From assembly GCF_006438915.1 (NCBI RefSeq), contig NZ_RCZE01000003.1, positions 315,070-379,069 of the forward strand: DNA of 64,000 nt, read 5' to 3'. Below are positions 1 through 64,000 of this stretch, one piece after another (positions within the stretch are counted from its first letter, which is position 1; each line of letters opens with the position of its first letter). Below the pieces are notes generated by a model. It ran no database searches. It worked only from the letters and a program-made list of their open reading frames with translations, and had not been told where the DNA came from. Source of the stretch: Pseudomonas arsenicoxydans. Its GTDB lineage: Bacteria > Pseudomonadota > Gammaproteobacteria > Pseudomonadales > Pseudomonadaceae. The translations under genes and the position numbers were made by a program.

Positions 1-317
1 TCGGCCGTGAGCAGATGCACAGCATCGGCCTGATCAACGCGCACTTCTGGCTCGCCACGATCGGCACCGTGCTGTACATCGCCTCGATGTGGGTCAACGG
101 CATCGCCCAGGGCCTGATGTGGCGCGCAATCAACGAAGACGGCACGCTGACCTACTCCTTCGTCGAAACCCTGGTGGCCAGCCACCCAGGCTTCATCGTG
201 CGACTGGTGGGCGGGGCGATCTTCCTCAGCGGCATGTTCCTGATGGCTTACAACACCTGGCGCACCGTACGGGCCTCGCAGCCTGCCGACGTCGCCGCTG
301 CCGCGCAGATGGCTTGA
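1..317 (+). CDS. ccoN: cbb3 cytochrome c oxidase subunit I, C-terminal end (partial)
   Basis: This is the last ~105 codons of the catalytic heme-copper subunit of a cbb3 oxidase; the 5' part lies outside the window. The reading frame is open from base 3 (GREQMHS...). The peptide is nearly identical to residues ~375-480 of the complete CcoN at 2573-4015, including two hydrophobic helices and the end of the chain. The heme and CuB histidines lie in the missing part. It heads the first of two tandem cco operons and is followed after 10 bases by ccoO. In P. aeruginosa naming this upstream copy would be cco-2, whereas P. putida papers number it cbb3-1, so I give no suffix. Confidence 0.95.
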
Positions 318-327
318 GGAGTCCGCC

Positions 328-936
328 ATGAAACACGAAACAATCGAAAAAAACGTCGGCCTGTTGCTGTTGTTGATGGTGCTGGCCGTGAGCATCGGCG
401 GCCTGACCCAGATCGTCCCGCTGTTCTTTCAGGACGTGACCAATAAACCGGTGGAAGGCATGAAGCCCTACACCGCGCTGCAACTGGAAGGTCGCGACAT
501 TTACATCCGTGAAGGTTGCGTCGGTTGCCACTCGCAGATGATCCGCCCGTTCCGGGCCGAGACCGAACGCTATGGCCACTATTCGGTCGCCGGGGAAAGC
601 GTCTGGGATCACCCGTTCCTCTGGGGCTCGAAACGCACCGGGCCAGACCTGGCGCGGGTCGGCGGTCGCTACTCGGAAGACTGGCACCGCGCGCACTTAT
701 ACAACCCGCGCAATGTGGTGCCGGAATCGAAAATGCCCGCCTACCCATGGCTGGTGGCCAATCAACTCGACAGCAGCCACACCGAAACCAAGATCCGCGC
801 CATGCGCACCTTGGGCGTGCCATACACCGACGATGACATCGCCGGGGCAATGGCCTCGCTCAAGGGCAAGACCGAAATGGACGCCTTGGTTGCTTACCTG
901 CAAGTGCTCGGCACTGCCATCAAGAGCAAGAGGTGA
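328..936 (+). CDS. ccoO: cbb3 oxidase monoheme subunit CcoO (first copy)
   Basis: CcoO is the membrane-anchored monoheme cytochrome c of cbb3 oxidase, which passes electrons from CcoP to CcoN. The 202-residue protein has one N-terminal membrane helix (about 10-33), the heme-c motif CVGCH at 64-68, and a likely axial Met at 136 in SKMPAYP. It sits 10 bases after ccoN and 3 bases before ccoQ, so it is translated within one operon. The paralogue at 4015-4623 has the same length and the same motif positions, with differences mostly in 48-62 and 140-165. Function and start are clear. Confidence 0.96.
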
Positions 937-939
937 GCC

Positions 940-1140
940 ATGGTCGTTGAATTGAGCAGTGGAATGATCCGCGGCCTGGGCACAGTCGTGGTGTTTGTCG
1001 CCTTCGTCGGCCTGACGCTGTGGGTGTTCAACAGCAAGCGCAACCCGGAATTCGCCGAAGCGCGCCTGCTGCCGTTCGCCGACGAACCGAAACCCGATAA
1101 CGCCACCCAAGAACCTGAAACAAGGAGTACCCGGCCATGA
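940..1140 (+). CDS. ccoQ: cbb3 oxidase small subunit CcoQ (first copy)
   Basis: CcoQ is a small single-helix protein that stabilises the cbb3 complex. The 66 residues contain one membrane helix (about 10-30, [19 protein letters not shown]) followed by a charged cytoplasmic tail. It lies between ccoO and ccoP; its stop overlaps the ccoP start (ATGA, 1137-1140), which suggests translational coupling. Its tail differs from that of the second copy (4629-4814), mainly at the C-terminus. No catalytic motif is expected. Confidence 0.92.
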
Positions 1141-2090
1141 CCACCTTCTGGAGTACGTGGATCTGCGTGCTGACCCTCGGCAGCCTGATCGGCCTGACCT
1201 GGCTGCTGATCGGCACCCGCAAGGGCGAAACCAAGGGCAGCGTCGACCAGACCATGGGCCACAGCTTCGACGGCATCGAGGAGTACGACAACCCGCTGCC
1301 GCAGTGGTGGTTCATGTTGTTCGCCGGCACGCTGGTGTTTGCCGTGGGTTATCTGATTCTTTACCCGGGCCTGGGCAACTGGAAAGGCATTCTGCCGGGC
1401 TATGAAAACGGCTGGACCGGCGTGCACGAATGGGAAAAGGAGATGGACAAGGCCGACGCGAAGTTCGGACCGATCTTCGCCAAATTCGCCGCGATGCCGG
1501 TGGAAGAAGTGGCTAAAGACCCGCAAGCGCTGAAAATGGGCGGGCGTCTGTTTGCGTCCAACTGCTCGGTGTGCCACGGCTCGGATGCCAAGGGTGCATT
1601 TGGTTTCCCGAACCTGGCGGACCGCGATTGGCGCTGGGGCGGTACGGCGGACACGATCAAAACCACGATCATGGGCGGTCGCATGGCCGCCATGCCGGCC
1701 TGGGGTGAAATCCTCGGTGAGACCGGTGTGAAGAATGTCGCCGCTTATGTGCGTCATGACCTGGCCGGCCTGCCGTTACCTGCCGACACCGGCGCCGACC
1801 TGCACGCGGGACAGCAACTGTTCAGCACCACTTGCGTAGCCTGTCATGGGGCAAACGGCCAAGGCACTGAAGCCATGGGCGCGCCGAACCTGACGCACCC
1901 GGCCGGTTTTATTTACGGTACAAGCCTGTCGCAACTGCAACAGACCATTCGCCATGGCCGCCAGGGCCATATGCCGGCGCAGAACGAACTGCTCGGCAAC
2001 GATAAGGTGCAATTGCTGGCCGCTTACGTGTACAGCCTGTCGCACGGTGTCAGCACCGAGCGTTTGCAGGCTGAAGGCAAGCAGGAATAA
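1137..2090 (+). CDS. ccoP: cbb3 oxidase diheme subunit CcoP (first copy)
   Basis: CcoP is the diheme cytochrome c that receives electrons for cbb3 oxidase. The 317-residue protein has two N-terminal membrane helices (about 5-25 and 57-77) joined by a conserved cytoplasmic loop, then two cytochrome domains with heme motifs CSVCH at 143-147 and CVACH at 233-237. It overlaps ccoQ by four bases. Compared with the second copy it lacks about 14 residues after position 90, just before the first heme domain. That is the clearest structural difference between the two oxidases. A GC-rich hairpin at 2106-2131 follows. Confidence 0.96.
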
Positions 2091-2105
2091 TTCTCGACCG
2101 CTCTG

Positions 2106-2131
2106 CTGCCGCATTCTCCCGGATGCGGCAG
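2106..2131 (+). terminator. stem-loop after first ccoP, probable terminator
   Basis: CTGCCGCAT and ATGCGGCAG form a perfect 9-bp stem with an 8-base loop, 15 bases after the ccoP stop. The following TTTCCTGCCTCTTTG is only moderately T-rich, so termination may be partial and some transcripts could run into the second cco operon. Confidence 0.6.
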
Positions 2132-2572
2132 TTTCCTGCCTCTTTGCGACCCATTGTCGCACCCTCCCCTAGCTCTTTCTTTCGGTTCACCAGATTCGGG
2201 TCTAAGCTTGCTCGGTGCGGACTGGCATGAGCCGGTTCCGGGTCGTTTTTAGCCGATGTGTTCGACGATTCTGTTCGATGACAAGCCGCAAAGGCTGGTA
2301 GATACCGGCTGTCGCGCCAATTGCCATCGGTCACCCGATCGCTGGGTTTGAACACACCCCGTAACAACTGACCGGACCCCCTCCTCATTTTCGTTCGCTG
2401 CGACATTTTGCCCGAGGGCAATTTTGTCCTTACGCGGCGCATGGAAAGGCCGCAGAATCAGCTTTTGAAAGCATTGACCCAGGTCATGGCGCGTTGCAAT
2501 GACCCCCTGCTTTCTCCATACTTGCGACCGATTTTTACTCCTAATAAAACACCCAAACCGTGGAACCTTAGA
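2132..2572 (+). other. intergenic region carrying the promoter of the second cco operon
   Basis: These 441 bases contain no credible gene. An open frame runs from 2408 into ccoN, but its first 55 codons do not look like CcoN. The best Fnr/Anr-like sequence is TTGACCCAGGTCAT at 2474-2487, which has three mismatches to TTGAT-N4-ATCAA, so I do not call it a site. The lack of a good Anr box fits a second operon that is less oxygen-regulated, as cco-1 is in P. aeruginosa, but this is inference. Confidence 0.5.
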
Positions 2573-4015
2573 ATGAGCACAGCAATCAGTCCGACTGCTT
2601 ATAACTATAAGGTAGTCCGCCAGTTCGCCATCATGACGGTGGTCTGGGGGATCCTTGGCATGGGGCTCGGTGTCTTCATCGCCTCACAGCTTGTATGGCC
2701 GGAATTGAACTTCGGTCTGCCGTGGACGACTTTTGGACGCTTACGCCCGTTGCACACCAACCTGGTGATTTTCGCCTTCGGTGGTTGTGCACTGTTTGCC
2801 ACTTCTTATTACGTCGTGCAGCGAACCTGCCAAACGCGACTGATTTCCGATAGCCTCGCAGCCTTCCACTTCTGGGGATGGCAAGCGGTGATCATCGGCG
2901 CGATCGTTACCTTGCCGCTGGGTTACACCACCACCAAGGAATACGCCGAACTGGAATGGCCCCTGGCTATTCTGCTGGCCATTGTCTGGGTCGTTTACGG
3001 TCTGGTGTTCTTCGGCACCATCGTCAAGCGCAAGACCAAGCACATCTATGTCGGTAACTGGTTTTACGGCGCGTTCATCGTCGTGACCGCGATGCTGCAC
3101 ATCGTCAACCACATGTCGCTGCCGGTCAGCCTGTTCAAGTCTTACTCCGCCTACTCGGGTGCGACTGACGCGATGATCCAGTGGTGGTACGGCCACAACG
3201 CGGTGGGTTTCTTCCTGACCACCGGCTTCCTGGGGATGATGTACTACTTCGTTCCGAAGCAGGCCGAGCGTCCGATCTACTCCTATCGCCTGTCCATCGT
3301 GCACTTCTGGGCGCTGATCACCCTGTACATCTGGGCCGGTCCGCACCACCTGCACTACACCGCACTGCCGGACTGGGCTCAGTCCCTGGGCATGGCGATG
3401 TCGATCATCCTGCTGGCTCCGAGCTGGGGCGGCATGATCAACGGCATGATGACCCTGTCGGGCGCCTGGCATAAGCTGCGCACCGACCCGATCCTGCGCT
3501 TCCTGGTCGTGTCGCTGGCGTTCTATGGCATGTCGACCTTCGAAGGCCCGATGATGGCCATCAAGACCGTCAACTCGCTGTCTCACTACACCGACTGGAC
3601 CATCGGCCACGTACACGCCGGCGCCTTGGGCTGGGTAGCGATGATCTCGATCGGCGCGATCTACCACATGATCCCGAAACTGTTCGGTCGTGCGCAGATG
3701 CACAGCGTTGGCCTGATCAATACGCACTTCTGGCTCGCGACCATCGGTACCGTTCTGTACATCGCTTCGATGTGGGTCAACGGCATCACCCAGGGCCTGA
3801 TGTGGCGGGCAATCAACGATGACGGCACCCTCACCTACTCGTTCGTTGAAGCGCTGCAAGCCAGCCACCCTGGCTACATCGTTCGCGCCCTGGGCGGTGC
3901 GTTCTTTGCCAGCGGCATGCTGTTCATGGCCTACAACGTATGGCGTACCGTACGTGCCTCGAACCCGGCTGAAGCCGAAGCCGCCGCTCAGATTGCTGTA
4001 GTTGGAGCTCACTGA
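2573..4015 (+). CDS. ccoN: cbb3 cytochrome c oxidase subunit I (second copy)
   Basis: CcoN is the proton-pumping catalytic subunit that reduces oxygen at a heme b3-CuB centre. The 480-residue, 12-helix protein has His61 (low-spin heme), H208 with HH 258-259 (CuB ligands), Y252 one turn before the HH pair, and IGHVHAG at 344-350, whose two histidines bind the hemes. I chose the ATG at 2573 because [17 protein letters not shown] is a typical CcoN N-terminus; the frame is open upstream to 2408 but that part has no CcoN character. The ccoO start overlaps its stop by one base (TGATG). Confidence 0.97.
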
Positions 4016-4623
4016 TGAAGCATGAAGCAGTCGAGAAGAATATTGGCCTGCTGGCCTTCTTCATGGTTATCGCCGTCAGCATCGGCGGCCTGACCCAGAT
4101 CGTTCCGCTGTTTTTCCAGGACGTCACCAACAAGCCGGTCGAAGGCATGAAGCCTCGCCCTGCGCTTGAAGTCGAAGGACGCGACGTCTTCATCGCCAAC
4201 GGCTGTGTCGGCTGCCACTCGCAGATGATCCGCCCGTTCCGTGCTGAAACCGAACGCTACGGCCACTACTCGGTCGCCGGTGAAAGCGTCTGGGACCACC
4301 CGTTCCTGTGGGGCTCCAAGCGTACCGGTCCGGACCTGGCCCGTGTCGGCGGTCGTTACTCCGATGACTGGCAGCGTGCGCATTTGTACAACCCGCGCAA
4401 CGTAGTGCCGGAGTCGAAAATGCCGGCCTACCCGTTCCTCGTGGAAAACAAGCTCGACGGCAAAGACACCGCCAAGAAACTGGAAGTCTTGCGCACGCTC
4501 GGCGTCCCTTACACCGACGAAGACATCGCCGGTGCCAAGGATGCTGTGAAGGGCAAAACCGAAATGGACGCGCTGGTGGCCTATCTGCAAGGCCTGGGCA
4601 CCATCATCAAAAGCAAACGGTGA
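4015..4623 (+). CDS. ccoO: cbb3 oxidase monoheme subunit CcoO (second copy)
   Basis: This 202-residue protein is a close paralogue of the product of 328-936, with one N-terminal helix, CVGCH at 64-68 and axial-Met candidate 136 in SKMPAYP. It anchors a periplasmic cytochrome c domain that relays electrons to CcoN. Its ATG overlaps the ccoN stop, so translation is coupled. Two near-identical copies within 4 kb make gene conversion plausible. Confidence 0.96.
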
Positions 4624-4628
4624 TTTAG

Positions 4629-4814
4629 ATGGATATCGGGATGATTCGTGGCCTGGGCACCGTTGTTGTGATGGTGGCCTTCATCGGTCTGGCGTTGTGG
4701 GTGTTCAGCCCCAAGCGCAAGTCGGAGTTTGAAGACGCGACCTTGCTGCCTTTCGCGGATGATCCCGAAGCCATCAAGCACGTCGAGCAAGCTTCTAGGA
4801 GTAACAAAGAATGA
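4629..4814 (+). CDS. ccoQ: cbb3 oxidase small subunit CcoQ (second copy)
   Basis: This 61-residue single-helix protein (helix about 6-26) has a polar tail. It lies 5 bases after ccoO, and its last codons overlap the ccoP start (ATGA at 4811-4814). It shares the [10 protein letters not shown] core with the first CcoQ, but the tail after residue 45 is different. Stabilisation of the CcoNOP complex is the known family role. Confidence 0.92.
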
Positions 4815-5794
4815 CTACGTTCTGGAGTCTGTACGTCACAGTCCTCAGTCTCGGCACCATCTTCGCCTTGACCTGGCTGCTGCTGTCTACCCGCAAGGGT
4901 CAGCGCGCCGAGCAGACGGAAGAAACGGTTGGCCACTCCTTCGACGGGATCGAGGAGTACGACAACCCACTGCCAAAATGGTGGTTCATGCTGTTCGTGG
5001 GCACCATCATTTTCGCGCTGGGCTACCTGGTGCTGTACCCGGGCCTGGGCAATTGGAAAGGCCTGCTGCCAGGTTACAACTACCTGGATAACGAGAAGCA
5101 GACCGCGTTCGCCAACGGCCAGACCGGCTGGACCGGCGTTCACGAGTGGGAAAAGGAAATGGCCAAGTCGGACGCCAAGTTCGGCCCGATCTTCGCCAAG
5201 TTCGCTTCCATGCCGATCGAAGAAGTCGCCAAGGACCCGCAAGCCCTGAAGATGGGTGGCCGTCTGTTCGCCTCCAACTGCTCGGTCTGCCACGGTTCCG
5301 ACGCCAAGGGCGCTTATGGCTTCCCTAACCTGACCGACGCCGACTGGCGCTGGGGTGGCGAGCCGGAAACCATCAAGACCACGATCATGGGTGGCCGTCA
5401 TGCGGTCATGCCCGCGTGGGCTGACGTGATCGGCGAGCAAGGCGTTTCCGATGTCGCTGCCTTTGTCCTGACCAACCTCGATGGCCGCAAACTACCGGAA
5501 GGCACCAAGGCTGACCCGGTTGCCGGCCAGAAGCTGTTTGCTGCCAACTGCGTGGCTTGCCACGGTCCTGAAGGCAAAGGTACGCCTGCGATGGGCGCTC
5601 CTAACCTGACCCACCCGGCCGCGTTCATCTACGGTTCGAGCTTCGCTCAACTGCAGCAGACCATCCGTTATGGCCGTCAGGGCCAGATGCCTGCGCAAGA
5701 ACAGCTGCAAGGCAACGACAAGGTTCACTTGCTGGCCGCTTACGTCTACAGCCTGTCTCATGGTGAGAAAGCATCGGAAGCAGAAGCTCAGTAA
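4811..5794 (+). CDS. ccoP: cbb3 oxidase diheme subunit CcoP (second copy)
   Basis: This 327-residue diheme cytochrome c has two N-terminal helices (about 5-25 and 58-78) and heme motifs CSVCH at 157-161 and CVACH at 247-251. A segment of about 14 residues ([14 protein letters not shown], 91-104) between the membrane part and the first heme domain is absent from the other CcoP. The gene overlaps ccoQ and ends 18 bases before a strong terminator that is shared with the convergent gene at 5848-6846. Confidence 0.96.
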
Positions 5795-5811
5795 AGCAAA
5801 CGCTTGATGCA

Positions 5812-5850
5812 ATAAAAAAGACCCCGCCAATCGCTGGCGGGTTTTTTTTA
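5812..5850. terminator. terminator of the second cco operon, possibly bidirectional
   Basis: CCCGCCA and TGGCGGG (5822-5840) form a 7-bp stem with loop ATCGC, preceded by AAAAAAG and followed by a run of eight or more T. The T-run merges with the TAA (5848-5850, reverse strand) of the convergent metallophosphoesterase gene. The A-run on the other side allows it to work for both genes. Confidence 0.88.
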
Positions 5851-6846
5851 TGGACGATTGGCCCAGATCGACTTCACCGGCACCGTTTGCACCAGCTGAC
5901 GGTTCTGCCACTGATTGTTTTCGACCAGACTGACATGTAGCTGCTTGCGGTCGTCGGAGAAACTGGCGGTCAGGTAAGTCTCTTGAGAAGCACTGCCACT
6001 GAGAAACATCGGAACATCGCCAATGTAGCGCGTCCTGCCGCCACTCTGATGGATATGACCAGCGAACATCGCGGTCACTTGATACTTTTCAATCATATCC
6101 ATGAAACGCTTTTCCTGATCCCGACTCCCTTTCCAGTCATAAGGTTTATGCATATTAATGATGATGGCATAGCCCTGAATCCGGGCATGCCTCAGATCAG
6201 TTTCAAGCCAATCCAGTGCATGGGTGATGTTGAACTCATCTGTTGGATGGGAAATTTTAACCTCATAAGTAGGTTCATTATTAAGTTGAATCAGATGCAC
6301 CTGACCTATGTTTTTAGAGTAAGCGAGACTGCCTTTATATTGTTTCCCAAACCCCCCACCCGTCACACGCACATCAAACTCATCGACTTTGTCGGCATGG
6401 TGTTGCTGATAGTCAACAATACTGTTTGCAGCACAGCGATTGCCGAAACAGTCATTCACGTTATTTTCGTAATCGTGATTCCCTAAACCATACAAAAACT
6501 CTTTACCAAAGGAGTTGCGCAGCGCTGACCTCATATATGAGAGCTGCCAGGGATGGCCAAATGCGGTGATGTCGCCATTGATCATCAGCGGCACTTGCGC
6601 CTGACCACCCATTTTGCTTCTGAATTCTGCAATGCTCGCAAACTGCGTCTCTACCAACCACTTCGAGCGCTTTTCAAAATCCGCATTCGACTCCTCTTCA
6701 CCACTGTCAGTCTTATCCGTCCATGGGTATTGGGGATCCGACGCAAAGACCATATGACGAGGCATTCCTTCATTCGAATGCACGAGAGATGCCATTGACA
6801 ACAACCACAGACACGCGAGCAACTTTACGCCTTGCTTGATATTCAT
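5848..6846 (-). CDS. secreted calcineurin-like metallophosphoesterase
   Basis: This is a probable exported phosphohydrolase of unknown substrate. The 332-residue protein has a signal peptide (about 1-24, ending near LVHS) and the metallophosphoesterase motif series: DPQ at 37-39, GDI at 91-93, GNHD at 121-124, NMHKP at 230-234 and GHIH at 262-265, so all expected metal ligands are present. The start ATG follows a GGAA-type ribosome site. Codon use is clearly more AT-rich than in the neighbours (many AAT, ATT and TTA codons). It lies convergent to ccoP in the interval between the oxidase and its assembly genes, which are usually adjacent in Pseudomonas. I infer acquisition by transfer. No transposase or repeats flank it. 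Confidence 0.85.
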   Translation of the reverse strand: MNIKQGVKLLACLWLLSMASLVHSNEGMPRHMVFASDPQYPWTDKTDSGEEESNADFEKRSKWLVETQFASIAEFRSKMGGQAQVPLMINGDITAFGHPWQLSYMRSALRNSFGKEFLYGLGNHDYENNVNDCFGNRCAANSIVDYQQHHADKVDEFDVRVTGGGFGKQYKGSLAYSKNIGQVHLIQLNNEPTYEVKISHPTDEFNITHALDWLETDLRHARIQGYAIIINMHKPYDWKGSRDQEKRFMDMIEKYQVTAMFAGHIHQSGGRTRYIGDVPMFLSGSASQETYLTASFSDDRKQLHVSLVENNQWQNRQLVQTVPVKSIWANRP

Positions 6847-7163
6847 AGAATTCCATTTCCGTTATTAGTAGACAACCGTACAACTGCTCATCAGCCGTAC
6901 GCTCCGCACAACTTATTCCAGAAAAAAGAAACCCACAAACATGACACCACCCCCAATTAAATTAATATATTTCAATCCAGCCTTACTTCAATTAAGGAAG
7001 ACCAGACTTCCCTTATTAAAATTAAACACAGACAGAAGATGAAGCCAGAAACCTGAACACCACGACGCATCCGGCCCTCCGTCGGCCCGGTCACCTCCCC
7101 TACCCACTGCCTGAGGCGACAGGTCACCGAAACCACCAAAACCGGCCATAATTCACAAGTCAA
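6847..7163. other. AT-rich intergenic DNA upstream of the metallophosphoesterase gene
   Basis: The part 6847-7020 is strikingly AT-rich for this genome, matching the low-GC character of the gene at 5848-6846, and changes to ordinary GC content after about 7040. The likely right edge of the inserted DNA is therefore near 7020-7040. It must hold the promoter of that gene, but I cannot assign convincing -35/-10 elements. An imperfect stem (TAAGGAAG / CTTCCCTTA, 6993-7015) is present. I see no coding signal. Confidence 0.5.
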
Positions 7164-7202
7164 TTGATTCAAGTCATTACACCGTCCGTTGATTTCCACC
7201 AA
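7164..7202 (+). promoter_or_regulatory. candidate Anr boxes upstream of ccoG
   Basis: TTGATTTCCACCAA at 7189-7202 differs by one base from the Fnr/Anr consensus TTGAT-N4-ATCAA. A weaker match, TTGATTCAAGTCAT, lies at 7164-7177. They are about 125-160 bases upstream of ccoG. Anr control of ccoGHIS is known in pseudomonads; which of the two is bound, and the exact -10 element, are not clear. Confidence 0.5.
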
Positions 7203-7327
7203 CGTGACCAAAGGTCGCACCCTTGTGCTAGAGCTTCAGGCGTATCATTGCGCCACTGCAACACCCCTTTTGACCGCGGTCGGCATGTACTGACCGGGGC
7301 ATTTTTCCACTGCCGTGGGATGCAATG

Positions 7328-8743
7328 ATGAGCAACCAGATTCCGGTACACGACGTCACGCCGCCAGCCAAAGACGCGAAACAAACCGTCGACCTCTACG
7401 CCTCTAGAGAAAAGATCTACACCCGAGCCTTCACTGGCTTGTTCCGCAACCTGCGGATGATGGGCGGCGCCATTTTGTTTCTGTTGTATTTCGGTACGGT
7501 GTGGCTGAACTGGGGCGGCCATCAAGCCGTCTGGTGGAACCTGCCGGAGCGTAAATTCTTTATTTTTGGCGCAACCTTCTGGCCTCAGGATTTCATCCTG
7601 TTGTCGGGAATTTTGATCATCAGTGCCTTCGGCCTGTTCTTCATTACGGTCTACGCCGGTCGTGTGTGGTGCGGCTACACCTGCCCGCAGAGCGTCTGGA
7701 CCTGGATTTTCATGTGGTGCGAGAAGGTCACCGAAGGCGATCGCAACCAGCGCATCAAGCTCGACAAAACACCCATGAGCGCCAACAAATTCCTGCGCAA
7801 GCTCAGCAAGCATTCGATGTGGCTGTTGATCGGTTTTGTGACTGGCCTGACCTTCGTCGGCTATTTCTCGCCGATCCGTGAACTGGTGTTCGACTTCTTC
7901 ACCGGCGAAGCGGATGGCTGGTCGTATTTCTGGGTCGGTTTCTTCACCCTCGCCACCTACGGCAACGCCGGCTGGTTGCGCGAGCAGGTGTGCATTTACA
8001 TGTGCCCGTACGCGCGCTTCCAGAGTGTGATGTTCGACAAGGACACGCTGATCGTCTCCTACGATCCACGTCGAGGCGAGTCCCGTGGCCCGCGCAAAAA
8101 AGGCATCGACTACAAGGCTCAAGGCCTGGGCGATTGCATCGACTGTACGATGTGCGTCCAGGTATGCCCGACCGGCATCGACATCCGCGATGGCCTGCAA
8201 ATCGAGTGCATCGGCTGTGCCGCCTGTATCGACGCCTGCGACGCGATCATGGACAAGATGGATTACCCGCGCGGCCTGATCAGCTACACCACCGAGCACA
8301 ACCTGTCCGGGCAAAAAACCCATAAACTGCGCCCGCGCCTGATCGGCTACGCCGTGGTGCTGCTGGCGATGATCTCGTTGTTGATCACTGCGTTCTTCAT
8401 GCGCTCGCTGGTCGGTTTCGACGTCAGCAAAGACCGCGTGCTGTACCGCGAGAACGCTGAGGGCCGGATCGAAAACGTCTACAGCCTGAAGATCATGAAC
8501 AAGGATCAGCGCGACCACACCTACGTGCTGGAAGCCACCGGTTTGCCGGACCTCAAGCTGCAAGGCAAGCGCGAGATCAAAGTGTCCGCCGGGGAAATTT
8601 TCAGCCAGCCGGTGGAGCTGTCCAGCGCACCGGAACAACTGCCGTCGAGCACCAACGAGGTGAAATTCATCCTCAAGGATGCCGATGACGACAGCGTTCA
8701 CGTTGAAGCCAAGAGTCGATTCATCGGCCCACAAATTCGTTGA
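7328..8743 (+). CDS. ccoG: cbb3 oxidase assembly protein CcoG (copper-reducing iron-sulfur membrane protein)
   Basis: CcoG (RdxA/FixG family) is a polyferredoxin-like membrane protein needed for cbb3 assembly, reported to reduce Cu(II) to Cu(I) for CuB insertion. The 471-residue protein has a cytoplasmic N-terminus, several membrane helices (first at about 36-56), a CGYTCPQSVW motif near 115, and two [4Fe-4S] motifs at about 270-303 (CIDCTMCVQVCP and CIGCAACIDACD). A C-terminal Ig-like periplasmic domain follows the last helix near 340. Two ATGs are adjacent (7325, 7328); GGGA at 7317-7320 is better spaced for the second. The stop is 11 bases before ccoH. Confidence 0.95.
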   Translation: MSNQIPVHDVTPPAKDAKQTVDLYASREKIYTRAFTGLFRNLRMMGGAILFLLYFGTVWLNWGGHQAVWWNLPERKFFIFGATFWPQDFILLSGILIISAFGLFFITVYAGRVWCGYTCPQSVWTWIFMWCEKVTEGDRNQRIKLDKTPMSANKFLRKLSKHSMWLLIGFVTGLTFVGYFSPIRELVFDFFTGEADGWSYFWVGFFTLATYGNAGWLREQVCIYMCPYARFQSVMFDKDTLIVSYDPRRGESRGPRKKGIDYKAQGLGDCIDCTMCVQVCPTGIDIRDGLQIECIGCAACIDACDAIMDKMDYPRGLISYTTEHNLSGQKTHKLRPRLIGYAVVLLAMISLLITAFFMRSLVGFDVSKDRVLYRENAEGRIENVYSLKIMNKDQRDHTYVLEATGLPDLKLQGKREIKVSAGEIFSQPVELSSAPEQLPSSTNEVKFILKDADDDSVHVEAKSRFIGPQIR

Positions 8744-8754
8744 GAGAAGTGATC

Positions 8755-9294
8755 ATGCCCGCAGCAACTGCCGCAAGTCCCTGGTACAAGCACCTTTGGC
8801 CGTGGATCATCATCGGGATTCTGGCCTGCTCGGTGACCCTGACCTTGTCCATGGTGACCATTGCGGTGAACAACCCGGACAACCTGGTGAACGACAACTA
8901 CTACGAGGCCGGCAAAGGCATCAACCGCTCGCTCGACCGTGAACTGCTGGCCCAGACCCTGCTATTACGCGCCAGCGTGCATCTGGATGGCGTGACCGGT
9001 GAAGTCGACCTGCACTTGAGCGGCAACAGCCAACCGAAAACTCTTGAACTGAACCTGATCTCGCCAACCCAGCCGGAGAAGGACCGCAAGATCACCCTCG
9101 CCCACAGCGACACCGAGCAGGGCCGCTACATTGGTCAACTGAGCGACAAGGTCGAAGGCCGTCGCTTTGTAGAACTGCTGGGCGTCGAGGGTGACAAGAC
9201 CTGGCGCCTGTTCGAAGAAGAACAGGTCAGCCATGACAAGGATCTGCTGCTGGGCGATGAGCCGCTGCAGGGCGCGGAAGACCTGAAAAAGTAA
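8755..9294 (+). CDS. ccoH: FixH/CcoH family cbb3 assembly protein
   Basis: This 179-residue protein has one N-terminal membrane helix (about 14-37) and a periplasmic domain, matching FixH/CcoH, which is needed for stable cbb3 assembly alongside the copper ATPase CcoI. The frame also contains a TTG at 8740 overlapping ccoG, but the ATG at 8755 has GAGAGAAG just upstream and is preferred. The conserved N-terminal feature NDNYYEAGKGINR follows the helix. A REPIN separates it from ccoI. Confidence 0.9.
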   Translation: MPAATAASPWYKHLWPWIIIGILACSVTLTLSMVTIAVNNPDNLVNDNYYEAGKGINRSLDRELLAQTLLLRASVHLDGVTGEVDLHLSGNSQPKTLELNLISPTQPEKDRKITLAHSDTEQGRYIGQLSDKVEGRRFVELLGVEGDKTWRLFEEEQVSHDKDLLLGDEPLQGAEDLKK

Positions 9295-9310
9295 AAGCGC
9301 GCTTCGCGCA

Positions 9311-9401
9311 TTCGCGAGCAAGCCCGCTCCCACATTTGATTGTGTGTACTCAAATCATGTGCACAACACTGATCAAATGTGGGAGCGGGCTTGCTCGCGA
9401 A
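9311..9401. repeat. REPIN (GTGGGAGCGGGCTTGCTCGCGAA family), inside the ccoGHIS run
   Basis: Two inverted REP units (9311-9340 and 9373-9401) face each other and can fold into one long hairpin, with an inner spacer starting ACATTTGAT. It lies between ccoH and ccoI, so it may reduce read-through or stabilise the upstream mRNA. Confidence 0.92.
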
Positions 9402-9432
9402 GAGGCCCTACCAGACGACATAGACTCCACCC

Positions 9433-11883
9433 ATGAGCACCCAACTCTCCTGCTACCACTGCGCCCTGCCCGTCCCGGCCGGCAGCCGCTTCACCGCGGC
9501 GGTCCTGGGTGAAACCCGCGAGTTCTGCTGCCCGGGTTGCCAGGCCGTGGCCGAGGCTATCGTGGCGGGTGGCCTGGAAAGCTATTACCAGCATCGCAGC
9601 GAGTCATCGGTCAACCCCGAAGCCTTGCCGGTGCAGTTGGTGGACGAACTGGCGCTGTACGACCGCGCCGACGTGCAAGCCCCCTTCGTTCGCCACGATG
9701 GCGACCTCGCCGAAACCACCCTGTTGATGGAAGGCATCAGCTGCGCCGCGTGCGGCTGGTTGATCGAGAAACACCTGCGCGGTTTACCGGCAGTGGCCGA
9801 AGCACGCCTCAACCTGTCCAACCATCGCCTGCACGTACGCTGGGCCGACGCACAATTGCCGTTGAGCCAGGTGCTCAGTGAGTTGCGCCATATCGGTTAC
9901 GCCGCCCATCCCTATCAAGCCGACCGCGCCAGCGAACAACTGGCCAGTGAAAACCGTCTGGCCCTGCGCCAACTCGGCGTCGCCGGGCTGCTGTGGTTCC
10001 AGGCGATGATGGCGACCATGGCCACTTGGCCGGAATTCAACATCGACCTCAGCCCCGAACTGCACACCATCCTGCGCTGGGTCGCACTGTTCCTGACCAC
10101 GCCAATCGTGTTCTACAGCTGTGCGCCATTCTTCAAAGGCGCCATGCGCGACCTGCGCACGCGCCACCTGACCATGGACGTATCGGTGTCGCTGGCGATT
10201 GGCAGCGCCTACCTCGCCGGGATCTGGACTTCGATCAGCGGTGTCGGTGAACTGTATTTCGATGCGGTCGGGATGTTTGCGCTGTTCCTGCTGGCGGGTC
10301 GCTATCTGGAACGCCGAGCCCGAGAGCGTACCGCCGCGGCCACCGCACAACTCGTCAATCTGTTGCCCGCCTCGTGCTTGCGGCTAAGTGCCGACGGGCA
10401 AAGCGAGCGAATCTTGCTCAGCGAATTGCGCGTCGGCGATCAGGTATTGGTGCACCCCGGCGCGATTCTGCCGGCGGACGGCAAGATCCTCGACGGCCAG
10501 TCAAGCATCGATGAATCGCTGTTGACCGGTGAATACCTGCCGCAGCCGAGAATGCCAGGCGATGCAGTCACCGCTGGTACGCTGAACGTTGAAGGCGCGT
10601 TGACCGTGCAAGTGTTGGCGCTGGGCCAGGACACGCGACTGTCCGCCATCGTCCGCTTGCTGGATCGCGCGCAAGCCGAAAAACCGCGCCTGGCGGAAAT
10701 CGCCGACCGTGCCGCGCAGTGGTTTTTGCTGCTGTCGCTGATTGCCGCTGCCGCCATTGGCCTGTTGTGGTGGGAACTCGATTCATCGCGAGCCTTCTGG
10801 ATTGTACTGGCGATGCTCGTTGCGACCTGCCCGTGCGCTCTGTCCCTGGCGACGCCCACCGCGCTGACCGCCGCCACCGGCACGCTGCACAAACTCGGCC
10901 TGTTGCTGACGCGCGGCCATGTGCTGGAAGGCCTGAACCAGATCGACACGGTGATCTTCGACAAGACCGGCACCCTGACTGAAGGGCGCCTCGCTTTACG
11001 TTCAATCCGCCCGCTGGCCGCACTCGACAGTGACCAATGCCTGAGCCTCGCCGCTGCGCTGGAAAACCGCTCCGAACACCCGATAGCCCGCGCGTTTGGC
11101 CGCGCGCCGCTGGCCGCCGAAGAAGTCCACAGCACACCGGGCCTTGGGCTTGAAGGCCTGGTTGGTGTACAACGCTTGCGCATTGGCCAGCCGGGCTTTG
11201 TCTGCGAACTCAGTGGTGCGGCCTTACCGTTGATGCCCGATGAGGCCGGCCAATGGCTGCTGCTCGGCGACAGCCAAGGACCGCTGGCGTGGTTTGTCCT
11301 CGACGACCGTTTGCGTGCGGATGCCCCGGCGTTGCTGCAAGCCTGCAAGGCGCGGGGCTGGCGCACATTGCTGCTGTCCGGCGACAGCTCGCCGATGGTC
11401 GCCAGCGTTGCCGCTGAGCTCGGCATCGACGAGGCGCGTGGCGGTTTACGTCCTGACGACAAACTGCAGGTCCTGCAACAACTGCACAAGGAAGGTCGCA
11501 AGGTGTTGATGCTCGGTGACGGGGTCAACGACGTGCCGGTGCTCGCCGCCGCCGACATCAGCGTGGCGATGGGCTCGGCCACCGATCTGGCGAAAACCAG
11601 CGCCGATGCCGTGTTACTGTCCAACCGCCTCGACGCGCTGGTGCAAGCCTTCAGTCTGGCCCGAAGAACCCGTCGGGTAATCATCGAGAACCTGCTGTGG
11701 GCCGGGTTGTACAATGGCCTCATGTTGCCGTTCGCCGCCCTCGGCTGGATCACGCCGGTGTGGGCCGCTGTCGGCATGTCGATCAGTTCGTTGACCGTGG
11801 TGCTCAATGCCCTGCGCCTGACTCGCTTGCCGGGCACGCCAGCCATCAGCGCCACGCCAGAAACCCGCCCGCTGCCGGCCTGA
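9433..11883 (+). CDS. ccoI: cbb3-type copper-exporting P1B ATPase CcoI
   Basis: CcoI (FixI, CopA2-like) exports Cu(I) for assembly of the cbb3 copper site. The 816-residue protein has an N-terminal cysteine-rich segment (C7/C10, C32/C33/C36), a heavy-metal domain with CAAC at 104-107, the membrane CPC at 466-468, the phosphorylation site D510 in DKTGT, and GDGVND at 695-700. The extra N-terminal Cys cluster is typical of the CcoI/FixI branch rather than of detoxifying CopA. Context between ccoH and ccoS confirms the assignment. Confidence 0.95.
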   Translation: MSTQLSCYHCALPVPAGSRFTAAVLGETREFCCPGCQAVAEAIVAGGLESYYQHRSESSVNPEALPVQLVDELALYDRADVQAPFVRHDGDLAETTLLMEGISCAACGWLIEKHLRGLPAVAEARLNLSNHRLHVRWADAQLPLSQVLSELRHIGYAAHPYQADRASEQLASENRLALRQLGVAGLLWFQAMMATMATWPEFNIDLSPELHTILRWVALFLTTPIVFYSCAPFFKGAMRDLRTRHLTMDVSVSLAIGSAYLAGIWTSISGVGELYFDAVGMFALFLLAGRYLERRARERTAAATAQLVNLLPASCLRLSADGQSERILLSELRVGDQVLVHPGAILPADGKILDGQSSIDESLLTGEYLPQPRMPGDAVTAGTLNVEGALTVQVLALGQDTRLSAIVRLLDRAQAEKPRLAEIADRAAQWFLLLSLIAAAAIGLLWWELDSSRAFWIVLAMLVATCPCALSLATPTALTAATGTLHKLGLLLTRGHVLEGLNQIDTVIFDKTGTLTEGRLALRSIRPLAALDSDQCLSLAAALENRSEHPIARAFGRAPLAAEEVHSTPGLGLEGLVGVQRLRIGQPGFVCELSGAALPLMPDEAGQWLLLGDSQGPLAWFVLDDRLRADAPALLQACKARGWRTLLLSGDSSPMVASVAAELGIDEARGGLRPDDKLQVLQQLHKEGRKVLMLGDGVNDVPVLAAADISVAMGSATDLAKTSADAVLLSNRLDALVQAFSLARRTRRVIIENLLWAGLYNGLMLPFAALGWITPVWAAVGMSISSLTVVLNALRLTRLPGTPAISATPETRPLPA

Positions 11884-11907
11884 GCCGCGCGGGCATGGAG
11901 TCCACCC

Positions 11908-12126
11908 ATGCCAGCTCTTTACGTGATGATCCCGGCCGCGCTGCTGATCGTGGCCATCGCCGTCTACATCTTCTTCTGGGCGGTCGACAGCGGTCAGTAC
12001 GACGACCTCGACGGCCCGGCCCACAGCATTCTGTTCGACGACCAGGACCCGGCCCACAAAGCCGCGGTCGACGAAGCCAGCGGCCATCCGGCCAAACCCG
12101 ACGACAAGGCGCCGCCTCATGCTTGA
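11908..12126 (+). CDS. ccoS: cbb3 oxidase maturation protein CcoS
   Basis: CcoS is a small membrane protein needed for cofactor insertion into cbb3 oxidase. The 72 residues have one helix (about 4-24), followed by the family signature FWAVDSGQYDDLDGPA (24-39). It starts 24 bases after ccoI, and its end overlaps the next gene by 8 bases, so the two are translationally coupled. Confidence 0.93.
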   Translation: MPALYVMIPAALLIVAIAVYIFFWAVDSGQYDDLDGPAHSILFDDQDPAHKAAVDEASGHPAKPDDKAPPHA

Positions 12127-12802
12127 ATTGGCGCCACTGCTGGTGTCTGCGGTGATTCTCGGCTTGCTCGGCGGCGGTCATTGCCTGGGCATGTGCGGCG
12201 GCTTGATGGGCGCGTTGACCCTGGCGATTCCCAAGGAACAACGCAGCCGACGCTTTCGGTTGCTGCTGGCCTACAACCTGGGACGGATCCTCAGCTACGC
12301 CACCGCCGGCCTCTTGATCGGCCTGGCGGGTTGGGCCGTGGCCAACAGCCCGGCGGCGATGTTTATGCGGGTCATCGCCGGTGTGCTGCTGATTGCCATG
12401 GGCCTGTACCTCGCTGGTTGGTGGAGCGGCCTGACCCGCATCGAAAGCCTGGGTCGAGGCCTGTGGCGGCATATTCAGCCGATTGCCAACAAACTGCTGC
12501 CGGTATCGAGCCTGCCCCGCGCTTTGCTGTTGGGCGCGCTCTGGGGCTGGCTACCGTGCGGGTTGGTTTACAGCACATTGCTGTGGTCGGCCAGTCAGGG
12601 CAATGCGCGGGACAGTGCGTTGTTGATGCTCGCGTTCGGCCTGGGCACCTGGCCGGTATTGCTCGCCACGGGCCTGGCGGCTGAGCGGGTGACGGCGCTG
12701 CTGCGCAAACGCAGCGTGCGCATGGCTGGTGGGTTGCTGGTGATGCTGTTCGGCCTCTGGACCTTGCCGGGACCGCATCAGCATTGGTTGATGGGTCATT
12801 AG
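12119..12802 (+). CDS. TauE/SafE- or DsbD-like membrane protein linked to cbb3 biogenesis
   Basis: This 227-residue protein has about six membrane helices and belongs to the UreH/DsbD-TM-like group. The N-terminal motif GGGHCLGMCGG (about 19-29) places a Cys pair in the first helix, and a WLPCG motif at about 142-146 gives another membrane Cys. These cysteines could handle copper or thiols. It always travels with ccoS in Pseudomonas and overlaps it here, so a role in metal delivery or redox chemistry of cbb3 assembly is likely but not shown. Sulfite export, the usual database label, is not supported by context. Confidence 0.8.
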   Translation: MLELAPLLVSAVILGLLGGGHCLGMCGGLMGALTLAIPKEQRSRRFRLLLAYNLGRILSYATAGLLIGLAGWAVANSPAAMFMRVIAGVLLIAMGLYLAGWWSGLTRIESLGRGLWRHIQPIANKLLPVSSLPRALLLGALWGWLPCGLVYSTLLWSASQGNARDSALLMLAFGLGTWPVLLATGLAAERVTALLRKRSVRMAGGLLVMLFGLWTLPGPHQHWLMGH

Positions 12803-12817
12803 ATCGGCTGCGCCCCC

Positions 12818-12881
12818 TTCGCGAGCAAGCCCGCTCCCACAGTTGACCGCGTTCCAACGTGGGAGTGGGCTTGCTCACGAA
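12818..12881. repeat. REPIN, short-spacer form
   Basis: Inverted units at 12818-12840 and 12859-12881 are separated by only 18 bases. The right arm has two substitutions (GTGGGAGTGGGCTTGCTCACGA) relative to the family. It lies between the TauE-like gene and hemN. Confidence 0.88.
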
Positions 12882-12913
12882 GAGGCCCGCACCGACAACG
12901 CAAACCCTGACCG

Positions 12914-12955
12914 TTGATACAAATCAAGATGACCCAACGCCTCCCCCCCTAGACT
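12914..12955 (+). promoter_or_regulatory. Anr-dependent promoter of hemN
   Basis: TTGATACAAATCAA (12914-12927) is a perfect Fnr/Anr box. A -10-like TAGACT lies at 12950-12955. If transcription starts near 12962, the box is centred at about -41.5, the class II activator position. The hemN ATG is 30 bases further on. Confidence 0.88.
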
Positions 12956-12991
12956 CGCTCACACTGCCAGCCTATCCGGGGGAATGCCCGC

Positions 12992-14377
12992 ATGATGCTC
13001 GACGCCATTCGTTGGGACACCGATCTGATCCGCCGTTATGACCTGGCGGGACCGCGCTACACCTCTTACCCGACCGCCGTGCAATTCAACAGTCAGGTCG
13101 GCTCGTTCGACCTGTTCCACGCGCTGCGTGACAGCCGCAAGGCCCTGCGCCCGTTGTCGTTGTACGTGCATGTGCCGTTTTGCGCGAACATTTGCTACTA
13201 CTGCGCCTGCAACAAAGTCATCACCAAGGATCGCGGCCGCGCCCTGCCCTACTTGCAGCGTCTTGAGCAGGAAATCCAGCTGATCGCCTGTCACCTCGAC
13301 CCGGCACAGAAGGTCGAACAACTGCACTTCGGTGGCGGCACCCCGACGTTTCTCAGCCACGATGAACTGCGCCAGTTAATGGCTCAACTGCGCAAAAGCT
13401 TCAACTTGCTGGACGATGATTCCGGCGACTACGGCATTGAAATCGACCCTCGCGAAGCCGACTGGTCGACCATGGGCCTGTTGCGCGAGCTGGGTTTCAA
13501 TCGCGTCAGCATTGGCCTGCAAGACCTCGACCCGGCCGTGCAACGGGCGGTCAATCGCCTGCAAAGCCTTGAGGAAACCCGCGCGGTGATCGATGCGGCG
13601 CGGACCCTGCAATTTCGCTCGATCAACATCGACCTGATCTACGGCTTGCCCCGGCAGACGCCCGAGAACTTCGCCCACACAGTGGACGAAGTGATCAACC
13701 TTCAACCGGATCGGCTCTCGGTATTCAACTACGCGCACCTGCCCGAACGCTTCATGCCACAGCGACGCATCAACAGCGACGAGCTGCCGACACCGGCGCA
13801 GAAGCTGGAAATACTCCAGCGCACCATCGAGCAACTGACCAAGGCCGGTTACCGCTACATCGGCATGGACCACTTCGCCCTGCCCGACGATGAACTGGCG
13901 ATTGCCCAGGAAGAATCGACCCTGCAGCGTAACTTTCAGGGCTACACCACCCACGGCCATTGCGATTTGATCGGTTTGGGCGTGTCCGCCATCAGCCAGA
14001 TCGGTGATCTGTACTGCCAGAACACCAGCGATATTGCTCAATACCAGAACACCCTGGCTACGGGTCAACTGGCCACCAGTCGTGGCCTGGTGTGCAACGC
14101 TGATGATCGGCTGCGGCGGGCGGTGATACAGCAGTTGATCTGCACGTTCAGCCTGGAATTCGTCGAGATCGAGCAAGCGTTCAACATCGACTTTCGAGGT
14201 TACTTCGGCCAATTGTGGCCACAGTTGCTGACCATGGCCGATGACGGCTTGATCAGCCTCGACAACGAACGAATCACCGTGCTGCCGGCCGGTCGCTTGT
14301 TGGTGCGCTCGGTGTGCATGGTGTTCGATGCTTATCTGCAGCAGACCAATCAGCAACGATTTTCCCGGGTGATCTGA
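12992..14377 (+). CDS. hemN: oxygen-independent coproporphyrinogen III oxidase
   Basis: HemN is a radical-SAM enzyme that decarboxylates coproporphyrinogen III to protoporphyrinogen IX without oxygen, supplying heme for cbb3 and other cytochromes in low oxygen. The 461-residue length fits true HemN. The cluster motif is C64-x3-C68-x2-C71 followed by C73 (FCANICYYCACNK), and a GGGTP motif lies at about 114-118. Two ATGs are adjacent (12992, 12995), after GGGGGAA. The perfect Anr box upstream, and anr itself downstream, make the regulatory link clear. Confidence 0.96.
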   Translation: MMLDAIRWDTDLIRRYDLAGPRYTSYPTAVQFNSQVGSFDLFHALRDSRKALRPLSLYVHVPFCANICYYCACNKVITKDRGRALPYLQRLEQEIQLIACHLDPAQKVEQLHFGGGTPTFLSHDELRQLMAQLRKSFNLLDDDSGDYGIEIDPREADWSTMGLLRELGFNRVSIGLQDLDPAVQRAVNRLQSLEETRAVIDAARTLQFRSINIDLIYGLPRQTPENFAHTVDEVINLQPDRLSVFNYAHLPERFMPQRRINSDELPTPAQKLEILQRTIEQLTKAGYRYIGMDHFALPDDELAIAQEESTLQRNFQGYTTHGHCDLIGLGVSAISQIGDLYCQNTSDIAQYQNTLATGQLATSRGLVCNADDRLRRAVIQQLICTFSLEFVEIEQAFNIDFRGYFGQLWPQLLTMADDGLISLDNERITVLPAGRLLVRSVCMVFDAYLQQTNQQRFSRVI

Positions 14378-14517
14378 CTCTTCATCGCCCAGTTACACGG
14401 GACCGCCCAACTTCACCCTGTATCGTGGCGTGACAATATCTGCACAAACTGGCCGGAATGCCATCCCGTGGGTTACCCTTACGTCTTATGTGTGATTTTC
14501 CCACAAGGATTGAAGAA

Positions 14518-15252
14518 ATGTCCGAGCCAGTCAAACTGCGTGCTCATAACCAGGCCCATTGCAAGGATTGCAGCCTCGCCCCCCTGTGTTTACCGCTGTC
14601 TCTGAACCTGGAGGACATGGACGCGCTGGACGACATCGTCAAGCGTGGCCGTCCACTGAAAAAAGGTGAATTCCTGTTTCGCCAGGGCGACACCTTCGAT
14701 TGCGTTTATGCAGTGCGCTCCGGCGCCCTCAAGACATTCAGCCTGAGCGACGGCGGTGAGGAACAACTCACCGGTTTCCACCTGCCGAGTGAACTGGTTG
14801 GCCTGTCGGGCATGGACACCGAAAAGCACCCCGTGTCCGCGCAAGCGCTGGAAACCACCTCAGTGTGCGAAATCCCTTTCGATCGCCTCGACGAATTGTC
14901 CGTGCAACTGCCGCAACTGCGTCGCCAGTTGATGCGCGTCATGAGTCGCGAAATTCGCGACGATCAACAAATGATGTTGCTGCTGTCGAAAAAAACCGCC
15001 GACGAGCGCATCGCCACTTTTCTGGTCAACCTGTCGGCCCGTTTCCGCGCCCGCGGTTTTTCGGCCAACCAGTTCCGCTTGAGTATGTCGCGCAACGAAA
15101 TCGGTAATTACCTGGGGCTGGCGGTCGAAACCGTGTCCCGGGTGTTCACCCGTTTCCAGCAGAACGAATTGATTGCCGCTGAAGGCAAGGAAATTCATAT
15201 CCTCGACCCGATCCAGCTCTGCGCGCTGGCCGGTGGCTCTCTCGAAGGCTGA
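14518..15252 (+). CDS. anr: oxygen-sensing Crp/Fnr regulator Anr
   Basis: Anr is the Fnr-type activator of microaerobic genes. The 244-residue protein begins at the ATG at 14518 (AAGGATTGAAGAA upstream); the frame extends back to 14458, but the shorter form matches the usual length. The four cluster ligands expected from Fnr are present: C15, C18, C24 and C117. The cyclic-nucleotide-like fold is followed by a helix-turn-helix at about 192-222 ([18 protein letters not shown]), which recognises TTGAT half sites such as that before hemN. It is the probable regulator of hemN, ccoG and at least one cco operon in this window. Confidence 0.96.
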
Positions 15253-15264
15253 TTTGTAACCATT

Positions 15265-15290
15265 GCGGCTGAGCGAAACGGTTCAGCCGC
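15265..15290 (+). terminator. stem-loop after anr
   Basis: GCGGCTGA and TCAGCCGC form an 8-bp stem 12 bases after the anr stop. There is no T-run; the following bases are part of a TATACT -10-like sequence (15294-15299) for apt. It may be a weak or factor-dependent terminator. Confidence 0.4.
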
Positions 15291-15332
15291 CGTTATACTG
15301 CGACGTTTGCAGCCTGCCAGGACACCTCGACG

Positions 15333-15881
15333 ATGGTCTTCGACTCCTTCGACATCAAATCCCTGATCCGCCCCGTGATCGATTTCCCCAAGCCGGGCGT
15401 GATCTTTCGTGACATCACGCCGCTGTTCCAGTCGCCCACGGCCCTGCGCCTGGTGATGGACAGCTTTGCCCATCGCTACGTCGAAGCCGATTTCACCCAC
15501 ATCGGGGCGATGGATGCCCGTGGCTTCCTGATCGGTTCGGTGCTGGCGTATCAGTTGAACAAGCCGCTGGTGCTGTTCCGCAAGCAAGGCAAACTGCCGG
15601 CCGACGTGTTGGCCGAGGGTTACGCGACCGAGTACGGCGAAGCGTTCCTCGAAGTTCACGCCGACAGCCTGTGCGAAGGCGATTCGGTGGTGATGTTCGA
15701 TGACCTGATCGCCACGGGCGGCACGCTGATTGCGGCGGCGAACCTGATCCGGCGCATGGGTGCGCGGGTTCATGAAGCGGCGGCGATTATTGATCTGCCG
15801 GAGTTGGGTGGGTCGCAGCGGTTGGAAGATATGGGGATTCCTACTTTCTGCCTGACGCAGTTTGCTTTGAGCGATAAATAA
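15333..15881 (+). CDS. apt: adenine phosphoribosyltransferase
   Basis: Apt salvages adenine with PRPP to form AMP in the cytoplasm. The 182-residue protein has the PRPP-binding signature [13 protein letters not shown] at about 120-132 and the family motif ARGFLIG near 64-70. It lies directly after anr with its own -10-like element. It is followed by a REPIN. Confidence 0.95.
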
Positions 15882-15901
15882 GCGGCGTCCTCACCGACGC
15901 C

Positions 15902-15983
15902 TTCGCGAGCAAGCCCGCTCCCACATTCGACCGAGTTCTTTCAGAGGAATACGGTTAAATGTGGGAGCGGGCTTGCTCGCGAA
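15902..15983. repeat. REPIN between apt and the acyl-CoA dehydrogenase gene
   Basis: Inverted units (TTCGCGAGCAAGCCCGCTCC... and its complement) surround a spacer containing CCGAGTTCTTTC. It sits between two convergent genes. Confidence 0.92.
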
Positions 15984-16018
15984 GAGGCCATCCGCAACAC
16001 CATCAATTTCTATGCCTG

Positions 16019-17167
16019 CTAAAGCCCCATCTGCTTACTGATAATCTCGTTCATCACTTCCCGCGTCCCGCCGCCAATCGACAGAATCCGGTTATCCCGG
16101 TACAGCCGCTCCACCAGGCTGTCGCGCATGTAGCCCAAGCCCCCCAGAATCTGAACCGCATCATTGACGATCCGGTCCGCCGTGTCGGTGGCAAAGTTCT
16201 TGGCCATCGAAATTTCCTTGATCACACTCTGCCCCGCCGCCATCTTCGCCGCCTGGCGATAGGTAAATTCCCGAGACACTTCCAGCGCTGTCGCCATCTC
16301 GGCGAGGCGGTGCTTGAGCACCTGGAACTTGCCGATGGGTTTCCCGAAGGCTTCGCGCTGACGCGCCCATTTCAGGCTCTCCTCCAGCGCCAGCTGCGCG
16401 GTCATGTTGGCCATCAGTGCCAACGCCAGCCGCTCACTCTGAAAGTTACCCATGATGCAGGCGAAACCCATGTTTTCTGCGCCGATCAGATTGCCCACTG
16501 GCACCCGGCAATCGTCGAAGAACAATTCTGCGGTGTCCGACGCCCACCAGCCCATTTTCTTCAACTGACGGCCAACGGTGAAACCGGGCGTGCCCTTCTC
16601 GATCAACAACAGGCTGATACCGCCAAACCCCGGCGCGCCGGTGCGCACCGCGACGGTGTAGAAATCGGCACGAACGCCGCTGGTGATAAAGGTTTTGCTG
16701 CCGCTGACGCGATAGAAGTCGCCGTCACGCACAGCGCGGGTTTGCAGGTTGGCGACGTCGGAACCGCCGCTGGGCTCGGTGACCGCCAGGGCGCTGATCT
16801 TCTCGCCGGTCAGCACTTGCGGTACCACGCGATCACGCACTTCGGGCCTTGCCCATTTGAGGATCGGTGGCAGGCCGATGTCCAGCGAACCCAAACCGGC
16901 CACCAGTCCACCCGAGCCACAACGCATCAGCTCTTCGCTGGCAGCGACCTTGGCGAACAGATCACCTTCATGGCTGCCACCCAGCGCTTCAGGATAGCCA
17001 ATGCCCAGAATCCCGGCAGCACCGGCCTTGAGGTAGAGCTCACGGGGAAAGCTTTCAGCTTCCTCCCACTGATCAATGTCCGGAAGAATCTCACGCTCGA
17101 CGAAACGTCTGACGCTGTCACGGACCAATTGGTGGCTGGGATCGAAGTATTCCTGAAAGGCAGGCAT
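16019..17167 (-). CDS. acyl-CoA dehydrogenase family protein
   Basis: This FAD enzyme oxidises an acyl-CoA at the alpha-beta bond and passes electrons to ETF. The 382-residue protein has the typical N-terminal helical, middle beta (AVTEPSGGSD, 128-137) and C-terminal helical domains. The C-terminal loop reads IGGGT, without the Glu found in MCAD-type YEGT, while LEESLKWARQREAFGK (261-276) aligns with the LCAD/IVD pattern. The catalytic base is therefore probably E262 or E263, suggesting a long or branched acyl substrate. It stands alone between two REPINs, so no pathway partner is visible. Confidence 0.88.
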   Translation of the reverse strand: MPAFQEYFDPSHQLVRDSVRRFVEREILPDIDQWEEAESFPRELYLKAGAAGILGIGYPEALGGSHEGDLFAKVAASEELMRCGSGGLVAGLGSLDIGLPPILKWARPEVRDRVVPQVLTGEKISALAVTEPSGGSDVANLQTRAVRDGDFYRVSGSKTFITSGVRADFYTVAVRTGAPGFGGISLLLIEKGTPGFTVGRQLKKMGWWASDTAELFFDDCRVPVGNLIGAENMGFACIMGNFQSERLALALMANMTAQLALEESLKWARQREAFGKPIGKFQVLKHRLAEMATALEVSREFTYRQAAKMAAGQSVIKEISMAKNFATDTADRIVNDAVQILGGLGYMRDSLVERLYRDNRILSIGGGTREVMNEIISKQMGL

Positions 17168-17259
17168 CGGCGAACTCCACTGAAGGTTCAGCGACGTTAA
17201 CCGAGCGCTTGCTTGGTTTTCAACAGAATTGTGTCAATCAGGTGAACCGAGGTGCGCCC

Positions 17260-17340
17260 TTCGCGAGCAAGCCCGCTCCCACATTTGACCGCGTTCATCT
17301 GGACGACTCGGTCAAATGTGGGAGCGGGCTTGCTCGCGAA
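17260..17340. repeat. REPIN between the acyl-CoA dehydrogenase gene and recR
   Basis: Two perfect inverted REP units flank a spacer (ACATTTGACCGCG ... CGGTCAAATGT) whose own ends are complementary, which extends the hairpin. Confidence 0.92.
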
Positions 17341-17356
17341 GGCGTCAGCCCAGGCA

Positions 17357-17959
17357 TTACAACGCTATCGGCTTACGCCCCGCAAACGAATGCGCCAACG
17401 TCCCGCCATCCACCAGCTCCAGCTCACCACCCAACGGCACACCATGGGCAATACGCGAAGCAATCAGGCCCTTATTGCTGAGCAACTGCGCAATGTAATG
17501 CGCCGTCGCCTCACCTTCCACCGTCGGGTTGGTCGCGAGGATGACTTCAGCAAAGGTCCCGGCCTCTTCAATCCGCGCTATCAACTGCGGAATACCAATC
17601 GCCTCAGGTCCGAGGCCATCAAGCGGCGACAAATGCCCTTTGAGCACGAAGTAACGACCACGGAAACCGGTCTGCTCCACCGCATAGACATCCATCGGCC
17701 CTTCCACCACGCACAACAACGTGTCGTCGCGGCGGGTATCCGCGCACTGCGGGCACAGGTCGTCTTCGGTCAGCGTGCGGCACAAACGGCAATGGCCCAC
17801 CCCTTCCATGGCCTGGCTCAAGGCCGACGCCAGTCGCGAACCACCGCTGCGATCACGTTCAAGCAGTTGCAGCGCCATGCGCTGGGCGGTTTTCTGACCC
17901 ACACCCGGCAAAATTCGCAGGGCATCGATCAGTTGGCGAATCAAAGGGCTGAAGCTCAT
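17357..17959 (-). CDS. recR: recombination mediator RecR
   Basis: RecR works with RecF/RecO to load RecA at gaps. The 200-residue protein has an N-terminal helix-hairpin-helix ([11 protein letters not shown]), a C4 zinc finger (CRLC ... CPQC, about 57-72) and a Toprim domain ([12 protein letters not shown]). In most pseudomonads recR directly follows dnaX-ybaB. Here an oxidoreductase gene, a terminator and a REPIN intervene, so recR must rely on its own promoter or on read-through from the oxidoreductase gene. Confidence 0.95.
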
Positions 17960-18024
17960 GGGGAAACGTCCGACAAAACAACGAGACGCGGTTTATACCC
18001 GCGCCTCTCTTTAGCGTCAAATAC

Positions 18025-19059
18025 TCAGTCTTGCGCGACCCGCACCACCAGTTTGCCGAAGTTGCGCCCTTCCAGCAGACCGATGAATGCTTCGGGTGCC
18101 TGCTCGAGGCCATCGACCACGTCTTCGCGGAATTTCACCTTGCCGTCGCGCACCCACGGCGCCATCGCACTGACGAATTCCGGCTGACGATCGCCGTAGT
18201 CATCGAACACGATGAAGCCCTGGATTCGCACACGCTTGGCCAATATTGTCCGTTGCAATTGCGGCAGGCGATCCGGGCCGGTCGGGGCTTCGTGGGCATT
18301 GTAGGACGCGATCAGGCCGCACAGCGGAATTCGCGCCTTGGGGTTGAGCAGCGGCAATACCGCGTCGAACACCTTGCCACCGACGTTCTCGTAGTAGATG
18401 TCGATGCCGTTGGGGCACGCCTGCGCCAACTCCTCGGCGAAGTTCGGGCTCTTGTGGTCGACGCAGGCATCGAAGCCCAATTCGTCGACGACATAACGGC
18501 ATTTTTCCGTGCCACCGGCCACGCCGACCGCGCGCAAACCCTTGATCTTCGCCACCTGGCCGACCACCGACCCCACTGCACCGGACGCCGCCGCGACCAC
18601 CAGGGTTTCACCGGACTTCGGCTGACCGATGTCCATCAGGCCCATGTAGGCCGTCATGCCCGGCATACCGAGCACGCCCAAGGCCATCGATGGGCTCGGC
18701 AACCCGGACGGCACCGGGATGATGTTGCGACCGTCGCTAATGCTGTGGCTCTGCCAGCCGGTGGAGCCGACGACGACATCACCTTCCTGGAATTTTGGAT
18801 TCAACGAACGCTCGACCCGACTGACAGCGCCGCCGGTCATGACCTCGCCGATTTCGACGGGGGCGGCGTAGGACGGCGCGTCACTCATGCGACCGCGCAT
18901 GTACGGGTCCAGTGACAAGTAAAGGGTCTTGAGCAGGACCTGTCCGTCAGCGAGGTCCGGCAGCGCTTCCCTTTCCAGGCGAAAATTCTCCGGCGTCGGC
19001 GCGCCAACCGGGCGGGACGCCAGGACGATACGTTGGTTGAGGGTCAATGCTTGTGGCAT
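18025..19059 (-). CDS. zinc-independent NADP-dependent MDR oxidoreductase (curcumin/leukotriene reductase type)
   Basis: This 344-residue medium-chain dehydrogenase/reductase reduces double bonds of enones using NADPH in the better-known relatives (CurA, YncB, leukotriene B4 dehydrogenase). The nucleotide-binding loop AASGAVGSVVGQ is at about 155-166. YLSLDPYMRGRMSD near 47-60 is a family signature, and zinc ligands are absent. The physiological substrate cannot be told from sequence. It lies between ybaB and recR, which are usually adjacent, so it is likely an insertion into that operon. Confidence 0.87.
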   Translation of the reverse strand: MPQALTLNQRIVLASRPVGAPTPENFRLEREALPDLADGQVLLKTLYLSLDPYMRGRMSDAPSYAAPVEIGEVMTGGAVSRVERSLNPKFQEGDVVVGSTGWQSHSISDGRNIIPVPSGLPSPSMALGVLGMPGMTAYMGLMDIGQPKSGETLVVAAASGAVGSVVGQVAKIKGLRAVGVAGGTEKCRYVVDELGFDACVDHKSPNFAEELAQACPNGIDIYYENVGGKVFDAVLPLLNPKARIPLCGLIASYNAHEAPTGPDRLPQLQRTILAKRVRIQGFIVFDDYGDRQPEFVSAMAPWVRDGKVKFREDVVDGLEQAPEAFIGLLEGRNFGKLVVRVAQD

Positions 19060-19158
19060 GTGAGCGTCTCCTTTGATCGAGAATCGAGTGGTGTAGGGGA
19101 GCAGACCTTTGTGGCGGTTTAGTGTTCGATGTTTCGTCAGTTGTACCGAGTCGACTGC

Positions 19159-19222
19159 TTCGCGAGCAAGCCCGCTCCCACATTTTACCGAGTTCTAATG
19201 TGGGAGCGGGCTTGCTCGCGAA
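19159..19222. repeat. REPIN, short-spacer form, upstream of the MDR oxidoreductase gene
   Basis: Inverted REP units at 19159-19181 and 19200-19222 share the CCGAGTTCTAA spacer core of the other copies but with an internal deletion. It lies between the oxidoreductase gene and the terminator after ybaB. Confidence 0.9.
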
Positions 19223-19261
19223 GGCGGCCTGACAGACGCTACGAGAACATCAGGCAGAAAC

Positions 19262-19294
19262 AAAAATGCCAGGCGCGATGCCTGGCATTTTTTT
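19262..19294. terminator. strong terminator after dnaX-ybaB
   Basis: AAATGCCAGGC and GCCTGGCATTT form an 11-bp perfect stem with loop GCGAT, with A-run and T-run on either side, so it works in both directions. It ends the dnaX-ybaB unit (reverse strand) before the oxidoreductase gene. Confidence 0.9.
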
Positions 19295-19321
19295 GTAGCT
19301 CATCCGACGCGCTTTAGCGAA

Positions 19322-19660
19322 TCAGAATGGCAGCTTCATGCCCGGCGGCAGTTGCATGCCCGCGGTCATGCCGGACATTTTGTCCTGGCTGTTCGCTTCG
19401 ATCTTGCGCACGGCATCGTTGACGGCGGCGGCGACGACGGCTTCCAGCATTTCTTTGTCGTCTTCGCTCAGGCCTTCAACCAGGCTTGGGTCGATGGTCA
19501 CGCTCTTGACGTCGTGACGACCGGTCATCACCACGGTGACCATATCGCCGCCCGCTTTACCGATGACTTCGGCGTTGGCCAGTTCTTCCTGCATCTTGGC
19601 CATTTTTTCCTGCATCTGCTGTGCCTGCTTCATCAGGCCGGCCATGCCACCTTTCATCAT
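19322..19660 (-). CDS. ybaB: YbaB/EbfC nucleoid-associated protein
   Basis: YbaB is a small dimeric DNA-binding protein. The 112-residue protein has a Met/Gln-rich N-terminal helix ([15 protein letters not shown]) and a central beta sheet. A GTG three codons upstream is possible, but GAGG lies 8 bases before the ATG at 19660. It follows dnaX by 66 bases and forms an operon with it; the terminator at 19262-19294 lies just downstream. Confidence 0.93.
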
Positions 19661-19726
19661 GGGAATCACCTCAAAAGTACTTGGATTAAACAGCGTCCGG
19701 CCCTGTTGACCGAACGCCTTCAGTTA

Positions 19727-21802
19727 TTAGCCCTGACTGACCAGAGCGTCGACAGGTTCAATAGTATCGTTACGGATCACCGCACCGAACTGCTGCATCA
19801 TTTGCTGGATGAACGGATCGCCGTGGATCGACTCCTCGGCCTCGCGCTGACGGTTGGCACGGCGCCGGGACGCTGCCTGGGCCGGGGTTTCCTGCTCGGG
19901 CTTGATCAGCTCCATGCTCAGGGTCAGCGTGCGCCCGTGAAACTGGTTCAGCGCATCGTTGAGACGACGTTGTTGGGTCGCGTTGAACAAGGCACTGTGG
20001 GCCGGGTCCAGGTGCATCAGCCAGTGATCACCTTCGACGGAAATCAGCGTGCAGTTGGCGGCGATACTGCCGGTCATGCCGGAGATCGGCAATTTCGGGA
20101 ACATTTCGAGCCATTGCAGCGCCAGACCGGTGGCCGGCATCGCCGCCGGTTCAGGCTCCGGTTCCGGCGCGGGCTCGGCGGTATGTTCGCTGGCCAGTTC
20201 ATCGAGGTAACTGTAGGCCGAATCCATGTCCGGTTCGATGTAATCCTCGTCCAGCGGCGGTTCGTCGTCCTGGTCCATGCCCGGCGTGGCGGCATCGACG
20301 TCGGCAACCGACGGTTCCGGGATCGGCGCAGCGGCCCATTCCGGTGCGTCCGGCACCACGCTGTCCGGCGTCGGCAACGGCATTGGCGGCAACTCGGGTT
20401 GCTCGCTGGCGGTCTCCAGCACCGGCTCGACGGCAGGTTGCTGCACGACTTCAGGAACGACTGGGTCGTTCCACGGCAAGTCTACGACAGCTTCGACCGC
20501 TACCGGCTCAACCACGGGTTCAGGCACGACAACCGGCGCAACCGGCTCAGGTTCCGGCGCGGGAACTGGAACGGCAACAACGGGAGCAGGAGCAGGTGCA
20601 GCTGCCGCAGCGACTACCGGCGCAACAACCGGCGCGGCAGCCACTGAATTTGCGGAATCAACTGTGGCCTGGCTGATCCCCACTGGCTTTAGCGGTTGCC
20701 TCGGGACGTCCGCCGTGTCCGCAGGGCGGAAGGCGAGCATCCGCAGCAGGACCATTTCAAAACCACCACGCGGGTCTGGTGCCAGCGGCAGATCACGCCG
20801 GCCGATCAGGCCCATCTGGTAATAAAACTGCACGTCTTCGGCTGGCAATGCCTGGGCCAGCGCCAATACCCGGTCACGGTCGCCGTGACCGTTGTCGACG
20901 CCTTCAGGCAAGGCCTGGGCGATGGCGACACGGTGTAGCACATTGAGAATTTCCGAGAGCACGCCGTTCCAGTCCGGGCCTTGTTCGGCCAGATGGCGGA
21001 CGCCTTCGAGCAACGCCTTGGCGTCACCTTCGATCAACGCATGCAAAACGTCGTAGACCTGGCCGTGATCCAGCGTACCGAGCATCGCCCGCACGTCGGC
21101 GGCCATGACCTTGCCTTCACCGAAGGCGATGGCCTGGTCCGTGAGGCTCATGGCATCGCGCATCGAGCCATCGGCGGCACGGCCCAGCAGCCACAATGCG
21201 TCGTCTTCGAACGGCACGTTCTCGACACCCAGCACGTGGGTCAAATGCTCGACCACACGTTCCGGCGTCATGTTCTTCAGGGAGAACTGCAGGCACCGCG
21301 ACAGAATGGTTGCAGGAAGTTTCTGCGGATCGGTCGTCGCCAGGATGAACTTGACGTAGGGTGGCGGCTCTTCAAGGGTTTTCAACAGCGCATTGAAGGA
21401 ATGGCTGGAGAGCATGTGCACTTCGTCGATCAGGTAGACCTTGAAGCGCCCGCGGCTCGGGGCGTACTGCACGTTGTCGAGCAGTTCGCGGGTGTCCTCG
21501 ACCTTGGTCCGGCTCGCGGCGTCGATCTCGATCAGGTCGACAAAGCGCCCTTCATCGATTTCCCGGCACACCGAGCACTCGCCGCACGGCGTCGAAGTGA
21601 TACCTGTTTCACAGTTCAGGCATTTGGCGATAATCCGCGCAATGGTGGTCTTGCCCACCCCGCGCGTACCGGTAAACAGGTAGGCGTGGTGCAGCCGCTG
21701 GCTGTCCAAGGCATTGATCAGAGCCTTGAGCACATGGGTCTGGCCGACCATTTCGCGGAACGAGCGCGGACGCCATTTACGTGCAAGAACCTGATAACTC
21801 AT
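19727..21802 (-). CDS. dnaX: DNA polymerase III subunits tau/gamma
   Basis: DnaX is the clamp-loader ATPase. The 691-residue protein starts at MSYQVLARKWRPRSF; the frame extends 5 codons further back. It has the Walker A motif GTRGVGKT at 45-52, zinc-finger cysteines C64, C73, C76 and C79, and a DEVH box (LIDEVHMLS). Between the AAA+ core (to about 370) and the C-terminal tau domain (from about 555) lies a long linker that is very rich in Ala, Pro, Val and Glu. I saw no A-rich slippery heptamer like the one that makes gamma in E. coli. Confidence 0.96.
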   Translation of the reverse strand: MSYQVLARKWRPRSFREMVGQTHVLKALINALDSQRLHHAYLFTGTRGVGKTTIARIIAKCLNCETGITSTPCGECSVCREIDEGRFVDLIEIDAASRTKVEDTRELLDNVQYAPSRGRFKVYLIDEVHMLSSHSFNALLKTLEEPPPYVKFILATTDPQKLPATILSRCLQFSLKNMTPERVVEHLTHVLGVENVPFEDDALWLLGRAADGSMRDAMSLTDQAIAFGEGKVMAADVRAMLGTLDHGQVYDVLHALIEGDAKALLEGVRHLAEQGPDWNGVLSEILNVLHRVAIAQALPEGVDNGHGDRDRVLALAQALPAEDVQFYYQMGLIGRRDLPLAPDPRGGFEMVLLRMLAFRPADTADVPRQPLKPVGISQATVDSANSVAAAPVVAPVVAAAAAPAPAPVVAVPVPAPEPEPVAPVVVPEPVVEPVAVEAVVDLPWNDPVVPEVVQQPAVEPVLETASEQPELPPMPLPTPDSVVPDAPEWAAAPIPEPSVADVDAATPGMDQDDEPPLDEDYIEPDMDSAYSYLDELASEHTAEPAPEPEPEPAAMPATGLALQWLEMFPKLPISGMTGSIAANCTLISVEGDHWLMHLDPAHSALFNATQQRRLNDALNQFHGRTLTLSMELIKPEQETPAQAASRRRANRQREAEESIHGDPFIQQMMQQFGAVIRNDTIEPVDALVSQG

Positions 21803-21945
21803 CGAAAACCGTCGCAACGAAGGAACAGAAGCGGCTAATGCTAGCGGAGCAAGGCCAAAATTGCATCCGGTGTGCTCGTCTAATCTGGCTAAGCTGCACT
21901 TTGGGGGCTTTTACTGGCTCGGGTTTCAGCTGTACCGGAGCGTTT

Positions 21946-22701
21946 ATGCGTTGTGCCTTGGGGGCATTGCTGTGGATAAGTGTGAGCGCCGCCGCTGCCG
22001 AAGCGCCGTTGCGTTTTGTCGTGCCCGACAGTTGGGCGATGCCGATGGTGCAGCTGGATCACGGCCGCCTGACCCAGGGCATTTTGTATGACGTGATGCT
22101 CAGCCTTGCCACTCAGGTTGGAGTGCCGGCGGAATTTCACGTACTGCCCCGGGCGCGGGTGCAAAACGCCATGGAGCACGGCGAGGTCGATGTGCGCTGC
22201 TATGCCGCGCAGTCATGGCTACCGAATCAGTCAGGCGACTATATCTGGAGCATCCCGCTGTGGTTTCAGCACGACGTGTTGATCAGCCTGCCAGATTCGC
22301 CAGACTTGGTCACACCCGCCCATTTGCCTCGGCAACCGGTCGGCACGGTGCTCGGTTACAACTACCCGACGCTGCAACCCCTGTTCGATGCCGATCGCCT
22401 GCGCCGCGAAGACGCGCGCAATCAGGAACAAGTGTTGGAAAAACTCAGCGCCGGGCGCTATCGCTATGCCGTGAGCAATCAATGGACACTGGACTGGTTC
22501 AATCAGCGCCTGCTGCCCGACCGGCAATTGAAAGCGGTGGCCGTGTTGCAGGAACAGAATGTCGGTTGCTACGTGCGCAACGACCCCAAGGTGCCGGTGC
22601 AGCGCATTCTGCGCACGTTGTTGCGGATGAAAATGTCCGGGGAGATCGACGACATCATCCGGCTCTATATCGGCACCCCCGAGAACCCTACAGGGCCGTA
22701 G
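21946..22701 (+). CDS. periplasmic solute-binding protein, SBP family 3-like
   Basis: This 251-residue exported protein has a signal peptide (about 1-21, ending SAAAA). Its pattern matches extracellular solute-binding proteins of amino-acid ABC type (LRFVVPDSWAMPMV, GRLTQGILYDVM, and the second-lobe LPRQPVGTVLGYNYPTLQ). The start at 21946 has GGAG 6 bases upstream; the frame is open further back without protein-like sequence. No permease or ATPase is nearby, so it may be an orphan receptor. Its end overlaps the convergent GGDEF-EAL gene by 14 bases. The ligand is unknown. Confidence 0.8.
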   Translation: MRCALGALLWISVSAAAAEAPLRFVVPDSWAMPMVQLDHGRLTQGILYDVMLSLATQVGVPAEFHVLPRARVQNAMEHGEVDVRCYAAQSWLPNQSGDYIWSIPLWFQHDVLISLPDSPDLVTPAHLPRQPVGTVLGYNYPTLQPLFDADRLRREDARNQEQVLEKLSAGRYRYAVSNQWTLDWFNQRLLPDRQLKAVAVLQEQNVGCYVRNDPKVPVQRILRTLLRMKMSGEIDDIIRLYIGTPENPTGP

Positions 22702-24388
22702 TCACTGCCTGCCATTGCGGTGGCACCACAAACCTCGCCACCCAGCCAGGCACCTCTTCGGGCGGCATTGGCCGGGCGATGAAATAGCCTTGGGCGACCT
22801 CGCAACCCAATTTCAACAACAACTCACCGTGCTCGATGCTTTCCAGGCCTTCGGCAATCACCTGCCGGCCAAACGCTCGGGCCAGACCTATCACCGCGGT
22901 GGTCAGCGCCAGGTCATCGCGATCCTCCAGCATGTCGCGCACGAACGTCTTATCAATCTTGATGGTTTGCGTGCGCAGACGCTTGAGATAGCTCAATGAC
23001 GAATAACCGGTGCCAAAGTCGCCCAGCGAAAACTGCACCCCCAGCGCCTGACAAGCCTGCAAACAGACGCTGACGTGGTGGATATTTTCAATGGCCACCG
23101 ACTCGACGATTTCCAGGTCAAGCATTTGTGCAGGAACCTCGGTGTGCCGAGCCAGCACCTGCTTGAGCCGGTCAACAAAATCCGCACGCTGAAAATGCCG
23201 TGCCGCGATGTTCAGACTGATCGGCCAGCACTGCCCCGCCTGCTGCCAGCGGTGCAATTGTGCCAGGACCTGATCCATCACCCATTCGCCGATATCGATG
23301 ATCAGGTCCGTCTCTTCCACCGCGGGCAAGAAATCCCTGGCCCGTATCAGGCCGTTTTGCGGATGCGCCCAGCGCAACAGCGCCTCGAAACCGACGACCT
23401 CTCCCAGGCGCATGTTGACCTTGGGCTGGAAATGCAGGCGCAACTCACCGGCTGCCAGCGCCTGACGCACGCGCTGGACGGTCTGGTGAGTCGCCTTGAC
23501 CTCTTGATCCCGGGTCACGTCGAACAGATGGAAACGGTTGCGTCCGCGCTGCTTGGCCACGTACATGGCTTGATCGGCGTGACGCAACAGGGTTTCAGCA
23601 TCGTGATTGTCGAGGGGAAACAGCGTGACCCCGATGCTGGCGAACACATGGACGTCTTTGCCATGCAGTACGTACGGCGCCGAAATCGCACCCAGCACCC
23701 GGTTCAGCGCCGCACGCAATTCCGGCAGATCACGCACGTGACGCAACACCAGCACGAACTCGTCGCCCGCCAGGCGCGCGACCACATCCTCGGCGCGCAC
23801 AATGTCGCGCAAACGCCTGGCCACCTCCACCAGCAGTACATCGCCGCTGGCATGGCCGTAGCCGTCGTTGACCGCTTTGAACCCGTCGAGATCGAGCATG
23901 CACACCGCCAACGGGATGTCTTCCAGCCGTGAGAACTCCAGCGCCTGATCCAGCAGGTCCGAGAGGTACGCGCGATTGGGCAGCCCGGTCAGCACGTCAT
24001 GCCCGACCCGCCATTGCAAGGTATGCAGCAATTCGCGTTTTTCACTGATGTCGAACCGGATCGACAGGTATCGGTCGACTCGACCGGTGTCATCGTCGAG
24101 CACCGGCACCATGGTGCTGTCGACCCAGTACAGGCTGCCGTCCTTGGCGCGATTGCAGATTTCACCTTTCCACACACTGCCCAACGCAATGGTGCGCCAC
24201 ATCGCAGAAAAGAATTCGGAGGAATGCAGGCCGGAATTGAGCAGACGGTGATTCTGCCCGATCAGCTCTTCACGGCTATAGCCGGAGACGGCGCAGAATT
24301 GGTCATTGACGTAGGTGATCCGGCCGCTCAGGTCGGTCTCGGAAAAAATCGCGGCGGCATCCACAGCCCTGCGGTACTTCTCATCCAT
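22688..24388 (-). CDS. PAS-GGDEF-EAL cyclic-di-GMP protein with an altered EAL metal site
   Basis: This 566-residue cytoplasmic protein has a PAS domain (about 8-118), a GGDEF domain with AGDEF at 207-211 and an inhibitory-site RAED at 198-201, and an EAL domain with EAL at 335-337. AGDEF is compatible with cyclase activity. In the EAL domain most catalytic residues are present (E335, N393, E426, D457, K477, E513, Q533). However, the usual DDFGTG reads GDFGTG, so the first metal-binding Asp is Gly456 (codon GGC). Phosphodiesterase activity may be lost or weak. No membrane segment is seen; PAS would sense a cytoplasmic signal. Convergent with the binding-protein gene. Confidence 0.92.
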   Translation of the reverse strand: MDEKYRRAVDAAAIFSETDLSGRITYVNDQFCAVSGYSREELIGQNHRLLNSGLHSSEFFSAMWRTIALGSVWKGEICNRAKDGSLYWVDSTMVPVLDDDTGRVDRYLSIRFDISEKRELLHTLQWRVGHDVLTGLPNRAYLSDLLDQALEFSRLEDIPLAVCMLDLDGFKAVNDGYGHASGDVLLVEVARRLRDIVRAEDVVARLAGDEFVLVLRHVRDLPELRAALNRVLGAISAPYVLHGKDVHVFASIGVTLFPLDNHDAETLLRHADQAMYVAKQRGRNRFHLFDVTRDQEVKATHQTVQRVRQALAAGELRLHFQPKVNMRLGEVVGFEALLRWAHPQNGLIRARDFLPAVEETDLIIDIGEWVMDQVLAQLHRWQQAGQCWPISLNIAARHFQRADFVDRLKQVLARHTEVPAQMLDLEIVESVAIENIHHVSVCLQACQALGVQFSLGDFGTGYSSLSYLKRLRTQTIKIDKTFVRDMLEDRDDLALTTAVIGLARAFGRQVIAEGLESIEHGELLLKLGCEVAQGYFIARPMPPEEVPGWVARFVVPPQWQAVTTAL

Positions 24389-24660
24389 GAATCAGGCTCG
24401 CTGTCGCTAGCGGAAGAATGGCGTGTCATCCCGGACGCGCATTTGATGGCCCTGCAAGACTGCAGATCAATCTGATTTAAACACCTCGCGCCAGTCTAAC
24501 GAGGGTGCGCAATGCTGGCAGCTTGACCAGGCCTTGTCCAAGCCTTCGTGCAGCAGTGAATATCGCTGCATAAGTGAAATGTTCGTTCTGAAAACCGTAA
24601 ACGACAAAAAACCACCCTGGAGATGATCCATGGCAGCACGACAACAATATTTTCAGATAG
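24389..24660. other. intergenic region between the PAS-GGDEF-EAL gene and ffs
   Basis: The 272 bases between the GGDEF-EAL start and the ffs terminator hold no convincing gene. The reverse-strand frame at 24477-24818 overlaps the 4.5S RNA gene and is not coding. The region should contain the promoter for the reverse-strand GGDEF-EAL gene; I see no clear motif. Confidence 0.4.
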
Positions 24661-24682
24661 AAAACGCGAAAGAGGATTCGCG
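24661..24682 (-). terminator. terminator of ffs
   Basis: On the reverse strand CGCGAA and TTCGCG pair around a 6-base loop and are followed by TTTTC, starting 12 bases after the mature 3' end of the 4.5S RNA. Confidence 0.8.
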
Positions 24683-24694
24683 GTGCGTTATGGA

Positions 24695-24804
24695 GGCAAC
24701 CCCACCAGCCACACCCCGGCACACAATGTTCCCGCTGTGGCTGCTTCCTTCCGGATCTGACCAGGTTCACGGGTAATCGTTGCGGGGGGACCGATGGGGT
24801 CACC
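24695..24804 (-). ncRNA. ffs: 4.5S RNA of the signal recognition particle
   Basis: On the reverse strand the sequence contains the universally conserved SRP RNA apical domain (CAGGTCAGATCCGGAAGGAA then GCAGCC), including the Ffh-binding GGAAGCAGCC loop region. The ends GGTGACCCCATC and GGTGGGGTTGCC pair over 12 positions with G-U wobbles, which defines a transcript of about 110 bases. The RNA binds Ffh and guides membrane proteins co-translationally. A good sigma-70 promoter and a terminator flank it. The start of transcription predicted from the promoter lies about 25 bases upstream of the mature 5' end, as with the RNase P-processed leader of E. coli 4.5S RNA. Confidence 0.96.
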
Positions 24805-24836
24805 ATAACGACGCTCACCTGACGGCGAGCCGCGCC

Positions 24837-24864
24837 ATTGTACCTATCTGAGACGAAGTTACAA
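24837..24864 (-). promoter_or_regulatory. sigma-70 promoter of ffs
   Basis: On the reverse strand TTGTAA (24864-24859) and TACAAT (24842-24837) are spaced by 16 bases. The -10 element matches five of six consensus bases. Confidence 0.75.
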
Positions 24865-24956
24865 CCGTTGGCGCGGATTAAAAAATATGAACAGCTTCAA
24901 GGACATGCAATCCCCTTGAATCCCCGCGCCACAGGCGGACGCCGTTTCGCCGATCG

Positions 24957-26123
24957 CTAGAGGTCCTGCAGCACCTCATCCGCCCTGCCGCCCTCTTGCT
25001 GGATCACCAGATGGATGAAGTGCAGCTTGGCGATCACGGCAGGCGGCAGGACGAACGGGTAGAAATCCGGCTGACCCATACTGCGCGACAGCTCATTGAG
25101 CATGCCCGCCAACTCAATCCACGCATTGACGAACGACAGAAACGCCGCGCCACCGGGGTGCTGAGGAACGTAGAGCGTGCTCGACGGGAATGGCTGGTAA
25201 TCGAAATCCATTTCCCGCGCACTCATGCCAAACCCCAGTGCGGTGTCCACGGCATCCATCATGTGCAGGTAATGCGCCCAGGTTTCTGCCCAGTCTTCCC
25301 ACGGGTGCATGGTGGCGTAGGCGCTGACGCACTGCTGCCGCCACTCGAGGGGCGCGCCTTGCTGGTAATGCCGCTCCAGCGCCTCTGCGTAACTGGCGCG
25401 CTCGTCACCAAACAGTCCACGAAACAGTTCCAGCCAATGACTGTTGGCGATCAGCCGATCCCAGTAATAATGCCCGACCTCATGCCGAAAATGCCCGAGC
25501 AACGTGCGATAGGGCTCGTGCATTTGCACCCGAACCTGCTCGCGGTGGGCGTCATCGGCTTCTTTGATGTCGAGGGTGATCAGGCCGTTGGCGTGACCGG
25601 TGGTCGGTGATTTACCTTCGAGGTCGACACCGATGAAGTCAAACGCCAGACCGGTTTCTTCATCGACGGTTTTGGGAGTCACCTGCAAACCCAGGCTGAC
25701 CAACTGTGCGACCAATCGCCGCTTGGCCGTTTCGACCTTGCGCCAGCGTTCGTGGTTTTCGGGAATCGACAGGTCGGGAATGGTGTGATTCAGGCTACAG
25801 GCGATACAGAGCGCATCGTGGTCATTGGCCGGGAGCAGCCAGTTGCACGCAGCCGGGGAATCGAGGTTGGCGCAGCGGCGGAACACACCGGCTTGCGGGT
25901 CGGCATCGAGCAGCCAGGTATCGGCCTGCACACCCGGCTGCAGCGAAGACAAACGACTCTGTTCAGGCTGATAACCCAGCGCCGCCGAACAGGCCAGGCA
26001 CTGGCTGTTGCGAAAGAACAGCGACTGCCCGCAGCGACACTGCCAGACCTTGCTGTTGCGCGAGTTATCGCCCATGAAGGGCGCGGCGATGCGAGAGCTG
26101 AGCTGTTCGAAGAAGCGGTACAT
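24957..26123 (-). CDS. putative zinc-binding metallopeptidase with N-terminal zinc ribbon
   Basis: This 388-residue cytoplasmic protein belongs to a conserved family of predicted zinc peptidases. The N-terminal ribbon has C29, C31, C42 and C45 (CRCG ... CLAC), and a second pair CIAC lies near 106-109. The catalytic zincin motif HEVGH is at 214-218, followed by an aromatic stretch, and a likely third ligand Glu lies in WEDWAETWAHY (about 275-285). The family has no well-defined substrate to my knowledge. It is a single-gene unit with a REPIN upstream. Confidence 0.82.
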   Translation of the reverse strand: MYRFFEQLSSRIAAPFMGDNSRNSKVWQCRCGQSLFFRNSQCLACSAALGYQPEQSRLSSLQPGVQADTWLLDADPQAGVFRRCANLDSPAACNWLLPANDHDALCIACSLNHTIPDLSIPENHERWRKVETAKRRLVAQLVSLGLQVTPKTVDEETGLAFDFIGVDLEGKSPTTGHANGLITLDIKEADDAHREQVRVQMHEPYRTLLGHFRHEVGHYYWDRLIANSHWLELFRGLFGDERASYAEALERHYQQGAPLEWRQQCVSAYATMHPWEDWAETWAHYLHMMDAVDTALGFGMSAREMDFDYQPFPSSTLYVPQHPGGAAFLSFVNAWIELAGMLNELSRSMGQPDFYPFVLPPAVIAKLHFIHLVIQQEGGRADEVLQDL

Positions 26124-26208
26124 GGCGATCTCTCCCTGGGGCTTGCCAAGACTAGATCATGATTGCCTAACGATCGTTCCCGCATTTTGCACAACGGCGA
26201 ATATAGCC

Positions 26209-26291
26209 TTCGCGAGCAAGCCCGCTCCCACATTTAACCGAGTTCTTCCTGCAAGAATGCAATCAAATGTGGGAGCGGGCTTGCTCGCGAA
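26209..26291. repeat. REPIN between ligA and the zinc peptidase gene
   Basis: Inverted REP units flank the spacer core CCGAGTTCTTCCTGCAAGAATGC, the same long-spacer type as at 40625-40706. It ends just before the ligA stop. Confidence 0.92.
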
Positions 26292-26296
26292 TGGCA

Positions 26297-28695
<2,399 letters not shown>

Positions 28696-28732
28696 AATTT
28701 TCTAATCACGATAGCCTAAAGGCTTGCACTAT

Positions 28733-28865
28733 GTGGCGAGGGGGCTTGCCCCCGTTGGGCTGCGGAGCAGTCGTAAATCCTGCAATCGTGGTTTATCTGA
28801 CACAACGGATGGGCTGGTTTTGGGGCTGCTTTGCAGCCCAGCGGGAGCAAGCTCCCTCGCCACAA
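28733..28865. repeat. REP doublet, second family (GTGGCGAGGGAGCTTGCTCCCGC type)
   Basis: Inverted units (left copy GTGGCGAGGGGGCTTGCC with one change) enclose about 90 bases that include GGGCTGC...GCAGCCCA. It differs from the more common GTGGGAGCGGGC family and lies between zipA and ligA. Confidence 0.88.
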
Positions 28866-28887
28866 GAGCCCGCCCCAATCATTCGAA

Positions 28888-29742
28888 TCAACGCTTCTGG
28901 GTCAACGCGCGACGTTCGAACTCAACGATGCGCTGACGGTAATGCTCAATCGTCTGGGCGGTCAGCACGCTGCGTTGGTCGTCTTTCAGTTCGCCGTTCA
29001 GCTCCTGGGACAGTTTGCGCGCCGCAGCCACCATCACGTCGAAGGCTTGCTTGGGATGACGCGGGCCAGGCAGACCGAGGAAGAAACTCACGGCCGGGGT
29101 GCTGAAGTGGTCGATGTCGTCCAGATCAAAGATACCCGGCTTGACCGCATTGGCCATGGAGAACAGGACTTCACCATTACCCGCCATGCTTTCGTGACGG
29201 TGGAAGATGTCCATCTCACCGAAACGCAAACCGCTTTCCAGAATGTTCTGCAACAGCGCCGGGCCTTTGAAACCGGCGGCGTCGCGGCAGATCACGCTGA
29301 TCACCAGCACTTCTTCAGCTTGCGGCTGATCTTTTTCAGTGACCGCTGGCGAGGCCTTGGTGTCATCGGGGAAATCGTCGTCACGGCTACTGAAGCTCGG
29401 GCCACCATCCAGATCCAGGCTGAGATTCATGTCACCTTGCGACGGTTCGCCATGGCCACGCTTGCCGCGCTTGGAACCCGATTCGCGCGGTTCACGGGCA
29501 GGCATGCTAACCGACGGCAGATCATGCTCGTCCAGTTGCGGTTCTTTGTGCGTGTCCAGCACACGGGGCGGGCCCAACAGCTCGGCGCTGGTGTCCTCGT
29601 CCGGCAGATTGGACAAACTTCGGTCAAGACGGAATTTCAGTTTTCCCTTGCCGCCGCGCATCCGGCGCCAGCCATCAAAAAGAATACCGGCAATGACAAT
29701 AATGCCGATGACGATCAGCCACTCGCGCAGACCGATTTCCAT
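28888..29742 (-). CDS. zipA: cell division protein ZipA
   Basis: ZipA anchors FtsZ to the inner membrane at the division site. The 284-residue protein has an N-terminal membrane helix (about 6-24, [20 protein letters not shown]), a charged linker rich in Asp/Pro, and a C-terminal FtsZ-binding domain (about 145-275, containing [20 protein letters not shown]). It lies between smc and ligA, the usual Pseudomonas order. Confidence 0.95.
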
Positions 29743-30000
29743 GTAATCCCGTGCCTCTATAAAAAATGCTGAAAAATAAGGGGTTTACAACTCGCAAACC
29801 GCTTTAAAACGTGGCGCCAACTCTATGTTCTGACAGGCGTTTTGCCCACGTATACGAAAAATTGACATTAAACTAGCACGACCAAAGGCAACTTTACACC
29901 GTCTGTCACAATGGCTTTAGCGAATATGTCGATTGGCCAGCAAGTCAGGGCCAGTAAAAACATCCTACAGCCTCGTAATACTTGCCCTACAGACGCCAAA

Positions 30001-33000
30001 TCAGGCATCCACCATCGCCATCGCCTCTTCGACATCCACCGCCACCAGACGCGAGCAGCCCGGTTCGTGCATCGTCACACCCATCAGTTGATCGGCCATT
30101 TCCATGGCGATCTTGTTGTGGGTGATGTAGATGAACTGCACCGTCTGCGACATTTCCTTGACCAGTCGTGCGTAGCGTCCAACGTTAGCGTCGTCCAGTG
30201 GTGCGTCAACTTCATCGAGCATGCAGAACGGCGCCGGGTTCAACTTGAAGATCGCAAAAACCAGAGCCAGTGCGGTCAGGGCTTTTTCGCCACCGGAGAG
30301 CAAATGGATGGTGCTGTTCTTCTTCCCTGGCGGCTGCGCCATGATCGTTACCCCTGTATCGAGTAGATCTTCGCCCGTCAGTTCCAAATACGCGCGTCCT
30401 CCACCGAAAACTTTTGGGAAAAGCGCCTGTAAACCGCCATTGATCTGATCAAAGGTATCTTTGAAGCGGTTGCGGGTTTCCTTGTCGATCTTGCGAATCA
30501 CGTTCTCGAGTGTGTCCAGTGCTTCCACCAGATCATCGTTCTGTGCATCCAGATAACGTTTACGCTCGGATTGTTGCGTGTATTCGTCGATGGCCGCGAG
30601 GTTGATCGCGCCGAGACGCTGGATGCGCGCGGCAATGCGCTCGAGTTCTTCTTCGGCGTCCTTCTCGTTCGCCTCTGCCGTCAACGTGGCGAGCACACCG
30701 TGCAGGTCGTAGCCGTCTTCCAGCAATTGATCTTCGAGGGTCTTGCGGCGCACGGTCAGGGCTTGCCATTCCATGCGCTGGGTTTCCATCTGGCCGCGAA
30801 TCAACTGCGACTGCTGCTCGGCCTGATTACGCCGTTTTTCCGCATCGCGCAGTTCACGGTCAGCGTCTTCCAGGGCGATCTGCGCGGTCTTGAGTTCTTC
30901 GTCGACGGTCATGCGCTTGTCGAGCAGTTCTTCCAGCTTAAGTCGGAGCTCCTCCAGCGGCGCCTCGCCCTCTTCCAGATTGAGGCTGAGCTGTTCGCGT
31001 TTTTCGGTCAGGCGCTCGGACTGCATTTCCAGCCGTTCCAGCGCCTGACGCGTCGAGTCGTGTTGCGCCTTGAGCGAACCGAGACGCACCGCCAATTGAT
31101 GCGCGTGATCCTTGTGCTGCCGGGCTTCCTGGCGCACCCGATCGAGGCGCTCGCGCAAGCTGTCGCGCTGGGCCAGCAGCAATTCACGCTGCTCGGTGTC
31201 CAGCGCCATGGCGTCGAGGGCTTCCTGCAATTGCAGGCGCGCTTCGCCGATGTTTTCGTGTTCCAGCGCGCGTTGCTCGCTCAGCTCGGCGAGCTCTTCG
31301 TCGAGGCGCTTACGGCGCAGCGTCAGCTGTTCTGCCTTGGCTTTGCCGGCGGATAGCTGAGCTTTCAATTCACCTTGCTGGCGTGCTTCGTCTTGCAGTA
31401 GTCGGCGCAGATGTTCGCGACCGTTTTCCTGCTGACGCTGTTGCGCCCGGAGATTCTGCAGCTGGGTTTCCAGGGTCTCGACCGTGGCCTCGCGCTCTTC
31501 ACGCTCCTCGGTCAAACGCTGGATTTCCTGACCACGCGCCAGCACACCGCTTTCAGCTTCGCTGGCCCGACGCACACGTAAAAAGTGCCGACCGACCCAG
31601 TAACCGTCACGGCTGATCAGGCTCTGCCCTGTGGTCAATTGACTGCGCAGCGCCAGCGCCTGTTCGAGGCTGTCGACCGGCTTGACCTGGCCCAGCCACG
31701 GCGACAAATCGATCTGCGCCTCGACCTTGTCGAGCAAGCTGCCCGGCACGCGCACGCCATCACTGGCCGGGCTGAGCAAACGCAAATCGCCTTGGGCGAA
31801 ACCGGCCAGATCGAAGTCGCCGAAGTCGTCCACCAGCACCGCTTGCAGGTCGGCGCCGAGCACGGTTTCCACCGCGAGCTCCCAACCCGCCTCAACCTTC
31901 AGGCCTTCGGCCAGACGCGGACGATCCGCCAAATGCTGCTCACGCAACCATTCGGCGGTGCCGGTGCCCGGATCAAGCGCGGCCTGCTGCAAGGCTTCAA
32001 GGGACGCGAGACGACCGTTGAGGCGCTGCAAATCGCCTTGCGCCTGCTGCTGATTGTGCAACGCGAGCTGCAACTCCTGACGCAGTTGCTCAAGGCGTTC
32101 GACCTGGGCTTCTTCGCTGGCCTGCAAATCTTCGAGCGTGGCTTCACTGGCGGCCAACTGCTCGCCGAGTTCCATGATCGCCGCGTCTTCCGGGTCCGCC
32201 GAGAGCAATGCGCGCTCTTCGCCGAGGCGCTTCTGACGGTCGGCCAGACGCTCCATGCTGGTTTCCAGCTGCTGGATGCGTGACTGCTGCACTTCGGATT
32301 GGCGACGCGGCTCGGCGGCGGTCAGGTTGAACGTGTCCCACTGCTCCTGCCAGCCGTGCATGGTGGTTTCGGATTCTTCCAGCGCGGCGGCGGCTTCTTC
32401 GGCGGCGGCGCTGGTGACTTCCTGCTCCGGCGTGAGCATGTCGAGCTCTTCGCCGAGAGTCAGCAACAGCGTACGGTCGTGGCCCAGATGAGACTCGGTT
32501 TCCAGTCGCGCGCGCTCGGCTTCTTTCAGATCGTCCTGTAACTGACGCAGACGCTGCTGGCCGTGCTGGATGCTCTGCTCGACCCGGGCGATGTCACCGC
32601 CGACCGAATAGAAGCGCCCTTGCACCAGATTGAAGCGCTCCGACAGGTCATGGTGCCCGTCCCGGAAGCGTTCGATGGCGGCATCGGCGTTGCGTTGCTC
32701 GGCGACCAACGCTTCGAAGGTGACTTCCTGATTGCCGATCACCGCTTCGCGCTGACCGACCTGTTCGTTCAGCGCCTGCCAGCGCAAGGCTGACAATTGG
32801 GCTTTGAGCTGACGCTCTTCGCCTTTGTATTCCTGATACTTCTTTGCGGCTTCAGCCTGGCGATGCAAACGTTCGAGTTGACGCTCAAGTTCTTCGCGAA
32901 GATCGGTCAGGCGTGCAAGGTTTTCGTGGGTGCGGCGGATGCGGTTTTCGGTCTCGCGCCGACGCTCCTTGTACTTGGAGATGCCTGCCGCTTCTTCAAT

Positions 33001-33489
33001 AAAGTTGCGCAGGTCTTCGGGCTTGGACTCGATCAGCTTGGAGATCATCCCCTGCTCGATGATCGAGTAGCTGCGCGGGCCGAGGCCGGTGCCGAGGAAG
33101 ATGTCGGTGATGTCGCGACGACGGCATTTGGTGCCGTTGAGGTAATAAGTGGTCTGGCTGTCGCGGGTCACTTTGCGGCGAATGGAAATTTCCGCATAGG
33201 CGGCGTATTCGCCGAGCAGGGTGCCGTCGGAGTTATCGAACACCAGCTCGATGCTGGCCTGGCTCACCGGTTTACGACTGGTCGAACCGTTGAAGATGAC
33301 GTCGGTCATCGACTCGCCGCGCAAGTTCTTCGCCGAGCTCTCGCCCATCACCCAGCGCACGGCGTCGATGATGTTCGACTTGCCGCAACCATTGGGCCCG
33401 ACCACTGCCGCCATGTTGCTGGGGAAGTTCACCGTGGTCGGATCGACGAAGGACTTGAACCCCGCCAGCTTGATGCACTTGAGCCGCAC
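30001..33489 (-). CDS. smc: chromosome segregation ATPase SMC
   Basis: SMC condenses and segregates the chromosome as a ring with ScpAB. The 1162-residue protein has Walker A GPNGCGKS at 31-38, two long coiled coils (about 170-500 and 665-1000) around a hinge (about 515-640), the signature LLSGGEKALTALAL, and Walker B CMLDEVDAPLDD. I chose the GTG at 33489 (VRLKCIKLAGFKSF), which is the canonical N-terminus; the frame runs 13 codons further up. The upstream GntR gene ends 2 bases before, so the two are probably cotranscribed. Confidence 0.96.
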   Translation of the reverse strand: MRLKCIKLAGFKSFVDPTTVNFPSNMAAVVGPNGCGKSNIIDAVRWVMGESSAKNLRGESMTDVIFNGSTSRKPVSQASIELVFDNSDGTLLGEYAAYAEISIRRKVTRDSQTTYYLNGTKCRRRDITDIFLGTGLGPRSYSIIEQGMISKLIESKPEDLRNFIEEAAGISKYKERRRETENRIRRTHENLARLTDLREELERQLERLHRQAEAAKKYQEYKGEERQLKAQLSALRWQALNEQVGQREAVIGNQEVTFEALVAEQRNADAAIERFRDGHHDLSERFNLVQGRFYSVGGDIARVEQSIQHGQQRLRQLQDDLKEAERARLETESHLGHDRTLLLTLGEELDMLTPEQEVTSAAAEEAAAALEESETTMHGWQEQWDTFNLTAAEPRRQSEVQQSRIQQLETSMERLADRQKRLGEERALLSADPEDAAIMELGEQLAASEATLEDLQASEEAQVERLEQLRQELQLALHNQQQAQGDLQRLNGRLASLEALQQAALDPGTGTAEWLREQHLADRPRLAEGLKVEAGWELAVETVLGADLQAVLVDDFGDFDLAGFAQGDLRLLSPASDGVRVPGSLLDKVEAQIDLSPWLGQVKPVDSLEQALALRSQLTTGQSLISRDGYWVGRHFLRVRRASEAESGVLARGQEIQRLTEEREEREATVETLETQLQNLRAQQRQQENGREHLRRLLQDEARQQGELKAQLSAGKAKAEQLTLRRKRLDEELAELSEQRALEHENIGEARLQLQEALDAMALDTEQRELLLAQRDSLRERLDRVRQEARQHKDHAHQLAVRLGSLKAQHDSTRQALERLEMQSERLTEKREQLSLNLEEGEAPLEELRLKLEELLDKRMTVDEELKTAQIALEDADRELRDAEKRRNQAEQQSQLIRGQMETQRMEWQALTVRRKTLEDQLLEDGYDLHGVLATLTAEANEKDAEEELERIAARIQRLGAINLAAIDEYTQQSERKRYLDAQNDDLVEALDTLENVIRKIDKETRNRFKDTFDQINGGLQALFPKVFGGGRAYLELTGEDLLDTGVTIMAQPPGKKNSTIHLLSGGEKALTALALVFAIFKLNPAPFCMLDEVDAPLDDANVGRYARLVKEMSQTVQFIYITHNKIAMEMADQLMGVTMHEPGCSRLVAVDVEEAMAMVDA

Positions 33490-33491
33490 GC

Positions 33492-34151
33492 TTAAGCGTC
33501 CGTCAGGGCAGAAACCACCAGATCGCAACTGCGCTGGGCATACGCCGTCAGCACTTCGCGGATCTGCGGAAAGTCACGGGCCAGCACGGCAGCGAGCAGG
33601 CGCTCGAACAGTTCGAGGAATTCGCTCATCGACGCCTTGCGCTGGTCGAGGGCGAGGAAATACGCGCGGCTCATGGCCGGCTGCAGATTCTCGACGGTTT
33701 CCTGCAAGTACGGGTTGTTGGCGAACGGGTACGCGGCGCGCATCACATTGAAGCTGTCGTCGACGAAGGTGCGGATGTCCTGACGCTCGTAGCTGGCGGC
33801 CAGGCGTTGCTGGATCTGCACGAACGGCGCCATGTCGGCCTGGACTTTCCAGCCGTTGGCCACGGCATTGCCGAGCAGGATGTACAGCTCGCTCATCAGC
33901 GTGCACAGGCTCTGGACCTTGTGCGCCGTGAGTTCGGTGACATGGGCGCCCCGACGCGGCAGGATCGCGATCAGGTGGCGACGTTCGAGGATCAGCAAGG
34001 CTTCACGGACCGAGCCGCGGCTGACATTGAGCGCCAGCGTGACCTTCTGTTCCTGAATGCGCTCCCCGGGCTTCATTTCGCCGCGAATGATGCGTTCGGC
34101 GAGGTGGTGAGCAATTTGCTCGGCGAGGCTGTCCGGCGCCTTGAACGTCAT
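33492..34151 (-). CDS. GntR-family (FadR/FCD type) transcription regulator
   Basis: This 219-residue protein has an N-terminal winged helix (about 8-70, SRGSVREALLILERRHLI) and an all-helical FCD ligand-binding domain. It is divergent from xdhA across a 266-base region and ends 2 bases before smc. The divergent position suggests control of xanthine dehydrogenase genes, with a purine or an intermediate as ligand, but this is inference. A TTGTCGACAA palindrome 150 bases upstream fits the TTGT-N2-ACAA operators of this family. Confidence 0.85.
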   Translation of the reverse strand: MTFKAPDSLAEQIAHHLAERIIRGEMKPGERIQEQKVTLALNVSRGSVREALLILERRHLIAILPRRGAHVTELTAHKVQSLCTLMSELYILLGNAVANGWKVQADMAPFVQIQQRLAASYERQDIRTFVDDSFNVMRAAYPFANNPYLQETVENLQPAMSRAYFLALDQRKASMSEFLELFERLLAAVLARDFPQIREVLTAYAQRSCDLVVSALTDA

Positions 34152-34299
34152 GGTTGTCCTTCAAACTCTTCGATCTGCACAAGCGGCGCAGTGTAACCCA
34201 GTTGATAGGTCATGGCGCAGGGCCCACTCGGCGGTTTTGGCACGATTCAAGCAAAAAAGCAGGCATGTGCATGAGGGTCAATACTGAAGAAATGAAGTG

Positions 34300-34311
34300 T
34301 TTGTCGACAAA
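34300..34311. promoter_or_regulatory. TTTGTCGACAAA palindrome, candidate GntR operator
   Basis: This perfect 12-bp palindrome lies in the region between the divergent GntR gene and xdhA. FCD-type GntR proteins often bind TTGT-N2-ACAA. A similar site lies before the other GntR gene (41579-41590). Confidence 0.45.
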
Positions 34312-34321
34312 ATGCTATTTC

Positions 34322-34372
34322 CTGACCTTTAAGTCAGAAAATCATTGACCGAAAAGTCAGACCTGCTAAATT
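34322..34372 (+). promoter_or_regulatory. xdhA promoter with tandem CTGAC-N6-GTCAG repeats
   Basis: CTGAC-CTTTAA-GTCAG (34322-34337) and TTGAC-CGAAAA-GTCAG (34345-34360) are two copies of one inverted repeat with centres 23 bases apart, about two helix turns. The second covers a -35 element TTGACC (34345-34350); a TG-extended -10 TAAATT lies at 34367-34372, 16 bases further. A protein bound there would block the promoter. Confidence 0.6.
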
Positions 34373-34417
34373 CGGTTCAAGTCGGTTAACAACAATAATG
34401 AGTCTGCGAGGCCTTCC

Positions 34418-35872
34418 GTGATCCAGTTTTTACTTAACCAGGAACTCCGTAGCGAGCACGCCCTGGACCCAAACCTGACCGTGCTCAATTATCTGCGCGA
34501 CCATGTGGGCAAACCCGGCACCAAAGAAGGCTGCGCCAGCGGTGACTGCGGCGCCTGCACCGTGGTGGTTGGCGAGTTGCAAACGGATGACGATGGCCGC
34601 GAACACATTCGCTATCGCAGCCTCAACTCGTGCCTGACGTTCGTGTCGTCGCTGCACGGCAAACAATTGATCAGCGTTGAAGACCTCAAGCACCAGGGCG
34701 AACTGCACAGCGTGCAAAAAGCCATGGTCGAGTGCCACGGTTCGCAATGCGGCTTCTGCACCCCGGGCTTCGTCATGTCGCTGTTCGCCCTGCAAAAGAA
34801 CAGCGATGCACCCGATTCCCACAAGGCCCACGAAGCATTGGCTGGCAATCTTTGCCGTTGCACCGGTTATCGGCCGATCCTGCAAGCTGCCGAACAGTCC
34901 TGCTGCGGCAAGCAACCGGACCAGTTCGATGCGCGGGAAGCCGACACCATCGCGCGCTTGAAAGCGATTGCCCCGACGTCCATCGGCGAACTCAACAGTG
35001 GCGACAAACGTTGCCTGGTGCCGCTGACCGTTGCCGACCTGGCCGACCTCTACGACGCTTATCCACAGGCGCGCCTGCTGGCCGGCGGCACGGACCTGGC
35101 GCTGGAAGTCACGCAATTCCACCGCACCTTGCCGGTGATGATTTACGTCGGCAACGTGGCCGAGATGAAGCGCATCGAGCGTTTCGACGATCGCCTGGAA
35201 ATCGGCGCTGCCACCGCCCTCTCCGACTGCTACGAAGCATTGAAGGCCGAGTACCCGGATTTCGGTGAATTGCTGCAACGCTTTGCCTCGCTGCAGATCC
35301 GCAACCAGGGCACCCTCGGCGGCAACATCGGCAACGCCTCGCCCATCGGTGACTCGCCGCCCCTGCTGATCGCCCTGGGCGCGCAAATCGTCCTGTGCAA
35401 AGGCGAAACCCGGCGCACCCTGGCCCTGGAAGATTACTTCATCGATTACCGGGTCACCGCGCGTCAGGAAAGCGAGTTCATCGAGAAGATCATCGTGCCG
35501 CGTGCCAGCGCCGAACAACTATTCCGCGCCTACAAGGTGTCCAAGCGTCTGGACGATGATATTTCCGCCGTGTGCGCCGCGTTCCAGATCCGTCTGGAAA
35601 ACGGTGTGATCGCCGATGCCCGCGTTGCCTTCGGCGGCATGGCGGCCATCCCGAAACGCGCCAGCGCCTGCGAAAAAACATTGCTCGGTGCGCCGTTCAA
35701 TCACGCCACCGTCGAACGCGCCTGCGCCGCACTGGCCGAAGATTTCACCCCGCTGTCGGACTTCCGCGCCAGCAAGGAATACCGCCTGCTCAGCGCGCAG
35801 AACCTGCTGCGCAAATACTTCATCGAACTGCAAACACCGCACATCGAGACTCGGGTGACCGCTTATGTCTAA
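34418..35872 (+). CDS. xdhA: xanthine dehydrogenase small subunit (2Fe-2S and FAD)
   Basis: XdhA carries the electron-transfer half of bacterial xanthine dehydrogenase, which oxidises hypoxanthine and xanthine to urate. The 484-residue protein has two [2Fe-2S] domains (GCASGDCGAC near 39-48, CGFCTPGF near 110-117, LCRCTGYRP near 146-154), then a FAD-binding domain (LAGGTDL near 221-227, GGNIGNASPIGDSPP near 303-317). It starts with GTG after GCGAGG. Its last 8 bases overlap xdhB. Confidence 0.95.
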   Translation: MIQFLLNQELRSEHALDPNLTVLNYLRDHVGKPGTKEGCASGDCGACTVVVGELQTDDDGREHIRYRSLNSCLTFVSSLHGKQLISVEDLKHQGELHSVQKAMVECHGSQCGFCTPGFVMSLFALQKNSDAPDSHKAHEALAGNLCRCTGYRPILQAAEQSCCGKQPDQFDAREADTIARLKAIAPTSIGELNSGDKRCLVPLTVADLADLYDAYPQARLLAGGTDLALEVTQFHRTLPVMIYVGNVAEMKRIERFDDRLEIGAATALSDCYEALKAEYPDFGELLQRFASLQIRNQGTLGGNIGNASPIGDSPPLLIALGAQIVLCKGETRRTLALEDYFIDYRVTARQESEFIEKIIVPRASAEQLFRAYKVSKRLDDDISAVCAAFQIRLENGVIADARVAFGGMAAIPKRASACEKTLLGAPFNHATVERACAALAEDFTPLSDFRASKEYRLLSAQNLLRKYFIELQTPHIETRVTAYV

Positions 35873-38264
35873 TCATCACGCTGTAGAGAAGACCCAAGCC
35901 GAACTGGCTGAACTGTTCGCCAAGGACCTGACCACCGGTGTCGGCCGCAGCGTCAAGCACGACAGCGCCGCCAAACACGTATCCGGTGAAGCGCAGTACA
36001 TCGACGACCGACTGGAGTTTCCGAACCAGTTGCACGTTTACGCACGCCTGTCGGACCGCGCCCACGCGAAAATCATCAGCATCGACACCAAGCCCTGCTA
36101 CGCCTTCGAAGGCGTGCGCATCGCCATCACCCACGAAGACGTGCCAGGCCTGAAAGACATCGGGCCGCTGTTGCCGGGCGACCCGCTGCTGGCCATCGAT
36201 GATGTGCAGTTCGTCGGTCAGCCGGTGCTTGCCGTGGCTGCGAAAGACCTCGAAACCGCACGTAAAGCCGCCATGGCCGCGATCATCGAATATGAAGATC
36301 TGGAGCCTGTGCTGGACGTGGTTGAAGCCCTGCGCAAACGCCACTTCGTGCTTGACAGTCACACGCATCAGCGCGGTGATTCGGCCGGTGCCTTGGCGAC
36401 TGCCGAGCACCGCATCCAGGGCACGTTGCACATCGGCGGCCAGGAACACTTCTACCTCGAAACCCAGATTTCATCGGTGATGCCGACGGAAGACGGCGGC
36501 ATGATCGTCTACTGCTCGACACAGAACCCGACCGAAGTGCAAAAGCTGGTCGCCGAAGTGCTTGATGTGTCGATGAACAAAATTGTGGTCGACATGCGCC
36601 GCATGGGCGGCGGTTTTGGTGGCAAGGAAACGCAAGCCGCGAGCCCGGCCTGTTTGTGCGCCGTGATTGCGCACCTCACCGGCCAGCCGACCAAAATGCG
36701 CCTGCCGCGCGTCGAAGACATGTTGATGACCGGCAAGCGTCACCCGTTCTACGTCGAGTACGACGTCGGCTTCGACAGCACCGGCCGCCTGCACGGCATC
36801 GCTCTGGAACTGGCGGGCAACTGCGGTTGCTCACCAGACCTGTCGGCCTCGATTGTCGACCGTGCGATGTTCCACGCCGACAACTCTTACTACCTGGGCG
36901 ACGCGACGATCAACGGTCACCGCTGCAAGACCAACACCGCATCAAACACCGCTTACCGGGGGTTCGGCGGGCCGCAAGGTATGGTCGCCATCGAAGAAGT
37001 GATGGACGCGATCGCCCGGCACCTGGCCCTCGATCCGCTGGCGGTGCGCAAGGCCAACTACTACGGCAAGACCGAGCGCAACGTCACGCACTACTACCAG
37101 ACCGTCGAGCACAACATGCTCGAAGAAATGACCGCCGAACTGGAAGAAAGCAGCCAGTACGCCGAGCGTCGTGAAGCGATTCGTCGTTACAACGCCAACA
37201 GCCCGATCCTGAAAAAAGGCCTGGCGCTGACCCCGGTGAAATTTGGTATTTCCTTCACCGCCAGCTTCCTCAACCAGGCCGGCGCGCTGATCCACGTCTA
37301 CACCGACGGTAGCATTCACCTGAACCACGGCGGCACCGAAATGGGCCAGGGTTTGAACACCAAAGTCGCGCAAGTCGTGGCCGAAGTGTTCCAGGTGGAA
37401 ATGGACCGCGTGCAGATCACCGCGACGAACACCGACAAGGTGCCAAACACCTCGCCGACTGCCGCGTCCAGCGGTGCTGACCTCAACGGTAAAGCCGCAC
37501 AGAACGCCGCTGAAATCATCAAGAAACGCTTGGTCGAATTTGCCGCGAGGCACTACAAGGTCAGCGAAGAAGACGTCGAATTCCACAACGGCCATGTGCG
37601 GGTTCGCGATCACATCCTGACCTTTGAAGCGCTGATCCAGCAGGCGTATTTCGCTCAGGTGTCGCTGTCGAGCACCGGGTTCTACAAGACCCCGAAAATC
37701 TTCTACGACCGCAGTCAGGCCCGTGGTCGTCCGTTCTACTACTACGCCTTCGGTGCAGCGTGCTGCGAGGTGATCGTCGACACCCTGACCGGCGAGTACA
37801 AGATGCTCCGTACCGACATCCTCCACGACGTCGGCGCCTCGCTGAACCCGGCCATCGACATTGGCCAGGTCGAAGGTGGTTTCATCCAGGGCATGGGGTG
37901 GTTGACCATGGAAGAACTGGTGTGGAACAACAAGGGCAAACTGATGACCAACGGCCCGGCCAGCTACAAGATCCCGGCCGTGGCGGACATGCCGCTGGAC
38001 CTGCGGGTGAAGCTGGTGGAAAACCGCAAGAACCCGGAAGACACGGTGTTCCATTCCAAGGCCGTGGGTGAGCCGCCGTTCATGCTCGGCATCGCGTCGT
38101 GGTGTGCGATCAAGGACGCCGTGGCGAGCCTTGGTGACTACAAGCATCAACCGAAGATCGATGCGCCGGCGACCCCGGAGCGGGTGTTGTGGGGGTGTGA
38201 GCAGATGCGGCAGTTGAAGGCGGTGAAAGCCGTGGAAGCTGAAACCGAGTTGGCTTCGCTCTAG
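35865..38264 (+). CDS. xdhB: xanthine dehydrogenase molybdopterin subunit
   Basis: XdhB holds the molybdenum cofactor and the active site for hydroxylation of hypoxanthine and xanthine. The 799-residue protein has the family motifs GGGFGGKE near 247-254 (Moco contact), NTAYRGFGGPQG near 363-374 (with the Arg that positions the purine) and GEPPFMLG near 742-749 (catalytic Glu). The overlap with xdhA indicates a fixed 1:1 product ratio. A REPIN separates it from xdhC. Confidence 0.95.
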   Translation: MSNHHAVEKTQAELAELFAKDLTTGVGRSVKHDSAAKHVSGEAQYIDDRLEFPNQLHVYARLSDRAHAKIISIDTKPCYAFEGVRIAITHEDVPGLKDIGPLLPGDPLLAIDDVQFVGQPVLAVAAKDLETARKAAMAAIIEYEDLEPVLDVVEALRKRHFVLDSHTHQRGDSAGALATAEHRIQGTLHIGGQEHFYLETQISSVMPTEDGGMIVYCSTQNPTEVQKLVAEVLDVSMNKIVVDMRRMGGGFGGKETQAASPACLCAVIAHLTGQPTKMRLPRVEDMLMTGKRHPFYVEYDVGFDSTGRLHGIALELAGNCGCSPDLSASIVDRAMFHADNSYYLGDATINGHRCKTNTASNTAYRGFGGPQGMVAIEEVMDAIARHLALDPLAVRKANYYGKTERNVTHYYQTVEHNMLEEMTAELEESSQYAERREAIRRYNANSPILKKGLALTPVKFGISFTASFLNQAGALIHVYTDGSIHLNHGGTEMGQGLNTKVAQVVAEVFQVEMDRVQITATNTDKVPNTSPTAASSGADLNGKAAQNAAEIIKKRLVEFAARHYKVSEEDVEFHNGHVRVRDHILTFEALIQQAYFAQVSLSSTGFYKTPKIFYDRSQARGRPFYYYAFGAACCEVIVDTLTGEYKMLRTDILHDVGASLNPAIDIGQVEGGFIQGMGWLTMEELVWNNKGKLMTNGPASYKIPAVADMPLDLRVKLVENRKNPEDTVFHSKAVGEPPFMLGIASWCAIKDAVASLGDYKHQPKIDAPATPERVLWGCEQMRQLKAVKAVEAETELASL

Positions 38265-38280
38265 ACCGAGGCGCGGCTAT

Positions 38281-38343
38281 CGCGAGCAAGCCCGCTCCCA
38301 CATTGAAATGCATTCCAAATGTGGGAGCGTGGCTTGCCCGCGA
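38281..38343. repeat. REPIN, short-spacer form, between xdhB and xdhC
   Basis: Inverted units flank a 17-base spacer; the right arm is degenerate (GAGCGTGGCTTGCCCGCGA). It lies within the xdhABC-guaD run. Confidence 0.88.
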
Positions 38344-38380
38344 TGAGGCCCGAACAGACAACAGAAATGTTGAGGTGAAT

Positions 38381-39226
38381 ATGTACAACTGGATCGACGC
38401 CCTCGCCGACCTGCAATCCCAGGGTGAACCCTGCGTGTTGGTGACCATCATCGAAGAGCTCGGCTCGACGCCGCGCAATGCCGGTTCGAAAATGGTCATC
38501 AGCGCCACCCAGACCTTCGACACCGTCGGTGGCGGACATCTCGAATACAAAGCCATGCAGATCGCCCGCGACATGCTCGCCAGCGGCAAACAGGACACGC
38601 ACCTGGAGCGCTTCAGCCTCGGCGCCAGCCTTGGCCAGTGCTGCGGTGGCGCGACGGTGTTGCTGTTCGAACCGATGGGCCAGGTCCAGGCGCAGATCGC
38701 CGTGTTCGGCGCCGGTCATGTCGGTCGCGCCTTGGTGCCGTTGCTCGCCAGTCTGCCCTGCCGGGTGCGCTGGATCGATTCGCGGGAAGACGAATTCCCT
38801 GAACAGATCCCCCACGGCGTGCGCAAGATTGTCAGCGAAGAACCGGTGGATGAAATCGACGACCTGCCCGCCGGCAGCTACTGCATCGTCATGACCCACA
38901 ACCACAAGCTCGACCTCGAACTCACCGCCGCGATCCTCAAGCGCAACGACTTCGCCTACTTCGGCCTGATCGGTTCGAAGACCAAACGGGTGAAGTTCGA
39001 ACACCGTCTGCGCGACCGCGGATTCGACAACAGCGTCGTGCAACGCATGCGCTGCCCGATGGGCATCGGCGAAGTCAAAGGCAAATTGCCTGTGGAAATC
39101 GCCATCTCCATCGCCGGCGAAATCATCGCCACCTATAACGCGAATTTCGGCCAGCAGACCGCCAGCGCCGGATCATCGATTGCCAAACTGCTGCCCGCTT
39201 CACGCCGCAGCCAAGCTTTTAATTGA
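38381..39226 (+). CDS. xdhC: xanthine dehydrogenase accessory protein XdhC
   Basis: XdhC binds molybdenum cofactor, promotes its sulfuration and inserts it into XdhB. The 281-residue protein has the N-terminal XdhC/CoxI domain (EELGSTPRNAGSKMVIS, about 25-41; GASLGQCCGGATVLLFEP) and a C-terminal Rossmann-like domain (VFGAGHVGRALVPLL). The start at 38381 follows TTGAGGTGAAT; the open frame upstream runs through the REPIN and is not coding. Confidence 0.94.
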   Translation: MYNWIDALADLQSQGEPCVLVTIIEELGSTPRNAGSKMVISATQTFDTVGGGHLEYKAMQIARDMLASGKQDTHLERFSLGASLGQCCGGATVLLFEPMGQVQAQIAVFGAGHVGRALVPLLASLPCRVRWIDSREDEFPEQIPHGVRKIVSEEPVDEIDDLPAGSYCIVMTHNHKLDLELTAAILKRNDFAYFGLIGSKTKRVKFEHRLRDRGFDNSVVQRMRCPMGIGEVKGKLPVEIAISIAGEIIATYNANFGQQTASAGSSIAKLLPASRRSQAFN

Positions 39227-39250
39227 TAAGCCTAAAAACCGAGAGCCCCC

Positions 39251-40555
39251 ATGCCTTTGACTCGCAAAGCTTACCGCGCCGCCATCCTGCACAGCATTGC
39301 CGACCCAGCCGAAGTCGGTATTGAAGCTTCGTACGAGTATTTCGAAGACGGCTTGCTGGTGGTCGACAACGGCCAGATCAGCGCGCTTGGCCACGCCAGC
39401 GACTTGCTGCCGACCCTGCCGGCCGACATCGAGATCACCCATTATCAGGACGCGCTGATCACCCCGGGGTTCATCGACACCCACATTCACTTGCCGCAAA
39501 CCGGCATGATCGGCGCGTACGGCGAGCAATTGCTGGACTGGCTCAACACCTACACCTTCCCGTGCGAAAGCCAGTTCGCTGACAAGAAACACGCCGACGA
39601 AGTCGCGGACATTTTCATCAAGGAACTGCTGCGCAACGGCACCACCACGGCGCTGGTGTTCGGCAGCGTGCATCCGCAATCGGTGAACTCGTTCTTCGAG
39701 GCCGCCGAACAGCTCGACCTGCGCATGATCGCCGGCAAGGTGATGATGGACCGCAACGCCCCGGACTACCTGACCGACACCGCCGAATCCAGCTACGTGG
39801 AAAGCAAGGCACTGATCGAGCGCTGGCACGGCAAGGGCCGCTTGCACTATGCGGTCACCCCGCGTTTCGCCCCGACCAGCACCCCGGAACAACTGACCCT
39901 TGCCGGTCAACTGCTCAGCGAATTCCCTGACCTGTACATGCAGACTCACATCAGCGAAAACCTGAAGGAAGTCGAATGGGTCAAGGAGCTGTTCCCGGAG
40001 CGTAAAGGCTACCTGGACGTCTACGATCATTACCAATTGCTCGGCGAGCGTTCGGTGTTTGCCCACGGCGTGCACCTGTGCGACGACGAGTGCGCGCGAC
40101 TGGCGGAAACCGGTTCGGCCATCGCCTTTTGCCCGACGTCGAACTTCTTCCTGGGCAGCGGGTTGTTCAACCTGCCGATGGCCGAGAAGCACAAGCTGAA
40201 TGTCGGCGTGGGCACGGACGTTGGCGGTGGCACCAGTTTCTCGATCCTGCAAACCTTGAACGAAGCGTACAAAGTCATGCAGCTGCAAGGTGCGCGGTTG
40301 AGCCCGTTCAAGTCGCTGTACCTGGCGACTCTTGGCGGTGCGCGGGCGCTGCGTCTGGAGGACAAGATCGGCACCTTGAAACCGGGCACCGATGCCGACT
40401 TCCTGGTGCTGAATTACAACGCAACGCCGTTGCTGAGCTATCGCTTGAAGCAGGCCAATAACATTGCCGAGACGTTGTTTGTGTTGATGACGCTAGGGGA
40501 TGACCGGACTGTTATGCAGACGTATGCGGCGGGGTATCAGGTGCATCAGCGCTAG
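39251..40555 (+). CDS. guaD: guanine deaminase
   Basis: GuaD hydrolyses guanine to xanthine, feeding xanthine dehydrogenase. The 434-residue amidohydrolase has metal-binding HIHLPQ near 78-83, the guanine-contact region in EQLLDWLNTYTFPCE, HIS near 237-239, HGVHLCDDE near 274-282, and TDVGGGTSFS near 323-332. It lies 24 bases after xdhC and is followed by a strong terminator, closing the xdhABC-guaD unit. Confidence 0.96.
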   Translation: MPLTRKAYRAAILHSIADPAEVGIEASYEYFEDGLLVVDNGQISALGHASDLLPTLPADIEITHYQDALITPGFIDTHIHLPQTGMIGAYGEQLLDWLNTYTFPCESQFADKKHADEVADIFIKELLRNGTTTALVFGSVHPQSVNSFFEAAEQLDLRMIAGKVMMDRNAPDYLTDTAESSYVESKALIERWHGKGRLHYAVTPRFAPTSTPEQLTLAGQLLSEFPDLYMQTHISENLKEVEWVKELFPERKGYLDVYDHYQLLGERSVFAHGVHLCDDECARLAETGSAIAFCPTSNFFLGSGLFNLPMAEKHKLNVGVGTDVGGGTSFSILQTLNEAYKVMQLQGARLSPFKSLYLATLGGARALRLEDKIGTLKPGTDADFLVLNYNATPLLSYRLKQANNIAETLFVLMTLGDDRTVMQTYAAGYQVHQR

Positions 40556-40569
40556 TTTTCTTCGGGCAT

Positions 40570-40610
40570 AAAAAATCCCCCGTAGCGGTGAAGCCCGGGG
40601 GATTTTTTTG
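40570..40610. terminator. terminator after guaD
   Basis: AATCCCCCG and CGGGGGATT form a 9-bp stem with a 13-base loop, flanked by an A-run and seven T. It should work in both directions and so also close the convergent GntR gene, although a REPIN lies between. Confidence 0.88.
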
Positions 40611-40624
40611 TCGTTGAGGCCGCC

Positions 40625-40706
40625 TTCGCGAGCAAGCCCGCTCCCACATTAGACCGAGTTCTCCCAGCAGGATGCGGTCGAATGTGGGAGCGGGCTTGCT
40701 CGCGAA
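40625..40706. repeat. REPIN between guaD and the convergent GntR gene
   Basis: Long-spacer type with core CCGAGTTCTCCCAGCAGGATGCGGTCGAATGT. Both REP arms are intact. Confidence 0.92.
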
Positions 40707-40721
40707 TGGGGCAACTCGGTG

Positions 40722-41486
40722 TCAGAGCTTGGCAGCAGGACGCCCAGGCTTCTTGGTCTGCAACAAATGCGAGAACACCGCATGCAAATCATCCGACGCA
40801 CTTTCTTCGTCGAGGTTGAGTTTGCTGTCGATGTGATCCATGTGGTGCATCATCAAATTCACAGCCAACTCACCGTTGCGCGCTTCGATAGCGTCGATCA
40901 ATTGGGTGTGTTCGTCGTAAGAACAGTGCGAACGGTTGCCACTTTCATACTGGGCGATGATCAACGACGTCTGCGACACCAGACTGCGCTGGAAGCTGAT
41001 CAGCGGCGCATTCTTAGCCGCTTCGGCGAGTTTCAGGTGGAATTCGCCCGACAGACGGATGCCGGCACCGCGATCACCGCGCGAGAAGCTGTCGCGCTCG
41101 TCGTTGACCATCTGACGCAATTCGGCGATTTCCTCGGCGGTTGCGTGTTGCACCGCCAGTTCAGTGATCGCTCGTTCCACCAGGCGGCGCGCGAGGAACA
41201 CCTGACGGGCTTCTTCGACGCTCGGGCTGGCGACGACCGCGCCACGGTTCGGACGCAGCAGCACGACGCCTTCATGGGCCAGGCGCGAGAGCGCGCGGCG
41301 GATGATGGTGCGACTGACCCCGAAAATTTCCCCCAGCGCTTCTTCGCTCAACTTGGTGCCGGGCGCCAGACGCTGTTCGAGGATGGCCTCGAAGATATGC
41401 GCGTAGACAATATCGTCCTGGGTCCCGGTGCGGCCGGCTTTGCCTGCTCGCGGTTGTTTTTTTAGGGGCTGCAACTGTTCGTTCAT
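40722..41486 (-). CDS. GntR-family (FCD type) transcription regulator
   Basis: This 254-residue protein has a winged-helix domain (about 25-95, with EEALGEIFGVSRTIIRRALSR near 47-67) and an FCD domain. The start at ATG 41486 gives a typical N-terminus; the frame upstream passes through a REPIN and is not coding. It is convergent to guaD and divergent from the BenE-type transporter gene, so control of purine breakdown or of the transporter is likely. An ATTGT-AC-ACAAT palindrome 93 bases upstream is a good autoregulatory operator candidate. Confidence 0.87.
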   Translation of the reverse strand: MNEQLQPLKKQPRAGKAGRTGTQDDIVYAHIFEAILEQRLAPGTKLSEEALGEIFGVSRTIIRRALSRLAHEGVVLLRPNRGAVVASPSVEEARQVFLARRLVERAITELAVQHATAEEIAELRQMVNDERDSFSRGDRGAGIRLSGEFHLKLAEAAKNAPLISFQRSLVSQTSLIIAQYESGNRSHCSYDEHTQLIDAIEARNGELAVNLMMHHMDHIDSKLNLDEESASDDLHAVFSHLLQTKKPGRPAAKL

Positions 41487-41578
41487 GGGCACTCGAGTCG
41501 GGAGAACTGCGGCGAATTGACGGTGACTGTAATACGGCACAGAGGGTCGCTGGCAAGTATCGCGTAAAAAACACCGCG

Positions 41579-41590
41579 ATTGTACACAAT
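41579..41590. promoter_or_regulatory. ATTGT-N2-ACAAT inverted repeat, candidate GntR operator
   Basis: ATTGTACACAAT has perfect 5-base arms around two central bases and lies between the divergent GntR and transporter genes. The rest of the 360-base interval holds an inside-out REP doublet (41705-41794) and no gene. Confidence 0.5.
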
Positions 41591-41704
41591 GGAGGGTGGC
41601 AACACGACTGTACGGCTGTTTGTCGCTTCCGCTGTATTGCAACGATCCCTTACGTTTGAGTTTAGGCTTGAACGCAGAATCCGCGCTTGAACGCGAATCC
41701 CTAA

Positions 41705-41794
41705 TGTGGGAGCGGGCTTGCTCGCGAAGGCGGTGTATCAGTCGACATCTGCTTTGACTGCCACACCGCCTTCGCGAGCAAGCCCGCTCCCACA
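41705..41794. repeat. REP doublet in inside-out orientation
   Basis: Here GTGGGAGCGGGCTTGCTCGC comes first and its complement second, the reverse of the other doublets. The spacer is bounded by GGCGGTGTATCAGTC and ACACCGCC and is homologous to that of the doublet at 45174-45262. Confidence 0.9.
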
Positions 41795-41846
41795 AGGTTA
41801 AGCGTTGCAGCGGACATCTTCATACGTAATAAGGAACACCGCTGTC

Positions 41847-43037
41847 ATGAACGACGCCACGCACACGCAGCTTCGACCACTGGCCGACACCTCGCCGTCG
41901 GCCATCGTCGCCGGTTTCATCGCGATGATGACCGGTTACACCAGCTCCCTGGTCCTGATGTTTCAGGCCGGACAAGCGGCGGGCCTGACCAGCGGGCAGA
42001 TTTCGTCGTGGATCTGGGCGATCTCGATTGGCATGGCGGTGTGCTCGATCGGCCTGTCGTTACGTTATCGCACGCCCATCACCATTGCCTGGTCGACCCC
42101 GGGCGCGGCGTTGCTGATCACCAGCCTCGGCGGTGTCAGTTATGGCGAAGCCATCGGCGCCTATATTACCTGCGCAGTGCTGGTGACGATCTGCGGGCTG
42201 ACCGGCAGCTTCGAACGGTTGGTGAAAAAGATTCCAGCCTCACTGGCCGCGGCCCTGCTGGCGGGCATTCTGTTCAAGATCGGCAGCGAAATTTTCGTTG
42301 CCGCCCAGCATCGCACCGGCCTCGTGCTGGGTATGTTCTTTACGTATCTGGTGATCAAGCGCCTGTCGCCGCGATACGCCGTGCTGGCCGCGTTGTTGAT
42401 CGGCACTGCATTGTCAGGATTCATGGGGCTGCTGGATTTCAGCGGTTTCCATCTGGAAGTGGCGACGCCGGTCTGGACCACGCCGCACTTCTCGCTGGCC
42501 GCGACTATAAGCATCGGCATTCCGCTGTTCGTGGTGGCCATGACCTCGCAGAACATGCCGGGCATCGCCGTCTTGCGCGCCGACGGGTACACCGTGCCGG
42601 CCTCCCCACTGATCACCACCACCGGCATCGCCTCGTTGCTGCTGGCACCGTTCGGCTCCCACGGCATCAACCTGGCGGCCATCAGTGCCGCGATCTGCAC
42701 CGGGCCGCATGCCCATGAAGATCGCAACAAACGCTACACGGCGGCGGTCTGGTGCGGGATTTTCTACGGGATCGCCGGGGTGTTCGGCGCGACATTGGCG
42801 GCGCTGTTTGCCGCGTTGCCGAAAGAACTGGTGCTGTCGATTGCGGCGCTGGCGTTGTTTGGCTCGATCATCAATGGCTTGAGCATCGCCATGACCGAGG
42901 TGAAGGAACGGGAAGCGGCGCTGATCACCTTTATGGTCACGGCGTCGGGGCTGACGCTGTTTTCCATTGGTTCGGCGTTCTGGGGGATTGTGGCGGGTGT
43001 GTTGACGTTGTTGATTTTGAATTGGCGTAAAGGCTGA
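41847..43037 (+). CDS. BenE-family membrane transporter
   Basis: This 396-residue protein has about 12 membrane helices and matches the BenE/YdcO family of proton symporters (SPSAIVAGFIAMMTGYTSS near 17-35; TSQNMPGIAVLRADGY near 236-251). BenE itself carries benzoate, but the family fold is related to nucleobase transporters. Its position next to purine genes and a GntR regulator points to a purine or urate-type substrate; this is inference. The start at 41847 has AAGGAA 10 bases upstream. A terminator follows. Confidence 0.85.
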   Translation: MNDATHTQLRPLADTSPSAIVAGFIAMMTGYTSSLVLMFQAGQAAGLTSGQISSWIWAISIGMAVCSIGLSLRYRTPITIAWSTPGAALLITSLGGVSYGEAIGAYITCAVLVTICGLTGSFERLVKKIPASLAAALLAGILFKIGSEIFVAAQHRTGLVLGMFFTYLVIKRLSPRYAVLAALLIGTALSGFMGLLDFSGFHLEVATPVWTTPHFSLAATISIGIPLFVVAMTSQNMPGIAVLRADGYTVPASPLITTTGIASLLLAPFGSHGINLAAISAAICTGPHAHEDRNKRYTAAVWCGIFYGIAGVFGATLAALFAALPKELVLSIAALALFGSIINGLSIAMTEVKEREAALITFMVTASGLTLFSIGSAFWGIVAGVLTLLILNWRKG

Positions 43038-43048
43038 CATCTGCGCAC

Positions 43049-43083
43049 AAAAAAACGGCGACCCTTGGGTCGCCGTTTTTTTT
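43049..43083. terminator. bidirectional terminator between the transporter gene and yggL
   Basis: AAACGGCGACCC and GGGTCGCCGTTT form a 12-bp stem with a T-run on one side and an A-run on the other. It serves two convergent genes. Confidence 0.92.
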
Positions 43084-43102
43084 AAGACAAAAAGCTAGGA
43101 CA

Positions 43103-43447
43103 TCAAGCTACCGGATTGATCGGCTTTTCCGGGTACCAGACGTCGATCAGCGGGCTGACGGTTGCTTCGGTCAGTTCGCTGCGGTCTTTGAGCCAGGCTT
43201 CAACAGCAGCGCGCTGCTCTTCGGACACCGAGCCACGCTTCTGCAGGCAAACCAGACCGAAGTCGTCGCCGCCAACATAACCCAGACCGTTGGCTTCCAT
43301 GGCTTCTTTCAGGAACGCGTCGAGGAAAGCATCAATGGCTTCATCAGCCAAATCTTCTTTGAAATCCAGGTTCAGTTCGAAACCCAGCTCTTGAAATTCA
43401 TCGACGCACAGTTTTTTGCGCAGACGCTGGGAACGGTTAGTCGCCAT
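43103..43447 (-). CDS. yggL: YggL family 50S-associated protein
   Basis: This 114-residue protein of the DUF469 family is reported to associate with the 50S subunit. It begins MATNRSQRLRKKLCVDEFQELGF, and the acidic helix FKEDLADEAIDAFLDAFLKE lies near 31-50. The start at 43447 is preferred over one five codons upstream on the basis of the family N-terminus. Confidence 0.9.
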   Translation of the reverse strand: MATNRSQRLRKKLCVDEFQELGFELNLDFKEDLADEAIDAFLDAFLKEAMEANGLGYVGGDDFGLVCLQKRGSVSEEQRAAVEAWLKDRSELTEATVSPLIDVWYPEKPINPVA

Positions 43448-43683
43448 TGGAACAATCCTCATAAGTAATAACGGGCGGCACTTTAGCAGTTTAAGCCGCT
43501 AATTGCCCGACTCTCTGGGGTGCATCGCTGACCGCCGGTAAAAAAATAGCAGATTTGAAGGCCATGGCACGGCACACGCTTTCAAGCCTTGGGGCATAAT
43601 GCCGACACTTTCATGACCACTGAGGGATTTTATCGCCATGCCCTCGTCTTTTTTTCCCCCTCGGCTGTAGGGTTTTATTACAC

Positions 43684-45144
43684 ATGATCAAATCTTTGCG
43701 TCCATTGTTGCTGACCAGCTTCATTCTTCCGCTGGCCTTCTCCGTTTCCGCCGCTCCGATCAACACTGCGCTTACACCCAACGTCGAAAAGGCCCTCAAG
43801 GCCAGCAAGTTGCAGGACAGCGCCCTGTCGCTGGTGATGATCCCGCTCACCGGCCCGGGCACACCGACCATTTTCAACGCTGACGTTTCGGTCAACCCGG
43901 CCTCGACCATGAAACTGGTCACCACCTATGCCGCGCTGGAAATGCTCGGGCCGAACCATCAGTGGAAAACCGAGTTCTACACCGACGGCACCCTCAGCGG
44001 CGGCATCCTCAATGGCAACCTCTACCTCAAGGGTGGCGGCGATCCCAAGCTGAACATGGAAAAACTCTGGCTGCTGATGCGTGACCTGCGTGCCAACGGC
44101 GTGACGCAAATCACCGGAGATCTGGTGCTGGACCGCAGCTTCTTCACCCAACCGCAATTGCCCGAGTTCAATGACGATGGCAATGACGAGAACAAGCCGT
44201 TCCTGGTCAAGCCCGACTCGTTGATGGTCAACCTCAAGGCACTGCGTTTTGTCGCGCGTAACGACGGCGGCCGGGTGTTGGTGTCGGTGGAACCGCCGAT
44301 TGCCAGCATTCGCATCGAAAACCAGGTCAAGGCTGTCAACTCCAAGCAATGCACCGGCGGCGTGCGCTACAACCCGGTGACCCAGGCCGATGGCAGCGTG
44401 ACCGTAACGGTCGGCGGCCAGTTGGGCGATGGCTGCAACTCGCAGACGTACCTGTCGCTGCTTGACCACGCGACCTACACCGCCGGCGCCGTGCGGGCCA
44501 TCTGGAAAGAGCTGGGTGGCAGCATTCAGGGTAAAGATGTGCTGGCCCCGACCCCAAGCAGCGCAAAATTGCTGGCCCGGGCTTATTCGCCGGACCTGGC
44601 GGAAATCATCCGCGACATCAACAAATACAGTAACAACACCATGGCTCAGCAGCTGTTCCTGAGCCTGGGCCAGAAATTCCGTACCGATGCCGATGGTGAC
44701 GATGCCAAAGCCGCGCAGCGCGTCGTACGTCAGTGGCTGGCGAAGAAAGGCATTACCGCGCCGCACCTGGTGATGGAGAACGGTTCCGGCCTGTCCCGCG
44801 CCGAACGCGTCAGCGCCCGTGAAATGGCAGCGATGCTGCAAGCCGCGTGGCACAGCCCGTATGCCGCCGAGTTCATCAGTTCGATGCCGATTGCCGGCAC
44901 CGACGGCACCATGCGCAAACGCCTGAAGACCACCGCGATGCGCGGTGAAGCCCACGTCAAGACCGGCACCCTGAACACCGTACGCGCCATCTCCGGCTTC
45001 AGCCGCGACGTCAATGGCAACACGTGGGCAGTGGTGGCAATCCTCAACGACAAGGCCCCGTTTGGCGCGTCGTCGGTACTGGATCAAGTGCTGCTGGACC
45101 TGTATCGCCAGCCGAAACTGCCAGACACGGCTTCGGTGCTCTAA
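43684..45144 (+). CDS. dacB: D-alanyl-D-alanine carboxypeptidase/endopeptidase (PBP4 type)
   Basis: DacB trims and cuts peptidoglycan cross-links in the periplasm. The 486-residue protein has a signal peptide (about 1-23, ending SVSAA) and the penicillin-binding motifs S74-T-M-K77, SNN near 315 and KTG near 425. The length and the large insert between the first two motifs are typical of class C PBP4. It is a single gene, followed by a REP doublet. Confidence 0.94.
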   Translation: MIKSLRPLLLTSFILPLAFSVSAAPINTALTPNVEKALKASKLQDSALSLVMIPLTGPGTPTIFNADVSVNPASTMKLVTTYAALEMLGPNHQWKTEFYTDGTLSGGILNGNLYLKGGGDPKLNMEKLWLLMRDLRANGVTQITGDLVLDRSFFTQPQLPEFNDDGNDENKPFLVKPDSLMVNLKALRFVARNDGGRVLVSVEPPIASIRIENQVKAVNSKQCTGGVRYNPVTQADGSVTVTVGGQLGDGCNSQTYLSLLDHATYTAGAVRAIWKELGGSIQGKDVLAPTPSSAKLLARAYSPDLAEIIRDINKYSNNTMAQQLFLSLGQKFRTDADGDDAKAAQRVVRQWLAKKGITAPHLVMENGSGLSRAERVSAREMAAMLQAAWHSPYAAEFISSMPIAGTDGTMRKRLKTTAMRGEAHVKTGTLNTVRAISGFSRDVNGNTWAVVAILNDKAPFGASSVLDQVLLDLYRQPKLPDTASVL

Positions 45145-45173
45145 CCCGATCCAAAGATCACCAAAGATCAAAT

Positions 45174-45262
45174 GTGGGAGCGGGCTTGCTCGCGAATGCG
45201 GTGTATCAGTCAACTAAAATGTTGAATGACACACCGCATTCGCGAGCGAGCCCGCTCCCACA
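45174..45262. repeat. REP doublet in inside-out orientation (second copy)
   Basis: GTGGGAGCGGGCTTGCTCGC first and its complement second, with spacer bounded by TGCGGTGTATCAGTCAAC and ACACCGCA. The same organisation and spacer sequence occur at 41705-41794. Confidence 0.9.
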
Positions 45263-45279
45263 AGGTCCAGTATCCAGCC

Positions 45280-47679
45280 TTAGGTTTTCTGCGCCTCAAC
45301 CCGATCGCGTCCCGCCTGCTTCGCCGCATACACCCCCGAATCCGCCCGCAACAACAGCGCATCCGCGCCCTCCCCGACGCGCCAACTGGCAATCCCGAAA
45401 CTCGCGGTAACGAACCCCACGCTGTCGATCGGTGAACTGCGCAGCCCTTGCCACAATTGCATGGCCAGCACGTGCGCCTGCTCGCGGTCGGTGTCCGGGC
45501 AGAGCACCATGAATTCTTCTCCGCCGAGCCGACAGAACACGTCCGTGCGCCGCAATCGATGACCGATGCGCTCGCACACGGCCTGCAACACCCGATCCCC
45601 TACGGCATGGCCATGCTGGTCATTGATGCGTTTGAAGTGGTCGATGTCGAGCATGATCACCGACAACTCGCCCACCCCACGCTGGACCCTCGCCATCTCG
45701 GTGGTCAGGCGCTCCTGGAAATAACGGCGGTTGTGGATCCCGGTCAGCGAGTCGGTGATCGACAGTGCGCGCAACTCTTCTTCCACCCGCTTCAGGTCAG
45801 AGATGTCGGAAATGTAGCCATGCCAGAGCACGCCGCCACCGGGCAACTCTTCGGGGGTTGCCTCACCGCGAACCCAGCGCAGGCCACGCATGGGCAGTTG
45901 CACGCGGTATTCCTCGCGCCACGGGCTGAGGGTGTCCGCTGAGGCGCGGATCGAGGCCCGGACCCGGGTCGTGTCCTGTGGATGGATGCGCGTGAAGATC
46001 GCTTCGGCATTCAACAGCAGCACATCCGGTTCGAGTTCGTAGATCTCGCGAATACCGTCGCTGGCATAAATCACACTGAAGCGGCCGTCGAATTCCATCT
46101 TGAATTGGTAGATGCCACCGGGCACATGGGCGCTGAGTTTCTTCAACAACAGGTCCCGTGCCGCCAGCGCCTCATGCACGCGCTTGCGCTCGGTAATGTC
46201 GATGCAGATCGCCAGGTGACCGACCCACAGCCCCTGCTCGTCGAGCACCGGGGTGGCGAGCATGTTCACCGCCAAATGGCTGCCATCGCAGCGCACCAGC
46301 GTCCACTCCCGCGCCTCGCTTGCGCCCTCTTCGCCCCCTTCGACCAACATTGCGTGACAGGTCGGAATCGGTTTGCCATACCGCGCACTCAACTCCGCTG
46401 CCCGTGCCACCAGCTCCCGGGGGAGGTGCAGGTTTTCCAGGGTCATGTGCCCAACGACCTCAACGCTGGCGTAACCCAACATCTGCTCAGCGCCGGCGTT
46501 GAACGTACTGATAACCCCGCGCAAGTCGGTAGCGATGATCGCCACCTGAGTCGCGGCATTCAGCACGCCGCGCAACTGGCCGTGGGTGCCGCTCAGTTCC
46601 TGCTCACGGGCACGCAGTTCCTCGGTCCGTTGTTCCACCATTTTCAGTGCGCGCTGGCGCTGGCTGACCAACACATACACCAGCGCGCTGAGCAACAGAC
46701 TGAGCAAGCCGCCCAACACCATCAGGGTCGTCACCGAGGAATGATTGGCTTGTATAAAGGCCTCGCTCGGCGTGATGTCGACCTGATAATCGTGATCGGC
46801 CAATCGCAACAGTCGGCTCGCGGACAAATCACTGGCCGCCGGTGGGTTGATCGATTCGTAGAGCACTTCGTGCTGATCGTCGATCGACAAGTCGAGAATG
46901 CGCACCGAAAGATAGTCGTAGTTGGCGTCCGGTAATCCATCGGCCAGCAACTGGCGCATGCTGATCACGGCCATCACATAACCGAAGGGTTTTACCCCCG
47001 CAGCGCTGGGTGGGTTGCGTGAAAACACCGGAGCCACCAGCAACACGCCGCGCGCAAAGGCCGGCTCGATGCTGACCAGATGCATCGGCTGCGACACCGC
47101 CATGCTGCCCAGTTTGTCCGCCCGTTCAAGGGTGGCGCGGCGCATCGGCTGGGCCAGCAAGTCGTAGCCCAGCGGCGAGCCCAGGCGACTTTGCGTCTGG
47201 CTGTACAGCACCGCCACGTATTCATCGCGCTCGGCGGCCAATTGCAGTTGACTGTTGCCGTCGAGTTCACGAAGGGTGAAATTGCTGAAGCCTTCGTCCC
47301 GCACCTTTTGCTCAAATTGCGCGCGCTCGGCACGGGTCACTCGGGCCGCGAATGAATAGGCCTGGGTTCGGTGCAACAGGGGCTTGGTGTAACCGTCGAA
47401 CTCCTCGCGGGAGACCGAGTCGGAATTGGCGAAGAACCGGCGCAGGCCGTCGAGGCGCTGTTCCTGGTCCTGAAATCGTTCTTCAATGCGGCTGTAACGC
47501 TCACTGGCCAGCAGTTGGAAGCGTTGCTTGAGTTGATGGTGAAACACATTGACCGTCGACCAGGCCAGTAACCCGGTGAGCACGCCGCCCATGAGCAATA
47601 CCAACAGCGCGACCAGCCAGGCCGACGCATCTTCGCTGATAAAACCCAGGATCTTTGGGCGTACGGCCTGAAACGACAT
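45280..47679 (-). CDS. membrane diguanylate cyclase with CHASE and PAS domains
   Basis: This 799-residue protein has an N-terminal helix (about 20-42), a periplasmic CHASE domain (about 70-290), a second helix (about 315-338), two PAS domains (about 360-500 and 500-620) and a GGDEF domain. The active site reads GGEEF, and the inhibitory-site RRTD lies five residues before it, so an active, feedback-inhibited c-di-GMP synthase is expected. CHASE senses an external ligand that cannot be predicted here. It is transcribed as a single gene. Confidence 0.92.
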   Translation of the reverse strand: MSFQAVRPKILGFISEDASAWLVALLVLLMGGVLTGLLAWSTVNVFHHQLKQRFQLLASERYSRIEERFQDQEQRLDGLRRFFANSDSVSREEFDGYTKPLLHRTQAYSFAARVTRAERAQFEQKVRDEGFSNFTLRELDGNSQLQLAAERDEYVAVLYSQTQSRLGSPLGYDLLAQPMRRATLERADKLGSMAVSQPMHLVSIEPAFARGVLLVAPVFSRNPPSAAGVKPFGYVMAVISMRQLLADGLPDANYDYLSVRILDLSIDDQHEVLYESINPPAASDLSASRLLRLADHDYQVDITPSEAFIQANHSSVTTLMVLGGLLSLLLSALVYVLVSQRQRALKMVEQRTEELRAREQELSGTHGQLRGVLNAATQVAIIATDLRGVISTFNAGAEQMLGYASVEVVGHMTLENLHLPRELVARAAELSARYGKPIPTCHAMLVEGGEEGASEAREWTLVRCDGSHLAVNMLATPVLDEQGLWVGHLAICIDITERKRVHEALAARDLLLKKLSAHVPGGIYQFKMEFDGRFSVIYASDGIREIYELEPDVLLLNAEAIFTRIHPQDTTRVRASIRASADTLSPWREEYRVQLPMRGLRWVRGEATPEELPGGGVLWHGYISDISDLKRVEEELRALSITDSLTGIHNRRYFQERLTTEMARVQRGVGELSVIMLDIDHFKRINDQHGHAVGDRVLQAVCERIGHRLRRTDVFCRLGGEEFMVLCPDTDREQAHVLAMQLWQGLRSSPIDSVGFVTASFGIASWRVGEGADALLLRADSGVYAAKQAGRDRVEAQKT

Positions 47680-47821
47680 AAAGGCAACTCAAAATGCCAG
47701 GTGCCGGAAAAGCCCATTGGCCATGAGTGAGTTATAGCCATTAGCCACTAATTTGGCCAGCACTGAAATGACCCAAGAGCCTTTAAAAATCAAGGCTCTG
47801 TGGATCCAATCAGCTCAAGTG

Positions 47822-50092
47822 TCAACGCGCGGTGATTTTCCAGGCACGGTGGATCTTGCCGTTACGGGCGAAATCCGGATCGATGGTCTGGGCGGTGATT
47901 TCTTCAACGGCGTAACGCTCTGCGAGGTTTTCCTCAAGGGTGAACTTGCGGAAGTTGTTGGAGAAGTACAACACGCCACCGGGTGCCAGACGGGCCATGG
48001 CCAGGTCGATCAACTGCACCTGATCGCGTTGCACGTCGAAGATCCCTTCCATGCGCTTGGAGTTGGAGAACGTCGGCGGGTCGATGAAGATCAGGTCGTA
48101 CTCGTCACGGCAGGCTTCGAGCCAAGCCATCACGTCGCCCTGCTCCAGACGATTCTTGTCAGAGAAACCGTTCAACGACAGGTTACGACGCGCCCAGTCC
48201 AAGTAGGTTTTCGACAGATCGACGCTGGTGGTGGTGCGTGCGCCGCCCTTGGCCGCGTGGACACTGGCGGTCGCGGTGTAGCAATACAGGTTGAGGAAGC
48301 GCTTGCCGGCCGCCTCTTTCTGAATGCGCATGCGCATCGGGCGGTGGTCGAGGAACAGTCCGGTGTCGAGGTAGTCGGTGAGGTTGACCAGCAGTTGCAC
48401 GCCACCTTCATTGACCTCGACGAACTTGCCCTGCGCAGCCTGACGTTCGTACTGCTTGGTGCCGCTCTGACGTTCGCGACGCTTGACCACCACGCGGCTC
48501 TTGTCGATGTTCAAGGCCTGCGGAATCGCAGCCAGGGCATCGAACATGCGGGCCGAAGCTTTTTCCGGATCGATGGATTTCGGCGCGGCGTATTCCTGGA
48601 CGTGGACCCAATCCTGATAGAGGTCGATGGCCATGGAATATTCCGGCATGTCGGCGTCATACACGCGATAGCAGTCGATGCCTTCACGCTTGACCCACTT
48701 GCCCAGTGCCTTGAGGTTTTTCTGCAGACGGTTGGCAAACATCTGCCCGCCTTCGCTCAAGCGCGGTTGCTCGATCACCACCGGGGCAGGCTTGATCGGG
48801 TTGCCGTTCTTGTTGTACTTCTCGTACTTGCCCGGTGCCACATCATTGTCAGCGACTTCGACTTCAGCCTGCTCGCGCTCGACCTGACGCTGTTCCGGGG
48901 TGCGACGTTCGCCGGTGACGAACTGGTCGGGCGTGACCTTGATCAGCAGCAGCTTGCACGGCAGCGCGCCGTTCCAGAACGAATACTGTTTGTGGCTGCG
49001 AATGCCCATGCGCTTGCCCAGGTCCGGGGCGCCGGTGAACACCGCGGCTTCCCAGTTCAGGCAGGCCTGACGCAGACGCTCGCCGAGGTTCTGGTAGAGG
49101 TAGAGCAAGCTCGCCTCGTCGCCCAGACGCTCGCCGTACGGAGGGTTGCAGATCACCAGGCCTTTCTGGTTCTGGTCCGGACGCGGCTCGAACGTACCGA
49201 CTTCGCCCTGGTAGATCTTGATCCACTCGCTCAGGCCGGCACGCTCGACGTTGTTGCGGCCCGGTTGAATCAGGCGCGGGTCGGCTTCGTAACCGCGAAT
49301 CCAAAGCGGTGGCTTGGCCAAGCCAGCCGCACAACGCTCGGTGGCTTCTTCGTGAAGTTTTTTCCACAGCGCCGGGACGTGACCGAGCCAGGCGGTGAAG
49401 CCCCACTGCTCGCGACGCAGGTTCGGCGCCATGTCGGCGGCGATCATCGCCGCTTCGACGAGGAACGTACCGACACCGCACATCGGGTCAGCCAGCGCGC
49501 CGCCTTCGGCCGCAATGCGTGGCCAGCCGGAACGGATCAGGATCGCGGCCGCGAGGTTTTCCTTCAGCGGCGCCGCGCCTTGCTGCAACCGATAACCGCG
49601 CTGGTGCAGGCTGTGGCCGGACAGGTCGAGGGACAGAATCGCTTCGCCACGGTCCAGGCGCAGGTGAATGCGCAGGTCCGGGTTGAGCTTATCGATCGAC
49701 GGACGGTCGCCTTGCGGGGTGCGCAGTTTGTCGACGATGGCGTCTTTGACTTTCAAGGCGCCGAAGTGGGTGTTGTCGATGCCCGAGCCATGACCGCTGA
49801 ACTCGACGGCCAGGGTGCCGTCGTTGAGCATGTGGTCTTGCCACTCGATATCGAGCACGCCGTGGTACAAATCTTCGGCGTCCTTCATCGGGAACCGCTT
49901 GAGCACCAGCAGCACCCGGTTCGCCAGACGCGACCACAGGCACAGGCGATAAGCGGTTTCCATGGTTGCCATGCCGCGCACGGCAGAGGTGTGCTCACGT
50001 GCTTCTTCAAGGCCAAGCCCGACGGCTTCCTCGATCAGCAGGCCTTCAAGGCCTTTGGGGCAAGTGAGGAAGATTTCGAATTGATCGGACAT
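47822..50092 (-). CDS. rlmL: 23S rRNA methyltransferase RlmKL
   Basis: This fused enzyme makes m2G2445 and m7G2069 in 23S rRNA. The 756-residue protein starts MSDQFEIFLTCPKGLEGLL (ATG 50092; the frame extends 12 codons upstream). It has a THUMP domain (about 45-155), the RlmL half with NPPYGERLG near 315-323, and the RlmK half with SAM-binding LYCYTATASVHAAKGGA and IDPPTFSNSKRM near 675-686. It is divergent from rmf. Confidence 0.95.
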   Translation of the reverse strand: MSDQFEIFLTCPKGLEGLLIEEAVGLGLEEAREHTSAVRGMATMETAYRLCLWSRLANRVLLVLKRFPMKDAEDLYHGVLDIEWQDHMLNDGTLAVEFSGHGSGIDNTHFGALKVKDAIVDKLRTPQGDRPSIDKLNPDLRIHLRLDRGEAILSLDLSGHSLHQRGYRLQQGAAPLKENLAAAILIRSGWPRIAAEGGALADPMCGVGTFLVEAAMIAADMAPNLRREQWGFTAWLGHVPALWKKLHEEATERCAAGLAKPPLWIRGYEADPRLIQPGRNNVERAGLSEWIKIYQGEVGTFEPRPDQNQKGLVICNPPYGERLGDEASLLYLYQNLGERLRQACLNWEAAVFTGAPDLGKRMGIRSHKQYSFWNGALPCKLLLIKVTPDQFVTGERRTPEQRQVEREQAEVEVADNDVAPGKYEKYNKNGNPIKPAPVVIEQPRLSEGGQMFANRLQKNLKALGKWVKREGIDCYRVYDADMPEYSMAIDLYQDWVHVQEYAAPKSIDPEKASARMFDALAAIPQALNIDKSRVVVKRRERQSGTKQYERQAAQGKFVEVNEGGVQLLVNLTDYLDTGLFLDHRPMRMRIQKEAAGKRFLNLYCYTATASVHAAKGGARTTTSVDLSKTYLDWARRNLSLNGFSDKNRLEQGDVMAWLEACRDEYDLIFIDPPTFSNSKRMEGIFDVQRDQVQLIDLAMARLAPGGVLYFSNNFRKFTLEENLAERYAVEEITAQTIDPDFARNGKIHRAWKITAR

Positions 50093-50490
50093 TGGAATTT
50101 CAGAGCCTTTAGCTAAGTGAACCGACAACGCATTGCCGGTCCGGTTTTCAATCAGGCGCTTTTCTAAAAGAGCGCCCGCGTGGCACGAAGGTGTGCCGTC
50201 CCACCTGTGCTGCTCAGGTTAGAAGAGCTTAGATGCACAGGCAGATAAAAAAGTTGATGCAACAAAATGTCATAAGTCGACCCTTCGTCGAATAATGCTT
50301 CTGCTCAACAGAAGTCATTCTCACTAAAGGATTAACCCCGTCATCCTGCGGGGGGCCGATCATACAGGGCTTTGACCAATAAACACGGGCAAACATCGTG
50401 TTACTTATGGCCATAGCATCTTTATCGTTACGTCCTTATGACAAAACGATCATTCCCTCGATGTGACGCATTGGTTAGAACTCAACTCAG
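50093..50490. other. intergenic region between rlmL and rmf
   Basis: This is the promoter region for divergent rlmL and rmf. The part 50230-50460 is AT-richer than its surroundings. Short inverted repeats are present (for example GGCAC/GTGCC near 50178-50193), but I find no gene and no clear promoter pair. A small RNA cannot be excluded. Confidence 0.4.
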
Positions 50491-50585
50491 GTTGACGCCG
50501 CAACGACGTCAACACCTTGGCTCGCGACGCCGGCAGCGGGCCCCATCGGCAGAAGTTTTTTTCTGCCAGACCTCGATTGAGGTCT
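50491..50585 (+). promoter_or_regulatory. structured 5' leader of rmf (candidate rmf RNA motif)
   Basis: Three stem-loops precede rmf: GTTGACG/CGTCAAC (50491-50513), GGCAGAA/TTCTGCC (50548-50567), and directly adjoining it AGACCTC-GATT-GAGGTCT (50568-50585). A conserved 'rmf RNA motif' upstream of pseudomonad rmf genes has been described from comparative genomics. I believe this is that element, but I cannot check the covariance model. It ends 38 bases before the start codon. Confidence 0.6.
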
Positions 50586-50623
50586 ACGCGATAAATACAG
50601 TCAACAAGTGAGGGCAACACCCT

Positions 50624-50839
50624 ATGAGAAGACTTAAGCGTGATCCGTTGGAAAGAGCATTTTTGCGCGGATATCAATATGGCGTTGGTGGCAAATCCCG
50701 TGAGCTTTGCCCATTTACTCTACCGTCAGTACGCCAAGCCTGGATTAACGGCTGGCGCGAGGGACGCGGCGACAACTGGGACGGTATGACCGGCACTGCG
50801 GGAATCCACAGACTCAACGAACTTCACGCCGTCGGCTAA
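50624..50839 (+). CDS. rmf: ribosome modulation factor
   Basis: Rmf dimerises 70S ribosomes into inactive 100S particles in stationary phase or starvation. The 71-residue basic protein has the family signature RDPLERAFLRGYQYGVGGKSRELCPF (6-31) and QAWINGWREGR (39-49). GTGAGGGCAAC precedes the ATG. The structured leader upstream and the terminator at 50929-50953 define a short single-gene transcript. Confidence 0.96.
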   Translation: MRRLKRDPLERAFLRGYQYGVGGKSRELCPFTLPSVRQAWINGWREGRGDNWDGMTGTAGIHRLNELHAVG

Positions 50840-50928
50840 TTTACAGGGCCTAACACTCCGACACGACAATCTGATGACTGAATGAATTAACCACGCACGT
50901 CCCATCCGGGCGGCGGGCTCCGGCCCAG

Positions 50929-50953
50929 GGGCACCCTAGAGGTGCCCTTTTTT
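50929..50953 (+). terminator. terminator of rmf
   Basis: GGGCACC and GGTGCCC pair around CTAGA and are followed by TTTTTT. Confidence 0.88.
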
Positions 50954-50982
50954 ATGCCCGTAAATTCACCGCAAATACCATT

Positions 50983-51114
50983 GTGGCGAGGGAGCTTGCT
51001 CCCGCTGGGCTGCGAAGCGGCCCTAAAACCAGGGAACGCGGTGAGTCAGGCAGAACACATTGGCAAGATTACGACTGCTGCGCAGCCGAGCGGGAGCAAG
51101 CTCCCTCGCCACAA
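50983..51114. repeat. REP doublet, second family, between rmf and pyrD
   Basis: GTGGCGAGGGAGCTTGCTCC at 50983-51002 and its complement at 51091-51114 enclose a spacer with CGCTGGGCTGCGAAGCGGCC near the left and GCGCAGCCGAGCG near the right end. It is the best-preserved member of this family in the window. Confidence 0.9.
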
Positions 51115-51129
51115 AAGCTCCCACAGGGG

Positions 51130-52149
51130 TCATCGCTGGGCGGCGATGGCGTCTACCGACTCGCGAATCAATGCCGGGCCTTTGTAGATAAAGCCGGAGT
51201 AGATCTGTACCAGGCTCGCGCCTGCAGCGATTTTCTCAGCCGCGTGCTTGCCTTCGGTGATCCCGCCCACGGCGATAATCGGTAAGCGACCGGCCAGTTC
51301 CGAGGCCAGTACTTTCACGGTGTGGGTGCTCTTGTCACGAACCGGCGCGCCGGACAGACCGCCCGCCTCGTCGCCGTGTTCCATGCCTTCGACGCCGACG
51401 CGGCTCAGGGTGGTGTTGGTGGCGATCACCGCGTCCATCCCGGTTTCGATCAGCGCTTGAGCGACCTGCGCGGTTTCTTCGTCGGTCATGTCCGGTGCGA
51501 TCTTGATCGCCAGCGGAACGTGTTTACCGTGACGCAACGCCAGTTCCGCTCGGCGGGTGGCCAGGTCAGCGAGCAACTGCTTGAGCGAATCGCCGAACTG
51601 CAGGCTGCGCAGGCCCGGGGTGTTCGGCGAGCTGACGTTAACCGTCACGTAGCTGGCGTGGGCGTAGACCTTGTCCAGACAGATCAGGTAATCGTCGACC
51701 GCGCGCTCGACCGGCGTATCGAAGTTCTTGCCGATGTTGATGCCCAGCACGCCCTTGTACTTGGCGGCAGCTACACGGGCCAGCAGGTGATCGACGCCAA
51801 GGTTGTTGAACCCCATGCGGTTGATGATCGCCTCGGCTTCCGGCAGACGGAAAATCCGTGGTTTCGGATTGCCCGGTTGCGGACGCGGGGTAATGGTGCC
51901 GATTTCGACAAAACCAAAACCCAACTGGGCAAAACCATCGATGGCCGCGCCGTTCTTGTCCAGACCGGCCGCCAGACCCACCGGGTTAGGGAAGTCCAGG
52001 CCCATGACCGACACCGGCATTTTCGCCGGGGCCTTGCACAGCAAGCCGTTGAGGCCCAAACGTCCGCCCGCGCCGATCAGGTCCAGGGACAGATCGTGGG
52101 AGGTTTCCGGGGAAAGTTTGAACAACAGCTGACGGGCCAGGGTGTACAT
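51130..52149 (-). CDS. pyrD: dihydroorotate dehydrogenase (quinone), class 2
   Basis: PyrD oxidises dihydroorotate to orotate at the membrane, with quinone as acceptor, in pyrimidine synthesis. The 339-residue FMN protein has the class 2 N-terminal helices ([19 protein letters not shown]), [10 protein letters not shown] near 59-68, [10 protein letters not shown] near 172-181 with the catalytic Ser, and [17 protein letters not shown] near the end. It is divergent from nasS. Confidence 0.95.
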
Positions 52150-52241
52150 GGGCGGGTTTGACTCTGGGCTACGAAAAGTGGCGGCAATTATAGCCGCGCA
52201 TCGAGGTCGCAGGCGAGGCGCGCGACAAAATCAGCGAGCGA

Positions 52242-52257
52242 TGGCATATGCCTTGCA
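52242..52257 (+). promoter_or_regulatory. sigma-54 promoter of nasST
   Basis: TGGCATATGCCTTGCA has GG at 52243-52244 and GC at 52255-52256 with exactly ten bases between, matching TGGCA-N6-TTGCA. Transcription would start near 52268. Confidence 0.72.
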
Positions 52258-52277
52258 CCGCCAAAGGTATCAGCACT

Positions 52278-52315
52278 CATGCCAACGGCGGAATGGGTCG
52301 AAAGACAACGGCGTC
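52278..52315 (+). promoter_or_regulatory. candidate NasT (ANTAR) RNA target in the nasS leader
   Basis: Hairpin 1: CATGCC - loop AACGGC - GGAATG (52278-52295), with one G-A mismatch. Hairpin 2: GAC - loop AACGGC - GTC (52304-52315), only three base pairs. Both loops are six bases with A at 1 and G at 4, the ANTAR rule. The 3' arm of hairpin 2 is part of the 5' arm of the terminator that follows, so the two are mutually exclusive. It is the weakest of the three leaders because of the short second stem. Confidence 0.6.
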
Positions 52316-52361
52316 GTCACTGGCCCTTGCTTTGGCAAGCGGCTCGGTACGGCGTTTTTTT
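52312..52361 (+). terminator. leader terminator upstream of nasS
   Basis: CGTCGT (52312-52317) pairs with ACGGCG (52349-52354); an inner CTTGC-TTTG-GCAAG stem extends the hairpin. Seven T follow (52355-52361). It stops 17 bases before the nasS start codon, so nasST expression requires read-through. Confidence 0.7.
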
Positions 52362-52378
52362 ATGCAAGGTGCTTAACC

Positions 52379-53590
52379 ATGATTGAAGTTCCAGCCAACC
52401 CCCTGGCGTGGGTCAATGGCAGCGATGCCCCGGAAAAGACCGACATCAACCTCGGCTTCATGGCCCTGAGCGATTGTGCCTCGGTGGTGGTCGCCGCCAC
52501 TCAGGGGTTCGCCCAGCCTTACGGCCTGACCCTGAACCTCAAGCGCCAGTCGTCCTGGGCCAACCTGCGGGACAAACTGGTCAGCGGCGAACTCGACGCC
52601 GCCCACAGCCTGTACGGCCTGATTTATGCCGTCCATCTGGGCATCGGCGGCGTGGCCTCCACCGACATGGCCGTACTGATGGGCCTGAACCAGAATGGCC
52701 AGAGCATCAATCTCTCCCACGGTTTGCAAGCGCTGGGCGTGACCAGTCCTGAGGCACTCGAACACCACGTGCACCAAACTCGCCCGAAACTCACCTTCGC
52801 CCAGACCTTTCCGACGGGCACCCACGCCATGTGGCTGTATTACTGGCTGGCGAGCCAGGGCATACATCCATTACAGGATGTCGACAGCGTCGTGGTCCCG
52901 CCACCGCAAATGGTCGCGCACCTGCAAGCCGGGCGTATCGATGGCTTTTGCGTGGGTGAGCCGTGGTCTGCCAGCGCAGTGCAACAGAATCTCGGCTTCA
53001 CCCTGGCGACGACCCAGACCATCTGGCCCGATCACCCGGAAAAAGTCCTCGGCTGCACCCGTGCGTTTGCCGAGCAGTACCCCAACACCGCGCGGGCCTT
53101 GGTAATGGCGATCCTGGAAGCCAGCCAGTTCATTGAACAAAGCACGGAAAACCGCCGCAGCACCGCACAACTGTTGAGCGCGCCGGATTACCTCGACGCC
53201 CCCCTCGACTGCATCGAACCGCGCCTGCTGGGCGATTACGCCGACGGTCTGGGCCATCGCTGGCAGGACCCGCACGCGTTGCGCTTCCATGCGGGCGGCG
53301 AGGTCAACGTGCCGTACCTGTCCGACGGCATGTGGTTCATGACTCAGTTCCGGCGCTGGGGTTTGTTGCGCGACGACCCGGATTACCTCGGCGTGGCCCG
53401 TCAGATCCAGCAACTGGACCTGTACCGCGAGGCCGCCGGTGCTGTCGGAGTCGATATCCGGGGGCAGGACATGCGCAGCAGCCAGTTGATCGACGGCAAA
53501 GTCTGGGACGGTTCCGACCCGGCCGGCTATGCCCGCAGCTTCAAGTTGCACGCCCTGAGCGACAGCTCGCACCTATTCGCCCAGCGCTGA
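52379..53590 (+). CDS. nasS: nitrate/nitrite sensor NasS
   Basis: NasS resembles the substrate-binding protein of nitrate ABC transporters but is cytoplasmic; it holds NasT inactive until nitrate or nitrite binds. The 403-residue protein has no signal peptide (MIEVPANPLAWVNG). It shows the NrtA-like pattern INLGFMALSDCASVVVAATQGF near 22-43 and CVGEPWSA near 198-205. AAGGTG precedes the ATG at 52379; the frame is open upstream but runs through the leader terminator. nasT follows after 15 bases. No permease or ATPase genes are present, which supports the sensor role. Confidence 0.92.
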   Translation: MIEVPANPLAWVNGSDAPEKTDINLGFMALSDCASVVVAATQGFAQPYGLTLNLKRQSSWANLRDKLVSGELDAAHSLYGLIYAVHLGIGGVASTDMAVLMGLNQNGQSINLSHGLQALGVTSPEALEHHVHQTRPKLTFAQTFPTGTHAMWLYYWLASQGIHPLQDVDSVVVPPPQMVAHLQAGRIDGFCVGEPWSASAVQQNLGFTLATTQTIWPDHPEKVLGCTRAFAEQYPNTARALVMAILEASQFIEQSTENRRSTAQLLSAPDYLDAPLDCIEPRLLGDYADGLGHRWQDPHALRFHAGGEVNVPYLSDGMWFMTQFRRWGLLRDDPDYLGVARQIQQLDLYREAAGAVGVDIRGQDMRSSQLIDGKVWDGSDPAGYARSFKLHALSDSSHLFAQR

Positions 53591-53605
53591 CAGGAGACTG
53601 CGAAC

Positions 53606-54181
53606 ATGCTGCGTATCCTGCTGATCAACGACACCGCGAAGAAAGTCGGTCGACTAAAAACCGCCCTGACCGAAGCCGGGTTCGAGGTGATCGACGAATC
53701 GGGCCTGACCATCGACCTGCCCGAACGCGTCGAAACAGTGCGTCCGGACGTGATTCTGATCGATACCGAGTCACCGAGCCGCGATGTGCTGGAGCAAGTG
53801 GTGCTGGTGACCCGCGACCAGCCTCGTCCAATCGTGATGTTTACCGATGAACATGACCCTGGCGTGATGCGTCAGGCGATCAAGTCCGGGGTCAGCGCCT
53901 ACATCGTCGAAGGCATTCACGCACAGCGCCTGCAGCCGATTCTCGATGTGGCCATGGCGCGGTTTGAAAGTGACCAGGCCCTGCGCGCCCAACTGCATGC
54001 CCGCGACCAGCAACTGGCTGAACGCAAGCGCATCGAGCTGGCCAAGGGGCTGTTGATGAAGATGAAGAGCTGCAATGAGGAAGAGGCTTACACCCTGATG
54101 CGTCGACAGGCGATGAGCCGGCAGCAGAAGTTGATCCAGGTCGCCGAGCAGATTATTGCCATGAGTGAGTTGCTCGGCTGA
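53606..54181 (+). CDS. nasT: ANTAR-domain antiterminator NasT
   Basis: NasT binds RNA hairpins in nitrate-assimilation leaders and prevents termination when released by NasS. The 191-residue protein has a pseudo-receiver domain (about 1-120; the usual phospho-Asp region reads ILIDTESPSRD), a coiled linker (about 120-142) and an ANTAR domain (about 143-186, ELAKGLLMKMKSCNEEEAY). Its probable RNA targets lie in this same window before nasS, before the transporter gene and before nirB. Confidence 0.94.
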   Translation: MLRILLINDTAKKVGRLKTALTEAGFEVIDESGLTIDLPERVETVRPDVILIDTESPSRDVLEQVVLVTRDQPRPIVMFTDEHDPGVMRQAIKSGVSAYIVEGIHAQRLQPILDVAMARFESDQALRAQLHARDQQLAERKRIELAKGLLMKMKSCNEEEAYTLMRRQAMSRQQKLIQVAEQIIAMSELLG

Positions 54182-54207
54182 GGTTTTGTGGTGCCGTTGA
54201 AGGCCCC

Positions 54208-54281
54208 TTCGCGAGCAAGCCCGCTCCCACATTTGATTTGTGTACGACGCAGATCAAATGTGGGAGCGGGCTTGCTCGCGA
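54208..54281. repeat. REPIN between nasT and the nitrate transporter leader
   Basis: Inverted REP units flank ACATTTGATTTGTGTACGACGCAGATCAAATGT, whose ends pair, similar to the spacer at 9311-9401. It ends 25 bases before the next sigma-54 promoter. Confidence 0.92.
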
Positions 54282-54307
54282 ATGGCCGCGACTCTGTCTT
54301 TGAGGGT

Positions 54308-54323
54308 TGGCACAAATCTGGCT
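54308..54323 (+). promoter_or_regulatory. sigma-54 promoter of the nitrate transporter operon
   Basis: TGGCACAAATCTGGC has GG at 54309-54310 and GC at 54321-54322, ten bases apart. Transcription would start near 54333, five bases before the first leader hairpin. Confidence 0.72.
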
Positions 54324-54337
54324 AAGTAATCACCACA

Positions 54338-54378
54338 GGTAACCAACGGCGGTTGCCCCACCTACGACAAAGACGTCG
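54338..54378 (+). promoter_or_regulatory. candidate NasT (ANTAR) RNA target in the transporter leader
   Basis: Hairpin 1: GGTAACC - loop AACGGC - GGTTGCC (54338-54357), seven pairs. Hairpin 2: CGAC - loop AAAGAC - GTCG (54365-54378). The linker is 7 bases. Both hexaloops have A at 1 and G at 4. The GTCG arm of hairpin 2 is also in the 5' arm of the terminator that follows, so NasT binding would block termination. This is the clearest of the three leaders. Confidence 0.8.
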
Positions 54379-54421
54379 CTCACCTCATTTGCCACTGGCG
54401 AATCAGGTAGCGGCGTTTTTT
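54374..54421 (+). terminator. leader terminator upstream of the nitrate transporter gene
   Basis: CGTCGCT pairs with AGCGGCG, then ACCT with AGGT, then ATTTGCC with GGCGAAT around a 3-base loop; six T follow (54416-54421). This long hairpin lies 100 bases before the start codon. Confidence 0.85.
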
Positions 54422-54521
54422 CGTTTTGGCCCCACAGCCCGGGGCCGGTGGTGCGGCCCACAGGCGCCCCACCTGCTAGCTCATGACTCCTTCTCGAGAC
54501 TCTTCACAGCTGAGGTGCGCG

Positions 54522-55733
54522 ATGAATTCAAGCTTCTGGAAATCCGGCCATACGCCGACACTGTTTGCGGCCTTCCTCTATTTCGACCTGAGCTTCATGG
54601 TCTGGTACCTGCTCGGTCCGCTGGCCGTGCAGATTGCCGCCGACCTGCACCTGACCACCCAACAACGCGGGCTGGTGGTGGCCACGCCGATCCTGGCCGG
54701 GGCGGTGCTGCGTTTTATCATGGGCATGCTGGCGGATCGTCTTTCGCCAAAAACCGCCGGGATGATCGGCCAGGTGATCGTCATCTGCGCGCTGTTCGGC
54801 GCCTGGAAACTCGGCATCCACAGCTACGAGCAAGCGCTGGTGCTGGGCCTGTTCCTCGGCATGGCCGGTGCGTCCTTCGCCGTCGCCCTGCCGCTGGCCT
54901 CGCAGTGGTATCCGCCACAGCATCAAGGCAAAGCCATGGGCATCGCCGGTGCCGGTAACTCTGGCACGGTGTTGGCTGCTCTGATCGCCCCGGTATTGGC
55001 CGCCGCGTTCGGCTGGAGCAACGTGTTCGGCTTCGCCTTGATCCCGCTGATCCTGACCCTGATTGTCTTTGCCTGGCTGGCGAAAAACGCGCCGGAACGG
55101 CCGAAAGCCAAGTCTGTGGCCGACTACTTCAAGGCCTTGGGTGATCGCGACAGCTGGTGGTTCATGTTTTTCTACAGCGTGACCTTCGGCGGCTTCATCG
55201 GCCTGGCCAGCGCCCTGCCCGGCTACTTCAACGACCAGTACGGACTGAGCCCGGTGACGGCCGGTTACTACACCGCGGCCTGTGTGTTCGGTGGCAGCCT
55301 GATGCGCCCATTGGGCGGTGCGCTGGCAGACCGTTTCGGCGGGATACGCACGCTGCTGGCGATGTACACGGTGGCGGCGCTCTGCATTGCGGCAGTGGGT
55401 TTCAACCTGCCAAGTTCCTACGCGGCGCTGGCGCTTTTCGTCTGCACCATGCTCGGTTTGGGCGCAGGTAACGGCGCGGTATTCCAGTTGGTGCCGCAGC
55501 GCTTTCGTCGCGAGATCGGTGTGATGACCGGTTTGATCGGCATGGCCGGCGGTATCGGTGGCTTTGCCCTGGCAGCAGGCATGGGCGCGATCAAGCAGAG
55601 CACCGGCAGTTATCAGTTGGCTCTGTGGTTGTTCGCCAGCCTCGGCGTTCTCGCCTGGTTCGGTCTGCACGGGGTGAAACGTCGCTGGAGAACCACTTGG
55701 GGTTCGGCCGCCGTGACGGCGGCCCGGGTCTGA
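54522..55733 (+). CDS. nitrate transporter, MFS nitrate/nitrite porter family
   Basis: This 403-residue protein with 12 membrane helices imports nitrate for assimilation. Family signatures are AGAGNSGTVLAALIAP near 145-160 and GAGNGAVFQLVPQRF near 312-326. I chose ATG 54522 (GAGGTG 7 bases upstream) rather than 54483; residues before it do not resemble the family. It is under the NasT leader, and is followed after 7 bases by the PP2C-kinase gene, so the two are cotranscribed. Different pseudomonads call it nasA or narK; to avoid a clash with the reductase I leave the symbol empty. Confidence 0.93.
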   Translation: MNSSFWKSGHTPTLFAAFLYFDLSFMVWYLLGPLAVQIAADLHLTTQQRGLVVATPILAGAVLRFIMGMLADRLSPKTAGMIGQVIVICALFGAWKLGIHSYEQALVLGLFLGMAGASFAVALPLASQWYPPQHQGKAMGIAGAGNSGTVLAALIAPVLAAAFGWSNVFGFALIPLILTLIVFAWLAKNAPERPKAKSVADYFKALGDRDSWWFMFFYSVTFGGFIGLASALPGYFNDQYGLSPVTAGYYTAACVFGGSLMRPLGGALADRFGGIRTLLAMYTVAALCIAAVGFNLPSSYAALALFVCTMLGLGAGNGAVFQLVPQRFRREIGVMTGLIGMAGGIGGFALAAGMGAIKQSTGSYQLALWLFASLGVLAWFGLHGVKRRWRTTWGSAAVTAARV

Positions 55734-55740
55734 GGCCTCG

Positions 55741-57414
55741 ATGAGCCTGCAACTGAGCTTTGCCGAAGCCAGCGCCATCGGCCCGCGCGAGGAAAACCAG
55801 GACGCCCTGCGCCTCGTGACACCTGCTCCGGCGCTGGCAGCCAGCAAAGGCTACTTGTTCGCCATTGCCGACGGCGTCAGCCAATGCGCCGACGGCGGTC
55901 TCGCCGCCCGTTCGACCTTGCAGGCGCTGGCGCTGGACTATTACGCCACCCCGGAAACCTGGGGTGTCGCGCAAGCATTGGACCGCTTGCTGCTGGCGCA
56001 AAATCGCTGGCTGCAGGCCAATGGTGGCGGGCAACCGCTGCTGACCACGGTCAGCGCACTGGTCATGCGCGGCAGGCGTTTTACCTTGGCCCATGTAGGC
56101 GATTGCCGGGTCTATCGCTGGCACGCGGATCAGTTGCAGCGCATCAGCGAGGATCATGTCTGGGACCAACCCGGCATGCAGCATGTGCTGAAACGGGCAC
56201 TGGGCCTGGATCAGCATCTGGTGCTGGATTTTCTCGATGGCGAATTGCGCCTGAATGAGAGTTTCGTGCTGCTCAGCGATGGCATCTGGGCCGTGCTGGG
56301 CGACGCCGCGATTGCCGCGATTCTGCGGGATCAGCCCGATCTGGACAGTGCAGCGCAGACCTTGGTCAAAGCCGCGCACTTGGCTGGCAGCCAGGACAAT
56401 GCCAGCGCCCTGCTGGTACGGGTCGATGCCTTGGGTGAAACGAGCATCGGCGATGCATTGATTCATTTACAGCAATGGCCATTGCCACCGGCGCTGAAAC
56501 CCGGTCAATCCTTTGAAGGCTGGCACGTGGAAGGGATCCTTGGCCAGAGCCAGCAATCGCTGCTCTATCGGGTTCGCGACGGACAACAGCAACCCTGGCT
56601 GTTGAAAACCTTGCCCGCCGCGCTGCACGACGATCACCTGGCCGGGCAAGCGTTGCTGTCGGAGGAATGGTTTCTCAAGCGCGTGGCCGGACGGCATTTC
56701 CCTGAAGTCCATACCGCCAGTCAGCGTCAGCATTTGTACTACGTGATGCGCGAATATTCCGGCACGACACTGGCAGACCTGCAAGCCAGTGTCGGACCTT
56801 TGCCGTTGGCGCAATGGCAAGATCTGGCCGAGCGCTTGCTTCGCGCGGTTGGCCTGTTGCATCGGCGGCAGATTCTGCACCGCGACATCAAGCCGGAAAA
56901 CTTGCTGCTGGGTGACGACGGCGAATTGCGCCTGCTCGATTTTGGCCTCGCGTATTGCCCCGGCCTGTCCGAGGATCAAGCCTCTGCCCTGCCTGGAACG
57001 CCCAGTTACATTGCACCGGAAGCCTTTCGCGGGGACATCCCGACGCCGCAACAAGACCTGTACGCGGTGGGCGTGACCCTGTATTTCCTGCTGACCGGGC
57101 ATTATCCCTACGGCGAAATCGAAGCGTTCCAGCGACCACGGTTTGGTGTACCGGTCAGCGCCAGTCGCTATCGTCCGGATTTACCGGAATGGATTGCGCA
57201 ATGTCTGGGACGTGCCGTTGTGGCCGATCCGGGTCAACGGTTTGAAACGGCGGAAGAGTGGTTGCTGGTGCTGGAACAGGGCGAGCGGCGCAGCTTGAGC
57301 GTGCGGCCCAGACCGTTGATGGAGCGTGAGCCGTTGAAGGTTTGGCGGACATTGGCATTGGTGTCGTTGCTGCTGAATCTGGTGCTGCTATTTGTGTTGC
57401 TCCACTCATCTTGA
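55741..57414 (+). CDS. fused PP2C-type phosphatase and Ser/Thr protein kinase
   Basis: This 557-residue protein has an N-terminal PP2C domain (about 5-230; GPREENQDA 14-22, IADGVSQCADGG, LLSDGIW, GSQDNASA near 218-225, giving the metal-binding Asp residues). A kinase domain follows (about 262-520; HRDIKPENLL near 380-389, DFGLA near 400-404, GTPSYIAPEAF near 419-429) and a C-terminal membrane helix (about 538-555). The Gly-rich loop is degenerate (ILGQSQQSLLYRV), but the ATP-binding Lys is probably in WLLKTLP. It lies in the nitrate transporter operon, so its targets may be nitrate-assimilation proteins, but none is proven here. Confidence 0.92.
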   Translation: MSLQLSFAEASAIGPREENQDALRLVTPAPALAASKGYLFAIADGVSQCADGGLAARSTLQALALDYYATPETWGVAQALDRLLLAQNRWLQANGGGQPLLTTVSALVMRGRRFTLAHVGDCRVYRWHADQLQRISEDHVWDQPGMQHVLKRALGLDQHLVLDFLDGELRLNESFVLLSDGIWAVLGDAAIAAILRDQPDLDSAAQTLVKAAHLAGSQDNASALLVRVDALGETSIGDALIHLQQWPLPPALKPGQSFEGWHVEGILGQSQQSLLYRVRDGQQQPWLLKTLPAALHDDHLAGQALLSEEWFLKRVAGRHFPEVHTASQRQHLYYVMREYSGTTLADLQASVGPLPLAQWQDLAERLLRAVGLLHRRQILHRDIKPENLLLGDDGELRLLDFGLAYCPGLSEDQASALPGTPSYIAPEAFRGDIPTPQQDLYAVGVTLYFLLTGHYPYGEIEAFQRPRFGVPVSASRYRPDLPEWIAQCLGRAVVADPGQRFETAEEWLLVLEQGERRSLSVRPRPLMEREPLKVWRTLALVSLLLNLVLLFVLLHSS

Positions 57415-57430
57415 CTCGAACTTGATCCCC

Positions 57431-57524
57431 TGTGGCGAGGGAGCTTGCTCCCGCTCGAGCGCGAAGCGGTCGCCGATGTCAGGTCTGCTTCGCAGCCCAG
57501 CGGGAGCAAGCTCCCTCGCCACAG
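57431..57524. repeat. REP doublet, second family, between the kinase gene and nirB
   Basis: GTGGCGAGGGAGCTTGCTCC (left) and its complement (right) with a shorter spacer than the copies at 28733 and 50983. It also marks the end of the transporter-kinase unit. Confidence 0.9.
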
Positions 57525-57532
57525 GTTTCATA

Positions 57533-57549
57533 TGCTCCAGGACCGGGCA
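57533..57549. promoter_or_regulatory. possible NtrC binding site upstream of nirB
   Basis: TGCTC-N7-GGGCA resembles the NtrC consensus TGCAC-N7-GTGCA with one mismatch in each arm. It lies about 120 bases before the predicted start of transcription, a normal enhancer distance. Confidence 0.35.
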
Positions 57550-57633
57550 ACCCGCCTCGAATCGGTGCATAAACAAGCGTTCCGCTCCTGTCACGCCGGC
57601 CCGAGACCCAACAAATCCGCAGCTCTGAATACT

Positions 57634-57649
57634 TGGCACAATCACTGCA
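57634..57649 (+). promoter_or_regulatory. sigma-54 promoter of nirBD-nasA-cobA
   Basis: TGGCACAATCACTGCA has GG at 57635-57636 and GC at 57647-57648, ten bases apart. Transcription would begin near 57660, about 19 bases before the first leader hairpin. Confidence 0.75.
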
Positions 57650-57678
57650 TTAGCCTTTCCACCACACATAAAGCCCTG

Positions 57679-57735
57679 CCTTCAACGATGAAGGTTGCGC
57701 TTCCCGAGAGAACGGGACCAGGACAAAGGCGTCCT
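57679..57735 (+). promoter_or_regulatory. candidate NasT (ANTAR) RNA target in the nirB leader, three hexaloop hairpins
   Basis: Hairpin 1: CCTTC - loop AACGAT - GAAGG (57679-57694). Hairpin 2: TCCCG - loop AGAGAA - CGGGA (57702-57717). Hairpin 3: AGGAC - loop AAAGGC - GTCCT (57720-57735). All loops are six bases with A at 1 and G at 4. Hairpin 3 overlaps the terminator 5' arm in the same way as hairpin 2 of the other two leaders. The extra hairpin is unusual for an ANTAR target, which normally has two. Confidence 0.78.
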
Positions 57736-57766
57736 CGCTAGGCAACTAGCGGGACGCCTTTTTTTG
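57726..57766 (+). terminator. leader terminator upstream of nirB
   Basis: AAGGCGTCC pairs with GGACGCCTT and CGCTAG with CTAGCG around a GCAA tetraloop; seven T follow. It lies 70 bases before the nirB start codon. Confidence 0.88.
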
Positions 57767-57835
57767 TTTGCGCAAAATTTGTCGAGCCAGACCTGAAGCC
57801 CTGATGAGGCGGGTCTGGGCTCCCCGGAGAACCTG

Positions 57836-60289
57836 ATGAAAAAATTAAAACTGGTGATGATCGGCAACGGCATGGCCGGGGTCCGTACCCTGGAAGAACT
57901 GCTCAAGCTGAGCAACGAGCTGTACGACATCACGGTCTTCGGTGCCGAACCCCATACCAACTACAACCGCATCCTCCTGTCGCCGGTACTGGCCGGTGAG
58001 CAAACGTTCGAAGAGATCGTGCTCAACGACCTTGACTGGTATCTGGATAACAACATCAAGCTGCTGCTCAACCGCAAAGTGGTGCAGATCGACCGGGTCA
58101 AACGCCGGGTCATCGCCGAAGACGGCACCGAGGCCGACTACGATCGCCTGCTGATCGCTACCGGCTCGACCCCGTTCATCCTGCCGATTCCGGGCAACAC
58201 CTTGCAGGGCGTGATCGGCTACCGTGACATCGCCGACACCCAGGCGATGATCAACACCGCCAAGACCCACAAGCACGCCGTGGTCATCGGCGGCGGCTTG
58301 TTGGGCCTGGAAGCCGCAAACGGCTTGATGCTGCGCGGCATGCACGTGACCGTGGTGCACCTCGGCGAATGGCTGCTGGAGCGCCAACTCGACAAGACCA
58401 GCGGCCAGTTGCTGCAAACCGCCCTTGAAGCGCGTGGCCTGCACTTTCGCCTGTGCGAACAAACCCAGGCCCTGCACGATGCCGGCAATGGCCGCGTCGG
58501 CTCGGTTGAATTCAAGAACGGCGACATCATTCCTGCCGATCTGGTGGTCATGGCCGCGGGCATTCGCCCCAATACCGAACTCGCGGAAAAATCCGGCATC
58601 CCCTGCAATCGCGGGATTCTGGTCAACGACACAATGCAAACCTACGACCCACGGGTCTACGCCATCGGTGAGTGCGCCAGCCATCGCGGCATCGCCTACG
58701 GCCTGGTCGCGCCGCTGTTCGAGCAAGCCAAGGTCTGCGCCAATCACCTCGCCCAATTGGGCTTCGCCCGTTATCAAGGTTCGGTGACGTCGACCAAACT
58801 GAAAGTCACCGGGATTGACCTGTTCTCCGCCGGCGACTTCATGGGTGGCGAAGGCACGGAAACCATCACCCTTTCCGACCCGATCGGCGGGGTCTACAAA
58901 AAACTGGTGATCAAGGATGACGTGCTGGTCGGCGCCTGTCTGTACGGCGATACAGCAGATGGCGGTTGGTATTTCCGGCAGATTCGTGAGAATCACGCCA
59001 TTGGCGAGATCCGCGATCACCTGATGTTTGGGGAAAACGCTTTAGGCGACGTAGGACATCAGGGCCAGGACAAAGCCATGAGCATGGCCGACACCGCGGA
59101 AGTCTGCGGTTGCAACGGCGTATGCAAAGGCACCATCGTCAAGGCGATCCAGGAACACGGGCTGTTCAGTGTCGACGAAGTGAAAAAACACACCAAGGCT
59201 GCCAGCTCTTGCGGTTCCTGCGCCGGCCTCGTCGAGCAGATCCTGATCAATACCGTGGGCGGCGCGGCAGACGTGAAGCCGAAAAGCGAAAAAGCCATCT
59301 GCGGTTGCAGCGATCTCAACCACGGGCAAATCCGTCAGGCCATTCGCGAACAACATCTGCTCACCATCGCCGGCACCCAGAGCTATCTGAACTGGCGCAC
59401 CCCGAACGGCTGCGCCACCTGCCGTCCGGCGCTCAACTACTACCTGATTTCCACCTGGCCGGGCGAAGCCAAGGACGACCCGCAATCGCGCCTGATCAAC
59501 GAGCGCGCCCACGCCAACATCCAGAAAGACGGCACCTACTCGGTGGTCCCGCGGATGTGGGGTGGCGTGACCAACCCTTCGGAATTGCGCCGCATCGCCG
59601 ACGTCGCCGACAAATACAACGTGCCAATGGTCAAGGTCACCGGCGGTCAACGTATCGACTTGCTGGGGATCAAGAAGCAGGACCTGCCGGGTGTCTGGGA
59701 AGACCTCGACATGCCGTCCGGCCACGCCTACGGCAAATCCATCCGCACCGTGAAGACCTGCGTCGGCAGCGAGTTCTGCCGTTTCGGCACGCAGAATTCC
59801 ACGCAGTTAGGCATCGAGCTGGAGCACGACCTGTTCAACATGTGGTCGCCGCACAAAGTGAAACTGGCCGTCTCCGGTTGCCCACGCAACTGTTCGGAAG
59901 CGGGCATCAAGGATGTCGGAATCATCGGTGTCGATTCCGGCTGGGAGATGTACATCGGTGGCAACGGTGGGATCAAAACCGAAGTCGCCGAGTTCTTCGT
60001 GAAACTGAAAACTGCTGAAGAAGTGCGCGAATACAACGGAGCGTTCTTGCAGCTCTATCGCGAAGAAGCCTTCTACCTCGAACGCACCGTGCATTACCTG
60101 CAACGGGTCGGCATGGACCACATCAAGAAAGCCGTGCTGGAAGACCCGGAACGGCGCAAGGCACTCAATGACCGGCTGCAATTCTCGCTGTCGTTCGAAC
60201 AGGACCCGTGGAAGGAACGCCTGACCCAGCCATTGCTGAAGAAAGAATTTGACGTCATTCCCGTGAAGAACCTGGAGGTGCTGGCATGA
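57836..60289 (+). CDS. nirB: assimilatory NAD(P)H nitrite reductase, large subunit
   Basis: NirB reduces nitrite to ammonium with six electrons from NAD(P)H. The 817-residue protein has an N-terminal FAD/NAD domain (IGNGMAGVRTLEELL near 7-21; VIGGGLLGLEAA near 151-162), two BFD-type [2Fe-2S] segments (CGCNGVCKG near 424 and CGCSD near 489, each with a following C-x2-C), a ferredoxin-like half domain, and the siroheme-[4Fe-4S] domain with CVGSEFC near 642-648 and SGCPRNC near 680-686. The next gene (nirD) overlaps its stop. Expression should depend on sigma-54 and on NasT antitermination. Confidence 0.96.
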   Translation: MKKLKLVMIGNGMAGVRTLEELLKLSNELYDITVFGAEPHTNYNRILLSPVLAGEQTFEEIVLNDLDWYLDNNIKLLLNRKVVQIDRVKRRVIAEDGTEADYDRLLIATGSTPFILPIPGNTLQGVIGYRDIADTQAMINTAKTHKHAVVIGGGLLGLEAANGLMLRGMHVTVVHLGEWLLERQLDKTSGQLLQTALEARGLHFRLCEQTQALHDAGNGRVGSVEFKNGDIIPADLVVMAAGIRPNTELAEKSGIPCNRGILVNDTMQTYDPRVYAIGECASHRGIAYGLVAPLFEQAKVCANHLAQLGFARYQGSVTSTKLKVTGIDLFSAGDFMGGEGTETITLSDPIGGVYKKLVIKDDVLVGACLYGDTADGGWYFRQIRENHAIGEIRDHLMFGENALGDVGHQGQDKAMSMADTAEVCGCNGVCKGTIVKAIQEHGLFSVDEVKKHTKAASSCGSCAGLVEQILINTVGGAADVKPKSEKAICGCSDLNHGQIRQAIREQHLLTIAGTQSYLNWRTPNGCATCRPALNYYLISTWPGEAKDDPQSRLINERAHANIQKDGTYSVVPRMWGGVTNPSELRRIADVADKYNVPMVKVTGGQRIDLLGIKKQDLPGVWEDLDMPSGHAYGKSIRTVKTCVGSEFCRFGTQNSTQLGIELEHDLFNMWSPHKVKLAVSGCPRNCSEAGIKDVGIIGVDSGWEMYIGGNGGIKTEVAEFFVKLKTAEEVREYNGAFLQLYREEAFYLERTVHYLQRVGMDHIKKAVLEDPERRKALNDRLQFSLSFEQDPWKERLTQPLLKKEFDVIPVKNLEVLA

Positions 60290-60603
60290 ACTGGCTGGAT
60301 ATCTGCGCACTGGAAGAAATCAACGCCCTGGGCTCGCGGATCATCGCCGGCCCCAAAGGTGACATCGCGATTTTTCGCACCAGCGACGATGAAGTGTTCG
60401 CCCTCGATGACCGTTGCCCGCACAAGGGCGGACCGTTGTCCCAAGGTTTGATCTACGGCAAGCGTGTGGCCTGTCCGCTGCACAATTGGCAAATCGACCT
60501 GGAAAGCGGCGAAGCCCAGGCCCCGGACATCGGCTGCGCCCATCACCACCCGGCGCGGGTCGAAAATGGCCGAGTGATGCTGGCCCTGCGGGACGCAGGC
60601 TGA
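60286..60603 (+). CDS. nirD: nitrite reductase small subunit NirD
   Basis: NirD is the small Rieske-like subunit needed for NADH-nitrite reductase activity. The 105-residue protein keeps the Rieske cluster ligands: C-P-H near 45-47 (CPHKGGPL) and CPLHNWQ near 64-70, as in the assimilatory type; many dissimilatory NirD proteins lack them. It overlaps nirB (ATGA) and nasA (TGATG), so the three are translationally coupled. Confidence 0.94.
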   Translation: MNWLDICALEEINALGSRIIAGPKGDIAIFRTSDDEVFALDDRCPHKGGPLSQGLIYGKRVACPLHNWQIDLESGEAQAPDIGCAHHHPARVENGRVMLALRDAG

Positions 60604-63320
60604 TGAACCGCCAGATCACCGCGTCCACCTGCTGCTATTGCGGGGTCGGCTGCGGCGTGCTGATCGAACACGACGGCGAGCGCATCCTCGGCGTCAGCGG
60701 CGATCCGGCGCACCCGGCAAACTTCGGCAAGTTGTGCAGCAAGGGATCATCCCTGCATCTGACCGGCGACTTGACCGCTCGGGCGCTGTACCCGGAACTG
60801 CGCCTGGGCAAAGGCCTGGCGCGCAGCCGCACCGACTGGGATACCGCACTTGATCACGCCGCCAGCGTTTTCGCCCAAACCATTGCCGAACATGGCCCGG
60901 ACAGCGTGGCGTTCTATATTTCCGGGCAGTTGCTGACCGAGGACTACTACGCCTTCAACAAACTGGCGCGGGCGCTGGTGGGCACCAATAACATCGACAG
61001 CAATTCGCGGCTGTGCATGTCGTCGGCGGTGGTCGGTTACAAGCGCAGCCTGGGCGCCGATGCACCACCGTGCAGCTATGAAGATCTCGAAATGAGCGAC
61101 TGCGTGATGATCGTCGGCAGCAACATGGCCTACGCCCACCCGGTACTGTTTCGTCGCTTGGAAGAGGCCAAATCCCACCGACCACAGATGAAAGTCATCG
61201 TCATCGACCCGCGTCGTACCGACACCTGTGATTTGGCTGACCTGCATTTGGCAATTCTTCCGGGGACCGATGTCGCCTTGTTCCATGGAATTTTGCACCT
61301 GCTGTTATGGGAAGACTGGATCGACCGCGACTACATCAAGGCCCACACCGACGGCTTGCCGGAGTTGAAGAACCTGGTACGCGATTACACCCCGCAGATG
61401 GTGTCGCAGCTGTGCGGAATCAGCGTTGAGCACCTGCAGCAATGCGCCGAATGGGTCGGTACTTCACCGAGTTTCCTGTCGCTGTGGTGCATGGGGCTGA
61501 ACCAGTCCACCGCCGGCAGCGCAAAGAACAGTGCATTGATCAATTTGCACCTGGCAACCGGGCAAATTGGCCGTCCAGGTGCAGGACCTTTCTCGTTGAC
61601 CGGTCAGCCAAATGCCATGGGCGGCCGGGAAACCGGCAGCCTGTCGAACCTGCTGCCAGGCCATCGCGATGCCGCCAATGCCGAGCACCGCGCAGATGTG
61701 GCGGCTTATTGGGGTGTCGATCAACTGCCGGAAAACCCGGGGCTGACCGCCATCGAGTTGTTTGAGCAGGTGGGCAGCGGCAAGATCAAAGCCTTGTGGA
61801 TCGCTTGCACCAACCCCGCGCAGTCGCTTCCCGATCAGACTGCCGTGCGCGCGGCACTGGAAGCCTGCCCGTTCGTGGTGTTGCAGGAGGCCTTTCGCAC
61901 CACTGAAACCGCCCGGTTTGCCGACCTGTTATTGCCCGCCGCCAGCTGGGGCGAAAAGGACGGCACGGTGACCAACTCCGAGCGGCGCATTTCCCACGTC
62001 CGCCGGGCGATCGTCGCACCGGGTGAAGCGCGCTCAGACTGGGCGATCACAGTGGATTTCGCACAGCGTCTAGAGAAACGTCTGCGCCCGGATGCGACGA
62101 GCCTGTTTACCTTTGAAACCCCGGCGCAGGTGTTCGACGAATACAAACAACTGACCCGTGGACGGGATCTGGATTTGTCCGGGATCAGTCACGCATTGAT
62201 CGACAAGATCGGCCCGCAACAATGGCCCTTTCCTGCGGGCTCCAGCGCAGGCACTGCGCGCCTCTATCTCGACGGTATTTTCCCGACTGCCAGCGGACGC
62301 GCGCAGTTCGTGGCCGATCCGTATCGCGCCGCCAAGGAACAACGAGACGCGCGCTTCCCGCTGACGCTGATCACCGGTCGCCTGCGCGATCAATGGCACG
62401 GCATGAGCCGAACCGGCACTGCCGCGCAACTGTTCGGTCATGTCAGCGAAGCCGTGTTGAGCCTGCACCCGGATGAGTTGCGCCGGCATCGCCTGCAATC
62501 CGGAGACTTGATCAGCCTGAAAAGTCGTCGCGGCGCGGTGATCGTGCCGGTCGCCAGTGACGACAGCGTGCGTCCGGGCCAAGTCTTTTTGCCGATGCAT
62601 TTTGGTGACCGTTTTCTCAAGGGTGGCGTGAACAGCCTCACCCTTCCCGCCTTTGACCCGTTGTCGAAACAACCTGAGCTCAAACACAGCGGCGTGCGCC
62701 TCGAACCGGTGCAATTGCCCTGGCACCTTTTCGCGCTGGTAGAGGGCGATGTCCAACAGCATTTTGAGACGCTACGACCCCTTTGCGAGGCGTTTTCCTA
62801 CGCCAGCCTCAGCCTGACAGGTCGTGAGCGCCCTGCGCTGCTGATACGCGCTGCCAGCACCGCGGCGCCAGATCCACAACTGCTGCGCGATATCGATCAA
62901 TGCCTGGGGCTCAACGACGGCCCCGTGCTGGCCTACGACGACCCTCGACGCTCCATCGGCAAGCGGGTGCGTATCGAGAACGGCCGGATCACCGCAATCC
63001 GCTTGGCGGGTGAAACCCTAGCCCGGCACTGGCTGCAAAACCTCTGGCTCGAAGGTCGCGCCGATGAACAACTGCGGCGCTGGCTGCTTGCACCGCTGAG
63101 TGCCCCGCCGGGCCACGTCGATGCCGCAGCCATCGGTAACAAAATCCTGTGCAACTGCAAAAACGTCAGCCAAAACACAGTCTGCGCCGGCATCCGCCGT
63201 GGCCTGGACTTGCAGGGCTTGAAACAAGAATTGAGTTGCGGCACGCAATGCGGCTCCTGCGTCCCTGAAATCAAGCGTTTGCTGGCCGCCACCGCGCAGC
63301 CAGTCGCAGTCATCTCGTGA
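60603..63320 (+). CDS. nasA: assimilatory nitrate reductase catalytic subunit
   Basis: This 905-residue cytoplasmic molybdopterin enzyme reduces nitrate to nitrite. The N-terminal [4Fe-4S] motif is C10-x2-C13-x3-C17 with C45 (STCCYCGVGC; FGKLCSKG), followed by the bis-MGD domains (LCMSSAVVGYKRSLGADAPP; GQPNAMGGRE) and a C-terminal BFD-type [2Fe-2S] domain (CNCKNVSQ ... CGTQCGSC, about 850-892). The open frame extends back through nirD, but the ATG at 60603, overlapping the nirD stop, gives the proper N-terminus. It is called nasC or narB in some species. Confidence 0.95.
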   Translation: MNRQITASTCCYCGVGCGVLIEHDGERILGVSGDPAHPANFGKLCSKGSSLHLTGDLTARALYPELRLGKGLARSRTDWDTALDHAASVFAQTIAEHGPDSVAFYISGQLLTEDYYAFNKLARALVGTNNIDSNSRLCMSSAVVGYKRSLGADAPPCSYEDLEMSDCVMIVGSNMAYAHPVLFRRLEEAKSHRPQMKVIVIDPRRTDTCDLADLHLAILPGTDVALFHGILHLLLWEDWIDRDYIKAHTDGLPELKNLVRDYTPQMVSQLCGISVEHLQQCAEWVGTSPSFLSLWCMGLNQSTAGSAKNSALINLHLATGQIGRPGAGPFSLTGQPNAMGGRETGSLSNLLPGHRDAANAEHRADVAAYWGVDQLPENPGLTAIELFEQVGSGKIKALWIACTNPAQSLPDQTAVRAALEACPFVVLQEAFRTTETARFADLLLPAASWGEKDGTVTNSERRISHVRRAIVAPGEARSDWAITVDFAQRLEKRLRPDATSLFTFETPAQVFDEYKQLTRGRDLDLSGISHALIDKIGPQQWPFPAGSSAGTARLYLDGIFPTASGRAQFVADPYRAAKEQRDARFPLTLITGRLRDQWHGMSRTGTAAQLFGHVSEAVLSLHPDELRRHRLQSGDLISLKSRRGAVIVPVASDDSVRPGQVFLPMHFGDRFLKGGVNSLTLPAFDPLSKQPELKHSGVRLEPVQLPWHLFALVEGDVQQHFETLRPLCEAFSYASLSLTGRERPALLIRAASTAAPDPQLLRDIDQCLGLNDGPVLAYDDPRRSIGKRVRIENGRITAIRLAGETLARHWLQNLWLEGRADEQLRRWLLAPLSAPPGHVDAAAIGNKILCNCKNVSQNTVCAGIRRGLDLQGLKQELSCGTQCGSCVPEIKRLLAATAQPVAVIS

Positions 63321-63330
63321 GGAAAACCCA

Positions 63331-64000
63331 ATGAACGCAAAAGTCTGGCTGGTGGGCGGGGGCCCCGGTGACCCTGAATTGCTCACCCTTAAAGCTGTTC
63401 GGGCGTTGAGAGAAGCGGATGTGGTGCTGATCGACGACCTGGTCAACGACGCGGTGCTGGAACACTGCCCCGACGCGCGGATTATTCCTGTAGGTAAACG
63501 CGGTGGTTGCCGCTCTACGCCACAGGCGTTCATTCATCGTTTGATGCTGCGTTATGCCCGTCAGGGCAAATGCGTGGTGCGGCTCAAGGGGGGTGACCCG
63601 TGCATCTTCGGGCGTGGTGGTGAAGAAGCGCAGTGGCTGCGCGAGCGTGGTGTCGAGGTTGAGCTGGTCAATGGCATCACCGCCGGCCTGGCGGGCGCCA
63701 CGCAATGCAATATTCCGTTGACCCTGCGCGGTGTAGCGCGAGGCGTGACGCTGGTGACCGCCCACACCCAGGATGACAGCAGCTTGAACTGGCAGGCGCT
63801 GGCCCAAGGTGGAACGACACTGGTGATCTACATGGGGGTGGCGAAGCTCAGCGAGATCCGTGAGCAACTGCTGGCGGGCGCTATGGCAGCAGATACGCCG
63901 GTGGCGATGATTGAAAATGCATCGTTGCCGCATCAACGGGAATGTCGCAGCAGCCTGATGGCAATGGAGGAAGATGCCTGTGCCTTCGAATTGAAAAGCC
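63331..64000 (+). CDS. cobA: uroporphyrinogen-III C-methyltransferase (partial, cut by window end)
   Basis: The product methylates uroporphyrinogen III twice with SAM to make precorrin-2, the precursor of siroheme, which NirB needs. The 223 visible codons show WLVGGGPGDPELLTLKA near 6-22, the GKRGG motif, RLKGGDPCIFGRGGEE near 86-101, and GITAGLAGAT near 113-122, so it is a true SUMT. The frame is open to the window end without a stop. It starts 10 bases after nasA with GAGGAAA upstream. Whether it continues as a multi-domain siroheme synthase cannot be seen, although the start lacks a CysG-type N-terminal domain. Confidence 0.95.
   Translation, partial: MNAKVWLVGGGPGDPELLTLKAVRALREADVVLIDDLVNDAVLEHCPDARIIPVGKRGGCRSTPQAFIHRLMLRYARQGKCVVRLKGGDPCIFGRGGEEAQWLRERGVEVELVNGITAGLAGATQCNIPLTLRGVARGVTLVTAHTQDDSSLNWQALAQGGTTLVIYMGVAKLSEIREQLLAGAMAADTPVAMIENASLPHQRECRSSLMAMEEDACAFELKS

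Follow-up and report, generated by a model that had tools for sequence, protein, structure and literature searches.

The segment at positions 52242-52361 of the 64-kb stretch of DNA analysed here (the window) is likely to be a sigma-54 promoter followed by an antitermination leader of the ANTAR type, through which NasT would antiterminate its own operon, nasS-nasT, in a positive feedback gated by both NtrC and nitrate. The leader as such is very probably real, conserved and functional. What appears to be new is that the target of this ANTAR-class leader would be the sensor-antiterminator operon itself; neither a nasST leader nor NasT autoregulation was recognised among the literature matches listed, the search being limited and novelty not secured by it. 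If true, the proposal would introduce a feedback loop into the circuit of nitrate control, which is drawn as feed-forward only in the papers cited below. The leader belongs to a cluster with the gene order pyrD (divergent), nasS, nasT, MFS transporter, protein phosphatase/kinase gene and nirB, the features of which are as follows:

52242 to 52257, plus strand: sigma-54 promoter site TGGCATATGCCTTGCA, a perfect consensus match
52275 to 52298, plus strand: hairpin 1 (P1), loop AACGGC at 52284-52289, based on sequence, covariation and the loop rule
52304 to 52315, plus strand: hairpin 2 (P2), GAC-AACGGC-GTC, with its 3' arm inside the terminator stem
52310 to 52361, plus strand: intrinsic terminator, 5' arm from 52310 and T run at 52355-52361, based on fold and pair conservation
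52379 to 53590, plus strand: nasS, nitrate/nitrite sensor (NMT1_2, 403 aa), based on similarity and gene context
53606 to 54181, plus strand: nasT, receiver plus ANTAR antiterminator (191 aa), 15 nt 3' of nasS
54308 to 54421, plus strand: transporter leader (Rfam narK, RF03032), the second leader of the cluster
54483 to 55733, plus strand: MFS nitrate transporter of the narK/nasA type, named from context
57634 to 57765, plus strand: nirB leader (Rfam P11, RF00625), the third leader of the cluster
57836 to 60289, plus strand: nirB, assimilatory nitrite reductase large subunit

The genome is that of a Pseudomonas; its nearest named nasS, among the best 80 of at least 596 candidates, is that of P. 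brassicacearum 38D7 (98% identity), and NasT was the sole ANTAR-domain match found in the genome. Between the transporter gene and nirB lies a gene (55741-57414) whose product combines domains of a PP2C phosphatase and of a protein kinase and has no evident part in nitrate assimilation. Inverted repeats of 39 nt, 92% and 90% complementary, are present after nasT (54205-54285) and before the nirB leader (57429-57525), respectively; these are presumably Pseudomonas REP-type elements.

What the initial annotation had called a very good sigma-54 site is a perfect match to the consensus; the pattern TGGCAYRNNNNTTGCW has this one exact match in 64 kb, at 52242-52257 (0.14 expected; at least one in 14 of 100 shuffles), and the RNA would be expected to start near 52267. 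A search for sigma-70 promoter-like sites returned none in 52100-52400. The search for NtrC sites 5' of the sigma-54 site gave as its best an 8-of-10 match inside the pyrD coding sequence, with a mean best score (7.68) hardly above that of shuffles (7.43); recurrence of this 8-of-10 match is explainable by conservation of the pyrD coding sequence. The two hexaloop hairpins, both with the loop AACGGC, were confirmed to the base. The arms of hairpin 1 (52275-52283 and 52290-52298) form 8 pairs with one G.A mismatch, and a linker of 5 nt (52299-52303) leads to hairpin 2, in which GAC (52304-52306) and GTC (52313-52315) form a stem of 3 bp around the second loop (52307-52312). The seven-T run does end 17 nt 5' of the nasS ATG (52379), as had been noted, and the placement of the 3' arm of hairpin 2 within the terminator also holds, the GTC at 52313-52315 being paired in the terminator stem. 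This terminator is not listed by a simple terminator scan that wants a loop of 3-8 and no bulge, the one site reported near the leader lying on the minus strand at 52197-52181.

Folded freely, the leader adopts hairpin 1 together with the terminator at -35.6 kcal/mol (z -2.25), which 4 of 200 shuffles matched. When both hairpins are imposed instead, the energy is -27.8 kcal/mol and the base and lower stem of the terminator are lost, and hence hairpin 2 and the full terminator are mutually exclusive. The RNA at 52267-52314 alone folds no better than shuffles (z +0.51). As this stretch is not especially stable by itself, hairpin 2 would need protein, as is expected of an ANTAR target; the same value could be taken to favour the view that the features of the leader arose by chance or are artefacts of the high GC content between the genes. 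The latter view also draws on the background of a simple pattern, since one similar to that described next, with T5, gave 8 matches in the whole genome and 8 in the reversed control. Within the window, however, GACANNGNNGTC-N20-48-T6 has 3 matches where 0.00 were expected, and these are the leaders of nasS, the transporter gene and nirB. A covariance model of nasS leaders (built from alignment A1, below) detected 6 places at E<=10 in the genome itself, the 3 significant ones being the nas leaders, and given that the simple pattern is no commoner genome-wide than in the reversed control, it is this model that carries the specificity. It scores the nasS leader at 83.6 bits, with the window included in the model. 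Together with the covariation and the spread over the family described below, these values leave chance with a practically negligible probability, and the comparative data already refute it.

The model also detects the other two leaders, that of the transporter gene with 51.9 bits and that of nirB with 35.3 bits, which bears out the proposal that all three leaders share one design. The transporter leader has a sigma-54-like site (54308-54323), hairpin 1 with the loop AACGGC (54338-54357), hairpin 2 with the loop AAAGAC (54365-54378) and a T run at 54416-54421. In the nirB leader, a sigma-54-like site (57634-57649) is followed by hairpin 2 with the loop AAAGGC (57721-57734) and a T run to 57765; its hairpin 1, with the loop AGAGAA at 57702-57717, is a reading of the sequence, and the covariance model places that hairpin differently.

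Comparison was made with named nasS loci of Pseudomonas and Stutzerimonas, taken as the best 80 of at least 596 candidates; in 77 of these 80, the sigma-54 regular expression matches 5' of nasS. Alignment A1 consists of 53 rows, the window and 52 of 60 parsed nasS leaders; it excludes L009, L014, L016, L034, L037, L059, L068 and L077 (odd spacing, an odd hairpin 1, or unneeded), while L054, the terminator of which carries an insertion, had been dropped beforehand along with identical rows. Rows were picked by a regular expression for hairpin 2, and so the invariance of hairpin 2 within A1 is by selection. In hairpin 1, 8 of 9 pairs have changed on both sides; double-change cells number 101, where shuffles give 39.4, and neither the 500 shuffles nor any slid version attained the covariation score of the 53 leaders. 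Covariation of the terminator is weaker than that of hairpin 1 but present: 91.5% of pair cells are kept, where shuffles keep 89.7% and 2 of 500 reach the observed proportion, and 5 of 10 pairs show double changes. Without being given the structure, RNAalifold recovered the greater part of hairpin 1 and of the terminator. The A1/G4 signature of ANTAR targets, which played no part in the choice of rows, is maintained in loop 1, with G4 in 53 of 53 rows and A1 in 52 of 53; loop positions 3 and 5 vary, and one row (L010) has an extra base in this loop.

The initial annotation had been less certain of the second hairpin on account of its stem, the length of which (3 bp) is correct. That doubt has largely been answered, inasmuch as the GAC/GTC core occurs in 29 of 29 nasS leaders that were fetched by DNA similarity to the leader of the window and not by motif, these being the closest 29 of 48 other matching genomes and biased, therefore, to close relatives. 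Absence of conservation of the hairpins among close relatives had been named as an outcome that would speak against the proposal; the hairpins are both conserved and covarying. Variants do occur. The linker is approximately 9-15 nt longer in L009, L014, L016, L077, L099-L102, L104, L105, L107 and L108; these leaders exceed the spacing tolerated by EutV, for which lengthening of the linker to 14 nt is reported to be crippling (PMC3369931). Three loci (L068, L076 and L137) have a poor hairpin 1 and retain hairpin 2 and/or the terminator. In P. libanensis (L043:3883-3973), hairpin 2 reads CAC-ATAGGC-GTG instead of GAC...GTC and the terminator is damaged, which may represent either a compensated variant or decay, and in P. 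caricapapayae ICMP 2855 (L054), an insertion of >100 nt has entered the terminator of the nasS leader, of which both arms remain.

A leader was found 5' of nasS in 64 of the 80 named loci (best 80 of at least 596), 52 of which had built the model; the remainder came from 28 further named loci, with 12 positive at E<=0.01. The 16 loci without it are L023, L042, L043, L050, L051, L055, L058, L061, L062, L067, L069, L070, L072, L078, L080 and L081, and their existence among the 80 indicates that the leader is dispensable. All 16 have another match to the model downstream of nasS. Similarly, a scan of 16 loci lacking a normal nasS leader located Rfam narK in 15 (L023, L042, L050, L051, L055, L058, L061, L062, L067-L070, L072, L078, L080 and L081; L043 lay outside this set), the exception being L081. 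In a genus sample of 149 genomes, the leader stands within 350 nt 5' of nasS in at least 81 of 127 copies, matches being listed down to E ~1e-7. The 127 genomes with nasS (>=70% identity, best segment) all fall within the 130 with a model match, compared with 3 of the 22 genomes without such a nasS (G068, G086 and G133); as the genes are neighbours, this co-occurrence is not independent evidence for nasS alone. A family sample yielded the leader at no fewer than 54 of 88 nasS copies and in 8 of 11 nasS-bearing genera (g1, 12/13; g4, 2/2; g5, 3/7; g6, 2/12; g9, 9/12; g10, 5/7; g12, 17/17; g17, 4/4), with none in g15 (0/11), g16 (0/2) and g19 (0/1); g15 is probably Stutzerimonas, judging by its placement in the tree. 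Among the family loci fetched, 21 of 29 had the leader. For both samples, nasS matches below 60% identity were left out, nasS was separated by hand from second copies, and G034, whose nasS is split in two, is represented by the N-terminal part. Second nasS-like copies (60-63% identity) had no listed leader upstream in either the genus (0/10) or the family (0/13) sample. Those of the genus occur in G012, G013, G054, G063, G064, G078, G083, G113, G118 and G123, several such copies sit within a few kb of nasS, and they may represent binding proteins of transporters or else a second sensor.

In a sample of the class, 18 of 274 genomes had a model match at E<=1e-4, two of them being the genome itself and one family member. 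The other 16 genomes provided 18 loci (L158-L175). Downstream of nine of these (L158, L159, L163, L165, L166, L168, L169, L173 and L175) is encoded an NrtA-like protein with an N-terminus that looks signal-like by eye; a transporter or nirB gene follows in five (L160, L161, L164, L167 and L172, the last with only 26% identity), and the downstream gene was left unassigned in four (L162, L170, L171 and L174). A nasT gene downstream on the same strand within approximately 1.5 kb was found at 0 of these 18 loci. Hence, the 274 class genomes gave no clear nasS/nasT leader outside the family, as far as this model reaches, which would miss a nasS leader of a different make.

On a tree of NasS plus NasT with 110 rows, 24 of them leaderless, the leader label requires 8 changes against a mean of 21.9 when shuffled, and the starred branches force at least 4 changes. 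The tree is unrooted and was made by a quick method, and for this reason it does not tell gain from loss; the wide spread of the leader and the nested absences suggest loss. The leader thus appears to be common to many relatives within Pseudomonas and to have been lost in the P. putida and P. stutzeri groups. Named strains of P. putida (L050 and L058) and their relatives are without it, and L077 and L079, which we take to be near P. aeruginosa, carry it. If strain KT2440, in which NasT has been studied, resembles the leaderless L050 and L058, this may explain why the loop has gone unremarked. Such a widespread and yet patchily absent leader provides natural pairs of species with and without it for testing the purpose of the loop. 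The sigma-54 regular expression still matches in 22 of the 24 leaderless loci, 20 of which have no T5 run before nasS (the exceptions are L042 and L130). L130 and L023 look like deletions between the sigma-54 site and the start codon, and L042 and L043 look like decayed leaders.

The retention of the sigma-54 site in most leaderless loci is the observation that would be expected if sigma-54 and NtrC alone controlled nasST, with the leader surviving as a relic or as a fixed attenuator, insensitive to NasT, that reduces the expression of nasST. Three expression studies show nitrogen control of the operon: that by NtrBC is strong in P. aeruginosa, an ntrBC mutant of which has nasS 121-/91-fold and nasT 93-/83-fold down in two columns of data (PMC7214821), both genes are strongly down in an ntrC mutant of P. 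stutzeri (PMC8443478), and nasT of P. putida rises under nitrogen limitation (PMC7801951). A survey of the sigma-54 regulon likewise lists predicted sigma-54 promoters for ANTAR genes, including nasT (PMC12316311). The mutant data fit the leader but do not need it. A fixed attenuator, however, would have no need of hexaloops, and A1/G4 of loop 1 has been maintained together with the stem of hairpin 1 through compensatory changes; control by NtrC alone is therefore considered very improbable.

The preferred reading, in which NasT acts upon its own leader, would operate as follows. Under nitrogen limitation, NtrC would fire the sigma-54 promoter. Control of the nasS promoter by NtrC is what we infer, as are NasT binding, in vivo readthrough, and both the direction and the magnitude of the feedback. 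When nitrate is absent, NasS would hold NasT, the terminator would form, and most RNA would stop at the T run; leak-through would represent the remaining supply of nasST without nitrate, as a basal supply must exist. Paracoccus NasS is reported to free NasT upon binding nitrate or nitrite (PMC3795266), and the same release is proposed here. A dimer of NasT would then grip both hexaloops of the nascent RNA and stabilise hairpin 2, and with hairpin 2 held, the terminator would be denied its 5' arm, allowing RNA polymerase to continue into nasS-nasT. NasS and NasT would in this way exert positive feedback on themselves, rising jointly with the transporter and nirB operons, and because the operon yields both inhibitor and activator, not only the capacity to respond but also that to shut off would be amplified by the loop.

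Terminated transcripts provide for a different role. Under nitrogen limitation, terminated RNAs of approximately 95 nt might sponge NasT and set a threshold, such that the leader would act mainly in trans with control of readthrough being secondary. The leader does contain a complete dual-hexaloop site followed by a strong terminator, Rfam files the related nirB leader, P11, among small RNAs, and a small RNA with an ANTAR site that titrates EutV offers a precedent. Nevertheless, the terminator points into nasS, and in 20 of the 24 leaderless loci the sigma-54 site persists while hairpins and T run have both gone, which better fits a device acting in cis; moreover, a sponge would supplement control in cis and not replace it. 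A predominantly trans-acting leader is thus regarded as quite improbable. The bolder extension of the autoregulatory reading, that nasST is a switch that amplifies itself while the terminated leader RNAs serve as a threshold-setting sponge for NasT, is put forward as speculative and on the whole doubtful; if true, nitrate assimilation would be switch-like or endowed with memory in most Pseudomonas, with a graded response in the leaderless groups of P. putida and P. stutzeri.

Among known systems, that of Paracoccus denitrificans shares the sensor/antiterminator pair and its NtrC-dependent expression, but differs in the gene order, nasT-nasS, and in the position of the hairpins described, which lie before nasA; the available portion of that paper does not mention an antitermination leader on nasTS itself (PMC5424462). 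The closest relative is the transporter leader, Rfam narK (RF03032), which matches the nasS leader at 52243-52317 with 29.5 bits (E 4.8e-4), below the gathering cut-off of 43.2, making the nasS leader a relative and not a member; the narK RNA stands before the transporter gene whereas the nasS leader precedes the sensor operon. The first positions of the narK model fall on the sigma-54 promoter (52243-52317 and 54309-54379), and since the model thus seems to cover promoter sequence, the narK motif may mix DNA and RNA signals. The nirBD leader NalA, probably the same leader as Rfam P11 (RF00625) given its position before nirB, is a described target of NasT; according to a review, NasT binds it and sigma-54/NtrC drives it (PMC12830290). 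It has in common with the nasS leader a promoter of the sigma-54 type, a dual hexaloop and a 3' arm of hairpin 2 inside the terminator, and the same regulator would be expected for both. In contrast, P11 precedes structural genes, its hairpin-1 loop is AGAGAA and its loops are closer together; P11 had no match in 52160-52400 even at E<=5 and its gathering cut-off was not reached there.

With the leaders of eut (EutV), nasF (NasR) and amiE (AmiR), the nasS leader shares the pair of A1/G4 hexaloops and a hairpin 2 that overlaps the terminator (PMC3369931, PMC8934654). The features by which such leaders are recognised are found here: two six-base loops with A1 and G4 (AACGGC twice), stems no shorter than 3 bp (8 pairs plus a mismatch in hairpin 1, 3 pairs in hairpin 2), and a linker of 5 nt, against a range of approximately 5-12 nt reported for EutV (PMC3369931) that one sublineage of nasS leaders exceeds. 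Hairpin 2 overlaps an intrinsic terminator, the genome encodes a cognate ANTAR protein, NasT, and the -24/-12 site typical of NtrC/sigma-54 promoters is present. The genes for AmiR and EutV lie downstream in the operons that they control (amidase and eut), so that ANTAR proteins already offer precedents for autoregulation in itself. The leaders of EutV, NasR and AmiR precede metabolic genes, however, whereas the nasS leader serves an operon that starts with the sensor and the antiterminator.
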